A stretch of 64,000 nt of DNA, from positions 4,490,001-4,554,000 of the forward strand of contig CP085710.1 of assembly GCA_023823795.1 (NCBI GenBank). The letters are read 5' to 3'. A model generated the notes under the pieces. It was not told the origin of the DNA and ran no database searches. It worked only from the letters and a program-made list of their open reading frames with translations. This stretch comes from Bacillus sp. F19 (GTDB lineage Bacteria > Bacillota > Bacilli > Bacillales > Bacillaceae). The position numbers and the translations under genes are program-made. Below are positions 1-64,000 of this stretch, in pieces (position 1 is the stretch's first letter; every line of letters begins with the position of its first letter).

Positions 1-21
1 AACTGGTTTTGTATCGTCCAT
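1..21 (-). CDS. Start of a gene running off the left edge
   Basis: Seven codons beginning with ATG (M-D-D-T-K-P-V) read leftwards out of the window. A purine-rich AGGGAG stretch lies about 12 bases upstream, which is a rather long spacing. Too little is visible to name a product. Confidence 0.3.
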
Positions 22-110
22 TTGTATTCACTCTCCCTGGCAATTACTCTTCTTCTATCTATACCCCTCACGATCCCAGGTCGAATCCGCTTTTTATCAT
101 TTTATAAAAT

Positions 111-653
111 TTATCTTTTTGCAAATCGTTCTTCCCACTCTTCCCGCAATAAACCGATTCTGATGGAATCGTAGTATTCTCCATTTACCACTCTGCATTT
201 TCTCATGCGTCCCTCTACTGTCATGCCAAGCTTTTCTCCCACTTTGATCATTCTTATATTTCCAGACCATGTGGTGTAGCCGACTCTTACAATGGGCAAT
301 GTCTCAAATAGGTGATCTATCCATAAGCGGAAGGCTTTCGTTCCATGTCCATCGTTCCAATAAGAAGGATCATAAATGCCTATCCCCATTTCAAGCCATA
401 GTGAAGGCTCATGCTCCCAATAATAGCTTACTGTCCCGATGATTTTTTCACCTGCAGCGATCGCCCAATAATCTTCTTGATTTACGATACTGTCTTTCTG
501 TGAAAGGAAGTCTGTCAGAGTAAGATTCTTATGTTCAAAATAAGGTGCATCCCAATTCTTCCACTCAGGATGCTCGTCTTTATACTTGATCTTCCATAAA
601 TGAATAAGATCCTTCGTTTCAATTGGACGGATCATTGCTATTGACTGACACAT
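111..653 (-). CDS. GNAT-family N-acetyltransferase (RimJ/RimL type)
   Basis: A 180-residue protein with the layout of RimJ/RimL-like GNAT acetyltransferases, which move an acetyl group from acetyl-CoA to an amine. Visible hallmarks are the N-terminal IRPIETKDL strand, the central segment WLEMGIGIYDPSYWNDGHGT (beta4 plus the acetyl-CoA pyrophosphate loop, here with a degenerate Q/RxxGxG/A), and the late NIRMIKVGEKLGM motif typical of the subfamily. The start is uncertain: a GGGGG tract lies 11 bases before the chosen ATG, while an internal ATG at 635 begins exactly at the conserved IRP segment. It is a single gene. The substrate cannot be told from sequence. Confidence 0.85.
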   Translation of the reverse strand: MCQSIAMIRPIETKDLIHLWKIKYKDEHPEWKNWDAPYFEHKNLTLTDFLSQKDSIVNQEDYWAIAAGEKIIGTVSYYWEHEPSLWLEMGIGIYDPSYWNDGHGTKAFRLWIDHLFETLPIVRVGYTTWSGNIRMIKVGEKLGMTVEGRMRKCRVVNGEYYDSIRIGLLREEWEERFAKR

Positions 654-775
654 AACTTGTTAGTCCCCCATTTTTACAAGAATTTATTCACTGATAAAAG
701 ATTTTGCAGCTCTTTTCCTCTTTTAAAATATACAGTATAATCAAAATAAAGGAAAATTTTGGAGTTGATATTTCT

Positions 776-991
776 ATGAAATATTATGCGGCATCCGTGC
801 TAATCTATCTATTTTCTGTAGGTCTTTTATATGCGGCAGGCTATGCATTTGAGATTGTTTGGCTGAAGTGGGAACACACAGTCACTTATGAGGATGGATC
901 TATTAAAGCGGTTTCAGGATCCATTATACCCTTTTTCTTATGTGTGCCTATCTATTATTTCCTTATAAGAAAAGCGCAAGCGCCTGTTTAG
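776..991 (+). CDS. Small two-helix membrane protein, C-terminus supplied by a dispersed repeat
   Basis: A 71-residue protein of unknown function with two predicted membrane helices (about residues 5-25 and 50-65) and a short acidic/basic loop between them. I chose the ATG at 776 because GGAG lies about 10 bases upstream and the segment before it looks non-coding. The last residues, RKAQAPV and the stop codon, fall inside a dispersed repeat whose arms recur at 32.2 and 34.3 kb, so the original C-terminus may have been replaced. No family recognised. Confidence 0.55.
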   Translation: MKYYAASVLIYLFSVGLLYAAGYAFEIVWLKWEHTVTYEDGSIKAVSGSIIPFFLCVPIYYFLIRKAQAPV

Positions 992-1078
992 CTCAGGCAT
1001 GGCAGACTATCACCCGGCAGAAAAGGTCCGGGTTTGACTTTTTTTTGCGGATTTGTTCTGGCTGAGGAGGGGGGCTAT
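965..1078 (+). repeat. Dispersed repeat, copy A (AAGCGCAAGCGCC family)
   Basis: Begins with AGAAAAGCGCAAGCGCC, continues through GGCATGGCAGA and ends with a GTCCGGGTTTGACTTTTTT core followed by GCGGATTTGTTCTGGCTGAGGA. The same blocks recur near 29.14, 32.18 and 34.29 kb. The core can fold as an AAAGTC/GACTTT-type hairpin followed by a T run, so each copy may work as a terminator; in this copy the left arm has drifted. Confidence 0.7.
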
Positions 1079-1154
1079 GGAGGAGCCAGACATCGAAGCA
1101 ACAAATACTTTCTTATATCTTAAATCAAAAGAGTCTTCCAACGATCAAAAATAA

Positions 1155-1190
1155 AAAATCCCAGAGCTCTTTCATTGTTCTCTGAGATTA
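1155..1190 (-). terminator. Terminator of the siderophore-uptake operon
   Basis: Reading on the minus strand, ATCTCAGAG pairs with CTCTGGGAT across a 14-base loop and is followed by a T-rich run. It lies directly after the stop codon of the last gene of the operon. Confidence 0.7.
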
Positions 1191-1457
1191 TGATTCATTA
1201 TTATTTGTCTGTGATTTTGCTCGATGCTGTTCATTCAGCTGCTTAATTTCAGAAATAAGCTGTTTGACCTTTTCTTTCTCTGCCGGATACGTTTCATTCC
1301 AATGCTTCGCAAGCGGCGGCATGGACTTGGCAATATGTGAATAAATCACCCAGCTTTTCACTTTTTCCTGAAGTTCAGGCGTCGCCTCTCCAAGAAGCAA
1401 TTCAGTGTATTTTTCAATCAGGCCATTCAGCGGTTCTTTAAGATTTTCCTGCAACAA
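1188..1457 (-). CDS. yusU: DUF2573 family protein (YusU-like)
   Basis: An 89-residue, strongly charged, all-helical small cytoplasmic protein resembling B. subtilis YusU (DUF2573). The resemblance rests on the N-terminal LNGLIEKYTELLLGEA and WVIYSHIAKSMPPLAKHW segments and on its position next to a YusV-like ATPase, as in B. subtilis. No signal peptide or membrane segment is visible. Function is unknown; position as last gene of a Fur-controlled siderophore operon suggests a minor role there. A good AGGAG site lies before the ATG. Confidence 0.7.
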   Translation of the reverse strand: MLQENLKEPLNGLIEKYTELLLGEATPELQEKVKSWVIYSHIAKSMPPLAKHWNETYPAEKEKVKQLISEIKQLNEQHRAKSQTNNNES

Positions 1458-1477
1458 GATCTCCTCCTAATCATCCA

Positions 1478-2209
1478 TTATGTTAAACAATGCTTCGGAC
1501 AAGTACTGCAGCGATCTTTTTTCTCAGAAGTCAGATAGTAAAGACAGCATGTTTGTCTTGTTACTTGCCCTTGTTCTCTATAGAAAGGCAGGAAAGGGTT
1601 TTTCATTCCTTCTCCGAAAAGTTCTCCGTCTGCTTCTTTCACTACATACATATAATCCGCCTGTATTTGCTCTATCGTAACATACTCAGGTATGTTTGCA
1701 AGCAGCGTGTTATACATCCATACAACGTAAAGGACGATATTCTCCCAAAGGATCAGTTTAGAAATTCTAGCTTTCTCTGACACGATGGTCACAATTTTAC
1801 TTAAGTGATTCCGAAATAAATCTCTCAGAATTTCGTCTCTCCACGCATCTCTGCTTTCTCCAGCAGAAACACACTCCAACGAATGAAAGTAAAAAGAAGG
1901 GAGCCATAAAGGATCCTTATCATCTGTCTCAAGTGTTAAATTTAAAGGGTCAGTATTCATCTTTTTCCCAAAAACAGTCATGGAAAAAAGGGCCATAGCT
2001 GCAAGAAAGGCGTAACGTTTAACAAGCATAGATCCTGTAACATTCAATCTGTCTGAATGAATTCTTGGCTGGATCTTAATTAAGTAACTTGAAAGAAAAT
2101 CAGGTTCCAGCAAGTTTGCCGCTTCTATCGATAAGGCTGATTCACTTCGATCTAAACTCAGCCTGAATCTCGATAAATGCTCGATCTCTTCTTTTGAAAA
2201 ATGGTTCAT
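1478..2209 (-). CDS. FhuF-like ferric-siderophore reductase (IucA/IucC C-terminal-like)
   Basis: A 243-residue protein that ends with CCLYYLTSEKKDRCSTCPKHC, cut here after CCLYY for the key part: a CC pair, ten residues, then CxxC. This arrangement matches the C-terminal [2Fe-2S] cysteine cluster of FhuF-type reductases, which release iron from hydroxamate siderophores in the cytoplasm. The remaining N-terminal region matches proteins often named IucA/IucC family C-terminal-domain proteins. It starts 2 bases after the end of the ABC ATPase gene, so it is very likely co-translated in the siderophore operon. Role as a reductase is inferred from motif and context. Confidence 0.8.
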   Translation of the reverse strand: MNHFSKEEIEHLSRFRLSLDRSESALSIEAANLLEPDFLSSYLIKIQPRIHSDRLNVTGSMLVKRYAFLAAMALFSMTVFGKKMNTDPLNLTLETDDKDPLWLPSFYFHSLECVSAGESRDAWRDEILRDLFRNHLSKIVTIVSEKARISKLILWENIVLYVVWMYNTLLANIPEYVTIEQIQADYMYVVKEADGELFGEGMKNPFLPFYREQGQVTRQTCCLYYLTSEKKDRCSTCPKHCLT

Positions 2210-2211
2210 GA

Positions 2212-3021
2212 TTAAATAGCCGCCTCTTTAATAATGCACCGGCCTCTTCCATGCGGAATGCACAGAGGTGTTCCAAATAGCGGATCCATTGTAACTTCGC
2301 AGTTCATTTGAAAAACATCCTTCACCAGATTGCAATTAATCACATGTTCCGGTCTGCCTTCTGCATAGATTTGCTTATCCTTTATAGCGACAATATGGTG
2401 AGCATACCGGCAGGCTAAATTAAGGTCATGAAGAACCATAACAATCGTACGCTGTTCTTTTTCATTCAGCTCAAATAACAGATCCAGAATTTCGATTTGA
2501 TGAGTCATATCTAAATAAGTCGTTGGTTCATCAAGTAAAATAATATCCGTATCCTGAGCTAGAGTCATGGCAATCCAGGCACGCTGACGCTGTCCGCCTG
2601 ACAAGGAATCAACCGGTCTTTCAGCAAATTCCAGCATTCCTGTAGCATCTAATGCGCTCATAACTGCCTTCTCATCTTTTTCCGTCCATTGTTTGAGCCA
2701 ATTTTGATAAGGATAACGGCCTTGTTTGACGAGCTGAAGAACCGTCAGACCTTCCGGTGCAGCAGGACCTTGAGGCAAAATGGCGAGTTTCTTTGCCACT
2801 TCCTTTGTGGGAAGCTTCGCAATGGCTTCTCCTTCTAAGAGAACTGCGCCTTTATCAGGCTTTAAAAGCCGTGCAATTGAACGCAGAAGCGTTGATTTTC
2901 CGCAGCCATTGCTGCCTATGAATACAGTGATTTCGCCTTTTGGAATCTCTAAATCGAGTTCATTAATAATGGTTGTTTCTCCATATGACAATGTGAGCGC
3001 CTTTGTTTTAATAGCTGTCAT
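2212..3021 (-). CDS. yusV: Iron-siderophore ABC transporter ATP-binding protein
   Basis: A 269-residue FecE/FhuC-class ATPase. Walker [13 protein letters not shown], signature [13 protein letters not shown], Walker [13 protein letters not shown] and the switch histidine in VMVLHDLN are all present. It would power import through the two FecCD permeases encoded just upstream. In B. subtilis the corresponding ATPase YusV serves several siderophore systems, and this protein resembles it in sequence and in having a yusU neighbour. The gap to the preceding permease gene is 74 bases without an obvious terminator, so it is probably in the same transcript. Confidence 0.9.
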
Positions 3022-3095
3022 TTACTATCCAGCTCCTTTTCACATAAGGATTAATTATTGGCTGCGGGATGAATTTCAGATGCTTCAGAAACAGC

Positions 3096-4151
3096 CTAGT
3101 TATTTCTGCTTCTATAAAGCAGGTAGATGAAATAAGGTGCCCCGATCGCTGCAGTGAAAACACCTGCAGGAATTTCAAGCGGAGCAAAAAGGGTTCTTCC
3201 AATCAAATCTGCAACCATAACGAGCACCGCTCCGAGCAATGCCGATACAGGAAGCAAAGCACCGAAAGATGACCCTACGAGTCTTCTGGCGATATGCGGG
3301 GCAATGAGACCTACAAACCCGATTCCGCCCGCAAATGCAACAGCACTTCCTGTTAATGCAGTTGCAATCAGCAGCAGAATAAATCGATTGAGCTGTACGG
3401 CGCTTCCTACACCAGTTGCAAGCTCATCCCCTAATTCCTGAATGTTCACGTTTCTAACAGAAATAAAGCTGATGATAACTAATACGATTGTAATAGGCAC
3501 CATAATCTTTACTTGATCCCAAGTTGCGGAATAGACAGTTCCTGTAATCCAAATATTTGCCTGTGCCGCGCGGTAGATCGGCCCTTTTATCATTAATAAA
3601 GTTGTAAGAGACTGGGCAAGCATAGAAAGTCCAATTCCGACCAAAACGAGTCTTATAGAAGAAGAACCGCCCCTCCATGACAAAATATAAACTAATAAGG
3701 CAATGACTGTCGCTCCTATGAAAGCTGCAACAGGCATCCACTGAATCGGAACAGTCAAATTATTATTTTTATCACTGAATATGGCTAAAAACATCACAAC
3801 AGCGACGGAGGCTCCGCCGGTAATACCGATGATATCGGGAGATGCAAGCGGATTGCGGATAATCCCCTGAAGAATGCCGCCTGCAACAGCAAGTGATATT
3901 CCGACCATTAGAGCAATCAGGATTCTCGGCAAACGGAAGGACTGAATGACAAGTTCATCCATCTCTGTCCCGTATCCAGCCAGTGTTTTAAGCACCTGAA
4001 TCGGGCCGATTCTCAAATCACCCATACCTGTACTGAAAAGAAAGGTAAACGCAGTGACAAGGAGCAAAACACAGAAGACCGTTAAGGCTTTTTTATCAAT
4101 AAGGAAAGAAATAAATCCTTTTCCTATTCTAAAAGATTGATAGCTTTTCAT
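3096..4151 (-). CDS. yfhA: FecCD-type siderophore permease, second subunit
   Basis: A 351-residue polytopic permease of the FecCD/BtuC family with the family hallmarks GIILQGIIRNPLASPDIIG-like loop (here GILQGIIRNPLASPDI), GFVGLIAPHIARRLVG (the ATPase-coupling region) and the C-terminal GAPYFIYLLYR. It pairs with the permease encoded immediately upstream; the two genes overlap by one base, which implies tight translational coupling. By order and similarity it corresponds to YfhA of the B. subtilis YfiYZ-YfhA system for citrate-based hydroxamate siderophores; the exact ligand here is inferred. Confidence 0.88.
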   Translation of the reverse strand: MKSYQSFRIGKGFISFLIDKKALTVFCVLLLVTAFTFLFSTGMGDLRIGPIQVLKTLAGYGTEMDELVIQSFRLPRILIALMVGISLAVAGGILQGIIRNPLASPDIIGITGGASVAVVMFLAIFSDKNNNLTVPIQWMPVAAFIGATVIALLVYILSWRGGSSSIRLVLVGIGLSMLAQSLTTLLMIKGPIYRAAQANIWITGTVYSATWDQVKIMVPITIVLVIISFISVRNVNIQELGDELATGVGSAVQLNRFILLLIATALTGSAVAFAGGIGFVGLIAPHIARRLVGSSFGALLPVSALLGAVLVMVADLIGRTLFAPLEIPAGVFTAAIGAPYFIYLLYRSRNN

Positions 4152-5152
4152 TATTTCTGGAACCCCCTGCGTGCGATGTAGATGAAAAATGGTGTTCCGA
4201 CAAGAGCCGTCATCACTCCTACCGGCACTTCTTCAGGCATCGCGACGAACCTGGCCCCAATGTCAGCCGTCACTAAAAGCACTCCTCCGAGTACTGCACA
4301 ATAAGGAAGAATCCAGCGGTGATCATTCCCGACAAAGTAACGGGCAATATGCGGAATGACAATCCCTACAAATCCAACAGGACCTGCAATCGCAACTGCT
4401 CCTCCTGCAAGCAGAATAATAACAGCAGCCGTCATTAATTTGACGGTGCCTGTTTTCTGGCCGAGCCCTTTTGCGACATCTTCACCCATCATCAGCAGGT
4501 TGATCTTGGATGCAAGAAAGACACAGATAACAAAAGCGATTCCAATATAAGGAAGAACACTATAGAGAAGCTCAAGCTTCCTTCCCTGAACAGAGCCGGC
4601 AAGCCAAAATAATACTTGATCCAATGCAGCTTCGTTACTCACAAGAAATCCTTGAGTCAGCGAGGAAAACAAAGCAGCCATCGCTGCTCCGGCCAATGTA
4701 AGCTTCATTGGTGTTAATCCTTCTCTCCCAAAAGAACCTGCAAAATAAACAGTGAAAGCAGCTGCTGCCGCTCCTAAAAAGGAAATCCAAGTGAAGGCCT
4801 GCAAAGAGCTGACGCCAAACATAGATACGGCAATCACAACAAAGAATCCCGCTCCTGCATTAATCCCGAATACGCCCGGAGACGCCAGCGGATTTTTAGT
4901 AAGAGCCTGCATCAGTGCCCCTGCAACAGCAAGGCTAGCTCCAACAACAACAGCTGTTGCTGCTCTCGGAAGCCTTACTGTTTGAATAATTAAATGTTCG
5001 TTAGAACCATTGAAATTTGTAAGCGCATTAATGGCTGTTTCCCACGAGGTTTGTGTATAGCCAAGCACGACACTTGCACAAATACTCACTAAAAGCAAAA
5101 TAAAACTAGTGATAAGTCCAGCTATTTTCATTAAATTAGTCTTTAATAACAT
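4151..5152 (-). CDS. yfiZ: FecCD-type siderophore permease, first subunit
   Basis: A 333-residue membrane protein of the FecCD family. Motifs ALMQALTKNPLASPGVFG, GFVGIVIPHIARYFVG and GTPFFIYIARR mark the usual nine-to-ten-helix permease. It is the first gene of the leftward siderophore operon, transcribed away from the Fur-box cluster at 5227-5369. With the downstream paralogue it should form the heterodimeric membrane channel for the binding protein encoded divergently at 5394. The symbol is by analogy with B. subtilis and is less certain than the family. Confidence 0.88.
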   Translation of the reverse strand: MLLKTNLMKIAGLITSFILLLVSICASVVLGYTQTSWETAINALTNFNGSNEHLIIQTVRLPRAATAVVVGASLAVAGALMQALTKNPLASPGVFGINAGAGFFVVIAVSMFGVSSLQAFTWISFLGAAAAAFTVYFAGSFGREGLTPMKLTLAGAAMAALFSSLTQGFLVSNEAALDQVLFWLAGSVQGRKLELLYSVLPYIGIAFVICVFLASKINLLMMGEDVAKGLGQKTGTVKLMTAAVIILLAGGAVAIAGPVGFVGIVIPHIARYFVGNDHRWILPYCAVLGGVLLVTADIGARFVAMPEEVPVGVMTALVGTPFFIYIARRGFQK

Positions 5153-5226
5153 GTTTATACCTCTTGATGTGAAACCATCACTTCTTAATATTTTTCTAAA
5201 GCTATTGTAACAAAGTCAATTGAATT

Positions 5227-5278
5227 TGAAAATCATTTTCAATTAAATATTGACAATCGAAATCAGAAAAATTAATAT
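5227..5278 (+). promoter_or_regulatory. Fur box plus promoter, unit 1
   Basis: A perfect 7-1-7 inverted repeat TGAAAATCATTTTCA at 5227-5241 is a Bacillus-type Fur box. Eight bases later comes TTGACA (5250-5255), then 17 bases and TAATAT (5273-5278), a good sigma-A promoter directed at the binding-protein gene. Fur bound here would cover the -35 region. It should also control the divergent permease operon. Confidence 0.8.
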
Positions 5279-5290
5279 TTTATTCATAAA

Positions 5291-5342
5291 TGAAAATCAT
5301 TTTCAATTAAATATTGACAACTGATAGGAAAAAAATTATTAT
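5291..5342 (+). promoter_or_regulatory. Fur box plus promoter, unit 2 (duplicated)
   Basis: The first 30 bases (5291-5320) exactly repeat 5227-5256: Fur box 5291-5305, TTGACA 5314-5319. With 17-base spacing the -10 is TATTAT (5337-5342). The duplicated unit is 64 bases downstream of the first, giving tandem iron-controlled promoters. Confidence 0.8.
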
Positions 5343-5354
5343 TTAACTTGTAAA

Positions 5355-5369
5355 TGAAAATCATTATCA
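5355..5369 (+). promoter_or_regulatory. Third Fur box
   Basis: TGAAAATCATTATCA matches the 7-1-7 Fur consensus with one departure from symmetry. It lies just downstream of the second promoter, in the probable 5' untranslated region of the binding-protein gene. Confidence 0.75.
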
Positions 5370-5393
5370 AATGAAATATGGGGGTAACAACAA

Positions 5394-6395
5394 ATGCAAG
5401 CTACATATCAAAAAACATGGCTGTCACTTATTGCAATCGTTTTATCAGCAGTACTTCTAGCAGCATGCGGAAACAACGAGAAAGATAAAGCGGCTGGTGA
5501 TACTGGCAGCAAAGATAAAGAAAGCGAATCATATACGGTTGAACATGCAATGGGAACTACTGAAGTGCCTAAAAAACCTGAAAAAGTGGTCATTTTGACA
5601 AATGAAGGAACAGAAGCTTTGCTTGCATTGGGTATTAAACCTGTTGGTGCTGTTAAATCCTGGTTAGGCGATCCTTGGTATGATCACATTTCAGATGAAA
5701 TGACAGACGTTGAAGTTGTTGGTGATGAGAGTGCAATTAATGTAGAAGCAATCGCTGCATTAAAGCCTGATTTAATTATCGGAAACAAAATGCGTCAGGA
5801 AGACCAATATGAAAAATTAAGCCAAATCGCTCCTACTGTTTATGCAGAAACGCTTAGAGGCGACTGGAAAGAGAACTTTAAATTCTATGCTAAGGCATTA
5901 GACCGCGAAGAAGAAGGCAAGAAGGTGCTTGCTGATTACGAAGCTCGCATTGCAGATTTTAAGTCAAAAGCCGGCGATAAACTAGATCAAGAAATTTCAA
6001 TCGTTCGTTTCATGGCTGGAACAACACGAATCTATTATAAAGATACGTTCTCAGGTGTCATCCTTGAAGAGTTAGGATTTGCACGTCCTGCAAACCTTGA
6101 AAAGTTATTTTCAGACAATCCAGATGATTTATTTGTTCGCGAAGTAACAAAAGAACTAATTCCAGAGATGGATGGAGATTATTTATTCTACTTCACTTAT
6201 GCTCCTGCTGAAACAAAAGCGGATGCTGAAAAACAGGCAGAAGAATTTACAAATGATCCGCTTTGGAAAAACCTTGATGCAGTAAAAGCAGGCAAAGCCT
6301 ACCAAGTTGATGATGCGATTTGGAACACGGCAGGCGGTGTAAAAGCTGCTAACTTAATGATCGACGAACTTGAGAAAATCATTCTCGAGAAATAA
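5394..6395 (+). CDS. yfiY: Siderophore-binding lipoprotein (YfiY-like)
   Basis: A 333-residue extracellular binding protein of the FhuD/BtuF fold. The lipoprotein signal runs to the lipobox LLAACGNN, with the lipid-attached Cys at residue 25; a charged linker rich in K, D, E and G follows. The mature part carries the EVPKKPEKVVIL start and the EAIAALKPDLIIGNK motif of helical-backbone binding proteins. It would hand a ferric siderophore to the divergently encoded FecCD permeases. The ATG is preceded by GGGGG at about 9 bases. Ligand, probably a citrate-hydroxamate siderophore, is inferred from similarity to the B. subtilis YfiY system. Confidence 0.88.
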   Translation: MQATYQKTWLSLIAIVLSAVLLAACGNNEKDKAAGDTGSKDKESESYTVEHAMGTTEVPKKPEKVVILTNEGTEALLALGIKPVGAVKSWLGDPWYDHISDEMTDVEVVGDESAINVEAIAALKPDLIIGNKMRQEDQYEKLSQIAPTVYAETLRGDWKENFKFYAKALDREEEGKKVLADYEARIADFKSKAGDKLDQEISIVRFMAGTTRIYYKDTFSGVILEELGFARPANLEKLFSDNPDDLFVREVTKELIPEMDGDYLFYFTYAPAETKADAEKQAEEFTNDPLWKNLDAVKAGKAYQVDDAIWNTAGGVKAANLMIDELEKIILEK

Positions 6396-6440
6396 TTTTG
6401 TCTCCCAACCAATTTATATACACTCAAACCCTTTTAAATG

Positions 6441-6470
6441 AAAAAAGTCTTCCACCCGGAAGACTTTTTT
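6441..6470. terminator. Bidirectional terminator
   Basis: AAAAAGTCTTCC pairs with GGAAGACTTTTT around a 4-to-6 base loop, with A and T runs on both sides. It separates two convergent genes. Confidence 0.85.
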
Positions 6471-6479
6471 CGTTTTCTT

Positions 6480-8129
6480 CTATATATATGCATTCTTAAC
6501 AGATCCCTTAGATTCAACAATTAAATCATAATATTTTATGGCCAGCATTTTTTCATCCTTATGGGAGTTGTTCCAGCAGTCTTCAAGCCATATATCTGCA
6601 ATTGCCTGTTTCCGCTGATCACCTGATTTTGCATCTTTCAGCGCAATGGCACTTAACAGCAGATCACACATTAAAGCGGATAATTTTTTCGCATGAAAAT
6701 TCCATCCATCTTCTTTTTGATTTTCCAGAAAAGCGAGCAAATCTTCAAGTTCCCTTATTCCGTTATTAATGGCTAAGCTGCCTGCCGAATTCTTTCTAAT
6801 CCATGAGAGAAACGAAAGATGAACAGCATGCTTTTTAATGAGACGCAATACTTCTAAACCAAGTATATTTGCCGTACCCTCCCATACTGTCAGTACTTGA
6901 GAATCCCGCAACAGTCTTGGCGTTACAAAATCTTCAATATATCCATTTCCGCCATGCATTTCGATTGCCTCATGCGAAAACGCAATTGCCTCTTCTGCCG
7001 TCTTTGCTTTTAATAGCGCAATGAAAAGACGGGTCAGCATTTTTTCTTCATCTGTGGAAGTCTTTTCTCTCATTACCTTGTCAAAAAGCTGAATTAATTC
7101 AAAGCAGGCACTGGTCTGAACTTCCTGCCGCACAGCCATTTTACACAGCGTTTCCTGAATCATAGGAGATTCCGTCAGCTTTTTGCCAAAAGCCATCCGC
7201 TGCTCTGCATAGCCTTTTGCTTCAATATAAGCTCTTCTCATGATTCCAGCAGATGCGATGGCATTCGAGATTCTCGAAAGATTAAGAGCCTCCATCGTGT
7301 AGTAAAACCCTCTGGATGGATCACCAATCAGGAACGCTTCCGCCCCATTTAATTCAACCTCAGCCGATGGAACTGCCCTTACCCCCAATTTATCTTTGAG
7401 ACGCCTGATATGAATTTGATTTGAAGTTCCATCGTCCTTTTTCCAGGGAACTAAGAAAAGAGACAACCCCTTTGTTCCAGCAGGCGCTCCCTCCATCCTG
7501 GCAAGGACTGCTGCTACTTTGCATGCACCCGCATTGCTCGCAAAATATTTTTCACCATAAAGATGATACCCCCTGTCAGCTTTTACGGCTTTAGTCTCAT
7601 TTGCACCCACATCTGATCCGCCCTGTCTTTCCGTTAAAAAAGTAGCTCCTTCATAAAGCTCAACGTTACCTGTTGAGATGACATGAGGCAAATATTTCGC
7701 CTTCAGTTCCTCATCTGCATATTCGTCAATTAAATAGGCAGTTGCCATCGTAAGGGTGACTGGACAATAAAACCCTGATTCAACCTGAGACAGAAGATAT
7801 CCTAAAGCATATGAATAGTGATAGTCTGCCTTTCTGTTCAATTCAGGAATGTTTTTATGCAAATAGCCGACAATCCCTGTTTGATAGGTGTCTTGGATTG
7901 TTTTTTTATACCCCTCGTTCAGCCAGACTTCCGAGACTTCATTTCCGAATTTATCATAGCGGATAAGCTTTGGCTGTCCCTCTCTATCCGTATGCGCTGC
8001 ACGCTGATCAAATTCTTCAAAACAAAGCTTTTGAAATTCTGATAGTCTCTGAACGGTATATTCATAAAGCTCTGCATCCATAAATTTCTTTAGATTAAAT
8101 AGCAAATTAGCTTCCAATTTAATCAGCAC
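6480..8129 (-). CDS. Acyl-CoA dehydrogenase family protein (AidB-like length)
   Basis: A 549-residue flavoprotein of the acyl-CoA dehydrogenase family, which oxidises acyl-CoA thioesters at the alpha-beta bond with FAD. Visible family segments are YEGATFLTERQGGSDVGANE (FAD/substrate loop), GEKYFASNAGA, and EAIEMHGGNGYIEDFVTPRL with RDSQVLTVWEGTANI (FAD-binding C-terminal domain). It is longer than the usual 380 residues because of N- and C-terminal helical extensions, as in AidB-like enzymes. The start is uncertain: the GTG used is only 2 bases from AAGGAG, and a TTG at 8117 is an alternative. It stands alone, so the physiological substrate is unknown. Confidence 0.85.
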   Translation of the reverse strand: MLIKLEANLLFNLKKFMDAELYEYTVQRLSEFQKLCFEEFDQRAAHTDREGQPKLIRYDKFGNEVSEVWLNEGYKKTIQDTYQTGIVGYLHKNIPELNRKADYHYSYALGYLLSQVESGFYCPVTLTMATAYLIDEYADEELKAKYLPHVISTGNVELYEGATFLTERQGGSDVGANETKAVKADRGYHLYGEKYFASNAGACKVAAVLARMEGAPAGTKGLSLFLVPWKKDDGTSNQIHIRRLKDKLGVRAVPSAEVELNGAEAFLIGDPSRGFYYTMEALNLSRISNAIASAGIMRRAYIEAKGYAEQRMAFGKKLTESPMIQETLCKMAVRQEVQTSACFELIQLFDKVMREKTSTDEEKMLTRLFIALLKAKTAEEAIAFSHEAIEMHGGNGYIEDFVTPRLLRDSQVLTVWEGTANILGLEVLRLIKKHAVHLSFLSWIRKNSAGSLAINNGIRELEDLLAFLENQKEDGWNFHAKKLSALMCDLLLSAIALKDAKSGDQRKQAIADIWLEDCWNNSHKDEKMLAIKYYDLIVESKGSVKNAYI

Positions 8130-8258
8130 CTCTCCTTATGAACTCGCCTATAATTTATTTTACAGAATATTCTTTTCATTCGATATGTACTTTTTGCATT
8201 CTTTGTAAGATATTTGGTAAGCTAACGCTAGATAGTAAGTAAGGAGGAAATCAGTCAA

Positions 8259-8984
8259 ATGCTGCAGGCTGCGATTTGGGGAGCTTTTGCTGGTTCCTCT
8301 ATTTTATTGGGTGCTTTGCTTGGCATCTACAAGGAGATACCGCGCAAGGTTTTGGGTTTTATTATGTCGTTTGGAACGGGTGTCCTGATCGGGGCAGCTT
8401 CCTTTGAACTGCTTAGGGAATCAGTGGATGACGGAGGAATGCTGGCAGCATCAGGCGGATTCATTTTTGGATCTTTAACATTTACAGTATGTGAATTGCT
8501 GATTACTAAAAAGGGCGGAAGCGACAGAAAACGCTCAAAGCAAAACCCGGAAAATCACTCAGGAGTATCCATTTTTATCGGAACTGTCATTGATGCTATT
8601 CCTGAATCGGTTATTATCGGCGTCAGTCTGCTTCAGGAGAATACAGTCAGCTTCTTAATGGTGACAGCTGTTTTCATCAGCAATTTTCCGGAGGGTCTTT
8701 CAAGCTCTGTCGGATTGCGTAAAGATGGCTATTCCAAAAAAAAGATCCTTTTCATGTGGCTGATCGTTTTACTTCTTTCTTCTCTCAGCTCATTTCTCGG
8801 CTTTTCGCTGCTGCAAAATGCCGACTCTGCAGTGATTGCATTTATTGGAGCCTTTGCAGCAGGCGGCATCATTGCAATGGTGGCCTCGACGATGATGCCC
8901 GAAGCATTCGAAGAAGGCGGTCCGATCGTAGGTTTGATTGCTTCTTTAGGCGTACTTGCTTCGTTAATCCTCTCAAATCTATAA
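8259..8984 (+). CDS. ZIP-family metal transporter
   Basis: A 241-residue membrane protein with about eight helices and the ZIP-family signatures in helices IV and V: GTVIDAIPESVIIG and SNFPEGLSSS (HNFPEG in classical members; here the His is replaced by Ser). A short charged cytoplasmic loop KKGGSDRKRSKQNPENHSG separates helices III and IV. ZIP proteins import divalent cations such as Zn2+; the loss of the helix-IV His may change selectivity. AAGGAGG lies 11 bases before the ATG. Single gene ended by a strong terminator. Confidence 0.82.
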   Translation: MLQAAIWGAFAGSSILLGALLGIYKEIPRKVLGFIMSFGTGVLIGAASFELLRESVDDGGMLAASGGFIFGSLTFTVCELLITKKGGSDRKRSKQNPENHSGVSIFIGTVIDAIPESVIIGVSLLQENTVSFLMVTAVFISNFPEGLSSSVGLRKDGYSKKKILFMWLIVLLLSSLSSFLGFSLLQNADSAVIAFIGAFAAGGIIAMVASTMMPEAFEEGGPIVGLIASLGVLASLILSNL

Positions 8985-8985
8985 T

Positions 8986-9017
8986 AAAAAAGGCTTCGCA
9001 GATGCGAAGCCTTTTTT
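8986..9017. terminator. Bidirectional terminator
   Basis: AAAAAAGGCTTCGCA pairs with TGCGAAGCCTTTTTT around GA. It serves the ZIP gene on the plus strand and ktrB on the minus strand. Confidence 0.9.
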
Positions 9018-10352
9018 TCATCCTGTTAATATATCTTCGTTAGGATATTTAATTTTTTGTTTTTGTGGTTTAGCAATAGAGAACAAGAGCGTCAATGGCC
9101 CAACTTTCCCTAAGAACATAATAAAAATGATCACTTCTTTTCCCAAATCTGATAATTTAGGAGTAACAGACATTGACAGTCCTACTGTACCAAAAGCAGA
9201 AACAACTTCAAATAATATTTCCATAAAAGTAAGATTTTCCGATAAGGTTAAGATAAACACGGCCACTAATACAAATAGCAGACTTACCACTGTAATTGCA
9301 AGAGCTTTCACTATATATCTAGTGTTAATTGAGCGCTTCGCAACACTTATTTCCTCTCTGCCCCGCAAAAAAGTAATGGTTGCCAGAAGGATAATGACAG
9401 CTGTTGTTAACTTAATTCCTCCGCCAGTTGATGCACTTCCTGCTCCAATAAACATAAGGATGACCATTAGAAAAAGGGTCGTATCTTCCAGACTTGCCAT
9501 ATCCAATGTATTAAAACCTGCGGTTCTGGGCGATACCGCCTGGAAATATGAAGCTAATAGCTTACTTCCCGAAGAAAGGTCTCCAAGGGTAGCAGGATTG
9601 GAATATTCAATAACAAATATAATAAACATCGCCGTTACGTTTATCCCAAGTGTACCGACAAGCATCAGCTTTGTATGCAATGAAAACTTTTTAAAGCTGC
9701 GCTTTCTCCATACATCAACAAGCACTGTAAAACCTATACCTCCTATTATAAAAAGAGATGAAAGCACAAGGTTTATAAGCGGATCTCCTACATACCTCAT
9801 TAAATTATCCGGCCAAAGAGCGAAACCCGCATTATTGAATGCAGAAATCGCGTGAAAAAAACTGTAGAAAAGACCTTTAGACCATCCATACTCGGGTATC
9901 CATCTAAACGATAAAAAGATCATTGCAATGAATTCAATTGAAAGGGAAAAGTAGAACAAATACTTCACTAAATTTATGACTCCTCCAATGGAAGTTTGAT
10001 TCAGCGCAGTTTGCATCACTAATCTTTCTTTAATGCCAATTTTCCTCCCTAATACGATATAAATAAGAACCCCAAATGACATGATCCCTAATCCGCCAAG
10101 CTGAATCAGCATAGCAATGATAAATTGTCCGGTATAAGTAAAGGTTGATCCGGGGTCCACAGTTGTAAGTCCTGTAACAGTCATCGCTGATGTCGCTATA
10201 AATAACGCATCAAGCCATCTAATCGGTTCATTAGTTGAAACTGGGAGCATCAATAATGCAGATCCAGTTGCAATTCCAACCGCAAAAATAATAACCAATA
10301 GCTGAGACGGATTAAGCCGAATCATTTTTTGCAGCTTATGTTCCTTTATCAC
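9018..10352 (-). CDS. ktrB: Potassium uptake channel subunit KtrB
   Basis: A 444-residue TrkH/KtrB-family K+ (Na+-dependent) transporter subunit with four pore-loop repeats; TSAMTVTGLTTVDPGSTF, SAFNNAGFALWPDN, SPRTAGFNT and SAFGTVGLSMSVTP are the four selectivity-filter loops. The start is a GTG at 10352, which overlaps nothing but follows the ktrA stop immediately; GAGGAGGG lies 7 bases upstream inside the end of ktrA. The gene forms an operon with the RCK regulator ktrA and lies under the c-di-AMP riboswitch at 11110-11246. Known role of the family: main high-rate K+ import in Bacillus. Confidence 0.92.
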   Translation of the reverse strand: MIKEHKLQKMIRLNPSQLLVIIFAVGIATGSALLMLPVSTNEPIRWLDALFIATSAMTVTGLTTVDPGSTFTYTGQFIIAMLIQLGGLGIMSFGVLIYIVLGRKIGIKERLVMQTALNQTSIGGVINLVKYLFYFSLSIEFIAMIFLSFRWIPEYGWSKGLFYSFFHAISAFNNAGFALWPDNLMRYVGDPLINLVLSSLFIIGGIGFTVLVDVWRKRSFKKFSLHTKLMLVGTLGINVTAMFIIFVIEYSNPATLGDLSSGSKLLASYFQAVSPRTAGFNTLDMASLEDTTLFLMVILMFIGAGSASTGGGIKLTTAVIILLATITFLRGREEISVAKRSINTRYIVKALAITVVSLLFVLVAVFILTLSENLTFMEILFEVVSAFGTVGLSMSVTPKLSDLGKEVIIFIMFLGKVGPLTLLFSIAKPQKQKIKYPNEDILTG

Positions 10353-11009
10353 CTACATGCCCTCCTCCTCGAAACGGCTGATGTCCTTATTCCGTCCAAT
10401 TACAAGCAGAATATCACCTGATTTGATAGATTCTTCGGCAGGAGGCGAAACAATCATCTCTTCATCTCGCTGAATCCCGACAATATTACATCCATATCTT
10501 GCCCTAATATCTAAATCAATCAATGTTTTACGGTGAATTTTTGCTGTAGCAACCATCTCTACCATGCTGTATTCCTTTGAAAGCTCAATATAATCAATCA
10601 TTTTTTCTGAAATAATATGATGGGCAATCCGCTTTGCCATGTCACGTTCAGGATGAATGACTTTATTTACACCTATTTTGTCTAAAACCTTCTGATGATA
10701 GTCATTTTGAGCTTTTGCCCATACTTGCGGAATCTCCATTTCTTTCAGCAGCAGAGAGGTCAAGATACTAGCTTCTATATCATCTCCGAATGAAACAAAC
10801 GCGTGGTCTACATTGCGGACGCCAAGCTGTTTCAGTGTCGCCTCATCAATTGCATTTGCCCGTACAGCAAGTGTCGCATATTGAGAATAATATTGAACCT
10901 TTTCATCATCTTTATCGACCGCTAAAACTTCAATCCCCAACTCATGAAATTCTTTTACAAGACTTCCTCCAAAACGCCCAAGACCAAATACAGCAAATTG
11001 CTTTTTCAA
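10353..11009 (-). CDS. ktrA: KtrA, RCK-domain regulatory subunit of K+ uptake
   Basis: A 218-residue cytosolic regulator with an N-terminal RCK_N Rossmann domain (AVFGLGRFGGS, the GxGxxG nucleotide site, and acidic D at the end of beta2) and a C-terminal RCK_C domain (about residues 140-215, ending RFEEEGM as in B. subtilis KtrA). It binds ATP/ADP, and in related proteins c-di-AMP in RCK_C, to gate KtrB. I chose the TTG at 11009: AAGGAA sits 7 bases upstream and the protein then starts LKKQFAVFGLG like its homologues; an ATG at 11066 would add 19 unrelated residues that overlap the attenuator. Confidence 0.9.
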   Translation of the reverse strand: MKKQFAVFGLGRFGGSLVKEFHELGIEVLAVDKDDEKVQYYSQYATLAVRANAIDEATLKQLGVRNVDHAFVSFGDDIEASILTSLLLKEMEIPQVWAKAQNDYHQKVLDKIGVNKVIHPERDMAKRIAHHIISEKMIDYIELSKEYSMVEMVATAKIHRKTLIDLDIRARYGCNIVGIQRDEEMIVSPPAEESIKSGDILLVIGRNKDISRFEEEGM

Positions 11010-11046
11010 CAAGATTTCCTTCTTTCGATACCAATTTTTGCACACA

Positions 11047-11089
11047 AAAAGACACAGAGGTCCCATGAACCGCTGTGTCTGTTTTTAAG
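11047..11089 (-). terminator. Attenuator of the ktrAB c-di-AMP riboswitch
   Basis: On the minus strand AGACACAG pairs with CTGTGTCT across a 15-base region that can extend the stem, followed by TTTTTG. It lies between the riboswitch and the ktrA start, so it is the expected expression platform. Confidence 0.85.
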
Positions 11090-11109
11090 ATCACATTAGT
11101 TTCATTATC

Positions 11110-11246
11110 CTCTCTCAAGAACGCTTGCGAAGTTAGCTGTCGGGTTCGGGCAATGAGAGTAGCCCTACCTGTAAAGGATTCACCCCAAGCTGCAAAAGAT
11201 GCCAGCAAAATTGGGTCCCCCGCTCCGTAATGGATTAAGCGAATTA
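11110..11246 (-). ncRNA. c-di-AMP riboswitch (ydaO/yuaA type) of ktrAB
   Basis: Read on the minus strand it shows the conserved blocks of the ydaO-yuaA class in order: TCGCTTAATCC, GAGCGGGGGACCCAA, TTGGGGTGAATCC, GTAGGGCTACTCTC, CCCGACAGCTAAC, TTCGCAAGCG. This class senses c-di-AMP and turns off K+ uptake genes when c-di-AMP is high. The hairpin at 11047-11089 with its T run completes a transcription-termination switch. The same blocks recur at 13.9, 25.9 and 26.9 kb. Confidence 0.93.
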
Positions 11247-11275
11247 AGAATATCTGAAATGTTATTTATGAAAGT

Positions 11276-11304
11276 ATCTTACTCCTGTTGAATAGGACAG
11301 TAAA
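11276..11304 (-). promoter_or_regulatory. Promoter of the ktrAB riboswitch transcript
   Basis: TTTACT, 17 bases, TAAGAT on the minus strand, about 30 bases before the aptamer. A nearly identical TTTACA-17-TAAGAT promoter precedes the riboswitch at 26.9 kb. The remaining sequence to 11525 shows nothing further that I can support. Confidence 0.5.
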
Positions 11305-11525
11305 GAGCCAATTTTTGCAGAAAATAGTTATAATTGATCAAATATAACCGTTTAAGCGCTCTCAAGTCTCATTTGCTCAGCATATCTGTTTATTTTAGAT
11401 TCTTTGCCAGGCTGAGATGATGCGAGGAAGTTGTGGTTTAACAGCATATATTGAAGCGTTATTAGTAATCAAAGTTCTATCAGTATTATTTGCAGTTTTA
11501 TCAGCAAAAGAGTTAAGAATTGGTT

Positions 11526-12206
11526 TTAATTATTTTTTTCATCTTTCCACTTGTATCCAGCTCCCCAGACGGTTTGAAGGTGATCATCAATTGGAAATCC
11601 CGTTTTTCTCAGCTTTTCTCTAAGATGACGCACGTGGGAATCTACCGTCCGGTCCTCCGTACCTGCATCATAACCCCAAATAGTCTGAATTAAATGCTCA
11701 CGATTAAATACTCTGTTTCGGTTCTTTAAAAAGATTCCGGCAAGCTGAAATTCTTTTGGAGTTAAAAGGATAGGCTCATCTTTATAGCTCGCTTCCTGGC
11801 TTCGATCATCCCATTTAAGACCCCTGTATTCTATTGCTTGATTATTTTTGACTCTTCTTAATATCGCTTCTATTCTCGCCAATAATTCCGTTTCATTAAA
11901 AGGCTTTGTTATATAATCATCCGCCCCTGTCTGCAGCCCTTTTACAATGTCCTCTTTTTGGCCGCTCGCAGTCACCATTATAATCGGAATATCTGAAAAT
12001 GTTCTGATTTCTTTACACACTTCAAAACCATTCATTTCAGGCATCATAAGATCAAGAATCATAAGGGCAGGTTCTTCTTTTTGAACATTTTCAATAGCGT
12101 GCTTTCCTGATGAGGATTTTATGCAAAAATACCCTGCAGGTGTAAGATAAAGGTCAAGCAAATCCAGCATCAGTTTCTCATCATCTACAAGCAAAATCTT
12201 TTTCAT
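11526..12206 (-). CDS. OmpR/PhoB-family response regulator
   Basis: A 226-residue two-domain regulator. The receiver domain has the acidic pair DDE at residues 8-10, phospho-acceptor Asp52 in LMILDLMMPE, Thr in MVTASG and Lys in ITKPFNETE. The C-terminal winged helix (about 130-222) includes LTPKEFQL and the recognition region RTVDSHVRHLREKLR. It follows the histidine kinase gene by 3 bases with AAAGGA at the end of that gene, so the two form an operon with the unusual order kinase then regulator. Target genes are unknown; its place beside ktrAB gives no proof that it controls potassium genes. Confidence 0.9.
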   Translation of the reverse strand: MKKILLVDDEKLMLDLLDLYLTPAGYFCIKSSSGKHAIENVQKEEPALMILDLMMPEMNGFEVCKEIRTFSDIPIIMVTASGQKEDIVKGLQTGADDYITKPFNETELLARIEAILRRVKNNQAIEYRGLKWDDRSQEASYKDEPILLTPKEFQLAGIFLKNRNRVFNREHLIQTIWGYDAGTEDRTVDSHVRHLREKLRKTGFPIDDHLQTVWGAGYKWKDEKNN

Positions 12207-12209
12207 CGT

Positions 12210-13571
12210 TTAATCCTTTCTAAAGACAATGATAATGGAGGTTCCTGTTCCGAATGTGCTTTTTGCCCGGACTGTGCCGCCAAGAGCCTCCACAATTTCT
12301 TTTACGATCGCAAGGCCAAGACCTGTTCCTCCGCTATGGCGTGACCTTGATTTATCAACGCGGTAAAGTCTGTCAAACAGATATGGAAGATCTTCTTCAG
12401 GAACACCAATTCCTTCATCTGAGATGACAACTTTAATGATCCCGTCTTGTTCAAAAACCCTGATTGTAATGGAAGTCCCTTTTCCAGAATAATGGATGGC
12501 ATTGTCCATGATGTTGAGCAGCACCTGTTCGAACCTTGAAGGATCTATCATATGATGAACAGAATGATTCGGAAAAAGAAAATTCACTTTCCTATTTTCT
12601 TTGATTAAGATGGGATTTACTTTTTCTGCTGTTTTTTTAATAAAGGAGCAAAGATCGATCCGCTCTTTTTCAACCTGAAAAGAATGCTGATCAAGCCTTG
12701 CAAGCTCAAATAAATCCTTTACAAGCTTCGATAAGTGCTCTGTTTGTTCACTTATAATAGATAGATAGTTTACCTGGTCAGTTCTTGCCAAATCAGGCCT
12801 CTTAGCAACATCTGCATACCCCTTGATATATGTAAGGGGGGTACGCAATTCATGGGCGATACTTGCCAGGAATTCATTTCTTTCCTTTTTTAGATGGGAT
12901 AAATCATTTGCAAGCTTTTGAATAGAAACTCCAAGCTCGCCAAGTTCATCATATCTTTGCATTTGTAAGTTAACTGTAAAATCCCCCTCACTAAGGCGTT
13001 CAGTCGCCTGCTTCATGGAGAGCAGGGGTTTTGTCACAATCTTTGACAAAAAAACAACCGCAATGATTGTAAGAATAACAGACACTGTACCAATAAAGAT
13101 AAAATGGTCATTTAATCTGGAAATCATCAATTGAATGGAATCTGTTCCCTTAAACATATAGACAAAGCCTAATGTTTCACCGTTTATACGGACCGGGCTT
13201 ACTGTCCAAATGAAAGGACTTGCTTTCCAGTTCGCAGGCACTTCATCATTTTCACCTCTATGATTGTTGATTACTTTCTGCATGAATGGATGAATCTCAT
13301 TTGAAGAATGCAGCACTTCTCCTTCTGCATTTGTCAGCACAACATCCGTATCTGCTTCAGATTCCATTAAAACAACATGCTGCATCGTTGTTTCATCATT
13401 ATGCTTCAGCAGAACATCACGGTGGCTGTTGCCTCTTGCCTGTAGAGCAGAAACTTCTTCATTCACTCTAGTGTTGACTAGATTCCGGTATAAAAATAAA
13501 AAGAGACAGGTTTCTACTATAAGAATGATCGTAAGAAATAATAGCCCAATTTTTATAGCAAGCTTATTCAT
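12210..13571 (-). CDS. Membrane sensor histidine kinase
   Basis: A 453-residue class-I kinase. Order: TM1 (about 7-27), an extracytoplasmic sensor region of roughly 125 residues, TM2 (about 155-175), a HAMP linker (ATERLSEGDFTVNLQ), HisKA with the phospho-accepting His in SIAHELRTPLTYIKGY, and an HATPase with N box (LNIMDNAIHYSGKG), G1 (ISDEGIGVPE), F (LFDRLYRVDKSR) and G2 (GTGLGLAIVKEIV). The stimulus is unknown. It is not KdpD: it has no N-terminal KdpD or USP domain. The gene heads the operon with the response regulator. Confidence 0.9.
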   Translation of the reverse strand: MNKLAIKIGLLFLTIILIVETCLFLFLYRNLVNTRVNEEVSALQARGNSHRDVLLKHNDETTMQHVVLMESEADTDVVLTNAEGEVLHSSNEIHPFMQKVINNHRGENDEVPANWKASPFIWTVSPVRINGETLGFVYMFKGTDSIQLMISRLNDHFIFIGTVSVILTIIAVVFLSKIVTKPLLSMKQATERLSEGDFTVNLQMQRYDELGELGVSIQKLANDLSHLKKERNEFLASIAHELRTPLTYIKGYADVAKRPDLARTDQVNYLSIISEQTEHLSKLVKDLFELARLDQHSFQVEKERIDLCSFIKKTAEKVNPILIKENRKVNFLFPNHSVHHMIDPSRFEQVLLNIMDNAIHYSGKGTSITIRVFEQDGIIKVVISDEGIGVPEEDLPYLFDRLYRVDKSRSRHSGGTGLGLAIVKEIVEALGGTVRAKSTFGTGTSIIIVFRKD

Positions 13572-13670
13572 TTATTAAACTCCTTAATATTGCACCACTT
13601 TGTTTTACAATACCAAAAAAATTTGCATTTTTCGTGCAAATTAAGATAATTGATCTGTATTTATATGTAT

Positions 13671-13704
13671 AAAAAAGGCAGCCTGCTTAAGGCCGCCTTT
13701 CTCA
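13671..13704 (-). terminator. Terminator of the decayed symporter gene
   Basis: On the minus strand GGCGGCC pairs with GGCTGCC (one G-T pair) around TTAAGCA, followed by TTTTTTAT. Confidence 0.75.
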
Positions 13705-13925
13705 TTTTGACAATTTTTCTTCCATTTCAGGAATTTTAAAGTCTCCATGTTTCTTTTCTGTTTCTGCTACAATCAGTGCACATGCCGCATCTCCTGTGAT
13801 GTTAACTGCTGTACGAGCCATATCCAGCAGACGGTCTATACCGAGGATCAAGGCGATGCCTGCTACAGGAAGGCCTACAGAGTTTAAAACCATCGCAAGC
13901 ATGAAAAGCCCAGCTCCTGGCACAA
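13702..13925 (-). pseudogene. C-terminal remnant of a glutamate/dicarboxylate:cation symporter
   Basis: About 74 codons encode [18 protein letters not shown], then [20 protein letters not shown] and a charged tail. This is the conserved final part (HP2/TM8 region, with the NxTGD substrate-binding motif) of the DAACS family, whose members have about 420 residues; the intact relative at 29278-30528 shows GIDRILDMARTVVNVIGNS at the same place. The first ~350 residues are missing. Upstream, reading on the minus strand, the sequence passes directly into half a c-di-AMP riboswitch, so one deletion removed the 3' half of the riboswitch and most of the gene. An ATG-free start (GTG CCA) gives the open frame, but a functional protein is very unlikely. 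Confidence 0.85.
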
Positions 13926-14012
13926 GTGCCCTACCTTTTAACTATAAAGGATTCACCCCAGTGCATGTGCACAGTTTGGCTCCCCCGTTCCCATTTTAGG
14001 ATTAAGCGTATA
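13926..14012 (-). ncRNA. Truncated c-di-AMP riboswitch (5' half only)
   Basis: Minus-strand blocks ACGCTTAATCC, GGGAACGGGGGAGCC, TGGGGTGAATCC and AGGTAGGGC match the first half of the ydaO class. The following blocks (TACTCTC, CCCGACAGCTAAC, the closing stem and the attenuator) are absent and the sequence turns into symporter code. It cannot fold the full aptamer. Confidence 0.85.
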
Positions 14013-14137
14013 TTTATTAAGTTATACTACTATTCTAAATAAAAGATTTAATTTTTGACAAACATCAAAATTTGCCTTCAGTTGAATTTAAACATAAAAT
14101 TCAGCAGAAGCCGTTATAATTTAAGGAGTTATAAACG

Positions 14138-14872
14138 ATGAAAAAGTGGATAAAAAATTTTTCCCTGATAGCTTCAGCAGGGCTGATTCTTTCATTTGCA
14201 GGATTTTATATCTGGTCCCAAATCACCTATAAACCTGCTGAAGAACTGTTTAACTCTACAAATATACAAAATCAAAATGAAAAAAACGGGTATTTGCTCT
14301 TTGAGCCTCAAAATCAAAAAACGTATAATGGCATCATTCTATATCCTGGTGCAAAAGTTGATCCGAGAGGATATGCCTATCTTGCAGAGCAGTTAACTCA
14401 AAAAGGGTTCACTGCCGTCATTCCTAAAATGCCTTTTAACCTTGCTATTGCAGGCATCAGCAAAGCAGATAAAATCATAAATGATAGAGACGAAATTGAA
14501 AATTGGTACATTGGAGGACACTCTCTCGGAGGTGCGGCTGCTTCTATTTACGCGTTTGAACATCAAGAAAATATAAAAGGGCTTTTCCTCCTTGCTGCTT
14601 ATCCGGCAGATTCCAGTGATTTTTCAAACACAGATTTTCCGATTCTGACCATCTATGCAGAACATGACGGATTAACAACCCTGGATGATATAAAAGAAAC
14701 GAAACACCTACTGTCTGACAATACCTTTTATTACAAAATTAACGGCGGCAATCATGCACAATTTGGCATTTACGGAGAACAAAAAGGAGATAACAAAGCA
14801 CAGATCAATGTCTTTGTTCAGCAAGATCAGATCATTAGAGAAATGAACAGCTGGATCGAGCGGATTGAGTAG
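14138..14872 (+). CDS. Secreted or membrane-anchored alpha/beta hydrolase
   Basis: A 244-residue alpha/beta hydrolase with an N-terminal helix (about residues 8-27) that could be a signal anchor. The nucleophile elbow is GGHSLGGAAA (Ser about 131), an acidic residue lies in ILTIYAEHDGLTT and the catalytic His in NGGNHAQFG. The closing motif ILYPGAKVDPRGYAYLAEQL early in the domain is typical of the YqiA/dienelactone-like alpha/beta hydrolase group. TTAAGGAG lies before the ATG. The natural substrate is unknown. It stands alone between two terminators. Confidence 0.8.
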   Translation: MKKWIKNFSLIASAGLILSFAGFYIWSQITYKPAEELFNSTNIQNQNEKNGYLLFEPQNQKTYNGIILYPGAKVDPRGYAYLAEQLTQKGFTAVIPKMPFNLAIAGISKADKIINDRDEIENWYIGGHSLGGAAASIYAFEHQENIKGLFLLAAYPADSSDFSNTDFPILTIYAEHDGLTTLDDIKETKHLLSDNTFYYKINGGNHAQFGIYGEQKGDNKAQINVFVQQDQIIREMNSWIERIE

Positions 14873-14917
14873 AAAAGCGGGGAGATTTTCTCGCTTTTTT
14901 CCCCATTTACAAGTCGT

Positions 14918-14966
14918 AAAAAAACGGAAACAGGCAGCAGAATCATGCCGGTTTCCGTTTTTTTTA
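14918..14966. terminator. Bidirectional terminator
   Basis: AAAAACGGAAAC pairs with GTTTCCGTTTTT and the stem continues with GGCA/TGCC; T runs occur on both strands. A weaker hairpin AAGCG..GAGA/TCTCGCTT at 14874-14902 precedes it on the plus strand. Confidence 0.85.
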
Positions 14967-16757
14967 TTTAGTCGCTTCCAAAAACTCTTCCACATCTTGC
15001 ACAGTCAGCTGAACGGCTTTTTGCCAGAAATCCTCTTTTGTTAAGTCCACTCCTAAGTGTTTCATAGCCAAATCTTCTACCTGCATAGATCCTGTATCTT
15101 TTAAAAGAGAAATGTATTTCTCTTCAAATGCCGTTCCCTCTTCCAATGCTTTCGCATATATGCCAAGTGAGAACAGATAGCCAAACGTATATGGGAAATT
15201 ATAGAACGGCACCCCGGTAATATAGAAATGCAGTTTAGATGCCCAGAAATGAGGATGGTACTCTCCTAAAGCATCACAATAAGCTTCTTTTTGTGCATCT
15301 TCCATTAATTGATTTATTTTTTCCGTGCTGACGATTCCTTTTTTGCGTTCCTCATAAAAAGAAGTTTCAAATAGAAAGCGGCCGTGAATATTCATAAGCA
15401 GTGCAACACTTCTTTGCACTTTATCTTCTAATAATGCCAAACGCTCTTCATCAGATTTTGCTTTTTTAACAGAAGCATCTGCCACGATCATTTCAGCAAA
15501 TGTTGATGCTGTTTCAGCTACATTCATCGCATAATTGCGGTTAAGCGGATGCACTCCCGCCATTGCATGCTGATGGAAGGCATGGCCCAGTTCATGTGCA
15601 AGGGTTGCGATATTTGACGGGGTACCGGAGAATGTCATGAAGATTCTTGACTGGTCACTTTCGGTAAAACTTGTGCAAAAACCTCCCGGAGCTTTTCCAG
15701 GACGATCTTCAGCCTCGATCCAGCGGTTCTCAAATGCTTTTTTAGTAAATGAAGTCAGCTCTTCTCCAAAGTGGCTGAATTGATCTAAGATAAATTCAGC
15801 TCCCTCCTGATAGCTAACTTTCGCTTCTTTCCCGCCAATCGGCGCATCGAGATCGTACCAGCTAAGCTTATCGACACCAAGCAATTCTGCTTTTCTTTTT
15901 AAATAGCTTACAAGCGGCTGTTTATTCTCTGAAATCACCTTCCACATGACATCAAGGGTCTCGCGCTTCATTCTGTTGATCTCAAGCGGCTCACTCAGTA
16001 CATCGTCCCAGCCCCGCTTTTCATATACATTCAGTCTAAAACCAGATAGATGGTTCAGCGTATGGGCAAATAAATCTGCACCGCTTCCCCACGCTTTTTC
16101 CCATTCTTCAAACACAGATTTTCTGACTGATCTGTCCGCATTTGAAAATTTATTGGCTGCCTGGCCTACAGACAATTCATGTACTTTGCCATCTTCTTTG
16201 TACGGTATTTTCACTTTGGAAACGAGAGTATCATAAAGCTGTCCCCACGCATGATAGCCGTTCACTGACAAAGCATTGATCAATGTTTCCTGCTCCATCT
16301 GCAGTTTGTTTTTTGCTCTGTTCCGGCGCTCGGTCAAGGCGAATTTTAATTCAGTCAATTCTTCAGCATTTACAAGTTCAGGCCAAACCGTATCGTCTAC
16401 TTGAACAAGCTTTTGATCAAAGGCTGCCAATGCATTTTGAAACTGAGAGCTGAGTTGAGTAATCTTCCCACGAAGTACTGCGGCATGCTTATCATTTGTA
16501 TCCTGAGCCTGCAGACATCCGACAAAAGCTCCTGCCTGCCTCATCCGTTTTGCAATACCCTGAAACTTCTCAAGAATCTCTCCTAAAAGGATGCTATCTT
16601 CTTTTGTTTGAGGTACTTTGATGCTCTCTGCCTGCACCTTAAATGAAGGAACATCAAGTTCAAGCTCCTCTAAATACTTTTTAAAGGCATCAGATTTGCT
16701 TCCACCTTCAAAAAACACATCTAAATCCCAAGTCTCAGCATACGTAGCAGCTTTCAT
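14964..16757 (-). CDS. pepF: Oligoendopeptidase F (M3 metallopeptidase)
   Basis: A 597-residue cytoplasmic zinc peptidase of family M3B that cuts short peptides. The zinc site HELGHAFHQH (HExxH) is clear, the downstream NVAETASTFAE motif supplies the third zinc ligand, and the C-terminal YPYTFGYLFSLGIY-type segment (here FPYTFGYLFSLGIYAK) is typical. I chose the ATG at 16757: GGGGG lies 7 bases upstream and the protein then begins MKAATYAETWDLD like its relatives; the ATG two codons earlier has only one base spacing. Single gene. Confidence 0.93.
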   Translation of the reverse strand: MKAATYAETWDLDVFFEGGSKSDAFKKYLEELELDVPSFKVQAESIKVPQTKEDSILLGEILEKFQGIAKRMRQAGAFVGCLQAQDTNDKHAAVLRGKITQLSSQFQNALAAFDQKLVQVDDTVWPELVNAEELTELKFALTERRNRAKNKLQMEQETLINALSVNGYHAWGQLYDTLVSKVKIPYKEDGKVHELSVGQAANKFSNADRSVRKSVFEEWEKAWGSGADLFAHTLNHLSGFRLNVYEKRGWDDVLSEPLEINRMKRETLDVMWKVISENKQPLVSYLKRKAELLGVDKLSWYDLDAPIGGKEAKVSYQEGAEFILDQFSHFGEELTSFTKKAFENRWIEAEDRPGKAPGGFCTSFTESDQSRIFMTFSGTPSNIATLAHELGHAFHQHAMAGVHPLNRNYAMNVAETASTFAEMIVADASVKKAKSDEERLALLEDKVQRSVALLMNIHGRFLFETSFYEERKKGIVSTEKINQLMEDAQKEAYCDALGEYHPHFWASKLHFYITGVPFYNFPYTFGYLFSLGIYAKALEEGTAFEEKYISLLKDTGSMQVEDLAMKHLGVDLTKEDFWQKAVQLTVQDVEEFLEATK

Positions 16758-16858
16758 CGCCATTCCCCCTGATATGTATTTCGGAACACCAAATAATCCC
16801 TCACTTGTCATTATAAAACAATTAACTAAAAATTTGTACAATTCTAATGGCAGGAAGC

Positions 16859-16892
16859 AAAAAAAAAGGTATGACGAAGTGTCATAGCCTCT
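16859..16892 (-). terminator. Terminator after tatA
   Basis: On the minus strand GGCTATGAC pairs with GTCATACC around ACTTC, followed by a run of eight or more T. Confidence 0.8.
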
Positions 16893-16900
16893 GCTTTTAT

Positions 16901-17077
16901 TTATTTGATTGTTTTATCTGATTTTGCATCATCGTCGTCCATAAGACCTTTAGTAGCATTCTTAAACTCCCGTAGCGTTTTGCCTGCCGCTTTACCCAGT
17001 TCAGGCAATTTTTTCGGTCCGAAAAGAAGCAATGCGACAAAGACGATCAACATAATTTCCCCGAATCCCAAGTTCAT
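16901..17077 (-). CDS. tatA: Twin-arginine translocase subunit TatA
   Basis: A 58-residue TatA/TatAd-type protein: a single N-terminal membrane helix ([13 protein letters not shown]), the [15 protein letters not shown] hinge and amphipathic helix, and an acidic tail. TatA multimers form the pore for folded twin-arginine substrates. The start at 17077 is supported by AGAAGGG 7 bases upstream. No tatC is found in this window, so the partner and the cargo are encoded elsewhere. Confidence 0.9.
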
Positions 17078-17226
17078 GATGAACCCTTCTTCCATATTAA
17101 TTTAATAGATGATTTCACAGCAAAAAGAAAACGCTGCCTTTGTAAATTATAGTTGATTTATCCATCAATTGCAAAATGAAATCAGGGCGAGTTCCTCAGG
17201 GAAAATATAGAAATACATAAAATCCA

Positions 17227-17255
17227 TTGACAAACACAAGCTGAGTTGGTAGTTT
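17227..17255 (+). promoter_or_regulatory. Promoter of the lysine-riboswitch transcript
   Basis: TTGACA, 17 bases, TAGTTT, ending about 40 bases before the lysine aptamer. Confidence 0.5.
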
Positions 17256-17296
17256 TATTTTATTAAAATATTATTTTTACTATAAATCCTCACTAT

Positions 17297-17480
17297 AATC
17301 TCGGTGAGGTAGAGGTTGCACCAATTAAGAGTAGATTGCAAGAGGCTAGTGGAGCTGTTGACTGCAAATTCGAAAGGACTTGGTGCCGAAGTTTGAAACA
17401 GCCACTTTGTTTCTTGCTGGGACTGTATCGAATAGGTACTGGACTGCCACAGAGAATCTGTGGAGTGCTATCATGAGATT
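17297..17480 (+). ncRNA. Lysine riboswitch (L box)
   Basis: Closing stem AATCTC (17297-17302) with GAGATT (17475-17480). Inside are the conserved L-box blocks GGTGAGGTAGAGGTTGC, AAGAGTAG, AGGCTAGTGGAG, AAAGGACTTGGTGCCGAAG, CTTGCTGGGACTG, GTACTGGACTGCCACAGAG and GTGGAGTGCTATC. It is followed by an intrinsic terminator, so it should stop transcription when lysine is bound. Confidence 0.93.
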
Positions 17481-17504
17481 TTTGAGTGAGTTTTTTGTGT
17501 ATTT

Positions 17505-17536
17505 TTGCGCATGGACTTGTTCCATGCGCTTTTTGT
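17505..17536 (+). terminator. Attenuator of the lysine riboswitch
   Basis: GCGCATGGA pairs with TCCATGCGC around CTTGT, then TTTTTG. It lies between the aptamer and the transporter gene. Confidence 0.88.
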
Positions 17537-17624
17537 TTGTCAAAAATGATCCATTTCTCAAAAAAATACACACACTAATTATGCAGCCATAACATTATGG
17601 TTCTATTTATAGGAGGTTTAAGCA

Positions 17625-19040
17625 TTGAAACAGAAAAAATGGGGATTTTGGCTTTTAACAGCCTTTGTAGTAGGAAATATGGTGGGCTCCGGAATTTTTA
17701 TGCTGCCAAGCACACTGGCACAGACCGCAAGTCCGCTTGGTGTCACAAGCGCCTGGCTTGTAACCGGATTAGGTGTTTTAATGATTGCACTTGTATTCGG
17801 AAATTTATCAATCCGCAGACCTGACCTTACAGCAGGTCCGCAAAGCTATGCTAAAGCTTTATTTGATACTCCCAAAAAAGGAAAAGTCGCCGGATTCAGC
17901 ATGGTGTGGGGATATTGGGTCGCAAACTGGATCAGCAATGTCGCGATCATCACAAGCTTCGCAGGCTATCTTTCTACATTCTTTCCGATTATGTCCGACG
18001 AATCTATTCTTTTTTCAATTGGTTCACAGGATGTTCAATTAGGAAGAGCCGTTACATTTATTGTTTGTACCATTTTGCTTTGGGGCACTCATACCATTCT
18101 TTTAACGAACTTGAGCGGTGCAGGCAAATTGAATTTTGTGGCTACTGCTTCTAAAGTAATCGGTTTTATGCTTTTTATCATCGCAGGTTTATTTGCATTG
18201 GAGTCAGCAGCGTTTGGAGAATTTTATTTCCCGGTGGAAGTAGAGCCTGGTGTGACTTACGGGCTGACAAATCAAGTTCAATTTGCTGCGATCTCGACTT
18301 TATGGGCATTCGTAGGAATAGAGTCGGCAGTCATTCTGTCAGGACGCGCGTCTTCTCAGCGTGATGTAAAAAGAGCGACCATCACTGGTCTAATCATTGC
18401 TGTGTTTATCTATATGATTATCACACTTATCACAATGGGCGTTCTGCCGCACGATCAGCTGCAGTCATCTGACAAGCCTTTTGTTGATGTTCTTTCAATC
18501 ATTATTGGCGATGCCGGTGCAAATGCAATGGCACTATTGGCTGTTGTATCTTTGTTTGGATCAACGATCGGATGGATCCTGCTGTCATCTGAAGTGCCGT
18601 ACCAGGCTGCAAAATCGGGTATTTTCCCTGCTTTCTTTGCTAAAACAAATAAAAAAGGAAGTCCGAAAAATGCTTTGATAATAACGAATTTGATGTCTCA
18701 AATCTTTATTTTCTCAACGATTTCCGGTACCATCAGTGAAGCTTATACATTCTTAACTACATCAGCTACACTTGCCTATCTTTTCCCATACCTTGTATCG
18801 TCTATCTTCTTCTTAAAGCTGATTGCCAAAGGAGAGACATATGATCTTATTAAAGGATCAAGAGTAAAAGACGGAATCATCGCCTCACTAGCCTGTATTT
18901 ATTCTGTTTGGGTGATTGTTACAGGAACTGCTGATTTAAAAACATTTATACTTGGAGTCGGCCTTTTCTTTGCAGGATTTGTGATTTATCCGTTTTTGAC
19001 GAAATATATGAAAAAACAAGATACTGGCTCAACCATATAA
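17625..19040 (+). CDS. yvsH: Lysine-riboswitch-controlled amino-acid transporter (YvsH-like)
   Basis: A 471-residue APC-superfamily transporter of the basic amino acid/polyamine antiporter (ArcD-like) type with about 12 helices. The helix-1 motif GNMVGSGIFMLPSTLA (GSGIF) binds the substrate backbone. The TTG start at 17625 is preceded by AGGAGG at 9 bases. An L box directly upstream strongly implies lysine as substrate, as for B. subtilis YvsH. Import and lysine/cadaverine-type exchange cannot be told apart from the sequence. Confidence 0.88.
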   Translation: MKQKKWGFWLLTAFVVGNMVGSGIFMLPSTLAQTASPLGVTSAWLVTGLGVLMIALVFGNLSIRRPDLTAGPQSYAKALFDTPKKGKVAGFSMVWGYWVANWISNVAIITSFAGYLSTFFPIMSDESILFSIGSQDVQLGRAVTFIVCTILLWGTHTILLTNLSGAGKLNFVATASKVIGFMLFIIAGLFALESAAFGEFYFPVEVEPGVTYGLTNQVQFAAISTLWAFVGIESAVILSGRASSQRDVKRATITGLIIAVFIYMIITLITMGVLPHDQLQSSDKPFVDVLSIIIGDAGANAMALLAVVSLFGSTIGWILLSSEVPYQAAKSGIFPAFFAKTNKKGSPKNALIITNLMSQIFIFSTISGTISEAYTFLTTSATLAYLFPYLVSSIFFLKLIAKGETYDLIKGSRVKDGIIASLACIYSVWVIVTGTADLKTFILGVGLFFAGFVIYPFLTKYMKKQDTGSTI

Positions 19041-19043
19041 TAG

Positions 19044-19072
19044 AAGGCTGCATGTTGAATGCAGCCTTTTTT
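19044..19072 (+). terminator. Terminator after the lysine transporter
   Basis: AAGGCTGCAT pairs with ATGCAGCCTT around GTTGA, followed by TTTTAATT on the plus strand. In the other direction the T run is weak. Confidence 0.82.
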
Positions 19073-19484
19073 AATTCTTTTTCCCCAAAAGCTGATCTGC
19101 GCAATATTCAATAATTTCCCTTCTTCTGATTATCCCTATAAAGATTCCCTTATCGTCTGTAACAGGTACAAAATTCTGTTCCATCGCCCTTGAAATAATG
19201 TTCTCCATTTCAGCATGAATGGATATTGGTTCATTCTTTCGATGGTAATTAAGTTCAGTTAATCGAATTTTTTCTGTGTTATGAAAATGCAAATCGGGTG
19301 TGTTTTTCAGCATCCACAGCAAATCACCTTCTGTAAGCGTTGTTACGTACTTCCCCTCATCATCAAGCAGCGGAACGGCTGAAAAACGGTGATATTCCAT
19401 TCGTTCAAGCGCCTGCCTCATGGTGGCATTAATGTTTAAATAAACAACTTCCTTTTTGGGTATAAGAAAAAAAGCAATATTCAT
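19071..19484 (-). CDS. CBS-domain-pair protein at the end of the kdp operon
   Basis: A 137-residue protein made of two CBS motifs (about residues 8-60 and 78-132) and nothing else: NATMRQALERMEYHRFSAVPLLDDEGKYVTTLT and the later RAMEQNFVPVTDDKGIFIGIIRRREII show the usual hydrophobic-polar pattern. Stand-alone CBS pairs bind adenosine ligands; in Bacillus, DarB/CbpB binds c-di-AMP. A nucleotide-sensing role in potassium control is therefore plausible but inferred only. It follows the kdpD-like gene by 15 bases and closes the operon. Confidence 0.75.
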   Translation of the reverse strand: MNIAFFLIPKKEVVYLNINATMRQALERMEYHRFSAVPLLDDEGKYVTTLTEGDLLWMLKNTPDLHFHNTEKIRLTELNYHRKNEPISIHAEMENIISRAMEQNFVPVTDDKGIFIGIIRRREIIEYCADQLLGKKN

Positions 19485-19499
19485 TTCTCCTGAACTCCT

Positions 19500-20651
19500 T
19501 TAAGATCGTCCATCTGACACGATGTGAATATCAATATTCTCTGTCTTTCTCATTATGGTATTCACAATGGAACCCTTTCTAATTTCTTCCCATCTTGTTC
19601 TTGCTGACTGACCGAGAAGGATTTGTGTAATGTGATACTGCTTAGCAATATCAATAATGACCTGAGCGGGCTTGCGGCTGCCTTCCTGCTCCAGCAAAAA
19701 TACAGCATTAAATTGAGAAGCAAGTATTTTCCATTGCTCCGTTCTTTCCCGTTTTTCCTGTGTAAACGCCTCAGGGGATTCCTTGGTTACATTCAGAATA
19801 TACAGCTGTGCTTTTAGCCGGTTTGCCATCCGCCAGCCTCTTCTGATTATTTTTTCGGCAGTAGGACCGTACCCGACACATACAAGGATTTTTTCATGAA
19901 CACCGATTGGACCGTTCATCAAATTCCCGCTGAACTGCTCCATTTTTTCGTCTACATCATCTGCTACCTCTCTCAAAGCAAGTTCTCTAAGGGATGATAA
20001 ATTAGTCACTGTAAAAAAATGAGCAAGGCTCTGCTCAATTTTTTCTGTGGCATAAATTTTCCCTTCTGCCAGCCGTTTTCGAAGGGTTTCCGGAGTAACA
20101 TCAATCAGCTGAATTTCATGGGCATTTTGAACAAACAAATCAGGTACTCTTTCCCTGACTGCTATTCCTGTTATTTGCTGCACAATGTCATGTACGCTCT
20201 CCAGGTGCTGAATATTGACCGCAGACATTACATGAATGCCGGCATTTAAGATTTCTTCTACATCCATGTATCTCTTCTTATTTTTTGAGCCCGGGATGTT
20301 GGTATGGGCCAGCTCATCAATCACTATGACTTTTGGCTTTCTTTGCAGGATGGCATCTACGTTCAATTCTCTAAAGATACTTCCTTTATACTTCATTTCT
20401 TTCAGAGGAACCACCTCGATATCTTTAATCAGTTCCTCTGTTTCTTTTCTCCCGTGACATTCGATCAGCCCGATTGCGACATCTTCTACCTCAAGCTTTA
20501 AATCATGGGCATCCTGAAGCATTTTGTAAGATTTTCCAACACCAGGTGCTGCGCCAACATAAAGCTTCAGCTTTCCCCGCTTTTCTTCAGCAATTTCATT
20601 AAGAAGTTCCTGCGGGGTTTTTCGTCTGAAATAAGGGTGGTTTTCACTCAT
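19500..20651 (-). CDS. KdpD-like protein lacking the kinase (KdpD N-terminal plus USP domain)
   Basis: A 383-residue cytoplasmic protein matching only the N-terminal half of KdpD. The KdpD ATP-binding domain shows Walker A GAAPGVGKSYKML and Walker B VIVIDELAHTN; a universal-stress-like domain begins near residue 250 with ILVCVGYGPTAEKIIRR. The four membrane helices, GAF and histidine-kinase domains of full KdpD are missing without sign of a frameshift, and no KdpE is in the window. The SxS motif reported for c-di-AMP binding by S. aureus KdpD is not evident. I chose the ATG at 20651, where homology starts; an upstream ATG at 20708 overlaps the region between genes. Confidence 0.88.
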   Translation of the reverse strand: MSENHPYFRRKTPQELLNEIAEEKRGKLKLYVGAAPGVGKSYKMLQDAHDLKLEVEDVAIGLIECHGRKETEELIKDIEVVPLKEMKYKGSIFRELNVDAILQRKPKVIVIDELAHTNIPGSKNKKRYMDVEEILNAGIHVMSAVNIQHLESVHDIVQQITGIAVRERVPDLFVQNAHEIQLIDVTPETLRKRLAEGKIYATEKIEQSLAHFFTVTNLSSLRELALREVADDVDEKMEQFSGNLMNGPIGVHEKILVCVGYGPTAEKIIRRGWRMANRLKAQLYILNVTKESPEAFTQEKRERTEQWKILASQFNAVFLLEQEGSRKPAQVIIDIAKQYHITQILLGQSARTRWEEIRKGSIVNTIMRKTENIDIHIVSDGRS

Positions 20652-20710
20652 TTCATCACCTCGGAAAAGTTGAATGACCTCAGCTGAATAGAAGCTGAGG
20701 TACATCATGG

Positions 20711-21292
20711 TTAGTTCAACATATTTTTCAAATCCAGATTTAATTGAAGAACGTTTACCTTCTCTTCGCCAAACATTCCAAGTTCCCTTCCTTGAGTATG
20801 CTGCTTGATCAGGTTTTCAAGCTTTGATTGATTAATTCCTGTTGCTTCTGAAATACGCTTCACCTGAACATATGCGGCACCCGGGCTGATATGAGGATCA
20901 AGCCCCAATCCTGAATTTGTCAGCAGATCATTTGGGACTTCACTTACTGGCGTTTCCGGGTTGTTTTTCTTCCATTCTTCAATCGAATCCAGCGTGCGCT
21001 TCATCATATCTTCATTAGATGGTGCATAGTTATTGGAACCTGAACCCGCACCATTATTCTCAATGCTTGAAATTCTCCCATGAAAATAGCTGTCCGCGCT
21101 GAATGATTGCCCGATAAGCTCAGAGCCTATTACATTCTTATTCTCATCATATACTAAGCTGCCATTTGCCTTTGAAGGAGAAATGGTTTGAGCAATACCT
21201 GTCACAGCCACTGGGTAAATTATGCCGCAAATCACCATTAAGAATAAACTCATTCTGATGATCGGACCCATAATTGATTGTTTTTCTTCCAT
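20711..21292 (-). CDS. kdpC: Potassium-transporting ATPase subunit KdpC
   Basis: A 193-residue KdpC: one N-terminal membrane helix (MSLFLMVICGIIYPVAVTGI), then an extracytoplasmic domain with the conserved GQSFSADSYFHGRIS, SNYAPSN and SGLGLDPHISPGAAYVQ segments. It stabilises the KdpA-KdpB complex and raises K+ affinity. Position and order (after kdpB, before kdpD-like) are standard. Confidence 0.95.
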   Translation of the reverse strand: MEEKQSIMGPIIRMSLFLMVICGIIYPVAVTGIAQTISPSKANGSLVYDENKNVIGSELIGQSFSADSYFHGRISSIENNGAGSGSNNYAPSNEDMMKRTLDSIEEWKKNNPETPVSEVPNDLLTNSGLGLDPHISPGAAYVQVKRISEATGINQSKLENLIKQHTQGRELGMFGEEKVNVLQLNLDLKNMLN

Positions 21293-21327
21293 TATAAAAT
21301 ACCTCTTTTCTTCCTATTAAATATATG

Positions 21328-23451
21328 TTACAAAATCAGAGCAAGAACAACATCAATTCCTTTGATTCCAATAAAGGGAACCAGCACTCCCCCGAGCCCG
21401 TAAATTAGAAGATTTCTGCTCAGCAAAGCATTCGAACTCATCGGTTTGTAGCTGACACCTTTCATCGCGAGAGGAATCAAGATGGGAATGATAATGGCAT
21501 TGAATATCAAGGCTGACAGAATCGCTGAAATCGGTGAGTCCAGTCTCATGATATTCAGCACATTCATTTCTGGTATGGCAAGCATGAACATAGCCGGAAT
21601 AATGGCAAAATATTTCGCGATATCGTTGGCAATACTGAACGTTGTCAGAGCTCCGCGCGTCATCAGCAGCTGTTTCCCGATGGAGACTACTTCAATTATT
21701 TTCGTAGGATTCGAATCTAAATCCACCATATTGGCTGCTTCCTTGGCAGCTGCTGTTCCGCTGTTCATCGCAAGGCCTACATCTGCCTGTGCCAGAGCCG
21801 GAGCATCATTTGTTCCATCACCAGTCATAGCAACAAGCTTACCTTGTGATTGTTCATATTTAATCACTTCGATTTTATCCTCAGGCTTGCACTCAGCGAT
21901 AAATTCATCAACACCTGCTTCTTTAGCGATTGTTGCTGCTGTAAGCGGATTGTCCCCAGTACACATGACAGTTTTGACCCCCATGCTGCGAAGCTTGTCA
22001 AAGCGCTCTTTCATGCCTGGCTTAACCGTATCCTTCAAGTAAATCAAACCAAAAATCTGATCGTTCATGGCAACAGCAAGAGGCGTGCCTCCCGCCTTTG
22101 AAATTTCATCTGTTTTTTTATTTAAATCAGATGGAATGGTTCCCCCTTGGGAGATCACCCATTTCTTGACGGCATCTACTGCTCCTTTTCTGACAGCACT
22201 TCCATCAGCAAGATCCATTCCGCTCATCCGCGTTTCCGCCTTAAACTCGATAAATGTTCCGCCTATCGCGATATCTGTTTGATAGGAAAGCTGTTTCTTT
22301 TTCAGCAGTTCAAGGACAGATCTTCCTTCTGGTGTTTCATCTTCAAGCGAGCTGATGGCTGTCCACTGAGCCAAATCCTGCATGGCATGATTTCCTACCG
22401 GTGTAAACTCGCTTGCCATCCGATTTCCAAAAGTTATCGTTCCCGTTTTATCCAAGATAATTGTATTAATGTCTCCAGCTGCTTCAACCGCTTTCCCTGA
22501 CATCGCAATCACATTAAACTGTGTAACCCGGTCCATCCCTGCTATTTCAATGGCAGAAAGCAGACCGCCAATGGTTGTTGGAATTAAACACACAAGCAGG
22601 GCAATTAATACGGGAATCTCAAGGTGAAATCCCAAGTAATTTGTGTAAAAAGGCAATGTGACAACTACGATCATAAAAATAAGCGTCAGGCTTGTTAAAA
22701 CCGTGTTCAAAGCAATTTCATTCGGTGTTTTTTGACGCTGTGCTCCCTCAACAAGGGAAATCATCTTGTCAAGGAATGATTCACCAGGATCACTCGTGAT
22801 TCTTACTTTGATCTGGTCACTGACAACTTTTGTGCCCCCTGTAACGGAGTTGAAATCTCCGCCTGCCTCCTTAATCACAGGTGCTGATTCTCCAGTAATC
22901 GCTGACTCATCTACAGAAGCGAGGCCTGAAATGACCTCTCCATCACCTGGAATAAACTCACCTTGTGATACGACAACTACATCCCCTTTACGGAGCGAGG
23001 CAGAGACTGTTTTTTCAATTTCGCCATTAGGCATTAATTTGTTTGAAGTTATTTCCTTTTTTGAATTCTTAAGAGAATTTGCCTGGGCAATTCCTCTCCC
23101 TTCTGCAAGTGCTTCTGCAAAATTCGCAAACAAAACGGTAAACAGAAGGATGAGAGACACTGTTAAATTAAACCAGACATTTACTTCACTTGATCCAAAA
23201 GCAGATGGGATAAAGGTAAGCAGCAAAGTAAGGACAAATCCAATTTCTACAATAAACATGATCGGGTTTTTCACCATTACGCGGGGATCCAATTTGAAAA
23301 AGGATGCCTTGATGGCGTTTCCGATCAGTTCCTTTTCCATCGCCTTATTGTTTTCAGGCTTTTGATCATTAGGCTGATTTTGTTTAACTGGGGCCTTGCG
23401 CTCATATCTTTCAGCAGATTTTTCTGCTGTTGCTAAAAATGGCTTACTCAT
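21328..23451 (-). CDS. kdpB: Potassium-transporting P-type ATPase subunit KdpB
   Basis: A 707-residue P-type ATPase catalytic subunit. Phosphorylation motif [11 protein letters not shown], actuator TGES in [10 protein letters not shown] (the Ser is the inhibitory phosphorylation site known in E. coli KdpB), hinge [16 protein letters not shown], and CTGDN nucleotide-domain motif are present. The N-terminus carries a ~35-residue charged extension ([17 protein letters not shown]) longer than in E. coli. ATP hydrolysis here drives K+ through KdpA. AGGAGG-like bases precede the ATG. Confidence 0.96.
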
Positions 23452-23472
23452 TTTGGATCCTCCAATTATCTT

Positions 23473-25149
23473 TTATAAAGTTAATAGCTCAGCAACCGGT
23501 CCCAGAACTAAAACTGGGAAGAATGTCAGAGCACCGACAATAAATATGGCTCCTACAAAAATGGTTCCAAACAAGCCAGTGTCTGTACGGAATGTACCTA
23601 TCGTCTCCGGTACAATCTTTTTAGCGGCCATTGATGCTCCAACAGCAAGCATGGCAATGATTCCAAAATATCTGCCTATAAACATGACAATGCCGGTTGA
23701 GATGTTCCAAAAAGGTGTTGCATCACCAAGTCCTTCAAAGCCTGAACCATTATTGGCAGCAGAAGATGTGTACTCATAAAGGACTTGGGAAAGCCCGTGA
23801 AATCCAGGATTTGATATACCGTCAGATCCAAGCGGTGTATATAAAGCAACAGCTGTTGAAGCAAGTATCAAGAATGGATGACTAAGCAGTGTCACAGCGA
23901 TCAGCTTCATTTCTTTTCCTTCAATTTTCTTGCCAAGGAATTCCGGAGTGCGACCTACCATTAACCCTGATAAGAAAACGGCTATGATCGCATACATCAT
24001 AATGTTCATGAACCCTGCACCAATTCCGCCGAAAACTGTATTCAACAGCATGTTGGATAAAGCAATCATTCCTGTTATTGGCGACAGCGTATCGTGCATC
24101 GTGTTGACTGCCCCTGTTTCAGACGCCGTTGTTACAATAGCGTAAAGGGTTGACTGTACCATACCGAAACGAACTTCTTTTCCTTCCATACTGCCGGAAG
24201 ACTGCTCAAGGCCTGCTTCTGCAAATCTGGGATTCCCCTGAAATTCTGAGAATAGGGCCGTACCAAGAAAGACAACGAAAATCATGGCCATCGCTGCGAA
24301 TAGAATTCTTCCCTGTTTAGCATTCCCGACCATTTTTCCGTAGGTAAACGGAAGTGCTGTCGGAATTAAAAGCATCAATAGAATTTGCAGGAGGCTGCTC
24401 ATCGCATTTGGGTTTTCAAACGGATGTGCTGAGTTTACTCCGAAGAACCCACCGCCATTGTTTCCAACTTCCTTAATTGATAAAAGCGATGCAACAGGTC
24501 CTCTTGCGATCGTTTGCCCGGCTCCTTCCACTGTTGTGACCGTGACACTTGAATCAAGTGTTTGCGGAACCCCAAGAAAGACGAATATCAGTGCAGTAAT
24601 AAATGCAATCGGTAAAAGAACACGTGTGATTGATCTTATTAAATCTACAAAGAAGTTTCCAAGCGGATTACCTGCGAGTCCTCTTATTAACGCAATCGCA
24701 GCCGCAAATGCAGTTGCAGGAGCAACGAACATCATAAACGTAATGGCGATCATCTGAGACAAATAGGATAATCCGCTTTCTCCGCTGTAATGCTGAAGAT
24801 TCGTGTTTGTCATGAAGCTGATTGCTGTATTAAAAGCAAGGGTGGGTTCCATCCCTGCTATGCCGCTTGGATTCAGCGGCAGAATGCCTTGAAAACGGAA
24901 CACAAGATATACTATAAAAATCATAAAAATATTTGAAAATAAAAGGGCTGATGCATATTGCCTGAAGCTTTGGTTTTTTTGTTTTATTCCGCTGATTTTA
25001 TAAACAACATTTTCCACCGGGCCAAACAGGGCATCCAGTTTAGTAGATTGATAAGTAAAGGCACGGGCTATATAGATGCCCATCGGCTTTGCCAGCAGCA
25101 CGGCCAGTGTTAAAGTAAGAATGATTGTAATGATGGATAGTACGCTCAA
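23473..25149 (-). CDS. kdpA: Potassium-transporting ATPase channel subunit KdpA
   Basis: A 558-residue channel-like subunit related to Trk/Ktr proteins, with four pore loops such as TNTNLQHYSGE, NNGGGFFGVNSAHPFENP, TGAVNTMHDTLSP and NNGSGFEGL. It forms the selectivity filter of the Kdp pump. The start is a TTG at 25149 with GGAGGG 7 bases upstream. It follows the tiny kdpF by 18 bases and is followed by kdpB. Confidence 0.96.
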   Translation of the reverse strand: MSVLSIITIILTLTLAVLLAKPMGIYIARAFTYQSTKLDALFGPVENVVYKISGIKQKNQSFRQYASALLFSNIFMIFIVYLVFRFQGILPLNPSGIAGMEPTLAFNTAISFMTNTNLQHYSGESGLSYLSQMIAITFMMFVAPATAFAAAIALIRGLAGNPLGNFFVDLIRSITRVLLPIAFITALIFVFLGVPQTLDSSVTVTTVEGAGQTIARGPVASLLSIKEVGNNGGGFFGVNSAHPFENPNAMSSLLQILLMLLIPTALPFTYGKMVGNAKQGRILFAAMAMIFVVFLGTALFSEFQGNPRFAEAGLEQSSGSMEGKEVRFGMVQSTLYAIVTTASETGAVNTMHDTLSPITGMIALSNMLLNTVFGGIGAGFMNIMMYAIIAVFLSGLMVGRTPEFLGKKIEGKEMKLIAVTLLSHPFLILASTAVALYTPLGSDGISNPGFHGLSQVLYEYTSSAANNGSGFEGLGDATPFWNISTGIVMFIGRYFGIIAMLAVGASMAAKKIVPETIGTFRTDTGLFGTIFVGAIFIVGALTFFPVLVLGPVAELLTL

Positions 25150-25167
25150 CGTCTTTCCCTCCGCAAG

Positions 25168-25248
25168 TTAAAATTTTTCTGGATTTACTAACGCATAAAG
25201 CAAATAAAGAGTAATCGCGGCAATGCCGCCAAGCAAGACGATCATCAT
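25168..25248 (-). CDS. kdpF: KdpF, small stabilising subunit
   Basis: A 26-residue single-helix peptide, MMIVLLGGIAAITLYLLYAL followed by VNPEKF; the final LYALxxPEKF is the KdpF signature. It is too short for ordinary gene callers. Its ATG overlaps the TGA of the preceding small gene (ATGA), so the two are translationally coupled, and it lies 18 bases before kdpA. Confidence 0.92.
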   Translation of the reverse strand: MMIVLLGGIAAITLYLLYALVNPEKF

Positions 25249-25352
25249 TTTTCTCCCCTGCCTTCTTTCACAATCTCTTCCGACCATTTGACAAGCCCCG
25301 CCATGACTAATGCAAGGGCAGCAAATGTAATTAACATCATGCTGTCTAACAT
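25245..25352 (-). CDS. 35-residue membrane peptide upstream of kdpF
   Basis: Encodes MLDSMMLITFAALALVMAGL followed by VKWSEEIVKEGRGEK: one hydrophobic helix and a charged cytoplasmic tail. An excellent CAGGAGGG ribosome site lies 7 bases before the ATG, and the stop overlaps the kdpF start. It is not KdpF itself, since the PEKF signature is in the next gene. Its placement suggests a further small subunit or regulator of the Kdp complex. No named family recognised. Confidence 0.72.
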   Translation of the reverse strand: MLDSMMLITFAALALVMAGLVKWSEEIVKEGRGEK

Positions 25353-25369
25353 GTCGTTCCCTCCTGTTC

Positions 25370-25753
25370 TTACTGAATCAGAAATTTCACATTATCTTGT
25401 TTCGAATAAAAAACGTGCTTAGCCCCGAGCAGTTCATAAAGCTTTGTCGGGTAATTGGCTTTTTTAGTGATGACTGTAATCGGAACCCTTACACTGGCTT
25501 TGAGAATTTCCATTAACTTACACGTTTCCGCTATTTTGTCTTCCAGCAGAAGCACTCTTGCAATCGGCTCATGTATAAGCAGATACTGAGCATTCTGCCT
25601 TATAAAATAAATTGTTTTGAACCCTCTGCTTTTCAAATGACTCTGCACACTGTAATCTCCTGTTACAAATGCAAGTGATGAGTCCTCCGGGAGAATTTCA
25701 TCCATGCAGCCGAGCCTTGAATAGCTTGGAATGCAAATCAGCATCGTTTCCAT
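25370..25753 (-). CDS. Small RCK_N-like protein at the head of the kdp operon
   Basis: A 127-residue soluble protein. Its second half alternates strands and helices as in the second half of RCK_N/TrkA-N domains: RVLLLEDKI (strand ending in acidic D), helix, PITVITKKANYPTKLYELLGAKHVFYS. That block aligns with the KtrA segment ending in KVLDKIGVNKVIHPE and with the protein at 26055-26447. The N-terminal GxGxxG is lost (ICIPSYSRLG), so nucleotide binding may be changed. There is no RCK_C or membrane part. It lies between a c-di-AMP riboswitch and the small kdp peptides, 17 bases before the latter, so it is co-transcribed with kdp. Regulatory role inferred. Confidence 0.68.
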   Translation of the reverse strand: METMLICIPSYSRLGCMDEILPEDSSLAFVTGDYSVQSHLKSRGFKTIYFIRQNAQYLLIHEPIARVLLLEDKIAETCKLMEILKASVRVPITVITKKANYPTKLYELLGAKHVFYSKQDNVKFLIQ

Positions 25754-25780
25754 GACGTTCCCTGCCTTTACAGATTCAAT

Positions 25781-25816
25781 AAAAAAACCGCGGAAGAGGG
25801 ATCTCTTCCGCGGTTT
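25781..25816 (-). terminator. Attenuator of the kdp c-di-AMP riboswitch
   Basis: On the minus strand AAACCGCGGAAGAG pairs perfectly with CTCTTCCGCGGTTT around a 4-base loop, followed by TTTT. It sits between the riboswitch and the first kdp-operon gene. Confidence 0.92.
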
Positions 25817-25859
25817 CAGGCATCACTAAAGAAGCGTGCCGCACCTGCGTTTTTGATTT

Positions 25860-26000
25860 TCCCTCACTACGCTTTCGGGGTTAGCTGTCGGATTCGGACT
25901 ATGAGAGTAGCCCTACCATTTTTCAATGGACTCACCCCAAGTGATGGTCATCACAAAAGATTGGGTCCCCCGATTTCGTATAGAAATTAAGCGATTAGGT
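25860..26000 (-). ncRNA. c-di-AMP riboswitch directly upstream of the kdp genes
   Basis: Minus-strand blocks: AATCGCTTAATTTC, ATCGGGGGACCCAATC, TTGGGGTGAGTCC, GGTAGGGCTACTCTCATAG, TCCGACAGCTAACCCCG. A very strong terminator follows. I found no promoter between this aptamer and the stop codon of the gene upstream (26055), so it probably works on transcripts coming through that gene. High c-di-AMP should switch the kdp genes off. Confidence 0.92.
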
Positions 26001-26054
26001 TTTTCTTTTTCCTGATTCTCCTTTAGAGAACCACCTCCTTTAATGACAGATTGA

Positions 26055-26447
26055 TTATCTTTCTTTTACGTGTCTAAGCCGTGTGTATATAAAGTCTTCC
26101 GGCTTGCTGACAATGACATATTTTGCACCTGATTTTTTATAGAGGTCATAGTGCCTGCTATCATGGGTCATCACAATGATTCGCATTGTGCCCAATTCAG
26201 AGAAAAATGCAGTTAATTCAAACCCTTCATTGATTGAGTCAGAGATGATATACACAGAGCGGTAATGATGGAACTTCTTTTCCATTTCCAGCAGATTATC
26301 AATGCGAGTGTTGCCATCTTCAGAATTCGTCAGATCATACGAGTACTGATCGTAGGACATGACATCGCATTTTTTATTCTGAAAGGTTACACTCTCAGCA
26401 ACAGAACCGTATAATTCTCCCTTTCCTATGACGAGTGTATGATTCAT
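26055..26447 (-). CDS. Small RCK_N-like protein between two c-di-AMP riboswitches
   Basis: A 130-residue soluble protein. It opens with HTLVIGKGELYGSVAES, a GxGxxxG nucleotide-loop-like strand-turn-helix, and ends with RIIVMTHDSRHYDLYKKSG then AKYVIVSKPEDF, which parallels the RCK_N end of KtrA and of the 127-residue neighbour. No RCK_C, transmembrane or DNA-binding segment is visible. I chose the ATG at 26447 because GGGGGA lies 5 bases upstream; an earlier ATG at 26573 adds an unlikely 42 residues. It has its own riboswitch-controlled leader and probably reads through into the kdp riboswitch. Confidence 0.68.
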   Translation of the reverse strand: MNHTLVIGKGELYGSVAESVTFQNKKCDVMSYDQYSYDLTNSEDGNTRIDNLLEMEKKFHHYRSVYIISDSINEGFELTAFFSELGTMRIIVMTHDSRHYDLYKKSGAKYVIVSKPEDFIYTRLRHVKER

Positions 26448-26573
26448 ATTTTTCCCCCGCATACCATGAATGACGGCGTTTTTACACTCTCCTGCCGTTT
26501 CAGCTTCCCCTGCTGAGCAGCCAAAGAGTAAAAAAAAGAGACCAATGCTTACCCTCTCCCCAAGCAAGTCCAT

Positions 26574-26794
26574 ACCATGTCAAACCACCAGCTATACACT
26601 AAAACAAGCATAAGCTGATTGAAAAATGACAGGATGGATCTTGGAGAAAAAGTACTCATTGGTCTACTTAACGCCCAGCAAGCTATATGCCCTCTTTGCG
26701 TTCCGTCTTCCGTTTTCCTTTTTCATTGAATTGCAATAATAAAAAGACCTTCTACAGTCCCCAGGCCTCTTCCCTGCCGCTTAAAAAAGGGCAG
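26574..26794. other. Leader between attenuator and first RCK_N-like gene
   Basis: About 350 bases separate the attenuator from the chosen start at 26447. On the minus strand a second weak hairpin CTGCC/GGCAG (about 26765-26793) follows the attenuator. I see no convincing gene here and no second promoter. Confidence 0.4.
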
Positions 26795-26826
26795 TAAAAA
26801 AAGACTCCTGAAAATAAGGTGGTCTT
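26795..26826 (-). terminator. Probable attenuator of the distal c-di-AMP riboswitch
   Basis: On the minus strand AAGAC..CCT pairs with AGG.GTCTT around TATTTTC and is followed by TTTTTTT. The stem is imperfect, but the position just after the aptamer fits an expression platform. Confidence 0.6.
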
Positions 26827-26831
26827 ATGAC

Positions 26832-26966
26832 CTCCTTCGCTTTAGCCGACGAAGTTAGCTGACGGGTAGGATGGCGAAAGAGATCTCATCCTTCCTGCAA
26901 ATGCAGGATTAACCCCAAAAAATTGGTTCCTCCGCTCCCGATTCTCGGGACTAGGCCGTTATGCAA
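26832..26966 (-). ncRNA. c-di-AMP riboswitch upstream of the first RCK_N-like gene
   Basis: Minus-strand blocks: ACGGCCTAGTCCCGAGAATC, GGGAGCGGAGGAACCAA, TTGGGGTTAATCC, a GCATTTGC-type hairpin, AGGATGAGATCTC, CATCCTACCCGTCAGCTAAC, TTCGTCGGC. This fits the ydaO class although the closing stem differs from the other copies (GGCCTAG in place of GCTTAAT). Confidence 0.88.
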
Positions 26967-26983
26967 TTCTTGATTACGTGATT

Positions 26984-27012
26984 ATCTTACTCCCGCTTAT
27001 ATTCCGTGTAAA
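26984..27012 (-). promoter_or_regulatory. Promoter of the kdp super-operon
   Basis: TTTACA, 17 bases, TAAGAT on the minus strand, about 20 bases before the distal c-di-AMP aptamer. It closely matches the ktrAB leader promoter. Confidence 0.62.
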
Positions 27013-27160
27013 TACGGAAAATTAGCTGAATTCCAGTGAATTATCCACTTTCCCTCCCTAAATCTCATAATTCCTTCGATATCCTCATATTTTCATATTT
27101 TTTATAGACGCAGATTTCATGTCAATGGCTAATTGCTTCAAATTTATCCATCGAATAGTG

Positions 27161-27190
27161 TTGACACACTCAAACAATCGTAAGTAAGAT
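27161..27190 (+). promoter_or_regulatory. Promoter of the DUF2294 gene
   Basis: TTGACA, 18 bases, TAAGAT, ending 49 bases before the start codon. Confidence 0.55.
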
Positions 27191-27238
27191 AAACTCGTCG
27201 ATAAAAAACAAAAGCAACTGTGCTGGGGGTTTATTCAG

Positions 27239-27616
27239 ATGGCTCTGTCGCCAAAGAAAAAATTAGAATCCGATTTAAGTGAGGCCTTTATCAAACTTCA
27301 GAGAGATCTCATTGGACGCGGTCCTCAGGAAACCAGAACGTATATTGTCCATGATATGGTCATAGCACGATTCAAAGGTGTATTAACGGTTGAAGAAAAA
27401 CACCTGGTTGAAAACGAGAATGGCCGGAAGCTTGTTAAACAAATGAGACAAGTACTGCGTGAAATGTACAGTAAAAAATTCGAAGAAATTGTAGAAAGAT
27501 ATACCGGCTGCAAAGTGCTGTCCAGCCACAGCGACATCAGCACCAAGATGGGTGAACGGATAGAAGTATTTGTAGTTGATAAAGATTTGGAACGGTTAAT
27601 CGAAACAAAAGGATAA
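27239..27616 (+). CDS. DUF2294 family protein
   Basis: A 125-residue protein of the DUF2294 (Na-translocating-decarboxylase-like named) family. The hallmark block GRGPQETRTYIVHDMVIARFKGVLTVEE (GRGP and DMVI..RxKGxLTxxE) is plain; helices rich in K and E flank it. It has no signal or membrane segment. GGGGG lies about 9 bases before the ATG, and a sigma-A promoter and a strong terminator frame it as a single-gene unit. Molecular function is not established for the family. Confidence 0.85.
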   Translation: MALSPKKKLESDLSEAFIKLQRDLIGRGPQETRTYIVHDMVIARFKGVLTVEEKHLVENENGRKLVKQMRQVLREMYSKKFEEIVERYTGCKVLSSHSDISTKMGERIEVFVVDKDLERLIETKG

Positions 27617-27623
27617 ACCAAAC

Positions 27624-27658
27624 AAAAAGGGTTATGCATACTTGCATAACCCTTTTTG
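27624..27658. terminator. Bidirectional terminator
   Basis: AAAAAGGGTTATGCA pairs with TGCATAACCCTTTTT around TACT. Confidence 0.9.
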
Positions 27659-27661
27659 CTG

Positions 27662-27909
27662 CTAATGCTCTTTCTTTTCCGCCTCAATGAGATCTAATTT
27701 TATTTCATCCAGCTTTATCCACTTTGTTTTATATACTGCCTTGTATCCTATCCAGGCTCCAGCAAAGAGTAATAAGCCTATATAAGACACCAGCATCCCT
27801 TTCCAATCAATCGCATCTCCAGTTAAAGCCTGATAATTTTGGTCAAGAATAATCAGAATGCAAAGTGAAGCTGCTAGCAGAGGGCCAAAAGGAAACCATT
27901 TGGCACGTT
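27662..27909 (-). pseudogene. C-terminal remnant of an amino-acid permease
   Basis: About 81 codons ending in TAG at 27662 encode AKWFPFGPLLAASLCILIIL, DQNYQAL, IDWKGMLVSYIGLLLFAGAW and GYKAVYKTKWIKLDEIKLD. This is the last two-helix part (TM11-12 and tail) of AAT-family amino-acid permeases (LysP/GabP-like, about 450-480 residues). The N-terminal four fifths are missing; similarity stops at about 27909, after which comes unrelated AT-rich sequence and the 52-bp array. The gene was transcribed leftwards, so its lost 5' end faces the array. Confidence 0.78.
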
Positions 27910-28055
27910 ATGTGAGATTTTCTAAATCATATCCTTGTTTTAAATAGGCTTTTCTGAACCGGTAATGACAAGCTGTTAAATTTGTAAACCTAAATTTTTT
28001 ATTTTTGCGAAAACCGTTTGAATTTCGTAAGATTTCTTCAAATTTGGAAATTGAT
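27910..28055. other. AT-rich junction between permease remnant and repeat array
   Basis: No open reading frame, promoter or RNA structure that I can support. The sequence changes abruptly at both ends. Confidence 0.4.
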
Positions 28056-28666
28056 TCCGGGTACCCGATACTGAAAATTGGAGCACTCGATTCAGGCAAA
28101 GCTATTCCAGGTACCCAATACTGAAAATTGGGGCACTCGATTCAGGAAAATCGCTATTCCAAGTACCCAATATTGAAAATTGGAGCACTCGATTCAGGAA
28201 AAACGCTTTTCCAGGTACCCAATACTGAAAATTAGAGCACTCGATTCAGGAAAACCTCTATTCCAGGTACCCAATACTGAAAATTGGGGAAAATCGCTTT
28301 TCCATGTACCCAATACTGAAAATTGGGACACTCCATTCAGGAAAACCTCTATTCCAGGTACCCAATACTGAAAATTGGGGCACTCGATTCAGGAAAATCG
28401 CTATTCCAGGTACCCAATACTGAAAATTGGGACACTCCATTCAGGAAAACCACTATTCCAGGTACCCCAATACTGAAAATTGGAGCACTCGATTCAGGAA
28501 ATACGCTATTCCAGGTACCCAATACTGAAAATTGGGGCACTCGATTCAGGAAAACCACTATTCCAGGTACCCAATACTGAAAATTGGAGCACTCGATTCA
28601 GGAAAAACGCTTTTCCAGGTACCCAAAACTGAAAATTGGGGCACTCGATTCTGGAAAATCGCTTTT
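28056..28666 (+). repeat. 52-bp tandem array 1 (12 units)
   Basis: Twelve copies of a unit of about 52 bases whose core reads GTACCCAATACTGAAAATTGG (one or two bases vary) followed by GGCACTCGATTCAGG and a variable AAAATCGCTATTCCAG. CCCAAT and ATTGGG in the core can pair. One unit near 28285 lacks CACTCGATTCAG. Variants such as TCGCTATT, ACGCTTTT, CCTCTATT and CCACTATT alternate. It is an imperfect minisatellite, not a CRISPR, because there are no unique spacers. Confidence 0.92.
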
Positions 28667-29119
28667 TCGTGCAAGCGGCTTGTTCCCGGCTTTGAGGCCC
28701 CTTGCTATATCGCATGGTCAACCTCTAACCGGTCGACCTTGATCCGCATTCCTGCAAAACGGGGGCCTGCCACACGCATTGAAGTAAGACATCCTGATCC
28801 GAGTGCGAATCCTTACCTTGCATATGCCACAATTGCTGAAGCCGGATTAGCTGGCGTCACGCTGTCTGAATTTCCAAAAGCAGCTGTTCAAGATGATATT
28901 TTCAGTATGTCTGATGCAGAACGCAAATTAATAGGAATAAAAAACCTTCCTGACAACCTGGAGGATGCGTTAGATAAACTTGAACATGGAACACTTGGCA
29001 AAATCATTTTAGGGCCGCATGTTTTTCATCAATTCCTTTTTCACAAGCGGGCTGAATGGCATGAATATCGAAATACAGTACATTTGTGGGAAATAGAAAA
29101 TTACCAGATGAAGTTCTGA
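28667..29119 (+). pseudogene. C-terminal remnant of a glutamine synthetase family gene
   Basis: About 150 codons starting right at the end of the array encode CKRLVPGFEAPCYIAWSTSN, RSTLIRIPAKRG, TRIEVRHPDPSANPYLAYAT and a C-terminal helix region ending IENYQMKF. KRLVPGxEAP, NRS..IRIP and DPSANPYLA are conserved blocks of type-I glutamine synthetase (GlnA) and gamma-glutamyl-polyamine synthetase-like relatives of about 440 residues. The first two thirds, including the ATP and metal sites near the N-terminus, are gone. An open frame runs from the array into it, but its first part is repeat sequence. Confidence 0.88.
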
Positions 29120-29125
29120 TTATAT

Positions 29126-29216
29126 CTAAGAAAAGACCAAGATAGATAAAAATCAAACTTATAAGTCCGGTTTTGACTTTTATTTCGAATTTGTTCTGGG
29201 CGAGGAGTTGATACGT
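29126..29216 (+). repeat. Dispersed repeat, degenerate copy B
   Basis: AAGTCCGGTTTTGACTTTTA followed by TTCTGGGCGAGGAGTTGA matches the core and right arm of the repeat seen at 1.0, 32.2 and 34.3 kb; the left arm is mostly lost. Confidence 0.6.
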
Positions 29217-29241
29217 AAAACTTTTTCACTTACTTTTATTT

Positions 29242-29277
29242 AAAAAAAGCCCGATTCATTTCGAATCGGGCTCTCTT
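29242..29277. terminator. Terminator between GS remnant and symporter gene
   Basis: AGCCCGATTC pairs with GAATCGGGCT around ATTTC, with A run before and T-rich sequence after. Confidence 0.85.
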
Positions 29278-30528
29278 TTATGCAGCTATATACTCTTTAT
29301 TCTTTTTGTTATCAAACTCGCCTTCCCATTTAGAGATCACAACTGCAGCCAGTGAGTTCCCTATCACGTTTACAACGGTTCTTGCCATATCCAATATACG
29401 GTCAATACCTGCAATAAAGGCCAATCCTTCAACCGGAATTCCTACCGTACCCAATGTAGCGAGGAGCACAACGAATGATACGCCCGGTACACCGGCAATC
29501 CCTTTAGAGGTTACCATTAACACAAGCATTAAGGATACCTGCTGCGAGATTGATAAGTCGATTCCATACATTTGTGCAATAAATACAGCAGCTAATGCTT
29601 GATAGAGGGTTGAACCATCCAGGTTAAAGGAGTATCCAGTCGGAATAACAAAAGACGTAATGGCTTTTGGACATCCGAACTTCTCCATTTTCTCCATGAT
29701 TTTCGGTAAAACTGTCTCAGAGCTTGCGGTAGAATAAGCAAGAATCAACTCATCCTTCAGCAGACGGATAATGTTGAAGATATTAATTCCAACCATTTTA
29801 GCAACCAGCCCTAAAACTCCCACGATAAAGAAAATCATTGTTCCATATACTAGAATAACTAATTTACCAAGCGGTATCAGCGACTCTAAACCAAACTTAG
29901 AAACGGTTACACCAATTAGTGCAAAAACACCGAATGGAGCAAATTTCATAATAAGATTAGTTACATAGAACATCGTTTCTGCCGTTCCCTGGAAGAATGC
30001 GAGAACAGGTTTTCCCTTTTCTCCAACAGCAGCGATTCCAAGACCAAATAATACAGAGAAGAAAATAATTGGAAGCATGTCACCCTGAACAATGGACTCA
30101 AATATGTTGCTTGGAACAATATTCACAAAGGTATCAGCAAAACCATGAGATTCTACATCCTCAGCTGTATCCACATAGCTATTGATATCTGTTTTCTCCA
30201 GTTTGTCCATATCAACGCCGACACCTGGATCAAATATATTTGCAGATAATAAACCCACAAGAATTGCAATTGTTGTAATAATTTCAAAGTATAAAATTGT
30301 TTTCCCGCCGATTTTCCCAAGCTTTTTTGTGTCGCCGACGCTTGCAACGCCAACAATGATACTTGAAATGACAATTGGAATAACAATCATTTTAATCAAA
30401 CGTATAAAAATATCACCTATAGGCTGTAAATAATTTTCGACATTTGGGTTACCGTAAAAAATAGCCCCCAGTGCAATACCCAAAATTAAACCGATAAAAA
30501 TCTGCCATGCAAGGCCTAATTTTTTCAT
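29278..30528 (-). CDS. gltT: Glutamate/aspartate:cation symporter (GltT/GltP-like)
   Basis: A 416-residue DAACS-family transporter, normal length. Family marks: LIKMIVIPIVISSIIVGVAS (TM3), the serine-rich hairpin AYSTASSETVLPKIM, the GYSFNLDGSTLYQ motif in TM7, SKGIAGVPGVSFVVLLATLG (HP2) and DRILDMARTVVNVIGNSLAA (TM8, with NVIGN in place of NxTGD). It should import glutamate or aspartate with Na+ or H+. It is a single gene; the promoter region to 30790 shows no riboswitch, unlike the remnant at 13.7 kb. GGGTGGA-like bases precede the ATG. Confidence 0.9.
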   Translation of the reverse strand: MKKLGLAWQIFIGLILGIALGAIFYGNPNVENYLQPIGDIFIRLIKMIVIPIVISSIIVGVASVGDTKKLGKIGGKTILYFEIITTIAILVGLLSANIFDPGVGVDMDKLEKTDINSYVDTAEDVESHGFADTFVNIVPSNIFESIVQGDMLPIIFFSVLFGLGIAAVGEKGKPVLAFFQGTAETMFYVTNLIMKFAPFGVFALIGVTVSKFGLESLIPLGKLVILVYGTMIFFIVGVLGLVAKMVGINIFNIIRLLKDELILAYSTASSETVLPKIMEKMEKFGCPKAITSFVIPTGYSFNLDGSTLYQALAAVFIAQMYGIDLSISQQVSLMLVLMVTSKGIAGVPGVSFVVLLATLGTVGIPVEGLAFIAGIDRILDMARTVVNVIGNSLAAVVISKWEGEFDNKKNKEYIAA

Positions 30529-30790
30529 TCAATCCACCCCTTATGTTTGTTATTTATGATAATAAAATGGTCTATTGAAAATAGTTAGAACTAAACCATC
30601 TTATCATTTCCCATGAATCACATTTTTTTATAATATATCAAACTTAAGTATTTAACAATAACATTAATTCCCATATGTATTCACTACTTGAATCAAATGA
30701 ATATTCTAAAAATTGTTGATATTCCATCAATTCGACAATATACTACAAAATGTTCACTTCTTAGTCATGACTAAATTAATGGAGGATCAT

Positions 30791-32172
30791 ATGAGTTCAT
30801 TGTTCAGAAAAAAATCTATTACAGATTTACTTGCACAAAGTCAGCAAAAATCACTTGCCCGCACTATGGGTGCATTTGATTTAACCCTGCTTGGAATTGG
30901 TGCAATTGTAGGAACAGGTATTTTTGTACTAACCGGCGTCGTTGCGGCAGAAACAGCTGGTCCGGCTCTCATTTTATCATTTATTTTATCTGGTATTGCC
31001 TGTGCACTCGCAGCCTTTTGCTATGCGGAATCTGCGTCTTCTGTTCCCATCTCGGGCAGCGTGTATACTTACACATATGCAACTCTTGGTGAGCTGTTTG
31101 CTTTCCTTATTGGCTGGGATTTAATGCTTGAGTATCTTCTTGCAACCTCCGCAGTTGCCACTGGATGGTCCGCATACTTTCAATCCCTCATTGCAGGATT
31201 TGGCGTGAAACTGCCGGATGTCATTACTTCAGCACCAGGAGCAGGAAAAGGCGGATTTATTGATTTGCCTGCAGTGATTATTATTCTGCTCATAACCGCT
31301 CTCCTATCAAAGGGCATTAAGGAAAGTACACGGGTTAATAACATTATGGTATTTGTTAAACTTGCTGTAATCCTGATATTTATTGTTGCAGGCGTCTGGT
31401 ATGTTAAGCCTGATAACTGGACCCCCTTTGTACCATTTGGATTTGATGGCATAGTAACGGGTGCAGCAACAGTCTTTTTTGCTTATATTGGATTTGATGC
31501 AGTAGCAACTGCTGCTGAGGAAGTAAAAAGACCGCAGCGGGATGTGCCAATCGGAATTATTGCTTCATTGACAGTTTGTACTGCACTATATATTATCGTC
31601 TCGCTTATTTTGACAGGAATGGTTCCATATACTCAATTAAACGTCGCAGACCCTGTTTCTTTTGCTCTTCAATTTGCAGGACAGAATTCTCTTGCAGGTT
31701 TGATTTCAGTTGGAGCAATTGCCGGAATTACAACTGTACTGCTTGTTATGATGTATGCACAGGTCAGAATATCATTTGCGATGAGCAGAGATGGACTGCT
31801 TCCGAAACGGTTATCTAAAGTACATCCATCTTTTAAAACACCATTCCAAAATACATGGATTACAGGTTTCGTTGCAGCAGCGATAGCAGGTTTTGTTGAT
31901 TTAACTACGCTCGCACATCTTGTGAATATGGGAACACTTGCAGCATTTACGCTGATTTCAATCGCCGTTATTGTTTTAAGAAAAACACATCCAAATCTGG
32001 AACGTGCCTTTAAAGTGCCTTTTGTTCCGGTATTGCCAGCAATCAACTGTTCTGCATTTATCTCATGGTAAGTTTACCTGCTATTACGTGGATCTCTTTC
32101 TTCATCTGGATTGGTATCGGCACGGTTATCTACTTTGTTTATGCCAGAAAAAACAGCAAGCTTGGCCGTTAA
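30791..32172 (+). pseudogene. yfnA: APC amino-acid permease with C-terminal frameshift (YfnA-like)
   Basis: An APC-family permease (CAT/YfnA type; helix-1 GIGAIVGTGIFVLTG, FAYIGFDAVATAAEE in TM6, later NTWITGFVAAAI). The ATG at 30791 has GGAGG 5 bases upstream. The open frame runs to a TAA at 32071, giving 427 residues. Just before that, near 32045-32050, one missing base shifts the frame: in the next frame the code continues LFCIYLMVSLPAITWISFF, then IWIGIGTVIYFVYARKNSKL and a TAA at 32170-32172, which is the expected last helix and tail of the family. The gene is thus either broken at TM12 or carries a single-base sequencing error; the rest is intact. Confidence 0.85.
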
Positions 32173-32173
32173 T

Positions 32174-32280
32174 AAGAAAAGCACAAGCGCCTTGGCCAGT
32201 GCAGGCATGGCAGAAAAGGATCCGCCAAAAAAGTCCGGGTTTGACTTTTTTGACGGATCTTTTTTGACCGAGGGAATTAG
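32174..32280 (+). repeat. Dispersed repeat, copy C
   Basis: AGAAAAGCACAAGCGCCTTG begins 2 bases after the permease stop; GGCATGGCAGAAAAGGATCC and AAAAAAGTCCGGGTTTGACT then TTTTTGACGGATC follow, ending with GACCGAGGGAATTAGGCG. AAAAAAGTC/GACTTTTTT forms a perfect 9-bp stem with a T run, so this copy should terminate transcription. Confidence 0.75.
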
Positions 32281-32319
32281 GCGATGGAGCACAATTTTAT
32301 ACTTTCTTCTATCAAAATA

Positions 32320-32357
32320 AAAAAAACCTTTCTCCAGCGCTGGAGAAAGGTTTTTTT
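32320..32357. terminator. Bidirectional terminator
   Basis: AAACCTTTCTCCAGC pairs with GCTGGAGAAAGGTTT with no more than a tight loop, flanked by A and T runs. It serves the D,D-carboxypeptidase gene on the minus strand. Confidence 0.9.
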
Positions 32358-33534
32358 ATAATCTTCTTACTTGCCTAAAGAAATAGCCAACAAGAAGCAA
32401 AACAACTGCGAATGAAGAAATGACAATAAATTTCAAATGTTCATGCAGGATGCTTTGACCAAGGGTTGGCTTCACTTCTTCTACCTTCCCTTCCAAAACA
32501 TCACCCGCATCTGCTGTTTCAGGTTTTAATTTATAGGAAGCGATTTCCCTGCCATCCTCCCCTTCAACCGCAAGCATTCCATCTAAATCTACATCTGTAG
32601 AGATGCTTTCATTTAATTTTTTGGCATAATACAGCGGTTCACTCAGTGTAAACTCCTGGCCGCTCTGGTCTTCAAAGGCTGTATCCTCTGCAATAAATTC
32701 TGATGTAAAATGATTAAAGCCATAATCTAATAATTTAACGGTATCTTTATATGAAATACGGTCTGTTTTAGCATTCAGGACAATCGCAATCAGACTGATA
32801 TTCTCTCTTTCAGCAAGAGTGGATAAAGTAAACCCCGATTCGCTCACATACCCGTTTTTCCCGCCGACCATCCCGTCATACGGCGTTACTTTAAGAAGCT
32901 TATGGTGATTATGAAGCGTAGTATCCCACGTTTCCCCGTCCCACTTTAATTCTTCTGTTGAAAAAATTTCTCTAAATAATTCATTTTGTGAAGCGTACTG
33001 AGTTAACTTTGCAAGGTCTTCAGCGGTCGTTACATGTTCAGGATCAAACAGACCGTGCGGGTTGGTAAAATTGGTGTGCAGAAGTCCTGCCTTCAACTTT
33101 AAAAATGCTGTCATTTCCGCAGAAAAGGTCTCGGTATCTCCGCTGATATGTTCAGCAATTGCTACACCTGCATCATTTCCTGAATTAATCATCAATCCCT
33201 GGATGAGCTTTTTCAAGGGAACCTGCTCTCCTTCTTCAAGGTAAACCTTTGTTCCATCAACACTTCTGGCATTTTTACTTATCGTCACAATATCTTCCAT
33301 ATTCCCTTTTTCAATTGCATAAATAGCTGTAGCCATTTTCGTTACACTCGCTGGATACATAATCGCATCACTGTCTTTTGAGTACAGAATCTGACCTGAC
33401 TTCGCATCAATCAATACAGCTGATTCACTTTGAATATCGGGTTCTTTTAAAGAGAGTTCATCAGCGTATGCTTTAAACGAAAATAATCCGAAAGAAAAGA
33501 TGCATACTACAAGAATCAAAGGGGCTTTTATCAT
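32356..33534 (-). CDS. dacF: D-alanyl-D-alanine carboxypeptidase (S11, DacF-like)
   Basis: A 392-residue penicillin-binding protein of peptidase family S11 that trims the last D-Ala from peptidoglycan side chains. A signal peptide ends near AYA-DE (residue 25). Active-site motifs are SVTK (PASVTKMATA), SGN (MINSGNDAG) and a third motif that reads KNG (GMVGGKNGYVSES) where almost all relatives have KTG. A C-terminal helix (HLKFIVISSFAVVLLLVGYF) followed by RQVRRL anchors it to the membrane. Single gene. The KNG change could lower or alter activity. Confidence 0.88.
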   Translation of the reverse strand: MIKAPLILVVCIFSFGLFSFKAYADELSLKEPDIQSESAVLIDAKSGQILYSKDSDAIMYPASVTKMATAIYAIEKGNMEDIVTISKNARSVDGTKVYLEEGEQVPLKKLIQGLMINSGNDAGVAIAEHISGDTETFSAEMTAFLKLKAGLLHTNFTNPHGLFDPEHVTTAEDLAKLTQYASQNELFREIFSTEELKWDGETWDTTLHNHHKLLKVTPYDGMVGGKNGYVSESGFTLSTLAERENISLIAIVLNAKTDRISYKDTVKLLDYGFNHFTSEFIAEDTAFEDQSGQEFTLSEPLYYAKKLNESISTDVDLDGMLAVEGEDGREIASYKLKPETADAGDVLEGKVEEVKPTLGQSILHEHLKFIVISSFAVVLLLVGYFFRQVRRL

Positions 33535-33716
33535 ATAAAAAAATCTCCTGTATAGTAGTTAAGATTATTATTCTCTATTCAGTCCATATACAAGCATAAC
33601 AGCTATTAATAAATCATGACACTGTAAAGATATAGAAATAGTCGGTATATACTTTCATTTGACTTTGTGAAGCACCGGATTTATAATAAACTGACGAACG
33701 TCAGGAAGGTGAAAAA

Positions 33717-34319
33717 ATGACATCTGAACAAATAAAAGAAGCCGCGATCCGCAATTTTGCCGCACACGGCTATGATGGTGCATCTTTATCAGCAATAGCG
33801 AATGAAGTCGGCATCAAGAAGCAATCTATTTACGCTCATTTTAAAAGCAAGGATGAACTGTTTCTTACTGTCATGGCTGAGGTGCTGGAAAAAGAAATTG
33901 AGTACATTAAAAACTACTTTGTTTTCTCAAATTCCGCTTCATTAAAAGAAGTGCTTTACCATTACCTTTCAGAGTATATCAACCGCTATGAAAAAGATGA
34001 TCAGACAAAATTCATGCTGCGGATCAGCTTTTTGCCGCCAGCTCATCTTTATGATGAAGTGATGAAGAAAGTGTACACCTATCTAGATACCTTTGAAGAG
34101 CTGCTTACAGATATCTTTAATGATCCGAAAGTTATATCAATTAACAAATCAGATGCAGTGATTGCTTATATGGGACTTGTTGATGCTGTTCTGGTTGAAA
34201 TTCTCTATGGCGGTGCTGAACGATTTAAAAAGAGATTGGATGGCTGCTTTAACGTTTACTGGAACGGGATAACGCTTAGAAATGCGGAAGCGCCCTGGTC
34301 AGTTCCGAAAGGCAGATAA
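33717..34319 (+). CDS. TetR-family regulator of an SMR efflux pair (YvdT-like)
   Basis: A 200-residue TetR/AcrR regulator: the helix-turn-helix AALSAIANEVGIKKQSIYAHFKSKDELF (here ASLSAIANEVG) lies in residues 1-48 and a ligand domain follows. It precedes two small multidrug resistance genes in the same direction, as yvdT does for yvdS-yvdR in B. subtilis, so it most likely represses them. GGAAGGTG lies before the ATG. The last dozen codons (AEAPWSVPKGR) fall within a dispersed repeat, so the C-terminus is probably not the ancestral one. Confidence 0.82.
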   Translation: MTSEQIKEAAIRNFAAHGYDGASLSAIANEVGIKKQSIYAHFKSKDELFLTVMAEVLEKEIEYIKNYFVFSNSASLKEVLYHYLSEYINRYEKDDQTKFMLRISFLPPAHLYDEVMKKVYTYLDTFEELLTDIFNDPKVISINKSDAVIAYMGLVDAVLVEILYGGAERFKKRLDGCFNVYWNGITLRNAEAPWSVPKGR

Positions 34320-34392
34320 GAATCCGGCGGAAAAGTCCGGTTTTGACTTTTTTGGCGGATCCGTTCTGACCGAGGAGTTAGTCACTTCCGCT
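34285..34392 (+). repeat. Dispersed repeat, copy D
   Basis: GCGGAAGCGCCCTGGTCA, then CCGGCGGAAAAGTCCGGTTT, GACTTTTTTGGCGGATC and GTTCTGACCGAGGAGTTAG. AAAAGTC/GACTTTT can form a hairpin with a T run between the TetR gene and the SMR genes. Confidence 0.72.
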
Positions 34393-34445
34393 TGCCGCCA
34401 ACGCAAAATTGTTACCATCCAATTTTTAAAGAAAGGAAGAACATC

Positions 34446-34784
34446 ATGAATCGTGACTGGATAAAAGTTGTCTTAGCCGGTTTCATTGAAGTCATCTGGG
34501 TGGCGGGATTAAAATACTCAGACAGCTGGTATGAATGGCTTATCACAATTATTACATTATGTGTAAGTTTTTATTTACTGATCAGTGCAACTAAAAGACT
34601 GCCGGTGAGTACCGTTTACGCAGTCTTTACAGGACTTGGCGCTGCAGGAACCGTTATCTCGGAAATTCTCATATTTAACGAGCCATTTCAGCTCATCAAA
34701 ATTCTGTTAATCCTCGTATTAGTAGCTGGAGTTATTGGCTTAAAAACATTGTCTGATGATAAAAAAGAGGAGGGTGCGCACTAA
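34446..34784 (+). CDS. SMR-family efflux protein, subunit 1
   Basis: A 112-residue four-helix small multidrug resistance protein. The conserved membrane Glu is in AGFIEVIWVAGLKYSD (residue 14), and the later VYAVFTGLGAAGTVISEILIFNEPF is the family signature. It would act with the next gene product as a hetero-oligomeric proton-coupled exporter. The start at 34446 has AAGGAAG about 8 bases upstream. Its stop overlaps the next ATG (TAATG), showing coupling. Closest arrangement: YvdS/YvdR or YkkC/YkkD of B. subtilis. Confidence 0.88.
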   Translation: MNRDWIKVVLAGFIEVIWVAGLKYSDSWYEWLITIITLCVSFYLLISATKRLPVSTVYAVFTGLGAAGTVISEILIFNEPFQLIKILLILVLVAGVIGLKTLSDDKKEEGAH

Positions 34785-35098
34785 TGGACTGGATTTTCCT
34801 GATAGCAGCAGGCCTATTTGAAGTTGTCGGGGTCATCGGAATCAACAAAATGAAAGATTCAAAAGGAATTATTCCCTTGCTGATTATGATTGCAGGCTTT
34901 TCAATGAGTTTTCTTCTATTAAATCAATCTCTTCAAACCATTTCGCTTGGAACGGCATATTCTGTCTGGACAGGAATTGGATCTGCGGGCAGCGCGCTTG
35001 TGGGCATTTTATTTTACGGAGATTCAAGCAGCTGGAAAAGAATCCTTTTTATTAGTATGATCATCTCAGCTACAGTAGGATTGAAGCTTGTTTCATAA
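34784..35098 (+). CDS. SMR-family efflux protein, subunit 2
   Basis: A 104-residue four-helix SMR protein with Glu13 in LIAAGLFEVVGVIGINKM and the signature GTAYSVWTGIGSAGSALVGILFYGD. It overlaps the first SMR gene by one base and is followed 13 bases later by an EamA-type exporter, so the three may form one drug/metabolite efflux operon under the TetR gene. Confidence 0.88.
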   Translation: MDWIFLIAAGLFEVVGVIGINKMKDSKGIIPLLIMIAGFSMSFLLLNQSLQTISLGTAYSVWTGIGSAGSALVGILFYGDSSSWKRILFISMIISATVGLKLVS

Positions 35099-35111
35099 GG
35101 AGTTATCATTT

Positions 35112-36020
35112 GTGAGCCAATTATTTAAATACTCATTCCTTGTCTTGGCCGGCGCATGCAGTTACGGGGTTATTTCTACAATTATCAAAATCGCCTATAT
35201 GCATGGGTTTACAGTAAACGAAGTGATCGGAAGCCAATATTTGTTCGGTTTTTTCATGTTTTTGATCTGTGTGACTCTTTTCTCTAGAAAAAAAGTTTCC
35301 TTTAAGCAGGCGCTCATCTTAATGATTACAGGAACCACTACCAGTCTGACTGGTATTTTTTACGGAAAATCTCTTGAAACGATTCCCGCATCGATTGCAA
35401 TTATCCTCTTATTTCAGTTTACTTGGATTGGAATCGTCATTGAAGCAATCGCTGTGAAAAAGCTGCCGGGTCCTGATAAAGTGCTTGCTGCAGTCATTCT
35501 CTTAATAGGCACATTTATGGCTGGAAACATTTTTGGCCATGATGCTTTTAGCCTGAGTGATCCCGGAATTATCTGGGGACTTTTATCAGCTGTTTCATTT
35601 TCACTATTTATCTTTGCAAGCGGAAAAGTAGCAATTGAGCTGCCGTCTTTAAATCGAAGTCTGTTTATGTCATTGGGTGCTGCAGTCTTTTTACTAATCG
35701 TCTTTTCCCCTGATTTTCTGACAAATGGCTCCATGCAGTCAGGATTATGGATTTACGCTTTGCTGCTGGGTTTTTTCGGAGTATTCATACCCGTTGTCTT
35801 ATTTTCAATCGGAACGCCAAAGATCGGTTCAGGCATTGCAACGATTTTAGGTGCCGCTGAATTGCCAATGGCCATTCTCTGCTCGGTCCTTATTTTAAAA
35901 GAGCAGGTAACAATCCTGCAGACAGCCGGCATCATCATGATTCTTGCTGGAATTGTCACACCGCAGCTATATCATTTTTTAAAACATAAGCAGCTTGAGA
36001 AGAAAAGCATATCTTCTTAA
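35112..36020 (+). CDS. EamA-domain (DMT superfamily) transporter
   Basis: A 302-residue permease with ten helices arranged as two EamA repeats (about residues 7-140 and 150-290); the second repeat ends GAAELPMAILCSVLILKEQV, the typical EamA helix pair. DMT exporters move amino acids or other metabolites; substrate unknown. I chose the GTG at 35112 with AAGGAG 9 bases upstream (the site overlaps the end of the preceding gene). An ATG at 35088 in frame is possible but lies inside that gene. Confidence 0.82.
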   Translation: MSQLFKYSFLVLAGACSYGVISTIIKIAYMHGFTVNEVIGSQYLFGFFMFLICVTLFSRKKVSFKQALILMITGTTTSLTGIFYGKSLETIPASIAIILLFQFTWIGIVIEAIAVKKLPGPDKVLAAVILLIGTFMAGNIFGHDAFSLSDPGIIWGLLSAVSFSLFIFASGKVAIELPSLNRSLFMSLGAAVFLLIVFSPDFLTNGSMQSGLWIYALLLGFFGVFIPVVLFSIGTPKIGSGIATILGAAELPMAILCSVLILKEQVTILQTAGIIMILAGIVTPQLYHFLKHKQLEKKSISS

Positions 36021-36057
36021 AAAAGAGGGTGAACAAAAACGTTCACCCTCTTTTTAG
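36019..36057. terminator. Bidirectional terminator
   Basis: AAAAGAGGGTGAAC pairs with GTTCACCCTCTTTT around AAAAAC. Confidence 0.92.
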
Positions 36058-36097
36058 CATTTTTCGTATGTGATGCAGCGGGCTATTAGATATAGGT

Positions 36098-36661
36098 TTA
36101 CTCAGCCGAAAAAGTATGCATAGCATCATTTGCTTGTTTCTCTGTTATATAAGGTGTATGAAAGTACACTCTTACCCATTCTTTTTCATCTGTCTGAACG
36201 AAATAGTGATAGGTTTGTGCGGCAGTCATTGTTTTAACATGCTCAAGTATTCTTTCTGCAGGATACTTTAATTCGTTTATTACTTTTCTTTCAAAAATTC
36301 CCGGTCCGCTTTCAAGGCTTTTCTTTTCCTCAAATGTACTCGGAGCCGCCCCTCCCACCGTCTTTTCGCCTTGCTTAAAGATCAGGGTATCTCCATTTCT
36401 TTCTGTTTTGATTCCATCAGGAAGCTGTATGCTGTATTTTAATTGCCCTTTCCGTGTATCTTCTCCCTTTTCACCATTTATAAAAAAGAGAGAAAAGATG
36501 CCTGCTCCGATTAAAAGGATGATTGTTACTGAAAGCTGAAATAATCGGTGCATCACGGCAAGGGAAGCTCCTCTGCGCCTCCTTGAGAGTGCGTTGCTGA
36601 TTTTCTCCCGCTGTCCGGGCGACAATGTTTTTTTTGGAAACTGAAGATCTTCAGGATTCAA
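36098..36661 (-). CDS. Putative membrane anti-sigma factor
   Basis: A 187-residue single-pass protein: a basic N-terminal cytoplasmic part of about 45 residues (SPGQREKISNALSRRRRG), one helix (LFQLSVTIILLIGAGIFSLF) and an extracytoplasmic domain of about 120 residues. It directly follows and overlaps by 11 bases an ECF sigma-factor gene, the standard place for the cognate anti-sigma factor. I chose the TTG at 36661 because GGAAGGAGGGG lies 6 bases upstream; the ATG at 36688 has no ribosome site. No named domain recognised. Confidence 0.72.
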   Translation of the reverse strand: MNPEDLQFPKKTLSPGQREKISNALSRRRRGASLAVMHRLFQLSVTIILLIGAGIFSLFFINGEKGEDTRKGQLKYSIQLPDGIKTERNGDTLIFKQGEKTVGGAAPSTFEEKKSLESGPGIFERKVINELKYPAERILEHVKTMTAAQTYHYFVQTDEKEWVRVYFHTPYITEKQANDAMHTFSAE

Positions 36662-37157
36662 GTTCGGCCCCTCCTTCCTTAATTGCATCTTTCCTGTTCT
36701 GATTCAGTTTCTTCAATGCCCTGTAATAGGTGCGGCTGACTTTTCCCCTAGTCCAGCCCAGAACTTCTGAGGTTTCTTCCACGGAAAGCTCAGAGATGAC
36801 TCTCAGCATAACTACATCTCTGTATTCTGTTTTCAGTTCATCAATTGCTCTGTAGACTTCCCTAACATTTTCATGTTCCATCAGAATATCATCCGGACTT
36901 TTTTGCCGCTCTGGCTTTGGCAGCCAAGAAAGAAGCCGTTTCTTCCGGCGCTGATCGATGACAAGTCTTCTGGCAATGCCGATCAGCCATGTTTTCGGAT
37001 GGGAATCACCGCGAAAATGGCTTTTTAAAGCCCTCAAAAAAACTTCCTGGACATCATCCTCCACATCGTGAGATCCTTTGTAGTAAACAAGAAAATGATA
37101 AAGATCATCCCCGAACAGCTTAAACATCCGCTCGATTTCTCTGTGATGTTCGTTCAT
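36651..37157 (-). CDS. ECF-type RNA polymerase sigma factor
   Basis: A 168-residue group-4 sigma factor. Region 2 spans about 10-75 (DDLYHFLVYYKGSHDVEDDVQ, then TWLIGIARRLVIDQRRKKR) and region 4 about 110-160 (YRDVVMLRVISELSVEETSE, then LGWTRGKVSRTYYRALKKL). It should direct a small stress regulon and be held by the membrane protein encoded downstream. The regulon, possibly cell-envelope genes, cannot be told from this window. The gene starts the two-gene leftward operon. Confidence 0.9.
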   Translation of the reverse strand: MNEHHREIERMFKLFGDDLYHFLVYYKGSHDVEDDVQEVFLRALKSHFRGDSHPKTWLIGIARRLVIDQRRKKRLLSWLPKPERQKSPDDILMEHENVREVYRAIDELKTEYRDVVMLRVISELSVEETSEVLGWTRGKVSRTYYRALKKLNQNRKDAIKEGGAELES

Positions 37158-37285
37158 TTATCCACCCCGTTTGAACACTTTAACTAATTAGACGGTTATA
37201 TATCTTAATTCTCTCACTTAAATGAAAAAAAACAGTTTTTTCAGAGTTGATTTATTCCATCTTTTATTTTATTTTTCAGAAAATA

Positions 37286-37330
37286 TTGACTTTTTTCCGG
37301 AAAACTATTAATTTATAGGAAAGCGTTTGG
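37286..37330 (+). promoter_or_regulatory. Promoter and possible operator of the carbohydrate locus
   Basis: TTGACT (37286-37291), 17 bases, TAATTT (37309-37314). Just downstream GGAAAGCGTTTGG (37318-37330) has a central CG with flanking A/T like LacI-family or CcpA sites. The operator call is tentative because the palindrome is imperfect. Confidence 0.4.
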
Positions 37331-37350
37331 ATAAATGTAAGGAGTATACT

Positions 37351-38418
37351 ATGACAACATTAAAAGAAATTGCGGAGCATGTAGGAGTATCCATTTCAAC
37401 TGTTTCTAGAGTAATCAATAACGATTTATCAAGAAATATTCACCCTGAAACGAAAAGAAAAGTTTGGGATGCCGTGAAAGACTACGGATATAAACCAAAC
37501 CAAAATGCCAGGAACTTAGCCTCACAGAAAAAAAATGATAAGAAAAAAACAATGCAGATTGGCTGTTTAGTCCAGCATCCTCATCTAATAGAAAGATATG
37601 ATCCGTATTATTCACCTATATTTAATGGGATAAGCAAGACTCTTACAGATCACAAATACAGCTTAATCTATATTGATTCATTCGACAAAAAAATTGAGGA
37701 AACAGATATTTACAGATCCATCAACTCTGACACATTGGATGGCATTATCCTTTTCGGAAACTTTGAGGAAAATGTCTTGTCCTTCATTAAAAATCAGATA
37801 TCCTGCATTGTCGCTTTAGAAACTGCACACACGGATTGCTTAGACGTATCATTGGTGGACTATGACAGACAGTCTGCAAGCAGAGCAGCCATTAAGCACT
37901 TAATTGAGCAAGGTCATGAAAAGATCGGATTTATTGGAGGCGGTACAGGTGCTGACTATGAGAATCTTTCTGAAGAAGAGAGATATAAAGGCTATGTAAA
38001 AGCACTGCATGAATTTGGACTCGAATTTGAATCAAATTGGATTGTAAATGCCAGATGGACCCCTTCATTAAGTTATAGCAGCATGAAGGGAATTTTAAAC
38101 CTTGAATCTAAGCCAACTGCCATGTTTTGTGCAAGTGACACAATGGCCATCGCTGCGATGAGGTCTGTTTATGAAAATAAACTGCAGATCCCAGAGGATG
38201 TTGCATTTATCGGGATTGATAACATTGAAATGTCTTTATATTCTAATCCCCCTTTATCAACCATTCATATTCCTAAATATGAAATTGGAAAAGCTGCAGT
38301 AAATGTACTATTAAATCAAATAGAGGAACGGATGGACCTCCCAGTCGTGACATTGCTGCCATATCAATTAATAGCCAGGGAATCATCAGCAAATAAATCT
38401 AAATTGAAGCAACTTTAA
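37351..38418 (+). CDS. LacI-family transcriptional regulator
   Basis: A 355-residue regulator: LacI HTH with hinge helix (TLKEIAEHVGVSISTVSRVI, then NQNARNLASQ) in residues 1-60, followed by a periplasmic-binding-protein-like sugar domain (FIGGGTGADYENLSEEERYK, later VAFIGIDNIEMSLYSNPPLST). The closest group is MsmR/EbgR-like regulators. TAAGGAG is 7 bases before the ATG. It heads a locus for import and oxidation of a carbohydrate and probably controls it. Confidence 0.9.
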   Translation: MTTLKEIAEHVGVSISTVSRVINNDLSRNIHPETKRKVWDAVKDYGYKPNQNARNLASQKKNDKKKTMQIGCLVQHPHLIERYDPYYSPIFNGISKTLTDHKYSLIYIDSFDKKIEETDIYRSINSDTLDGIILFGNFEENVLSFIKNQISCIVALETAHTDCLDVSLVDYDRQSASRAAIKHLIEQGHEKIGFIGGGTGADYENLSEEERYKGYVKALHEFGLEFESNWIVNARWTPSLSYSSMKGILNLESKPTAMFCASDTMAIAAMRSVYENKLQIPEDVAFIGIDNIEMSLYSNPPLSTIHIPKYEIGKAAVNVLLNQIEERMDLPVVTLLPYQLIARESSANKSKLKQL

Positions 38419-38468
38419 AATTTTACGCAACAGGAGAACGCTCTCCTTGTTTGGGGAAAATGCAAGTT

Positions 38469-38512
38469 AAGGAGGTGATCTTTATTCATTGAAGAAGGAT
38501 TTTTTCATTTGA
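38469..38512 (+). other. Possible leader minicistron with near-perfect Shine-Dalgarno
   Basis: AAGGAGGTGATC (38469-38480) is complementary over 12 bases to the 16S rRNA 3' end. Eight bases later a TTG opens a 7-codon frame (M/L-K-K-D-F-F-I, TGA at 38510-38512). The oxidoreductase gene has its own ribosome site further on, so this strong site appears to serve a tiny leader or to load ribosomes. Confidence 0.35.
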
Positions 38513-38536
38513 TAATTCGAGAGGAGACATTAGTAA

Positions 38537-39694
38537 ATGACAAAAGTAAGAATTGCTTTAATTGGAGCAGGTTTAAGAAGTGGAATCGCAAAATACTGGC
38601 ACAAACCAGATGGTGATTCAATCGTAGTCGCCGCAGCAGATATTTCTTATTCTAAATTAAAAGAATTTCAGGAAAAGATAAATCCCGAAGCGTTTATTAC
38701 ACAAGATTACAAAGAATTGCTGCAAAGAGATGATATTGATGCTATTGCCGTGACGTCACCTGATTATTTACACGAGGAACACGCAATCGCCTCCCTGCAG
38801 GCTGGAAAGCATGTGTATTGTGAAAAACCTTTAGCAATAACAGTGGAGGGCTGTGACAGGATTATAGAAGCTGCCGAGAAATCAGGCAAGCATCTAATGG
38901 TTGGTTTTAACATGAGATATATGAATATGTACAGAACGATGAAAGGAATTGTTGATTCCGGTGCCATCGGAAAAATAAAAGCTGTTTGGGTCCGGCATTT
39001 TGTAGGATATGGCGGCTACTTCTATTTCCATGATTGGCATGCAAAATCTAAGAATACGACATCTCTTCTTCTACAAAAAGGTTCTCATGATATTGATATC
39101 ATCCATTGGATTACCGGAAGTTACACACAAAAAGTATCAGCATTTGGAGGCTTGGATTTTTATGGCGGGGACAAGCCGAATGATTTAACTTGCCCATCGT
39201 GCAATGAACGGGATACATGTACTGAAGCCAGCCCCCACACACTAATTGAATGCGCTTTCAGAGAAGAGGTAAATGTTGAGGATAATAATGTGGTCATAAT
39301 GGAGTTAGAGGGTGGCATTAAGGCCTCTTACCTGCAATGTCATTTCACCCCTGATTATCAGCGGAATTACACATTCATTGGCACGGAAGGCCGAATCGAA
39401 AATTCAGAGCTGGAAGGAAAAATATATGTAAAGTCACGTCGTTCAAACTCATGGAGAGAATTCTCTGATACTACCTATGAAATAAAAAAAGCAGAGGGCA
39501 GTCATGGCGGAGCCGATCCCAATATATGCAAAGATTTTGTAGATTTAGTGCTTAAAGGCAAGCAGCCTTTAACTACACCTCTTGCTGGCCGAATGAGCGT
39601 AGCTGTCGGATGTGCAGCAACTGAATCGATCCGTTCTGGCGGACACATCGTAAAGATTAAGCCAATCCCCACAACTATTCCGAAAGCATTTTAA
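38537..39694 (+). CDS. Gfo/Idh/MocA-family oxidoreductase
   Basis: A 385-residue NAD(P)-dependent sugar or polyol dehydrogenase-like protein. The Rossmann start is RIALIGAGLRSGIAKYWHKP (GxGxxxG), the nucleotide-domain end has CEKPLAITVEG (EKP catalytic Lys), and the C-terminal domain carries the active-site-like QKGSHDIDIIHW (H). A CPSCNERDTC cysteine cluster near residues 220-229 is less usual. It lies between the LacI regulator and the ABC importer, so it probably acts on the imported sugar. GAGAGGAG precedes the ATG. Confidence 0.86.
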   Translation: MTKVRIALIGAGLRSGIAKYWHKPDGDSIVVAAADISYSKLKEFQEKINPEAFITQDYKELLQRDDIDAIAVTSPDYLHEEHAIASLQAGKHVYCEKPLAITVEGCDRIIEAAEKSGKHLMVGFNMRYMNMYRTMKGIVDSGAIGKIKAVWVRHFVGYGGYFYFHDWHAKSKNTTSLLLQKGSHDIDIIHWITGSYTQKVSAFGGLDFYGGDKPNDLTCPSCNERDTCTEASPHTLIECAFREEVNVEDNNVVIMELEGGIKASYLQCHFTPDYQRNYTFIGTEGRIENSELEGKIYVKSRRSNSWREFSDTTYEIKKAEGSHGGADPNICKDFVDLVLKGKQPLTTPLAGRMSVAVGCAATESIRSGGHIVKIKPIPTTIPKAF

Positions 39695-39715
39695 ACATCA
39701 GTATAGCTGAAAGGG

Positions 39716-40696
39716 ATGGTATTTTTGAAAATTGAACATAAACCTGAAAATTACACAAACACACGTACAGCCTCTAAGACCTCACTTACAAAATTATCTG
39801 CATTTCGAATATCCTTCAGGAAAAATTGGGATCTATATTTGTTGATTTCACCTGTCATACTTTATTTTATTATCTTTCACTACATTCCAATGTATGGAGT
39901 ACAAATTGCATTTAAAGACTTTTTCCCTGTAAACGGAATATCAGGAAGTCCATGGGTTGGCTTTAAACATTTTGAACGATTTTTTGATAGTTATTATTTT
40001 TGGCGTTTAATTAAAAATACACTTGGAATCGGTTTATATACGTTAGCATTATCTTTCCCTATTCCAATTATTATTGCGCTCATGCTTAACGAGGTAAAGC
40101 ATGAAAAGTACAAACGCTTCGTCCAAACTGTCATTTATGCTCCTCATTTTCTGTCAACCGTTGTCGTAGTCGGCATGCTGCTGTTGTTCCTGAAGCCTGA
40201 TGGGCTGGTCAATCAGCTCATTATCTTATTTGGCGGTGAACCTATTTATTTTATTACTGAGCCAAGCTTATTTAAATCACTTTATGTTTTTTCCGATGTC
40301 TGGCAAACGATGGGCTGGAGTTCGATCATCTATCTTGCTGCTTTAGCCTCTATAGATTATCAGCTTCATGAAGCAGCCATCATAGATGGAGCAACTAGGA
40401 TGCAGAGAATCTGGCATATTAATGTTCCGACCATATTCCCGACAATAGTTATTATGTTTATCCTAAGCGCCGGCTCTATCATGGCCGTAGGCTTTGAAAA
40501 AGTATTCTTAATGCAAAATAGTCTGAACATGTCTACTTCTGACGTTATTTCAACATTTGTATATCGTGCCGGGATTTTAGATGCACAATATAGTTTTTCA
40601 GCAGCAGTTGGATTATTTAACTCCGTTATTAATTTCATTATGTTGATCGTTGTTAACTCATTTGCTAAAAAGATCAACGAAACTAGTCTTTGGTAG
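39716..40696 (+). CDS. Carbohydrate ABC transporter permease (LplB-like)
   Basis: A 326-residue MalF-class permease of the LplB/YtcP type with six helices after a ~40-residue cytoplasmic N-terminus. The coupling EAA loop is EAAIIDGATRMQRIWHINVP, followed by the conserved IVIMFILSAGSIMAVGFEKV. It pairs with the next gene. AAGGGATGG precedes; either ATG 39716 or TTG 39725 may be used. No ATPase gene is present, as is usual for this class, which shares a housekeeping MsmX-like ATPase. Confidence 0.88.
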   Translation: MVFLKIEHKPENYTNTRTASKTSLTKLSAFRISFRKNWDLYLLISPVILYFIIFHYIPMYGVQIAFKDFFPVNGISGSPWVGFKHFERFFDSYYFWRLIKNTLGIGLYTLALSFPIPIIIALMLNEVKHEKYKRFVQTVIYAPHFLSTVVVVGMLLLFLKPDGLVNQLIILFGGEPIYFITEPSLFKSLYVFSDVWQTMGWSSIIYLAALASIDYQLHEAAIIDGATRMQRIWHINVPTIFPTIVIMFILSAGSIMAVGFEKVFLMQNSLNMSTSDVISTFVYRAGILDAQYSFSAAVGLFNSVINFIMLIVVNSFAKKINETSLW

Positions 40697-40706
40697 GAGA
40701 TGGGAT

Positions 40707-41588
40707 ATGACAAACAGTTCATCAGATAAAGTCTTCAACTTCGTGAACTATCTATTACTTGCCATTATTACACTGCTTGTTCTGTACCCTTTATACTTTG
40801 TCCTCAGTGCTTCGGTGAGTGATCCCCTCTATGTCTTAAGAGGAGAAATGTGGCTCCTTCCGAAGGATATTAATTTCGATGCCTATAAAAAAGTCTTTAT
40901 GAATGATGATATCCTAAACGGTTTTTGGAACACGATAAAGTATACAACGGTTGGAACTGCCATTAACGTCGTGATGACAACAATGGCCGCCTTTCCCCTA
41001 TCAAGAAAGGACTTCATGGGCAGAAACCTTATCATGGGATTCTTAGTGTTTACTATGTTTTTTAGTGGAGGATTAATTCCTTCCTATCTATTAATTAAGG
41101 AACTCGGAATGCTGGACACTTTTTGGGTAATGGTTATTCCTAATGCAGTAGCGATCTGGAACATCATTATTATGCGTACATTTTTCCAAACAACAATTCC
41201 GATTGAACTGCAAGAGTCGGCAATGATTGACGGCTGCAGCAATATACAGATTCTTATTAAGATCGTTTTGCCATTATCTATGCCTGTCATTGCAGTAATG
41301 GTGTTATTTTATGCTGTAGGCCACTGGAATTCTTACTTCAACGCCTTGATTTACTTGCAGGACCGGGAGCTCTTCCCTCTCCAGTTAATTTTGAGGGAAA
41401 TTCTCATACAGAGTCAAACGGATGAAATGGTCAAAGCGACTTCCGAGTCATTTGTAAAGCAGCAGTTAAGTGTTGAAGGGCTAAAATATGCTGTACTAGT
41501 TGTGTCAAATATACCAATGATGCTCTTATACCCTTTCCTGCAAAGATATTTTGTTAAAGGGTTCATGATCGGAGCCATAAAAGGATAA
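40707..41588 (+). CDS. Carbohydrate ABC transporter permease (YtcP-like)
   Basis: A 293-residue MalG-class permease, partner of the preceding gene. Motifs: YPLYFVLSASVSDPLYVLRGE near the N-terminus and the EAA loop ESAMIDGCSNIQILIKIVLP, ending with FVKGFMIGAIKG typical of the YtcP/LplC group. The ATG at 40707 is preceded by TAGGAGATGG. It starts 10 bases after the first permease gene. Confidence 0.88.
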   Translation: MTNSSSDKVFNFVNYLLLAIITLLVLYPLYFVLSASVSDPLYVLRGEMWLLPKDINFDAYKKVFMNDDILNGFWNTIKYTTVGTAINVVMTTMAAFPLSRKDFMGRNLIMGFLVFTMFFSGGLIPSYLLIKELGMLDTFWVMVIPNAVAIWNIIIMRTFFQTTIPIELQESAMIDGCSNIQILIKIVLPLSMPVIAVMVLFYAVGHWNSYFNALIYLQDRELFPLQLILREILIQSQTDEMVKATSESFVKQQLSVEGLKYAVLVVSNIPMMLLYPFLQRYFVKGFMIGAIKG

Positions 41589-41606
41589 TAAAAGGAGGTT
41601 ATGTTA

Positions 41607-43214
41607 ATGAAGAGCAATAAATGGGGATATGGATTTTTAACAGGTGTTCTTGCATTTTCCATTTTGAGCGGCTGTACGAATGAGGAAGCTTCTAAAGAAA
41701 AGAGCGAATCTGCTGTCAAAATCAATAAGACCGGAATGCCGATTGCAGATGAGAAAATAGAATTAACAGGATTTGCAGGGAAATTTTTTGCATCTCAAGA
41801 CTGGAATAAACTTAAGTTATGGGAAGAATATGCAAAGATGAGCAATGTTGAAATAGATTGGGAAACGGTACAAGTTGATAGTTTAAAAGAAAAAAGAAAC
41901 CTTCTTCTTGCAAGCGGTGAATATCCGGATGTTCTATTCTCATCCGCACTTCCAAAAGCCGATCTGATTAAATATGGGCAGCAGGGAGTATTACTTAAAC
42001 TAAACGACTTAATTGATCAGTATGCTCCTAATTTTAAAAAGCTGATGGAAGAAAATCCAGTGGTTGCAAAAGGGGTTACTATGCCTGATGGAAGCATTTA
42101 TGGATTTCCTACTATTTATGATCCAGAATTTAAAGGCCTGCACTTGGGAACACCATGGATCAATAAGAATTGGCTGAAAAAATTAGGCTTGGAAGAGCCT
42201 CAAAATTTAGATGACTTTTATAAAGTTCTCAAAGCGTTTAAAGACGATGATCCTAATGGCAATGGAAAAGCTGATGAAATTCCATGGACTGGGGCATATG
42301 GAATTGGAGAAGCTATCGGATTTATTAAAGGGTCTTTCGGTCTTAATAATCATGGTTCTGCCAATGCATATATTGATTTAGCACCTGGAAGCAATAACCT
42401 CAGGTTCACTCCAGCATCCGATGAATATAAAGAAATGCTAGAGTATCTTCATAAACTCTATAAAGACGGATTAATAGATAAAGAGATTTTCACAGCTGAT
42501 CCACAAGCATTTACAGCAAAGGCTTCAGATGGAACCTTCGGTGTCATCAACGGACTCGACCCTGAGACAATCTATCAGTTAAAAGGTTATGTCGGAATAC
42601 CTGTGCTCAAAGGACCTAAAGGTGAGCAAATGCTTACATCAATGGGTTCACCTCTTGGAAATATCGGAATGTTCGTCATCACGGACAAGAACAAAAATCC
42701 AGAAGCAACGATTAGGTGGATTGATCACTTTTACGGGGATGAAGGAACAAAGATGTTTTTTATGGGATTTGAAGGTGTGACATACGAAGAGAAAAATGGA
42801 GAGTTAGAATACACTGAGAATATGACAAAAAACCCTGATGGCTTAAATTTGGATCAGGCATTGAGCGAATATCTTACATGGCCGGGCGGGTATTATCCTG
42901 GAATTGTTAAAGAAAAATACTTTAAAGGGGCTGAAGGTAAGCCTGCAACTAAAGAAAATGCACTAAAATCTGAACCTTACGCCATTAAACAAGAAGACAT
43001 TTGGCCTGCATTTAACTTCAGTCCAGAAGAACAAGAAGAGCTGTCAACCATTTCAACTGATATAACGACATATGTAGATGAAATGACAGCAAGCTTTATC
43101 TCCGGAAAAACACCATTATCGAAATGGGAGGATTATGTTCAGACCCTTAAACAAATGAACTTAGACCGCTACATGGAGATTTATGAATCCGGCTATAAGA
43201 ATTACAAGAAATAA
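41607..43214 (+). CDS. Extracellular sugar-binding lipoprotein (LplA/YtcQ-like)
   Basis: A 535-residue solute-binding protein with lipoprotein signal and lipobox ILSGC (Cys about residue 22). Large binding proteins of this length go with LplB/YtcP permeases and often bind oligosaccharides from plant or bacterial polymers. An EF-hand-like calcium loop DDDPNGNGKADEIPW is visible near residue 210, as in several family members. I chose the ATG at 41607, 8 bases after AAAGGAGG; the ATG at 41601 has too little spacing. Confidence 0.88.
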   Translation: MKSNKWGYGFLTGVLAFSILSGCTNEEASKEKSESAVKINKTGMPIADEKIELTGFAGKFFASQDWNKLKLWEEYAKMSNVEIDWETVQVDSLKEKRNLLLASGEYPDVLFSSALPKADLIKYGQQGVLLKLNDLIDQYAPNFKKLMEENPVVAKGVTMPDGSIYGFPTIYDPEFKGLHLGTPWINKNWLKKLGLEEPQNLDDFYKVLKAFKDDDPNGNGKADEIPWTGAYGIGEAIGFIKGSFGLNNHGSANAYIDLAPGSNNLRFTPASDEYKEMLEYLHKLYKDGLIDKEIFTADPQAFTAKASDGTFGVINGLDPETIYQLKGYVGIPVLKGPKGEQMLTSMGSPLGNIGMFVITDKNKNPEATIRWIDHFYGDEGTKMFFMGFEGVTYEEKNGELEYTENMTKNPDGLNLDQALSEYLTWPGGYYPGIVKEKYFKGAEGKPATKENALKSEPYAIKQEDIWPAFNFSPEEQEELSTISTDITTYVDEMTASFISGKTPLSKWEDYVQTLKQMNLDRYMEIYESGYKNYKK

Positions 43215-43224
43215 TGGGTGACAT

Positions 43225-43254
43225 GGTAACCTATAAGCTTCCTTATAGGTTACC
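43225..43254 (+). other. Intercistronic hairpin after the binding-protein gene
   Basis: GGTAACCTATAAG pairs perfectly (13 bp) with CTTATAGGTTACC around CTTC, without a following T run. It lies 10 bases after the binding-protein stop and before the next gene. Such stems commonly stabilise the abundant binding-protein mRNA; that role is inferred. Confidence 0.65.
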
Positions 43255-43281
43255 TGAATTTCTTCATAGAAACTGGGTGAA

Positions 43282-43926
43282 ATGATGACTTCAAGAATGC
43301 TGTTGCTGGGAAGCTATAAGCTCTGTGAAAAGATTATGATAGCAGCCTATCTAAATGTTCTATGGATTATATTTACAGCAGGCGGCTTCATTGTATTCGG
43401 AATCTTCCCTTCTACTGTAGGACTATTTACAGTTATTAGAAAAATGATTCTTTACAAAGATCATGATATTAAAATATTCAGCGAGTATTGGAGAGCAGTA
43501 AAAAAAGAGTTTGTGAAATCGAATGCTATGGGCATTCTATTAACCCTTATCACATTGCTTCTTTGGCTAAACTTTCAGCTGCTTCAAATCATCGATGGAA
43601 TACCACATCTCATACTTCTACTGGTCATATGCATGATTGGAATGATTTGGGTCATTCTCTTACTCTATTGGATTCCAATATATGTACATTTTGAACTGCC
43701 TATTCGGAACGTTTTGAGCGCAGCTTTTCTGGTTGGTTTATCCAATCCTCTTTATACAATCTTAATGATTTTAGGGTTATCCGTACTGTACATGATTCTG
43801 CTTATCGTACCTGGTTTATTTCCCTTTTTTTCAATCAGCGTCTCTGTCTTCCTCATCATGCAGCTTGCTCTTAAAGCCTTTGAACGGAATCAAAAAATCA
43901 CTTTCAGAAATGAGGAAAAGAAATGA
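43282..43926 (+). CDS. YesL-like DUF624 membrane protein
   Basis: A 214-residue protein with about five helices resembling the YesL/DUF624 family that accompanies carbohydrate ABC importers in Bacillaceae: NVLWIIFTAGGFIVFGIFPS early (G-FPS motif) and KEFVKSNAMGILLT. Function unknown; a link to the importer is inferred from constant co-location. GGGTGAA precedes the start; a second ATG one codon later is equally possible. Its stop overlaps the next start (ATGA). Confidence 0.78.
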   Translation: MMTSRMLLLGSYKLCEKIMIAAYLNVLWIIFTAGGFIVFGIFPSTVGLFTVIRKMILYKDHDIKIFSEYWRAVKKEFVKSNAMGILLTLITLLLWLNFQLLQIIDGIPHLILLLVICMIGMIWVILLLYWIPIYVHFELPIRNVLSAAFLVGLSNPLYTILMILGLSVLYMILLIVPGLFPFFSISVSVFLIMQLALKAFERNQKITFRNEEKK

Positions 43927-45014
43927 AAGGAACATTTTTGGCTATAGGGCTTACAGTATCAGCCCTGTTAGCATTTCCATCGTTATCTCATGCAGCATCT
44001 GCTGATAATGTTTATTTAGGACCTCTAAAGAGTGTTGAGTCTGATATCGTCATGAGTGATTGGTCACCAACTATTACTGCGCCTTATACATATTGGGCCA
44101 CTCAAAACTGGAATCAAGGTGCAGAGGGCGGCGGATATGCAGGCTTTCAGCAGCAGGACGATCGGGCTTGGGCAAACAGGACCGTACATTTTGCATTATG
44201 GGACCCAATGGCTGTTCAAGCTCCCATTGTTTCCTTATATTCTCACCCTGATGCAAAAGTCGAGCGTTTTGGCGGAGAAGGAACAGGATTAAAGGTAATG
44301 ACACCATATGAATGGGATCTTTCAAAATGGTATCGAATGGTTATCAAACGATGGGATATGCAGGATGGCACTCATTTTGGGCAATGGGTAAAAGATGTCA
44401 GCTCTGATAAATGGGCTCTCATCACAGAAGTAGCCTATCCCGTTAAAGATGTGAATTTTGGCGGACGATTCACTCTTTTCCAAGAAGATTGGGCTGGCAC
44501 TGCAGAGAACGCAAGAGGTGCACGCACAAAGAATGGCTACAATCGATCAATTGATGGAACGTGGAATTCCTGGGATAAGCAGACAATGTCAACTAATAGC
44601 TCGAATACAAATTGGGCAGGAGGAGCAACCGAAGAATACTTTTGGTATCAATCTGGCGGAACAACCATTCCTAACCTTGCCAATCCGACGACTTTAACTA
44701 TCAGCCAGCCAGCAGAACCAGAACTTGATGATATCGAAATCGATTCTGTTAAAGCTATAACTAAAAATAAAAAAGTGCATATAAGCTGGCAGCTGAAAGA
44801 ATCCAGTTCTCCGCAATTTGAATATGAAATCACAATTGTCGAAACTGAAAATCAAACACAAGCAGCATCAGTGACGAATATTGATACAAAGTCTAATTCA
44901 GAAATATTGATAGCCTCATTAGATAAAAAGAAAACATATAACGCTGAGCTTAAAATTACGGATATTTTTGGTCAGCAAAAAACAATAACAAAACAAATCA
45001 TCCAAAAGCAGTAA
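43923..45014 (+). CDS. Secreted DUF3472-type protein with C-terminal beta-sandwich
   Basis: A 363-residue secreted protein. A Sec signal peptide ends near SHAASA (residue 24). Residues 35-255 form a Trp-rich globular domain (YWATQNWNQGAEGGGYAGFQ, WYRMVIKRWDMQDGTHFGQW, LALITEV-like strand) that resembles DUF3472, a domain seen with glycan-active proteins; residues 270-360 look like a fibronectin-III-type sandwich. It is translationally coupled to the YesL-like gene and closes the carbohydrate operon, suggesting binding or cleavage of the polymer whose fragments are imported. Activity not shown. Confidence 0.7.
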   Translation: MKGTFLAIGLTVSALLAFPSLSHAASADNVYLGPLKSVESDIVMSDWSPTITAPYTYWATQNWNQGAEGGGYAGFQQQDDRAWANRTVHFALWDPMAVQAPIVSLYSHPDAKVERFGGEGTGLKVMTPYEWDLSKWYRMVIKRWDMQDGTHFGQWVKDVSSDKWALITEVAYPVKDVNFGGRFTLFQEDWAGTAENARGARTKNGYNRSIDGTWNSWDKQTMSTNSSNTNWAGGATEEYFWYQSGGTTIPNLANPTTLTISQPAEPELDDIEIDSVKAITKNKKVHISWQLKESSSPQFEYEITIVETENQTQAASVTNIDTKSNSEILIASLDKKKTYNAELKITDIFGQQKTITKQIIQKQ

Positions 45015-45131
45015 AATTGAAACTCAGCTCTATCAATTTTTTCTTTGCATTAAAATACTCCAATACGATAAGGCACTATATAATGAAAAAATATCATATA
45101 TAGCTTTACTTATTGTTTAAGGAGGAATCTA

Positions 45132-45986
45132 ATGTCAAAAAAAACAGTGCTTATTACCGGGGCTTCAAGCGGGTTTGGCATGCTTGCAGCACATGAACTT
45201 GCAAAAGCCGGATATCACGTGATAGCCACAATGAGAAATCTGGAAAAAAAAGCGGGACTGATGAAGTCCATACTGGATGATGGCCTTGATGAAAATGTGA
45301 CATTGCTTGAGCTTGATGTCACGTCCACTGACTCCATTCAGGCGCTTAAAGATTTTTTGAATGAAACAGGCAAAATAGACATTCTCATCAATAACGCTGG
45401 ATATGCATTTGGCGGCTTCGGCGAGGAAATTACAGCTGATGAGTACAGAGAGCAATTTGAAACTAACTTTTTTGGTGTGATTGCCGTTACACAGGCTGTC
45501 CTTCCTTTTATGCGATCCCAGCGAAGCGGCAAGATTATTAATATGAGCAGCATAAGCGGATTGATCGGCTTTCCGGGACTGTCGCCGTATGTTTCGTCAA
45601 AGCATGCACTTGAAGGCTTCAGTGAAAGCCTTCGCCTTGAAGTGAAGCCTTTCGGCATTGATGTTATTTTGGTGGAGCCCGGGTCTTTTTCTACAAATAT
45701 TTGGACAACAGGCAAGAGAGTTTCCCCTGTCTCAATGGAAGCAAGTTCTCCGTATTTTGAATATATGATTGGAATAGAAGATGAGCTTAAACGGGGAAGA
45801 GAAAAACTTGGAAATCCAGGCGAGGTTGCTGCACTCATTGTAAAGCTTTGTAAAAAAAAGACTGGTGTTAAACTGAGATACACGGTTGGAAAAGGGGTCC
45901 GTTTTTCTCTATTCTTAAAAAGAATTCTTCCATGGAGTGTGTGGGAATCGATCATCATTGGAAAACTGCTGCCCAATAAGAAATAG
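45132..45986 (+). CDS. yusZ: Short-chain dehydrogenase/reductase (YusZ-like)
   Basis: A 284-residue classical SDR. The cofactor loop is TGASSGFG (TGxxxGxG), NNAGYAFGG is the NNAG motif, and the catalytic tetrad is met by Ser in INMSSISG and YVSSK (YxxxK). The C-terminal extension with a basic, hydrophobic tail (RFSLFLKRILPWSVWESIII) suggests membrane association, as in lipid-related SDRs. AAGGAGGA precedes the ATG. Single gene; substrate unknown. Confidence 0.85.
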   Translation: MSKKTVLITGASSGFGMLAAHELAKAGYHVIATMRNLEKKAGLMKSILDDGLDENVTLLELDVTSTDSIQALKDFLNETGKIDILINNAGYAFGGFGEEITADEYREQFETNFFGVIAVTQAVLPFMRSQRSGKIINMSSISGLIGFPGLSPYVSSKHALEGFSESLRLEVKPFGIDVILVEPGSFSTNIWTTGKRVSPVSMEASSPYFEYMIGIEDELKRGREKLGNPGEVAALIVKLCKKKTGVKLRYTVGKGVRFSLFLKRILPWSVWESIIIGKLLPNKK

Positions 45987-46012
45987 AACCCATCTTTTTG
46001 ACGGGTTCTTTT
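45987..46012. terminator. Short terminator hairpin
   Basis: GAACCC pairs with GGGTTC around ATCTTTTTGAC, followed by TTTTCC. Lies between convergent genes. Confidence 0.6.
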
Positions 46013-46017
46013 CCATT

Positions 46018-47223
46018 TTAGCCCTCTAATACCTTTCGTTTCTGAAACTCTTCCTTTATATCATTGAATAAATCTTCATCTGTCAGAAGTCTTAATCCAG
46101 TCAAAGCAAGACCTTTTGCCCCCAGAAGCAGAGCTTCGTCACCACGCTCAGATTTAGCTGCTTCCCTGAATTCAACTGTATGTCCAATTAAAGTATCCGG
46201 GCCGATTTTAATATAAGGATGGATCGTTGGCACCGCCTGGCTTATATTGCCGGCGTCCGTTGAACCTAATCCGTCGCGGTCACCAGTCTCAACCTGCTCT
46301 CCAAGACTTTCAAGCTCCTGTTTAAAAGCAGCATCAAATGTGCGGTTTAAAACCAGATTATCGACTTCATTTTGAAAAGCGATGACGTTCAGCTTTGCAC
46401 CTGTTGCAAGTGCTGCACCTTCTGCAATAGCTTTCACGCGTGCAGTCACTTCACTGCATTTTTTCCGTGTAGCTGCCCTGATATAAAAGCGGGCTTTTGC
46501 ATATTCCGGCACGATATTCGGCGCATCACCGCCATGTGTAATGATTCCGTGAATTTTCACGTCATCTGTTACATGCTGGCGCAAAGCATTAATGCCATTA
46601 AAAAGCTGAATGACTGCATCTAAGGCATTAATGCCATGATGAGGAGCAGCTGCTGCATGTGCAGGCTTTCCGATAAACTCAAAGTCAAGAGGATCAACAG
46701 CAAGTGAATTTCCGGTAATTCTCGTTGCATTCGCCGGATGCACCATTAACGCAGCGTCAATCCCTTCAAGCAGACCATGTTTGACAAAGCTTCCTTTAGC
46801 ACTGCCGTTAGGACCGCCTTCTTCAGCCGGTGTTCCGAGGACTGCAACTTCTCCCCCGGTTTCATCGATCACTTTGCTCAGTGCAATAGCAGCTGCCGCG
46901 CTCGTTGTGCCTATAATGTTGTGGCCGCATGCATGGCCAAGTCCGGGCAATGCGTCGTATTCAGCTAAAAAAGCGACAACCGGCCCGCTTTTTAAAGCAG
47001 ATTTCTTTCTGGCAAGAAAAGCTGTTTCATGTCCGGCAACTCCGCGTTCAACGCTGAAGCCTTCTGACTGAAGAAGATCTGCGAGGAGCTTTGATGCAAA
47101 GAACTCCTCATTGCCGATTTCAGGGTTTTCATGAATGGAGTGACTGATCTGAAGATACTTCTCCTTATTGTTATCAATACTTAAAATCGTTGCCTCTTTC
47201 AGAGTTTCAACAACTGTACTCAA
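46018..47223 (-). CDS. M20-family amidohydrolase next to the methionine importer
   Basis: A 401-residue dinuclear metallohydrolase of peptidase family M20D (AbgB-like). Metal-site blocks: AEYDALPGLGHACGHNIIG (His/Asp ligands), GTPAEEGGPNGSAKG (catalytic Glu pair) and GSTDAGNISQAVP. A dimerisation domain lies in the middle (about 180-290). It starts right after MetQ in the same operon, 20 bases away, under the tandem SAM-I riboswitches. N-acyl or peptide-bound methionine derivatives are thus a reasonable substrate guess, not shown by the sequence. Confidence 0.85.
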   Translation of the reverse strand: MSTVVETLKEATILSIDNNKEKYLQISHSIHENPEIGNEEFFASKLLADLLQSEGFSVERGVAGHETAFLARKKSALKSGPVVAFLAEYDALPGLGHACGHNIIGTTSAAAAIALSKVIDETGGEVAVLGTPAEEGGPNGSAKGSFVKHGLLEGIDAALMVHPANATRITGNSLAVDPLDFEFIGKPAHAAAAPHHGINALDAVIQLFNGINALRQHVTDDVKIHGIITHGGDAPNIVPEYAKARFYIRAATRKKCSEVTARVKAIAEGAALATGAKLNVIAFQNEVDNLVLNRTFDAAFKQELESLGEQVETGDRDGLGSTDAGNISQAVPTIHPYIKIGPDTLIGHTVEFREAAKSERGDEALLLGAKGLALTGLRLLTDEDLFNDIKEEFQKRKVLEG

Positions 47224-47242
47224 GATGACCCCTCCTTAGATT

Positions 47243-48073
47243 TTATTCTCCAATTTTGCTTAAAGGCACAAACGCAGGAATCGTATTTCCGTCATATTCT
47301 TTTTCAATAAATTCAGCTGTATCTTCTTCCTGATAAAGCTCAACAATGCGTTTCAGTTCTTTGCGGTCCTTATCTTTTGTACGTGCTGCAATAATGTTGA
47401 TATATGGAGTAGCCGTTTCATCTTCATGAAAAATTGAGTCTTTCACTGGGTTAAAGCCTGCATCTGCCGCAATGCCATTATTAATGATCGATCCTGCTAC
47501 ATCCGGTAATACACGCGGTGTCTGGCCTGCAACAACAGGAACAATTTCTAATTTTTTCGGATTTGAAACAATTTTGTCCAATGAACCATTTCCATCAAAG
47601 TCCTCCGGAAGCTCAATCAAGCCTGCACCCTGAAGCAGAAGGAACGCTCTTCCCATATTGGTTGCTTCATTTGGAACGGCAATCTTTCCGCCATCCGGAA
47701 TGTCTTTGATGGATTTATATTTTTCAGAATAAAGTCCAAGTGGAGCAATCACAGTGGTACCGATTGGTGAAAGATCAAGATCGTGTTCTTTTTTAAATGC
47801 GTTAAAATAAGAGATTGTCTGGAATGCATTTGCATCAAGCTCACCTTCTGCCAGTGCCAGGTTTGGCTGAACGTAATCTGAGAATGTCACAATCTCAATG
47901 TTGATGCCTTCTTTTTCGGCTTTCTTTGCAACAAAATCCCAAATGCGGTTATCTGATCCGCTTACGCCGATTTTGACATTTACTTCTTCTTTCCCGTTTG
48001 CTGTTTTATTTCCGCAGCCCGCAGCAAGAGCTCCCAATACTAGAATAAGTGCTAAAATAATAAATTTTTTCAT
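47243..48073 (-). CDS. metQ: Methionine-binding lipoprotein MetQ
   Basis: A 276-residue NlpA-family binding protein with lipobox LAAGC (Cys about 20). Family segments are VKIGVSGSDNRIWDFVAKKA, VQPNLALAEGELDANAFQ and KIAVPNEATNMGRAFLLLQ. It delivers methionine to MetP-MetN. I chose the ATG at 48073, preceded by GGGAGAG at 8 bases; the longer frame starting at 48154 lies inside metP. Confidence 0.92.
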   Translation of the reverse strand: MKKFIILALILVLGALAAGCGNKTANGKEEVNVKIGVSGSDNRIWDFVAKKAEKEGINIEIVTFSDYVQPNLALAEGELDANAFQTISYFNAFKKEHDLDLSPIGTTVIAPLGLYSEKYKSIKDIPDGGKIAVPNEATNMGRAFLLLQGAGLIELPEDFDGNGSLDKIVSNPKKLEIVPVVAGQTPRVLPDVAGSIINNGIAADAGFNPVKDSIFHEDETATPYINIIAARTKDKDRKELKRIVELYQEEDTAEFIEKEYDGNTIPAFVPLSKIGE

Positions 48074-48086
48074 TCTGTTTCTCTCC

Positions 48087-48737
48087 CTATCGTCTTCTGA
48101 TTTTTTTAGATAATAAGTTTCCGGATGATTGAAGTCCCTGAACGAGTATAACAAGGATTGTAACGGTAATAATCATGACAACTGTATCAAAGCGCTGATA
48201 GCCATATGTAATGGCGAGATCCCCGAGGCCGCCGCCGCCGACAGCTCCAGCCATCGCTGATGCACCGACAAGACCAACCGTTGCGATTGTAAGACTTAAT
48301 ACAAGCGAGCTTAATGCTTCCGGTACGATGAATTTAAAGATGATTTGCGTTGGTGTTGCTCCCATAGCTTCTGCTGCCTCTATGACCCCTGGGTCCACTT
48401 CTAATAATGAGTTCTCAATCAATCTCGCAATATATGGACCTGCATAAAAGACAAGCGGTACTACAGCAGCTGCAGTCCCAATTGATGTTCCTGCAATTAA
48501 TCTGGTTAGCGGAACAATCGCGACCATTAATATGATGAAGGGTACAGAACGGAAGATATTGACGACACCGTTTAAGATATTAAAAATAATGGCATTTTCC
48601 CATAGGTGCCCTTTTCTTGTAATGACCAGCAGCACACCAAGCGGCAGTCCGATCAAGGTTGAGAAAAGCAATGAAAAACCGGTCATCGCAAGTGTTTCGA
48701 TCAGTGCATCAATAATTTGCTGTGAATTAACTAGCAT
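48087..48737 (-). CDS. metP: Methionine ABC transporter permease MetP
   Basis: A 216-residue MetI/MetP permease with five helices. Marks: ETLAMTGFSLLFSTLIGLPL at the N-terminus, the coupling loop EAAEAMGATPTQIIFKFIVP and the closing GGLGDLAITYGYQRFDTVVM. It overlaps the metN gene by 11 bases and is followed by metQ. Confidence 0.93.
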   Translation of the reverse strand: MLVNSQQIIDALIETLAMTGFSLLFSTLIGLPLGVLLVITRKGHLWENAIIFNILNGVVNIFRSVPFIILMVAIVPLTRLIAGTSIGTAAAVVPLVFYAGPYIARLIENSLLEVDPGVIEAAEAMGATPTQIIFKFIVPEALSSLVLSLTIATVGLVGASAMAGAVGGGGLGDLAITYGYQRFDTVVMIITVTILVILVQGLQSSGNLLSKKIRRR

Positions 48738-49758
48738 GTACTTCTACCTCTTTCACTGTGACATTTTTCTGATTCATTACTAATAACGCCCGCTTAATTT
48801 CGCTTTCCGCTCCCTGCAGTTCGACAATCAAATGTCCAAACGGGATGCCCTGAAGCTCTGTGATGTTTCCAAATAAAACATTGATATCAAGATCAAACCG
48901 TTTAGCAATCTGAGAAAGCAGCGGCTGTCCCGAAGATTTGCCGACAAAGTTAATTTTGAAAATCTGTCCCTGTGCATTCTCATCCTGCACTAATTTCAGC
49001 ACAGACTCAGGGATGGAATCATTCAGAACAGAGCTGACAAAGTTCGAAGCTGTTTTTGTTTGAGGATTTGAGAAAACATCAAAAACTGAGCCTGACTCGA
49101 TAATTTTTCCGCCCTCAATTACAGCAACCCTATCGCAAACCTCCCTGATAACTGACATCTCATGGGTGATCATTAAAATCGTAATGTTGTATTCCTGATT
49201 GATTTTTTTCAAAAGCTTCAGAATAGAACCGGTTGTTTGCGGATCAAGTGCAGATGTTGCTTCATCACACAATAGAATGGAAGGCTGTGTAGCAAGTGCT
49301 CTGGCAATGCCGACACGCTGTTTTTGACCTCCTGATAGTTGGTCTGGATATTGATTTGCTTTGTCCTCTAATCCTACAAACGACAATAATTCCGTTACTC
49401 TTTCTTTGATTTCTTTTTGAGAGGCTTTTGCAAGAAGGAGCGGCATCGCAACATTGGCAAAGACCGTTTTGGAATTCAGCAGATTGAAATGCTGAAAGAC
49501 CATGCCGATTTTGCGCTTAACCTTTCTTACTTCCTTTTGGGAAAGAGTCGTTAAATCGAGATTATCAACAATGATTTTTCCTGAGCTTGGACGCTCTAAT
49601 AAATTAACTGTGCGGATCAGTGTGCTTTTACCGGCTCCGCTGAATCCGATCACACCGCAAATCTCCCCCTGCTTCACATGAAGATCAATGCCGTCAAGTG
49701 CTCTCACTTCATTTCCGCCGCTGTTATAAACCTTTGTGACACCTTCAAATTGGATCAT
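48727..49758 (-). CDS. metN: Methionine ABC transporter ATPase MetN
   Basis: A 343-residue ATPase: Walker A GFSGAGKSTLIR, signature LSGGQKQRVGIARA, Walker B ILLCDEATSALD, and a C-terminal NIL domain (about 265-343) that binds methionine and inhibits transport when the cell is replete. First gene of metNPQ plus amidohydrolase, preceded by two SAM-I riboswitches. AGGAGG-like GGGAGGAAT precedes the ATG. Confidence 0.94.
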   Translation of the reverse strand: MIQFEGVTKVYNSGGNEVRALDGIDLHVKQGEICGVIGFSGAGKSTLIRTVNLLERPSSGKIIVDNLDLTTLSQKEVRKVKRKIGMVFQHFNLLNSKTVFANVAMPLLLAKASQKEIKERVTELLSFVGLEDKANQYPDQLSGGQKQRVGIARALATQPSILLCDEATSALDPQTTGSILKLLKKINQEYNITILMITHEMSVIREVCDRVAVIEGGKIIESGSVFDVFSNPQTKTASNFVSSVLNDSIPESVLKLVQDENAQGQIFKINFVGKSSGQPLLSQIAKRFDLDINVLFGNITELQGIPFGHLIVELQGAESEIKRALLVMNQKNVTVKEVEVHAS

Positions 49759-49785
49759 ATGTATTCCTCCCGCGATTTTGAAAAT

Positions 49786-49820
49786 AAAAAAAACCCTCTT
49801 CTATCCGACAAGAAGAGGGC
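49786..49820 (-). terminator. Attenuator of the proximal SAM-I riboswitch
   Basis: On the minus strand CCCTCTTCT pairs with AGAAGAGGG (via TGTCGGAT loop), followed by eight T. It sits 28 bases before the metN start. Confidence 0.9.
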
Positions 49821-49845
49821 ATGAATTCATAAAGAATCACTAGGT

Positions 49846-49957
49846 CTCTTCTTATCTCCCAGGCTTTTCGCCTGCTGGAATTGGCACAGTACTTTATAAA
49901 AAGTCCGCTGCCGAAGCATCATCAGGCCAGTCCCTCCGCTTCTCTGGATAAGAAATC
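49846..49957 (-). ncRNA. SAM-I riboswitch (S box), proximal copy
   Basis: Minus-strand blocks: TTCTTATCCAGAGAAGCGG, AGGGACTGGCCTGATGA, GCTTCGGCAGC, CTGTGCCAATTCCAGCAGGC, GAGATAAGAAG. The 5' and 3' ends form the closing P1 stem. The terminator follows, giving off-control by S-adenosylmethionine. Confidence 0.93.
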
Positions 49958-49973
49958 TATTTATTTTTTGAAA

Positions 49974-50007
49974 ACAAAAAACCTCTTCCTGAAAGCCAAG
50001 AAGAGGG
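49974..50007 (-). terminator. Attenuator of the distal SAM-I riboswitch
   Basis: On the minus strand CCTCTTCTT pairs with AGGAAGAGG around GGCTTTC-type loop, followed by TTTTTTG. Confidence 0.88.
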
Positions 50008-50033
50008 TATGATCATAGGTAAAAGACCGTTCA

Positions 50034-50150
50034 CTCTTCTTATCTCTCAAGCGAAATCACGCTTGTTGGAGTTGGCACAGTTCTCATGATTGAGTCTGCT
50101 GCCGAGGTTTCAAAGGGCCAAATCCCTCCACCTCTCGTGATAAGAAGTTT
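50034..50150 (-). ncRNA. SAM-I riboswitch (S box), distal copy
   Basis: Minus-strand blocks: CTTCTTATCACGAGAGGTGG, AGGGATTTGGCCCTTTGAA, CCTCGGCAGC, CTGTGCCAACTCCAACAAGC, GAGATAAGAAG. Complete aptamer with its own terminator, placed in series before the second one. Confidence 0.92.
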
Positions 50151-50171
50151 CATATTTTCGATGTGAGTCCT

Positions 50172-50200
50172 ACTTTACGCTGGCATTTTCATAAAGTCAA
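50172..50200 (-). promoter_or_regulatory. Promoter of the metNPQ leader
   Basis: TTGACT, 17 bases, TAAAGT on the minus strand, ending about 25 bases before the distal SAM-I aptamer. Confidence 0.6.
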
Positions 50201-50215
50201 CACTTTTTTGAAAAA

Positions 50216-50635
50216 TTATGACTGCTTAGAATGTCTGCGGTATCGGTATTGCTGCCACTGAAAACGAATAAAGCAGCCAGCACAAAAGCCTAATATAGCA
50301 ACGAATGCAGCAAGCGCGACCATAGCGGTAAAGATATACCCCAGAGTCATCCAGTTCATCATATAACCAAGAAAACCAAGACTAAGACAGATAACTGCAA
50401 TCATCTGATTGAACTGCTGCTGTTCGAAATCCTCGGGAATGTACTCCGAAGGCTTTTTTCTTAAAAAGAGCTTTGCTGTCTTCATAATGGGATTAAATTT
50501 AAAAAGAAGCCCCATTAATCCTGCTATTAGAGGTATAAGAAGAATCCAGCCGGATCCTGTTATCCAGGTGCATGCTACGGATAAAACAATAAACCATTGA
50601 TTCGTTAACACAAGAGGTTTAGGAATGGTATTCAC
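50216..50635 (-). CDS. DUF4395 family membrane protein
   Basis: A 139-residue protein with about four helices and the DUF4395 hallmarks: IPKPLVLTNQWFIVLSV at the start, YIPEDFEQQQFNQMIAVICL in the middle and the ending ILGFCAGCFIRFQWQQYRYR with a CxxC pair. Members are often found with thioredoxin-like genes, but none lies nearby. Function unknown. It is transcribed away from the 52-bp array that begins about 100 bases upstream of its start. Confidence 0.85.
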   Translation of the reverse strand: MNTIPKPLVLTNQWFIVLSVACTWITGSGWILLIPLIAGLMGLLFKFNPIMKTAKLFLRKKPSEYIPEDFEQQQFNQMIAVICLSLGFLGYMMNWMTLGYIFTAMVALAAFVAILGFCAGCFIRFQWQQYRYRRHSKQS

Positions 50636-50736
50636 TTAAATCCCACCTGTCTAATTGGAATATAAGTATTTTACTCCTGTTATTGTCTTTTGTGAAGACA
50701 AATGCTTCAGGGCGATTTCATCCCCCTTAAAAAAGC

Positions 50737-52349
50737 GCGTGAATGGAGTACTCAAATCGCTGGTTTTCCGGTTTCACGACCCCAAAACGCCAAATTGGGG
50801 GTACTCAAAATGCTGGCTCTACGATTTCACGACCCCAAAACGCCAAATTGGGGTACTTAAAATGCTGGCTCTACGATTTCACGACCCCAAAACGCCAAAT
50901 TTGGGTGCTCAAAATGCTGGCTCTACGATTTCACGACCCCAAAACGCCAAATTGGGGTACTTAAAATGCTGGCTCTACGATTTCGCGACCCCAAAACGCC
51001 AATTTGGGGTACTCAAAATGCTCTCTCTCCGATTTCACGACCCCAAAACGCCAAATTGGGGTACTCAAAATGCTGGATCTACGATTTCATGACCCCAAAA
51101 CGCCAAATTGGGGTACTTAAATCGCTGTCTCCCCGCTTTCACGACCCCAAAACGCCAATTTGGGGTACTCAAAATGCTGGCTCTACGATTTCATGACCCC
51201 AAAACGCCAAATTGGGGTACTTAAATCGCTGGCTCTACGATTTCACGACCCCAAAACGCCAAATTGGGGTACTCAATATGCTGGCTCTACGATTTCTCGA
51301 CCCCAAAACGCCAAATTGGGGTACTCAATATGCTGGCTCTACGATTTCATGACCCCAAAACGCCAAATTGGGGTACTCAATATGCTGGCTCTACGATTTC
51401 ACGACCCCAAAACGCCAAATTGGGGTACTTAAATTGCTGCCTCTCCGATTTCACGACCCCAAAACGCCAAATTGGGGTACTCAATATGCTGGCTCTACGA
51501 TTTCACGACCCCAAAACGCCAAATTGGGGTACTTAAATCGCTGCCTCTCCGATTTCACGACCCCAAAACGCCAAATTGGGGTACTTAAATCGCTGGCTCC
51601 CCGCTTTCACGACCCCAAAACGCCAAATTGGGGTACTCAATATGCTGGCTCTACGATTTCACGACCCCAAAACGCCAAATTGGGGTACTCAAAATGCTCT
51701 CTCTCCGATTTCACGACCCCAAAACGCCAAATTGGGGTACTCAAATCGCTGGCTCTACGATTTCTCGACCCAAACGCCAAATTGGGGTACTCAAAATGCT
51801 GGCTCTACGATTTCACGACCCCAAAACGCCAAATTGGGGTACTTAAATCGCTGGCTCCCCGCTTTCACGACCCCAAAACGCCAAATTGGGGTACTCAAAA
51901 TGCTGGCTCTACGATTTCTCGACCCCAAAACGCCAAATTGGGGTACTCAAAATGCTGGCTCTACGATTTCATGACCCCAAAACGCCAAATTGGGGTACTC
52001 AAAATGCTGGCTCTACGATTTCATGACCCCAAAACGCCAAATTGGGGTACTCAAAATGCTCTCTCTCCGATTTCTCGACCCCAAAACGCCAAATTGGGGT
52101 GCTCAAATCGCTGGCTCTACGATTTCACGACCCCAAAACGCCAAATTGGGGTGCTCAAAATGCTGGCTCTACGATTTCACGACCCCAAAACGCCAAATTG
52201 GGGTACTCAAAATGCTGGCTCTACGATTTCACGACCCCAAAACGCCAAATTGGGGTACTCAAAATGCTGTCTCTCCGATTTCATGACCCCAAAACGCCAA
52301 ATTGGGGTGCTCAAATCGCTGATTCTCTGCTTTCGCAACCTCAAAATTT
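50737..52349 (+). repeat. 52-bp tandem array 2 (30 units)
   Basis: Thirty copies of a 52-base unit, nearly all exactly 52 long. The core ACGACCCCAAAACGCCAAAT then TGGGGTAC is almost invariant; CCCCAA and TTGGGG in it can pair. The remaining ~21 bases come in a few types that recur in mixed order: AAAATGCTGGCTCTACG, AATATGCTGGCTCTACG, AAATCGCTGGCTCTACG, AAATCGCTGGCTCCCCG and AAAATGCTCTCTCTCCG. The unit near 51769 has lost two bases and the last one (52321) is degenerate. Long open frames inside it result only from absence of stop codons. Confidence 0.95.
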
Positions 52350-52350
52350 A

Positions 52351-52380
52351 TTGACAGCTAAAAGCTGCTCATGATAAGAT
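52351..52380 (+). promoter_or_regulatory. Promoter of the SAM-riboswitch carboxylesterase transcript
   Basis: TTGACA (52351-52356), 18 bases, TAAGAT (52375-52380), immediately after the array and 36 bases before the SAM-I aptamer. Confidence 0.65.
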
Positions 52381-52415
52381 CGTTAAAACCAACTAAACCA
52401 ATAAGAATTAAATAA

Positions 52416-52519
52416 ATTATCAAGAGTGAACGAGAGATCTGGCTCCGCGACTTCACAGCAACCACCGGCAAACGGAAAGGTGCTCCCACCAGCAAAGCTG
52501 CTGTGCTTTGGTTGATAGA
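52416..52519 (+). ncRNA. SAM-I-type riboswitch upstream of a carboxylesterase
   Basis: P1 stem TATCAA (52418-52423) with TTGATA (52512-52517). Inside: AGAGTGAACGAGAGATCTGG, a GTGAA/TTCAC P2 stem around the K-turn-like segment, CACAGCAACC, then AAGGTGCTCCCACCAGCA as in S-box P3/P4. The order and key blocks (CTGG, GCAACC, GGTGCT..CCAGCA) match SAM-I, with a more divergent P2 than the met copies. A strong terminator follows. Confidence 0.75.
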
Positions 52520-52520
52520 G

Positions 52521-52564
52521 AAAAACCCTCTCTTTATAGCCAATGAAAGAGAGGGTTTTTCTTT
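52521..52564 (+). terminator. Attenuator of the carboxylesterase riboswitch
   Basis: AACCCTCTCTTT pairs with AAAGAGAGGGTT around ATAGCCAATG, followed by TTTCTTTT; 30 bases before the gene. Confidence 0.9.
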
Positions 52565-52593
52565 TATGATTTGATGAATTGGAGGAATCAAAA

Positions 52594-53364
52594 ATGGCTG
52601 AAACGATTTACTCTGTATTGCCAGGTGCTGAAAGCTTTTTTTATAAAGGAAATGAGATTGGCATTCTGCTTTGCCATGGATTTGTCGGCACACCTCAAAG
52701 TGTAGGAGCACTGGGAAAACTGCTTGCTGATATTGGCTTCACCGTCCTTGCCCCGCGGTTAAAAGGTCACGGTACAGATGCTCACGAGCTTGAAGCCTGC
52801 TGTTATCTGGATTGGATCAAAGACATTGAACAGGCTTATTTAAAGCTGAAAAAAATCTGCCGGAAAGTATTTATTGCAGGTCAATCTATGGGCGGTATCC
52901 TAGCTGTGCATTTAGCTGGCAAATACAAAGAAATCAGCGGTGTGATTACGATTAATGCTGCATTAAGCGTGCCAGGATATGAGTCTTTCGAAGATCTGAC
53001 AGAACCAAGGTTCATCGCAGAAGGAAAACCGGATATAAAAGCAGAAGGAATCGAAGAAATTACTTACTCAGCTGTTCCAATTACAGCCGTTCATAATCTC
53101 CTTAATCTTATAAAATCTGTAAAACCAAAGCTTTCAGAAGTCTCATGTCCATTGCTCGTTTTTAAATCCGAAGAAGACCATGTCGTCCCTCCGGACAGCT
53201 CCGATACCCTTTTTGAAAACGTCTCATCATCTATGAAAAAAATCATCAGTCTAACTAACTCCTATCACGTTGCTTCCATGGATTACGATAAAGTAATCAT
53301 TGCAGATAGAACAGCAGATTACATTCATTTGTGCTGTCATCCATTCTACAAAATTTCCGTTTAG
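52594..53364 (+). CDS. Alpha/beta-hydrolase carboxylesterase (Est30-like)
   Basis: A 256-residue monoacylglycerol-lipase/carboxylesterase-type hydrolase: oxyanion segment CHGFVGTPQSVGAL, nucleophile elbow AGQSMGGILA (Ser about 94), acid in SEEDHVVPP (Asp) and His in NSYHVASMDYDK. The ATG at 52594 has GGAGG 7 bases upstream. Related enzymes hydrolyse short-chain esters. Control by a SAM-I riboswitch is unusual for this family and hints at a substrate from sulfur or methyl metabolism, but nothing in the protein proves it. Confidence 0.87.
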   Translation: MAETIYSVLPGAESFFYKGNEIGILLCHGFVGTPQSVGALGKLLADIGFTVLAPRLKGHGTDAHELEACCYLDWIKDIEQAYLKLKKICRKVFIAGQSMGGILAVHLAGKYKEISGVITINAALSVPGYESFEDLTEPRFIAEGKPDIKAEGIEEITYSAVPITAVHNLLNLIKSVKPKLSEVSCPLLVFKSEEDHVVPPDSSDTLFENVSSSMKKIISLTNSYHVASMDYDKVIIADRTADYIHLCCHPFYKISV

Positions 53365-53414
53365 CCAATGACTTTCATCCGGCGTTCCTGCTAAACTAAG
53401 AGCAGGTGATAAAC

Positions 53415-54149
53415 ATGTTTTTAAAATTAATCAAATTAAATAAAGAAGAGATTCCTTCGTTTGAAACGTATCCTTTTTCCATTCCTGCTATTTCACATTT
53501 GGATGAACTTAAAATTAAAAGCCCTGTTACTTTTTTTGTTGGTGAAAATGGATCCGGCAAATCGACATTAATGGAAGCCATTGCCTATCAGTGCGGGTTT
53601 AATACCGCTGGCGGCAGCCATCATCTTTATGAAACTAGAAGTTCTCAATCTGATTTAGGAAAGTATATCAAGCTTGCCTGGATGCCTAAAGTTAAAAATG
53701 GCTTTTTCCTAAGAGCTGAGTCCTTTTATCAGTTTGCATCCTATCTGGAGGAATTGAATGAAGAGCCATTGTCAGGTGACGTTTTTGGCCCGTATGGCGG
53801 TAAATCGCTTCATCATCAATCACATGGTGAATCTTTTTTATCCCTCTTTCTCAATCGATTCGGCAAGAGAGCTGTTTATTTATTGGATGAGCCAGAGGCC
53901 GCTCTTTCTCCATCAAGACAGCTGATCCTGCTTCGCATCATTCATGACTTAACAAAAGACGGTGACACGCAATTTATTATAGCCACACATTCTCCTATCC
54001 TGCTGGGATTTCCCGGGGCAAATATATTAAGCTTTGATTCGGAACGCATAGCTGAAATCGATTATACGGAGACGGATCATTATCAGATTACAAAGTATTT
54101 TTTGGAGAATCGCAATCGGTTTTTGGAAGAGCTTTTTAAAGAAAAATAA
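53415..54149 (+). CDS. Single-domain AAA ATPase (ABC/SMC-like)
   Basis: A 244-residue soluble ATPase with Walker A FVGENGSGKSTLMEAIA, Walker B AVYLLDEPEAALSP and the His switch IIATHSPILLGFPGA; a signature-like SHGESFLSLF lies before Walker B. It belongs to the OLD/RecF-like stand-alone AAA group (AAA_21/23), without coiled coil or nuclease domain. ATG at 53415 with AGGTGA 6 bases upstream. It starts 50 bases after the carboxylesterase and may be co-transcribed. Role unknown; no toxin or nuclease partner is adjacent. Confidence 0.82.
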   Translation: MFLKLIKLNKEEIPSFETYPFSIPAISHLDELKIKSPVTFFVGENGSGKSTLMEAIAYQCGFNTAGGSHHLYETRSSQSDLGKYIKLAWMPKVKNGFFLRAESFYQFASYLEELNEEPLSGDVFGPYGGKSLHHQSHGESFLSLFLNRFGKRAVYLLDEPEAALSPSRQLILLRIIHDLTKDGDTQFIIATHSPILLGFPGANILSFDSERIAEIDYTETDHYQITKYFLENRNRFLEELFKEK

Positions 54150-54155
54150 TCTGAG

Positions 54156-54271
54156 TATTTACACCTTTCCTTTGCTCCTGAGGATTTCAGAGCCTTAACA
54201 CCATTAATCTATGCCCTTATAAACCCTATGGGACATTTAAGTTAAACATGCAAGAACGTCTGCCAATTTAA
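54156..54271 (+). pseudogene. Possible tail of a Tn3-type transposase
   Basis: In one frame the code reads HLSFAPEDFRALTPLIYALI then NPMGH, and after a one-base shift FKLNMQERLPI and a stop. The pattern ALTPLIY..xINPxG.F.LxM..RL resembles the C-terminal end of Tn3-family transposases as I remember it. It is short, frameshifted and without start, so only a fossil; identification is tentative. Confidence 0.3.
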
Positions 54272-54286
54272 AGATCTTCCTAAGAA

Positions 54287-54577
54287 TTACGATATATCTT
54301 TTCTTTTGTAAAGAGTAACTCCCCGTCTTCGGGTAGTATTAGCGAAGCTATCACCACCCGCAATTAGGAATAGCAAGTTAATTCCAAATATTTTTTGCAT
54401 AAAGAGAATATTACAGTTAGTTTTTAACTTTAAACGTGAAAAACTTGTTTGGAAATGAAGCCTTCGGAAAGCATTCCAGAAGGCTTCTTTACATAACATC
54501 TCTTTATTGGAAATCATAAAGAAAAACTCCAGCTGGGTACTGAAGTTATCTTTAATCTGCTTAATATTTTTAGTCAC
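54287..54577 (-). CDS. Doubtful 96-residue open frame
   Basis: The frame encodes a basic protein with no recognisable family or good ribosome site. A plus-strand hairpin AAGCCTTC/GAAGGCTT lies inside it (54457-54487). I report it only because the 54150-54625 stretch holds nothing else apart from the transposase-like tail. Confidence 0.2.
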   Translation of the reverse strand: MTKNIKQIKDNFSTQLEFFFMISNKEMLCKEAFWNAFRRLHFQTSFSRLKLKTNCNILFMQKIFGINLLFLIAGGDSFANTTRRRGVTLYKRKDIS

Positions 54578-54625
54578 TTAAACTTCCCTTGTTTAGGAAT
54601 ACAATTCAAATCAGATCTAAAACAT

Positions 54626-55966
54626 TTAAAGTGATAACGTTGCTCCTTTTTTATAATATTCGTTCATCGTTTCTTTAGGAACCATACTTCCACCGGTAGC
54701 CCATATGAGATGTGTAGCATTTTTCATTTTATCTGTTAAGTTATGATTTTGTATGTATTCTTTTCCTTCTTTCTCAGTCCATAACTTAACCGGCCCTATT
54801 ACACCGGCTAATGCGGAAGGCTCCAGGTGAATGTTTTCTGTATCGACCAATGAGCTTAATAGTTTAAATAATTCATCATCACTTACCGTATAACTTCCGC
54901 TTAATAAAGACTCCATGGTTTGACCCACGAATCCTGATGGCCTTCCGACCGCAAGACCGTCTGCTGATGTGATGTTGTCAATTCCAAAATCTTGTACAGA
55001 AACTTTATCATGCAGCCCTGTTACTAGTCCAAGTAACATACATGGAGAATGTGTAGGCTCAGCAAAGAAGCAATGTACTCGATGTTGATACATTAGTTTT
55101 AAACCAAAAGCCACTCCTCCCGGCCCACCGCCTACTCCGCATGGAAGGTAAACAAATAGTGGATGGTTTTCATCTACAGTTACATTTAAATCTTCTAATT
55201 GTTTTTTTAGTCGATTTGCTGCCACCGCATAGCCTAAAAATAAATCACGAGAGCTTTCGTCATCAATAAAGTAACAATTCGGTTCGCTATGCGCCTGCTT
55301 TCGGCCCTCTTCTACGGCTTTGCTGTAATCTTCCTTATATTCGATAACCGTTACTCCTTTGCTTTTAAGAAGATCTTTTTTCCATTTCTTTGCATCAGCA
55401 GACATATGGACCGTTACTTTAAAACCTAATTTGGCACTCATGATACCTATACTTAACCCTAGATTGCCTGTAGACCCTACTGCAATTGAATATTGTGAAA
55501 AGAAGTTTCTGAATTTTTCACTATCAAGGATGGAATAATCATCATTTACCGTCAATAAACCATGTTTAAGTGCTAACGTTTCTGCGTGCTTCAACACTTC
55601 GTAAATGCCGCCGCGTGCTTTAATGGAACCTGAAATGGGAAGGTGGCTGTCACATTTTAATAAAAATGTTCCTTCTAATGGATGCTCATATAAGTGTGAT
55701 AACTGTTGATGCATCGCCGGGATGGGTACAATAGGAGATTCAATGATTCCGTTTAGTTTTCTTGTTTCAGGAAAAACTTTAGCAATGTAAGGAGCAAAAC
55801 GCTTTAACCTTTCCTCGGTATCCTTTACATCTTTCTCATTAAGCGGAAGTTTTTTTAATCGAGTTTGAAATGCTTCATATTTAGGATTGGACCAAAATAC
55901 TTCCTTTGTAGCAACTAACTCGTTTATTAAAGGATATTCTTTTATCCAATCTTGAATAGTTTTCAT
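54626..55966 (-). CDS. dsdA: D-serine ammonia-lyase
   Basis: A 446-residue PLP enzyme (E. coli DsdA has 442) that converts D-serine to pyruvate and ammonia. The PLP lysine is Lys116 in [13 protein letters not shown]; the phosphate-binding glycine loop is [12 protein letters not shown], and the ring-facing end has [11 protein letters not shown]. The ATG at 55966 follows AAGGAGGAGGAGAG. It protects cells from toxic D-serine and lets them use it as carbon source. Single gene here, without dsdX or dsdC neighbours. Confidence 0.92.
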
Positions 55967-56085
55967 CTCTCTCCTCCTCCTTAGGGATCGTACCTTTTTT
56001 CTGTCTCTGCTTATTGACATTTAAAACCCTGATCTTAATGTCCAGAAGTCATTTTAATACCTGCCGCCCCTGCAATAAATGACAC

Positions 56086-56958
56086 TTATTTTTGAACCAC
56101 GAAGTTCTCCATATATCGATAAATCGCATAAGCTACCCCATTCTCATCATTTTTAAGGGTTGTCGTTGTACAAACAGCTTTTATGACATCTTTCGCATTT
56201 CCCATCGCTACGCTGTATCCAACTTTCTGGAACATGGATAAATCATTGTTGCTGTCCCCGATTGCCATAGCCTGTTCTAAGGAGCCATTCATCATGAAAG
56301 CCAATTTTTCAAGGGCCATTCCTTTTGAAGCTCTTTTACTAGTCATTTCAATGTTATGATCAGCAGATGAAACAACCATCAACTCATCAAACTTTTTGAA
56401 TTGGTTCCATGCTTCCCCTAATTTCTTTTTATCAAAAGAACATGCTAAAATGTTATAGAATTCTTCCTCCTGTTTTAAGATATCATGATAGTTTTCAACT
56501 AAAACATATCCAAACTGGTCAAATTGCCTTTCCGCTACTTCAACTAATTCTTTCATATCTGTATTCAAATCTGCGCTTTTCAAACTTTTAATCTCATTAT
56601 GGAAATGTTCTCTTCCCTTTTTAAGAGTATAAATGGCTTTATCAGTAAACACTTCATAATAATAATTCCGTTCATCTAACCATTGAAGAATAGATTCGAC
56701 ACAATCTTTAGTTATTGTAATAGAAGAAATGCACTTTCCGCTTTTTGAATGAATGGTCGCGCCATTTGTCCCGATTACAAATGGGGAAATCCCTGCTTTT
56801 TCACAAATTGTTTGAACGTCAAAATAAGCCCGTCCTGTTGAAATAACTACTTCAAAGCCTCTATCTTGGGCATATTGAATCGCCTTTATATTTTCTTCAC
56901 TAATTTCATTCTGGTCGTTTAATAATGTTCCGTCTAAATCTATCGCAATAAAACTCAT
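56086..56958 (-). CDS. Cof-type HAD phosphatase
   Basis: A 290-residue HAD-IIB hydrolase: motif I IAIDLDGTLLND (nucleophile and acid Asp), motif II ISTGRAYFD, motif III Lys in SKRASKGMALEKL, motif IV GDSNNDLSMFQ. A large cap domain lies between about 85 and 200. Cof-like enzymes dephosphorylate sugar phosphates or related compounds. It follows the DeoR-regulator gene in the same direction, 130 bases away, so it may end the PhoP-type importer operon and release phosphate from the imported ester. Confidence 0.87.
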   Translation of the reverse strand: MSFIAIDLDGTLLNDQNEISEENIKAIQYAQDRGFEVVISTGRAYFDVQTICEKAGISPFVIGTNGATIHSKSGKCISSITITKDCVESILQWLDERNYYYEVFTDKAIYTLKKGREHFHNEIKSLKSADLNTDMKELVEVAERQFDQFGYVLVENYHDILKQEEEFYNILACSFDKKKLGEAWNQFKKFDELMVVSSADHNIEMTSKRASKGMALEKLAFMMNGSLEQAMAIGDSNNDLSMFQKVGYSVAMGNAKDVIKAVCTTTTLKNDENGVAYAIYRYMENFVVQK

Positions 56959-57089
56959 GCTATATAGCTCCTTTTCTCATTCAATCTATTAAATTTTCTT
57001 TCTAGCTTTTTACCTGCTATCAATAAAAATCTAATCAAAAAAGAGAGAGAACTCCCTCTTCCGTCTCGATATGTCCTTTTATGGATTGA

Positions 57090-57872
57090 CTACGCTTGAA
57101 TCCAATTGATTTCCTCTAATTTTGAATGATTTCTCCATTCCTCAGGAAATGGCTGCTCGCAGACAATCACATCGACTTTTTCTAGAGGACAAACTTTAGA
57201 AAATGTGTCGACACCAAATTTAGAGAAATCCGTTAGCAATATAACTTGCTTTGATACATCGACCATCTTGCGTGAAACTAATGTTTCACGTAAATGATAG
57301 TTACTAATCCCATTTTGAATAGAAACACCGCCAGCTGAAATGAACGCTTTATCAATATTAAATTGATTTAACATTTGTTCAGTGAGACCCCCGCATATAG
57401 ATTGCTGCTTTGGATCAATTTGTCCACCTAGTAATAGAATTTGTCCTGTAAACTTATTTTGATTGAGCGATTCGGTCAACACAGATGACACAGGAAGAGA
57501 ATTGGTTAAAATCGTAATGTCTTTTTTATTTTCAATACACTGCGCAAATTCAAGCATGGTTGTTCCTACATCAATGGCAATCACATCTCCGTTAGAAATG
57601 AGTTCTACTGCTTTTTTCCCAACCTTGACTTTCGCTTCTTGATTCACCGTTGTACGCTGTGTGAATGGAGGCTCCTCAAATTCAAAGACTATTTTAATCG
57701 CTCCACCGTAAACCCTCTTTAAAAGTCCTTTTTCCTCTAATATCATCAAATCGCGTCGAATCGTTTCCTCTGAAACATTAAATTGATCAACTAATTCCAC
57801 AACTTTTACTTTTCCCATTTTGTTCAGTTCTTTTAAAATTTCATTCTTTCTTTCTTCTGGCAAAACAGACAT
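57090..57872 (-). CDS. DeoR/GlpR-family regulator
   Basis: A 260-residue DeoR-type regulator: winged HTH LPEERKNEILKELNKMGKVK, then VVELVDQFNVSEETIRRDL (residues 5-55) and a sugar-phosphate-binding DeoRC domain (GDVIAIDVGTTMLEFAQCI; later DKAFISAGGVS). Members respond to phosphorylated sugars or polyols. The ATG at 57872 has GGAGGAAG 5 bases upstream; the longer open frame lies inside the ATPase gene. Its place in the operon suggests local control by the imported phosphate ester. Confidence 0.9.
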   Translation of the reverse strand: MSVLPEERKNEILKELNKMGKVKVVELVDQFNVSEETIRRDLMILEEKGLLKRVYGGAIKIVFEFEEPPFTQRTTVNQEAKVKVGKKAVELISNGDVIAIDVGTTMLEFAQCIENKKDITILTNSLPVSSVLTESLNQNKFTGQILLLGGQIDPKQQSICGGLTEQMLNQFNIDKAFISAGGVSIQNGISNYHLRETLVSRKMVDVSKQVILLTDFSKFGVDTFSKVCPLEKVDVIVCEQPFPEEWRNHSKLEEINWIQA

Positions 57873-57897
57873 ATTTCTTCCTCCGCCATCTAATAAT

Positions 57898-58911
57898 TTA
57901 TAAAATAATGCATTCTTTCTTCGGTACAAGAATATGAACGCGTGCTCCTTGCTCAAACATTTTTCCTCGGTGGTGAAGATAGTCTACATGGAAAGCGGAC
58001 TCCTCTGTTTCTACTTCATATCTTAAAACATTCCCTGTCATGGAAACCTCTTTTATAAACCCTCTAATTCCCCAGTTCTCTTGTAAATCCAAGTTACCTT
58101 CACCAACAGAAACTAATTGTAAAACTTCAGGACGAATGGCGACTTCATTCCCTTTTAGTTCTGTGCTGCGAACAAGTTTACGGAAAACTTCCATATTAAA
58201 AACATTATAATTTCCGATAAATTTTGCAACAAATGTATTGACTGGAGAAGTATAAATTTCTGATGGAGAACCGGATTGTACAACTTGTCCTTTATTCATG
58301 ACAAAAATTCGATCAGACATCGTCATTGCTTCTTCCTGATCATGAGTAACAAAAATAGTTGTAATATCTAATTCTTTCTGTATTCTCTTTAATTCTTTTT
58401 GCAAACTTTTTCTAATTTTAGCATCCAATGCGCTTAACGGCTCATCCAAAAGCAGTACTTTCGGCTCCATGACAAGCGCACGTGCAAGAGCAACCCTCTG
58501 CTGTTGCCCGCCAGATAATTGATGAGGATAAGACTCTTCTTTTCCTATTAAATCAACCATCTCTATCATCTTTTTTACTCTTGATTTAATATCTTTTACC
58601 TTCTTCATTTTAAGGCCGTAAGCAATATTATCAAAAACGCTCATATTTGGGAAAAGTGCATAAGACTGAAACACCATACCGACTTCACGCTGACGTGGTG
58701 ATAGATTAGTAATATCTTTTCCATCAATTAAGATTCTTCCTGCATCAACGCCTTCAAGCCCCGCAATGGAACGTAATAATGTACTTTTTCCGCATCCGCT
58801 TTGCCCAAGAAGTGTAGCAAATTCTCCTTTTATTAATGTTATAGAAATGTCATTTAAAACGACTTGATTTTCATACCCCTTAGTCACTTGATCGATGGTT
58901 ACATAGCTCAT
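57898..58911 (-). CDS. ABC transporter ATP-binding protein (PotA/FbpC class)
   Basis: A 337-residue ATPase with Walker [13 protein letters not shown], signature LSGGQQQRVALARAL, Walker B VLLLDEPLSALD, H-switch FVTHDQEEAM and a C-terminal TOBE domain (about 235-330, EVAIRPEVLQLVSVGEG). This class powers spermidine, ferric-ion, glycerol-phosphate and phosphonate importers. It overlaps the upstream permease by one base. Confidence 0.9.
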   Translation of the reverse strand: MSYVTIDQVTKGYENQVVLNDISITLIKGEFATLLGQSGCGKSTLLRSIAGLEGVDAGRILIDGKDITNLSPRQREVGMVFQSYALFPNMSVFDNIAYGLKMKKVKDIKSRVKKMIEMVDLIGKEESYPHQLSGGQQQRVALARALVMEPKVLLLDEPLSALDAKIRKSLQKELKRIQKELDITTIFVTHDQEEAMTMSDRIFVMNKGQVVQSGSPSEIYTSPVNTFVAKFIGNYNVFNMEVFRKLVRSTELKGNEVAIRPEVLQLVSVGEGNLDLQENWGIRGFIKEVSMTGNVLRYEVETEESAFHVDYLHHRGKMFEQGARVHILVPKKECIIL

Positions 58912-59783
58912 TATTTTTCACCTTCTAAAGCAGTATTTTTATGACGGTGTTGTTTTTTTAAAAATGAAAGAATTCGCTTCTTATTTGTCCCGACAGGATT
59001 TTTTTTGTTTCTAAATGTAAGTTTTAATACAGTCCCCGTTAAAAGTAAAATCACTGTATAATAAGTAATAACAATTGCACTTGTTAAGTGACCACTGCTG
59101 TTTAGTTTGTCAGCAAGATAAATTTGAAGGGTTTCAAATCGGCCCCCGACAAGCAAATTGGCAAAAGCAAACTCACTAAATAAAAGAGCGACTGATAATA
59201 AGGTAGACACTAAAATCCCAGATATAATATTGGGAAACACCACTGTGCGAAACGCCTGAAATTTTGTAGCACCTAGTAATTCAGCTGCATCAACAAGCTG
59301 CACAGCATTAACCGTACGAAGACTGTTACGAATACCTTGATACATAAATGGCAGAATGGTTATGAAATAAGCACCAATTAAAATCCAAGGTGTTCCGGCA
59401 ATTTGAATTGGTCCATCTGAATATACCTTGATTAATCCAACAGCTCCAACAATAGGAGGAATTCCATAAGGAAGCATAGCTGCTGCTTGTAGCAATCCTT
59501 CCCATTTAGCGAAATATACTGTGATGATAAAAATAGTCGGAATCATAATAACAACACTAAGACCGACAGACATGACAATTAAAAACAGCGTTCGTTGAAA
59601 AGCATCATAAAACCGTTCGTCTTGAAATAATTCAATATACCATTTCATTGTATAACTCTCAGGCAAAATGGTATGATCCCATTTACCGGCAATCGAGAAT
59701 AAAAATGTTCCTACTAGCGGAATTAATAAATAAATAATTAGTAATCCAACCAGCACTCTATGAAAAGTCAATGAAGATTTCAT
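58911..59783 (-). CDS. ABC transporter permease, subunit 2 (PotC-like)
   Basis: A 290-residue six-helix permease. The coupling loop DAAELLGATKFQAFRTVVFP is of the PotC/ThiP/PhnV type. It overlaps neighbours at both ends (4 bases with the other permease, 1 base with the ATPase), showing a coupled operon. The C-terminus is basic. Confidence 0.88.
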   Translation of the reverse strand: MKSSLTFHRVLVGLLIIYLLIPLVGTFLFSIAGKWDHTILPESYTMKWYIELFQDERFYDAFQRTLFLIVMSVGLSVVIMIPTIFIITVYFAKWEGLLQAAAMLPYGIPPIVGAVGLIKVYSDGPIQIAGTPWILIGAYFITILPFMYQGIRNSLRTVNAVQLVDAAELLGATKFQAFRTVVFPNIISGILVSTLLSVALLFSEFAFANLLVGGRFETLQIYLADKLNSSGHLTSAIVITYYTVILLLTGTVLKLTFRNKKNPVGTNKKRILSFLKKQHRHKNTALEGEK

Positions 59784-60718
59784 CGTAAATCCCTCCTAAT
59801 GCGACGCATCATTCGTTCATTGAACCACATCGCCCCTATCATGGTCGCTGCAAGAAGCACTCCCATCGCACTGCCTAGCTGAGGCTTTAATGCAACGTCA
59901 CTAGCAACTAGAGAAGCAATTTGCAATGACAATAAGTTATAGTTGCTGCCGACTAATGCATAGGCTGTAGCGTAAGCTCCCATCGCATTAGCAAACAAAA
60001 TACTGAATGTACCTACAATACTAGGTAAAAGAACTGGAATCCCAATGTGAAGCCAAAATGAAAATGTTGACCCTCCTAATAATGAAGAGGCTTCTTTCCA
60101 TTGTTTCTTAATTCCTTGATAAGACGGGTAGATGAGCATAACAGCAAGTGGAATTTGAAAATAAATATAAACAAGAATGAGGCCCGTCCATGAATATAAA
60201 TTAAAATCTGCAAACACATCCCAACCAATCATAGAAAAAAGCAGCGTAAACAATCCATTGTTTCCAAGTAAAATAATATATGAAAATGAAAGGGGAATCC
60301 CCTCAAAGTTCGAAGTCATGTTGGCAATCATCAGTAAACGATTTTGTATTTTTTGTGAGAACTTCGTAAACGAATAGGCAGCAATGACTGCTATAATCAC
60401 AGAAGTCACAGCAGAAAATAAGGAAATGACAAGGCTATTTTGAATGGCTTGCAAGTAAAATTTACTTTTAAATATGGTAATGTATTGATTAATCGTAACT
60501 TGAATTCCATCGTCTGCATAAAAACTATTTTTAATCATTGCCACTAATGGTCCTATTTCAAATCCAATCACAAACAAAATAAATGGCAGTAAAAGAGCTA
60601 ATAAGTAAATTTTTTGTTTTTTTATTTTTGGCAAGACTTCTCGCTCCCTTTTGTTCTCTAACAATTTGGGAATTGGTTTAACAGTACGTTCATTAAACCA
60701 ATTCCAGTTAACCTTCAT
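59780..60718 (-). CDS. ABC transporter permease, subunit 1 (PotB-like)
   Basis: A 312-residue permease with a ~30-residue cytoplasmic N-terminus and six helices; coupling loop KEASSLLGGSTFSFWLHIGIP. Pairs with the next gene product to form the membrane channel. Follows the phosphodiesterase gene by 32 bases. Confidence 0.88.
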   Translation of the reverse strand: MKVNWNWFNERTVKPIPKLLENKREREVLPKIKKQKIYLLALLLPFILFVIGFEIGPLVAMIKNSFYADDGIQVTINQYITIFKSKFYLQAIQNSLVISLFSAVTSVIIAVIAAYSFTKFSQKIQNRLLMIANMTSNFEGIPLSFSYIILLGNNGLFTLLFSMIGWDVFADFNLYSWTGLILVYIYFQIPLAVMLIYPSYQGIKKQWKEASSLLGGSTFSFWLHIGIPVLLPSIVGTFSILFANAMGAYATAYALVGSNYNLLSLQIASLVASDVALKPQLGSAMGVLLAATMIGAMWFNERMMRRIRRDLR

Positions 60719-60750
60719 TCTTCATTTTAAAGTTGAATAGTGTATCTTTT

Positions 60751-61584
60751 TTAAAGGGTTATTTTCCCTTTCAGACCTGGCAATTGATATGAAATCATTT
60801 TATTGGACGGCTCAATATTTAAAAGTTCACAAACGAGCGGTGCAAAAGCTAATTGCGGAACTACTTCACTGTAAACGCCAGGCTCAACTTTTGGACTGAT
60901 GATAAAGAGCGGTACATCACGCTCACCATCAGTTATGCCGCCATGGTTGCCCGTTTCACTCATGCCATGATCAGATGTAATTAAAATGTGGTAACCTTCT
61001 TTGATCCAAATTGGCAACAGCTGTGCCAGCAAGCTTCCCATTTTTAAGATTTGTTCACGATATTCTTTCGATTCTGAACCGAAAATTTCTCCTTTTACAT
61101 CTACACCGAGCGGATGGATATATAAAAAGTGCGGGTCATACTTTCTGCGCAAGGCTTCTGCATCCATTAACACATGACTGTCTGGATAGTCATCATCCCA
61201 ATAAAATTTTCCATATTGAATCGGCTGAGATTCATCCTCTTGCTCACGATCTTCAATAAAATGGAATGGCGCGCGATTATAAAGTTCGCTTACCCAGTAA
61301 TACGATACCGTTCCGTTTCTTAAGCCGTTTTCTTTCGTAAGATGGAAGAGACTTTTCTCAGCAGATAAGCGAACAGCTTGATTGGACGTAATTCCGTTCA
61401 CTGATGCCGGTGTACCCGTTAGTAACACTTCATATAATGGACGGGAAAGACTTGGGAGTTCTGACTTTACTTTGTAAAGTGCTGCCTGATTTGTTTCAAC
61501 TAGATGTTGAATAAATCCAAGAGCCTCACATGCTTTGTCATATCTCATACCATCAACAACAATTGCTATTACTTTATTTGACAT
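60751..61584 (-). CDS. Alkaline-phosphatase superfamily phosphodiesterase/pyrophosphatase
   Basis: A 277-residue member of the type-I phosphodiesterase/nucleotide pyrophosphatase group. Metal-site residues: Asp in VIAIVVDGMRYDK, nucleophile Ser/Thr in ELPSLSRPLYE, later HPLGVDVKG and the HITSDHGMSETGNHGG-like block (here LITSDHGMSETGNHGG). It lacks a signal peptide and so acts inside the cell. Its gene overlaps the binding-protein gene by 11 bases and precedes the permeases, so it probably cleaves the imported phosphodiester or phosphonate. Confidence 0.87.
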   Translation of the reverse strand: MSNKVIAIVVDGMRYDKACEALGFIQHLVETNQAALYKVKSELPSLSRPLYEVLLTGTPASVNGITSNQAVRLSAEKSLFHLTKENGLRNGTVSYYWVSELYNRAPFHFIEDREQEDESQPIQYGKFYWDDDYPDSHVLMDAEALRRKYDPHFLYIHPLGVDVKGEIFGSESKEYREQILKMGSLLAQLLPIWIKEGYHILITSDHGMSETGNHGGITDGERDVPLFIISPKVEPGVYSEVVPQLAFAPLVCELLNIEPSNKMISYQLPGLKGKITL

Positions 61585-62686
61585 GGACTAACACCTCTTC
61601 CTGCCAAATCTGCGGTAAATTTTTAGCCGTTTCTTCCCAAGCTTTGTAATCTTCAATTGGTTTTGCTTTTTTGTACTGTTCTTCTGGAACCATTTTTTCA
61701 GCTACTTCTTTCGGAAGTTCTACATCGCGAATTGGACGCGCAAACCCTTTAGCTAAGTTAATTTGTCCTTCATCGCTTAAGATATATTCTCTAGTTGCCA
61801 TCGCTGCATGCGGATGCTTTGCATATTTGTTAATAATCGTTGCATAGCCGCTGACGACTGAACCTTCGCTTGGAATCGATACATCAAATTGATCACGGTT
61901 GATTTGGTCAGCGTAACCAAGGGCATTGAAATCCCAAACAAGGGCAACTTCCACTTCCCCTTTTTCGATGTTAGCAGGCTTCGCATCAGTTAAGCTAAGG
62001 CGGCCTTGCTTGGCAAGCTTAGTAAAAAAGTCAATTCCTGGTTGGAGATTTGTTTCATCACCGCCGTAAGCGATAGCGGCAGCAAGAACGGCCATTTGGT
62101 TCTGTGTACCACGCTGAACATCTCCAACTGTTACTTTGTAATCTCCTTTTAATATGTCATCCCAAGACTTTGGCGGGTTATCCACTAATTCTTTATTAGT
62201 AAAGAATGCAATCGTTCCTTGGTAGCCAACAACCCAATCTCCGTTGTCATCTTTTGCCCAGTCAGGTACCTCGTCCCAATAGGAAGTTTTATATGGCATC
62301 GTTAATTCTTTTTGTTCCGCGATTGGTCCAAAGGAAATCCCTACATCGCCGATATCAGCTGTTGCATTCTCTCCTTCAGATTCCATTTTGGCAATCTCTT
62401 CGGCACTGGATAAATCTGTATCATTGTGTTCCAATGTATATTTTTTCATCACTTCATTCCACGTTTCTCCCCAGTTAGCCCATGAATCAGGCATACCGAC
62501 ACTATTAATAGTTCCCTCTTCTTTTGCCTTTGTTTCAATTTCTTTCAGGGTTAACGAACTTGGATTCTTAACAACTGGAGCAGCATCCTCTTCAGTGGCT
62601 CCACAAGCAGCTAATCCTAGTACACTCACTCCTAACACCACAGCTTGAATAGACTTGTAACAATTCTTCTTGAATGTGTAATTCAT
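61574..62686 (-). CDS. ABC-transporter substrate-binding lipoprotein (PotD/FbpA class)
   Basis: A 370-residue binding protein with lipobox GLAACGATE (Cys about 28). The body shows KAKEEGTINSVGMPDSWANW, DNGDWVVGYQGTIAFFTNKE and NPPKSWDDILKGDYK, as in class-II proteins for iron, 2-aminoethylphosphonate or phosphate esters. ATG at 62686 with GGAGG 8 bases upstream. First gene of the operon, just downstream of a PhoP-type box, so a phosphorus-containing ligand is the best guess. Confidence 0.88.
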   Translation of the reverse strand: MNYTFKKNCYKSIQAVVLGVSVLGLAACGATEEDAAPVVKNPSSLTLKEIETKAKEEGTINSVGMPDSWANWGETWNEVMKKYTLEHNDTDLSSAEEIAKMESEGENATADIGDVGISFGPIAEQKELTMPYKTSYWDEVPDWAKDDNGDWVVGYQGTIAFFTNKELVDNPPKSWDDILKGDYKVTVGDVQRGTQNQMAVLAAAIAYGGDETNLQPGIDFFTKLAKQGRLSLTDAKPANIEKGEVEVALVWDFNALGYADQINRDQFDVSIPSEGSVVSGYATIINKYAKHPHAAMATREYILSDEGQINLAKGFARPIRDVELPKEVAEKMVPEEQYKKAKPIEDYKAWEETAKNLPQIWQEEVLVHVK

Positions 62687-62745
62687 AAAAAGTACCTCCA
62701 TTTATTGTGGGATTTTTAATGTTTATTACTGTTTATTACGGTTTA

Positions 62746-62799
62746 ATCATAATCAACCAATATAAACCCCACATTAATCCAATGTTAAGATTTTGTAAA
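62746..62799 (-). promoter_or_regulatory. PhoP box and promoter of the phosphorus-uptake operon
   Basis: On the minus strand four hexamers occur exactly 11 bases apart: TTTACA (62799-62794), TTAACA (62788-62783), TTAATG (62777-62772), TTTATA (62766-62761). Nine bases after the last comes a -10 TATGAT (62751-62746). If -12 is 62751 the hexamers cover about -22 to -60, the place of the PhoP core-binding region in B. subtilis Pho promoters. Confidence 0.75.
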
Positions 62800-62812
62800 T
62801 CAGTTTTTAAAT

Positions 62813-62880
62813 AACGAATGGAGTCCGGATGATAATCCTTAAGTATATCCAGAACCCAAACGGCCCAGTTTCCATTCGTT
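62813..62880. repeat. 10-bp perfect inverted repeat
   Basis: AACGAATGGA (62813-62822) and TCCATTCGTT (62871-62880) enclose 48 bases without coding sequence. Could be ends of a tiny vanished element or a weak hairpin. Confidence 0.5.
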
Positions 62881-62893
62881 TATAACTTTTTAT

Positions 62894-62951
62894 TTTCAAT
62901 CGTCAAGTATTCGCTTGAGATCAAGCGATCCGGGAGTTTCAATCGTCAAGT
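62894..62951 (+). repeat. 15-bp direct repeat next to the metG fragment
   Basis: TTTCAATCGTCAAGT occurs at 62894-62908 and at 62937-62951, separated by 28 bases. The second copy touches the end of the methionyl-tRNA synthetase fragment, suggesting a recombination joint. Confidence 0.6.
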
Positions 62952-63190
62952 CCCATTAAGATTCCAGGCCAAATGATGGAATGAAATGGGATGTTGTCTT
63001 TTCCATGAACATAATAAGCTCTAGTATCTGTATCCCAAAATTTCAGCCAATCTTGCTGATTTTCAGCAGACCGCTGCTTACTTGCTGAAAGGTAACCGGC
63101 TACAGCTTCAATTCAGACATATATTGTCTTACCTTCATATCTCTTTACAGGAACAGGTACGCCAATCGGAAGATCTCTAGTGGCAGATCT
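62949..63190 (-). pseudogene. metG: Internal fragment of methionyl-tRNA synthetase
   Basis: On the minus strand about 80 codons read ATRDLPIGVPVPVKRYEGKT, IYV, a TGA, IEAVAGYLSASKQ, DWLKFWDTDTRAYYVHGKDN and IPFHSIIWPGILMG. This is the catalytic-domain part of MetRS (RDLxWGIPVP, KxIYVWIEAxIGYLSAS, GKDNIxFHxIIWPAxLMG). The Trp of YVWIEA is changed to a stop, and both ends are missing. It is surely non-functional; whether it came from the resident gene or from transfer is not visible. Confidence 0.85.
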
Positions 63191-63247
63191 GTTCAGAATA
63201 TTATACCTGTAAACAAGGTAACCTGGTTTCAACTACCCGCGGATGAT

Positions 63248-63541
63248 ATGGAGCGAGCATGGAACTTTTATCACCAGGCTTTTGGCTGGAGCCAAGAAGA
63301 AGTGTACACAAACAAAGCAATATGGGGTGCTATTAATGGAGAAATTGCTGAGCGCAACGAAGAAATGCAATACCCGAGACTCGTGATAAGAGTTGATGAC
63401 ATAAATCATATGGTGGAAAAAATTAAGAAATCAGGAGGTAAAATTGTAAAGGAAAGAACTGAGATACCTGAAATCGGTATGGTTTTTGCATCATTTGTTG
63501 ATACGGAAAGGAATATCATAAACATTGTTGGTGATCTTTGA
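63248..63541 (+). CDS. VOC/glyoxalase-fold protein, probably 5'-damaged
   Basis: A frame of 97 codons encodes a vicinal-oxygen-chelate domain (RAWNFYHQAFGW, YPRLVIRVDDINHMVEKIKKSG, ASFVDTERNIINI). The homologous code begins before the ATG: in the same frame VNKVTWFQLPADD precedes MERAW, and relatives begin MNKITWF. Here the expected start codon is GTA (about 63207), and the region directly upstream is the MetRS fragment. Either a weak alternative start is used or the gene lost its start when the joint formed. Function of the intact family member: small dimeric metal-binding enzyme, substrate unknown. Confidence 0.6.
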   Translation: MERAWNFYHQAFGWSQEEVYTNKAIWGAINGEIAERNEEMQYPRLVIRVDDINHMVEKIKKSGGKIVKERTEIPEIGMVFASFVDTERNIINIVGDL

Positions 63542-63896
63542 CTTGGAAAGTCATCTTTAAGTAGAATCGTTAATACAAAATCGTGGGTGTGGAATCTAAT
63601 GGATTATGCGTGTCTTCAACAAATGAAAAAGGAACATATGGGATATAGCGCTATCCATAAAGACCGTTGTTATCGGTACGTTTAATACCGAAACAGTTTA
63701 GTGGCAATAAAGTTATTTAATTTTAAAACCACCACTCATAACCCCGTTCTGAGTAGGACGGGGTTAAAGTAAAAAAGTTTTATAAATCTTAAAAAATAAC
63801 AATAAAGTCGTTTAAATCAAAGGTTCTTCCACATTTGCGCCCTATTCTGGAATAAGGAAATTTTGGTTATTAGTACAGTGCCAAGAAATTATCATT
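63542..63896. other. Gene-free stretch
   Basis: Contains one hairpin, AACCCCGT/ACGGGGTT at 63740-63766, with only a weak T run on the plus strand. I see no gene or known RNA in the rest. Confidence 0.4.
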
Positions 63897-64000
63897 TTAT
63901 TTGTGATTAGAACTAACTGCTTCTTTACCTTGATAGCTAAAATTTGATCCGATAACGACAGTAGCATCCAGTTCCTCGTCTCTGATCACTTTCGTAGTCA
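63897..64000 (-). CDS. C-terminal end of a gene entering from the right edge
   Basis: About 34 codons end at TAA 63897: TTKVIRDEELDATVVIGSNF then SYQGKEAVSSNHK. The pattern resembles the end of LytR/CpsA/Psr-type C-terminal domains, but the piece is too short to be sure. The rest lies beyond the window. Confidence 0.4.
   Translation of the reverse strand, partial: TTKVIRDEELDATVVIGSNFSYQGKEAVSSNHK

Follow-up and report, generated by a model that had tools for sequence, protein, structure and literature searches.

Two c-di-AMP aptamers and a further conserved RNA with its own terminator in the leader of a Bacillus kdp operon

Control of K+ uptake by c-di-AMP is of central importance to Gram-positive bacteria. 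The fold of the c-di-AMP (ydaO/yuaA) riboswitch is defined by a distal pseudoknot between an ACTC-type loop and the 3′ tail. In a different kind of switch, the autoregulated protein-responsive attenuator, the gene of the regulator is located beside its RNA target. The tested kdp leader, that of Bacillus thuringiensis BMB171, had been read as a single c-di-AMP switch. In the sections of PMC6488665 on which we draw, one aptamer (+28 to +171) is followed by a terminator reaching to +227 and by kdpF at +370, and termination takes place at high c-di-AMP. Tandem arrangements are also known: the parts of a survey used here (PMC9481103) count 77 doublets of c-di-AMP riboswitches, defined as lying in the same 5′ UTR, with no intervening ORF and a gap of at most 300 nt.

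The window analyzed here is a stretch of 64,000 nucleotides from Bacillus sp. F19, and all coordinates are positions in it. Its kdp leader has the order promoter, aptamer 1, terminator 1, R2, gene 1, aptamer 2, terminator 3, gene 2, and kdp. R2, a further conserved RNA, carries a terminator of its own, lies between the first attenuator and gene 1, and is absent from the initial annotation of this DNA.

The two c-di-AMP aptamers and the genes behind them

26984..27012 (−): promoter TTTACA-17-TAAGAT, a sequence match 5′ of aptamer 1
26829..26967 (−): aptamer 1, a c-di-AMP aptamer subtype (RF00379, 85.3 bits, E = 1.9e-18; alignment A6, 10 genomes)
26816..26837 (−): candidate antiterminator 1, AAGGaGGTC-ATAA-GACCaCCTT (−8.7 kcal/mol; conserved in A6)
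26796..26826 (−): terminator 1 (T1), AAGACcaCCT/AGGaGTCTT and T run (stem conserved in A6)
26055..26447 (−): gene 1, open frame for a small protein of 130 aa, weakly TrkA_N-like (Pfam)
25856..26003 (−): aptamer 2, a canonical c-di-AMP aptamer (RF00379, 104.7 bits, E = 7.5e-24)
25781..25815 (−): terminator 3 (T3), the gate of aptamer 2 (13-pair stem, −23.2 kcal/mol)
25370..25753 (−): gene 2, open frame of 127 aa
25245..25352 (−): small ORF of 35 aa, followed by kdpF
20711..25149 (−): kdpA, kdpB, and kdpC (NCBIfam TIGR00680, TIGR01497, and TIGR00681, above cut-off)
19500..20708 (−): short kdpD with KdpD and Usp domains (Pfam)
19071..19484 (−): CBS-domain protein (Pfam CBS)

The initial annotation had placed two c-di-AMP riboswitches in series before kdp with gene 1 between them, and this is confirmed by the RF00379 covariance model, whose gathering threshold of 38 bits is passed by both RNAs. 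Of 81 genomes of the family that were searched, four, the window's own among them, have the order aptamer, gene 1, aptamer, gene 2, kdp. The promoter that had been claimed was located at 27012-26984 and is retained in three relatives (G049, G047, and G051), and a TTTACA box together with a −10-like box is found at the equivalent place in all six leaders read from other families. Plain promoter and terminator scans gave hits no commoner than in shuffled sequence and were excluded as evidence; the promoter scan in particular is powerless here (11 found, 8.3 expected in shuffled sequence, sd 2.9).

Aptamer 1 deviates, in sequence comparison, from the RF00379 consensus at otherwise highly conserved positions: its junction reads CC-TA-CCCG instead of CC-GAA-CCCG, and AGU stands in place of AAU. 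It is a distinct, diverged RF00379 subtype whose ligand would be c-di-AMP, and because of this divergence, the two aptamers may well differ in their affinity for c-di-AMP. Both pseudoknots are assigned by sequence only, that of aptamer 1 as CTCTTTCGC:GCGAAGGAG (26882-26874 and 26840-26832) and that of aptamer 2 as CTCTCAT with GTGAGGG (25910-25901 and 25867-25860). Each aptamer is followed, again on sequence grounds, by an expression platform of its own, with terminators at 26826-26796 and 25815-25781. The first attenuator of the initial annotation is found directly 3′ of aptamer 1 (26826-26801 and a T run), with a stem that is weak when taken alone (−4.3 kcal/mol), and the very strong attenuator that had been noted after aptamer 2 is found as terminator 3. 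Candidate antiterminator 1 and the aptamer 1 pseudoknot use the same 5′ strand. At gate 3, the pseudoknot strand GTGAGGGA (25867-25860) is able to pair with TCCCTC of terminator 3, and forcing the alternative pairing in this region gives −29.8 vs −39.1 kcal/mol. An altered ligand pocket in aptamer 1 was considered and is not favored: the residues reported as ligand contacts in PMC7288161, mapped informally through a crystal sequence, presumably are mostly kept.

Both small genes had been called RCK_N-like, a description that is weakly supported for gene 1, whose Pfam TrkA_N match (E = 0.026, 15.3 bits) lies below the cut-off of 23.8 bits, and that finds no Pfam match in gene 2. Neither gene matched an NCBIfam model. 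Profile comparison shows gene 1 to be a distant paralogue of gene 2; the gene 1 profile comparison and PDB sequence searches returned weak RCK-like hints only, and the gene 2 profile matched KtrA (5but) at E = 0.47. Further downstream, we take a frame at about 25248-25168 (−) to be kdpF, and the short kdpD had no kinase domain matched by Pfam.

R2, a conserved structured RNA with its own terminator

26526..26760 (−): R2, conserved RNA (covariance model R2, 231.4 bits, a self-included score because the window is among the 11 sequences of the model)
26661..26749 (−): candidate antiterminator 2, GGTCTtTTTA (26749-26740) with TAAGtAGACC (26670-26661) (alignment A10)

R2 is a conserved, structured and putatively cis-regulatory RNA with compensatory changes. 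It is made up of the helix H1 (GTCTTTT, 26748-26742, with GGAAGAC, 26711-26705), the hairpin H2 (26702-26670), and the helix H3, which is terminator 2 (26665-26643 with 26561-26539, followed by T8; −60.5 kcal/mol), and it also holds conserved unpaired stretches. Across 43 copies, both sides have changed in 21 of 41 base pairs, compared with a shuffled mean of 9.3. In an alignment that was fitted to its model and thereby favors structure somewhat, 93.8% of the cells are paired, and on each of the five measures used none of 500 shuffles reached the observed value. Candidate antiterminator 2 excludes H1 and H3, so that two mutually exclusive states, one of them a terminator, are possible by pairing. 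Of its cells in A10, 366 of 381 pair, mostly through invariance, and for that reason it gives little covariation evidence.

None of the 4227 models of Rfam 15 matched R2 at its gathering threshold. The sole match at E up to 1, MIR1023, scored 19.1 bits against 90 and is due to chance. A leader peptide was also considered and rejected, as open frames with a start codon are found, by frame, in 31, 25, and 15 of 42 copies and none is common; changes in loop length in the relatives also interrupt a frame that runs for 20 codons in the window. Among the top-listed open-licence literature matches, we recognized no description of R2. It is apparently a new RNA brake, and related bacteria share it along with one small protein, the MpsC-like one described below.

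Across the order, 39 of 397 genomes carry R2, as do 25 of 250 across the class. The searches found more copies than the 67 that were fetched, and opposite-strand echoes of the same hairpins were dropped before this count. Also dropped was a weak full-length match (L166:6955-7178 (+), 32.7 bits), which stands after an MpsC gene and ahead of a remote MpsC-like frame and a homologue of gene 2. K+ uptake genes follow 63 of the 67 fetched copies (kdp in 50 cases, ktr in 9, and a KimA-like permease in 4), and the remaining copies precede gene 2 (two), gene 1 (one), and an aspartokinase-type operon (one).

An MpsC-family companion and the proposed three gates

27239..27616 (+), divergent: MpsC-family gene (PF10057, former DUF2294; Pfam E = 5e-38)

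Each of the 68 R2 genomes that were tested has a close copy of this MpsC-family gene (E below 1e-40), and none of 74 others does. Within the family, the counts are 15 of 15 genomes with R2 and 0 of 66 without it. All 53 R2 genomes tested elsewhere have a close copy, and none was seen in the 11 genomes used for comparison, three of them already counted in the family's 66. This co-occurrence is confounded by kinship and by the usual side-by-side position of the two, and Fisher tests were set aside because related genomes are not independent. In five genomes (G530, G564, G574, G594, and G674), MpsC lies several kb from R2 and the close copy is still present. No solved relative of MpsC was found by sequence. 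Among the top-listed open-licence literature matches, we recognized no link between MpsC and K+ leaders; the match for DUF2294 was unrelated, and "MpsC" carries other meanings among the matches listed.

We consider it somewhat probable that one promoter serves three gates, with c-di-AMP acting on gates 1 and 3 and R2 forming a separate gate with an MpsC-like input. A single promoter would then be read through three transcriptional attenuators. At gate 1, GCGAAGGAG would be held as a pseudoknot strand by c-di-AMP and would otherwise serve as an antiterminator strand, so that terminator 1 is predicted to form at high c-di-AMP, because the ligand holds GCGAAGGAG away from the antiterminator; this switching sense agrees with that of the tested B. 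thuringiensis kdp switch. At gate 2, R2 may act as a separate bistable RNA, in which H1 and H3 are formed in the terminating state and H3 terminates, and in which GGUCUuUUUA pairs with UAAGuAGACC in the open state, breaking both helices. Its input is most likely the co-occurring MpsC-family protein, alone or together with a small ligand or the K+ state. Gene 1 would be expressed after gates 1 and 2 and outside the control of gate 3, where the canonical aptamer and its very strong terminator precede gene 2 and kdp.

This layout changes two of the earlier claims. Since R2 with its own terminator precedes gene 1, gene 1 is located behind two attenuators (terminator 1 and the R2 terminator), contrary to the view that it needs only one gate, and kdp is located behind three. 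Of the two gates that kdp was said to pass, both c-di-AMP gates are present and R2 adds a third attenuator. With three gates in series, kdp would be fully open only at low c-di-AMP with the R2 condition met, and a steeper response of kdp from serial gating, as had been suggested, is plausible.

An alternative on the unlikely side, yet a serious one, is that R2 is an orphan riboswitch whose direct ligand is a small molecule or an ion (tied, for example, to the K+ or osmotic state) and that MpsC is a fellow member of the regulon. The conserved structure of R2, its own terminator and its place in leaders of K+ uptake genes would fit this, as would the conserved unpaired stretches, and a two-input leader has a precedent in the Na+-I/c-di-AMP arrangement described in the cited part of PMC9481103. 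Moreover, MpsC itself stands behind c-di-AMP aptamers in all seven loci of f23 g28 that were fetched (L127-L130 and L132-L134), as a regulon member would. The presence of a close MpsC in every tested R2 genome, even at several kb, speaks against it, since loss or solitary occurrence should be commoner for a plain regulon member.

It is also rather doubtful that R2 merely forms the far end of a single long c-di-AMP expression platform, in which a second terminator backs terminator 1. The constant neighborhood of R2 suggests such a unit: 61 of the 67 copies stand behind the same aptamer subtype, the distance from the conserved CAGCTAAC to the start of R2 is 74-95 nt in 56 of 59 measured cases (34-35 nt in three of f80), a TCC-T(A/G)-C subtype motif precedes all 34 aptamers with a pattern-found R2 H3 motif, and AAGACC of terminator 1 could, by eye, pair with GGTCTT of R2. 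However, six copies have no aptamer, and those of L161 and L162 are second copies located between MpsC and kdpA, that of L162 (4944-4787) with helices almost fully paired. Nor is it obvious what the conserved H2 hairpin would do in a long platform. Of the six aptamer-free copies, two are visibly degenerate (L078:3993 and L136:5292), and low scores are seen for L170:4033 (74.8 bits), L161:4825 (44.2 bits), and L025:4609 (40.8 bits).

Whether gate 3 lies on the same transcript depends on the stretch around gene 1. The initial annotation had seen no promoter between gene 1 and aptamer 2, and the promoter scan, which has no power here, likewise gave no promoter-like site on the (−) strand between 26055 and 26003. 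Because a good promoter is lacking, we infer that transcription continues past gene 1 and through aptamer 2. A weak match inside gene 1, TTGTCA (26113)-18-TATACA (26084), could instead drive aptamer 2, gene 2, and kdp and leave gates 1 and 2 to act on gene 1 alone. The pair is kept in G049; it has a poor −10 and is lost in G047 and G051 despite the same gene order (alignment A1), and we regard such a decoupled series as improbable. That there are two c-di-AMP gates only, with an ordinary untranslated region before gene 1, is highly improbable: both aptamers are real and terminator 3 is very strong, but the conservation and covariation of R2 and terminator 2 contradict it.

Returning to the three gates, a wider proposal is held tentatively, at somewhat below even confidence, namely that MpsC-family proteins reading R2 form a new regulatory pair and a second input to the c-di-AMP control of K+ uptake across Bacilli. 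The leaders of kdp, ktr, and KimA-like genes would then be two-input gates, with a three-deep stack in the genus of the window, where the small regulator-like genes would be switched on partway along the stack. A widespread second RNA gate with a companion family that is constant in the genomes tested leads to a direct test of an MpsC-like function, and it opens the question of which signals besides c-di-AMP K+ uptake answers to.

Comparison with known leaders

The arrangement in family f80, where the MpsC match starts 18-33 nt behind R2 (L161, L162, and L167), is similar to that of autoregulated protein-responsive attenuators. Unlike the regulators of those systems, the MpsC family is, to our knowledge, not known to bind RNA. 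With the B. thuringiensis BMB171 kdp switch, as presented in the sections of PMC6488665 cited, the locus shares the aptamer class, the site before kdp, a truncated KdpD downstream, and a terminator-type platform. In contrast, the BMB171 leader as described is too short for R2 and carries no gene ahead of kdpF, whereas three gates with a gene between them are found here. The Na+-I/c-di-AMP leader, in the account of PMC9481103 used here, likewise combines, one after the other, a c-di-AMP gate and another RNA gate; R2 differs in belonging to no Rfam family and in being positioned after, not before, the c-di-AMP aptamer.

The tandem doublets of the same source likewise consist of two switches of one class in series, each with a terminator, for which a steeper response was predicted. 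With 825 nt, gene 1, and R2 between its aptamers, the window falls outside the definition given there (PMC9481103). With a gene between gates, the set of proteins made from one transcript could depend on the level of the signal, and it is this layout that the published tandem survey, as defined in the part cited, excludes (PMC9481103).

Anatomy of the kdp leader

A covariance search found four RF00379 matches genome-wide, three of them inside the window (C1:4490001-4554000 of the 5.59 Mb genome) and two of these in the kdp leader. The initial annotation had placed two c-di-AMP riboswitches in series before kdp, and both indeed match RF00379, with gene 1 between them. Its count of two gates holds for the c-di-AMP attenuators but not for the total, which is three with R2 in the middle; the first reading was thus right but understated. 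On the minus strand the leader is arranged as follows:

27012-26984 (-): promoter
26967-26829 (-): aptamer 1 (c-di-AMP), then terminator 1
26760-26526 (-): R2, a conserved RNA with helices H1, H2, and H3
26447-26055 (-): gene 1, small protein
26003-25856 (-): aptamer 2 (c-di-AMP), then terminator 3
25753-25370 (-): gene 2, small protein
3' of gene 2 (-): 35-aa ORF, kdpF, kdpA, kdpB, kdpC, kdpD, CBS-domain protein

The gene that we take to be kdpF is named accordingly, and kdpD lacks a kinase domain. Genes 1 and 2 are distant paralogues (hhalign probability 91%, E 9e-7, 61 columns), whose sequences are suggestive of kinship to the RCK_N domain and whose genomic place would link them to K+ transport. 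Immediately 5' of aptamer 2 (26041-26014, minus strand) a hairpin with 9 pairs in the window comes after a ribosome-binding-like AAAGGAGG; no start codon was seen there by eye, and all four gene-1 genomes of the family retain the core of this element.

The third RF00379 copy of the window (11251-11107) precedes a Trk/Ktr-type pair, of which the TrkA-type member falls below the NCBIfam cut-off and the TrkH-family member above it. A glutamine synthetase remnant (28532-29119, plus strand), matched in its C-terminal catalytic part alone (profile 201-344 of 344), stands behind a repetitive stretch; around the remnant (28180-28600), several frames read as NTENWG-type peptide repeats. Full-looking glutamine synthetases (frames of 451-468 aa) are found behind one or two c-di-AMP aptamers at four fetched loci of relatives (L021, L022, L024, L025), as is a shortened one at L023; the accessible parts of the searched literature offered no more than analogy for this pairing. 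Two SAM-I riboswitches lie back to back at 50146-49849 (minus strand; 89.8 and 88.1 bits), with a third on the opposite strand at 52414-52521.

R2, a structured RNA

The middle attenuator R2 is a widespread structured RNA that is apparently undescribed. It had no Rfam match at the gathering threshold and one chance microRNA match at E up to 1, and no description was found in the open-licence literature searched. Among the four gene-1 genomes its 5' part is 84-94% alike, compared with 70-92% for gene 1, whose third codon positions are 48-87% alike; the stretch from terminator 1 to gene 1 contains a freely varying loop (42-95%). In the window, H3 is a predicted terminator (-60.5 kcal/mol, then T8).

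A covariance model and alignment (A7) were built from 11 leaders. The model has a single match in the window (231.4 bits), leaving aside the complement of the R2 hairpin itself and a further match at chance level. At family level R2 was detected in 15 of 81 genomes, and at order level in 39 of 397. The class sample gave 25 of 250, with 19 of these lying outside the order, and the phylum sample 4 of 269, with two outside the class and one of those two weak. The samples overlap and include genomes used to build the model. Across 43 aligned copies, 93.8% of cells are paired (at most 49.6% after a slide by 1-3 columns) and 21 of 41 pairs changed on both sides versus 9.3 in shuffles, figures somewhat favoured by the fitting of the alignment to the model. 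The three innermost H3 pairs fail to form in 12, 26, and 23 of the 42 rows. A candidate alternative helix, incompatible with both H1 and H3, is paired in 366 of 381 cells, mostly through invariance.

The companions of R2

Aptamer 1 is off-consensus at several conserved positions, and its form is common to ten aligned leaders from several families, the 3' half being nearly invariant. By pattern search, 132 distinct aptamer cores were collected from the loci in hand. TCC-T(A/G)-C stands before CCG.CAGCTAAC in all 34 cores with the H3 motif of R2 downstream; among the other 98, 11 have this subtype form or a one-letter variant, ten of which nonetheless have R2 by the covariance model. The eleventh (L158:9880-9738) precedes what is, judged by eye, an incomplete R2-like stretch and then an ABC transporter operon, presumably of the glycine-betaine type; 3' of this unit (L158:9880-9400, minus strand) and its operon lie a gene 1 homologue and a kdp leader. 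The pseudoknot strand GCGAAGGAG doubles as the 5' strand of a candidate antiterminator (AAGGaGGTC-ATAA-GACCaCCTT) that by pairing is mutually exclusive with terminator 1, a dual use which suggests that the aptamer 1 platform would act as an OFF switch.

At the fetched loci, 61 of 67 R2 copies have a c-di-AMP aptamer core at most 260 nt upstream, and in 59 of these it carries the strict subtype motif. Downstream lie kdp in 50 copies (among them L138, with just kdpB and kdpC pieces), ktr in nine, and, in four from loci of one genus, a 608-aa permease of the AA_permease_2 family, which we assume to be KimA-like; the last four precede gene 2 homologues (two), a gene 1 homologue (one), and an aspartokinase-type operon (one). 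This R2-linked permease shares 81% identity with the permease that follows the fourth c-di-AMP aptamer of the window's genome (L003). The six copies with no aptamer core upstream stand before gene 1 (L078), gene 2 (L025, L170), and ktr (L136), or between MpsC and kdpA (L161, L162). Those at L078:3993 and L136 are degenerate; because six copies do without the aptamer and that at L162:4944-4787 retains its helices, R2 is separable from it, though rarely. At L078:1605-4668, a composite aptamer and R2 leader precedes a small ligase-like protein and an aspartokinase-type protein, with a second R2 further on before the gene 1 homologue.

The divergent neighbour of the kdp leader (27239-27616) encodes an MpsC-family protein (PF10057, E 5e-38); the Mps operon of Staphylococcus is reportedly involved in bicarbonate uptake. 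The 15 family genomes with R2 (n = 81) are the same 15 with a close MpsC copy (E < 1e-50), the best match in the other 66 being 6e-20. Outside the family, all 53 R2 genomes tested have close MpsC (E at most 3.4e-41), and 11 comparison genomes with R2-less kdp-type or c-di-AMP loci reach 2e-20 at best. Three of these 11 are also among the 66, giving 74 genomes without R2, its absence being genome-wide for the 66 and at the fetched locus for the other eight. MpsC lies 18-33 nt 3' of R2 on the same strand in one family (f80) and about 5-8 kb away, not adjoining, in five genomes (G530, G564, G574, G594, G674). Since kinship and linkage inflate such counts, the co-occurrence is a strong lead, not proof.

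Serial leaders and the tested kdp switch

Gene 1 is present in 4 of the 81 genomes of the family, adjoining gene 2 and keeping the order aptamer, gene 1, aptamer, gene 2, kdp in all four; gene 2 occurs in ten, and in an order-level sample of 299 genomes the two matched in 8 and 17, respectively. Two genomes of the window's genus without gene 1 (G050, G045) carry a row of three canonical aptamers, spaced by 30-33 and 80 nt and followed by gene 2, which is broken in G045, and then by kdp. As the innermost aptamer and terminator are similar in both arrangements, the upstream leader module has probably been exchanged. Such triplets before kdp were observed at L023:4948-5516 and L028:4796-5370, where the 30-33 nt between the first two aptamers of the triplet leave scant space for a terminator.

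In other genera, genes also stand between aptamers: aptamer, gene 2, aptamer, kdpA (L084), and aptamer, MpsC, aptamer, CBS (L092/L133 and L128). L145:2181-5147 carries on one strand a c-di-AMP aptamer, MpsC, a subtype aptamer, R2, and the KimA-like permease. The accessible portions of a published tandem survey name doublets as the sole multiples, 77 of them for c-di-AMP, and pairs with an intervening ORF or a gap >300 nt were not counted (PMC9481103). Of the tested systems, the closest is in B. thuringiensis (PMC6488665): a single kdp switch there responds to high c-di-AMP with termination (27% to 63% in vitro), and its leader is not long enough to contain R2, whereas the leader described here has three attenuators.
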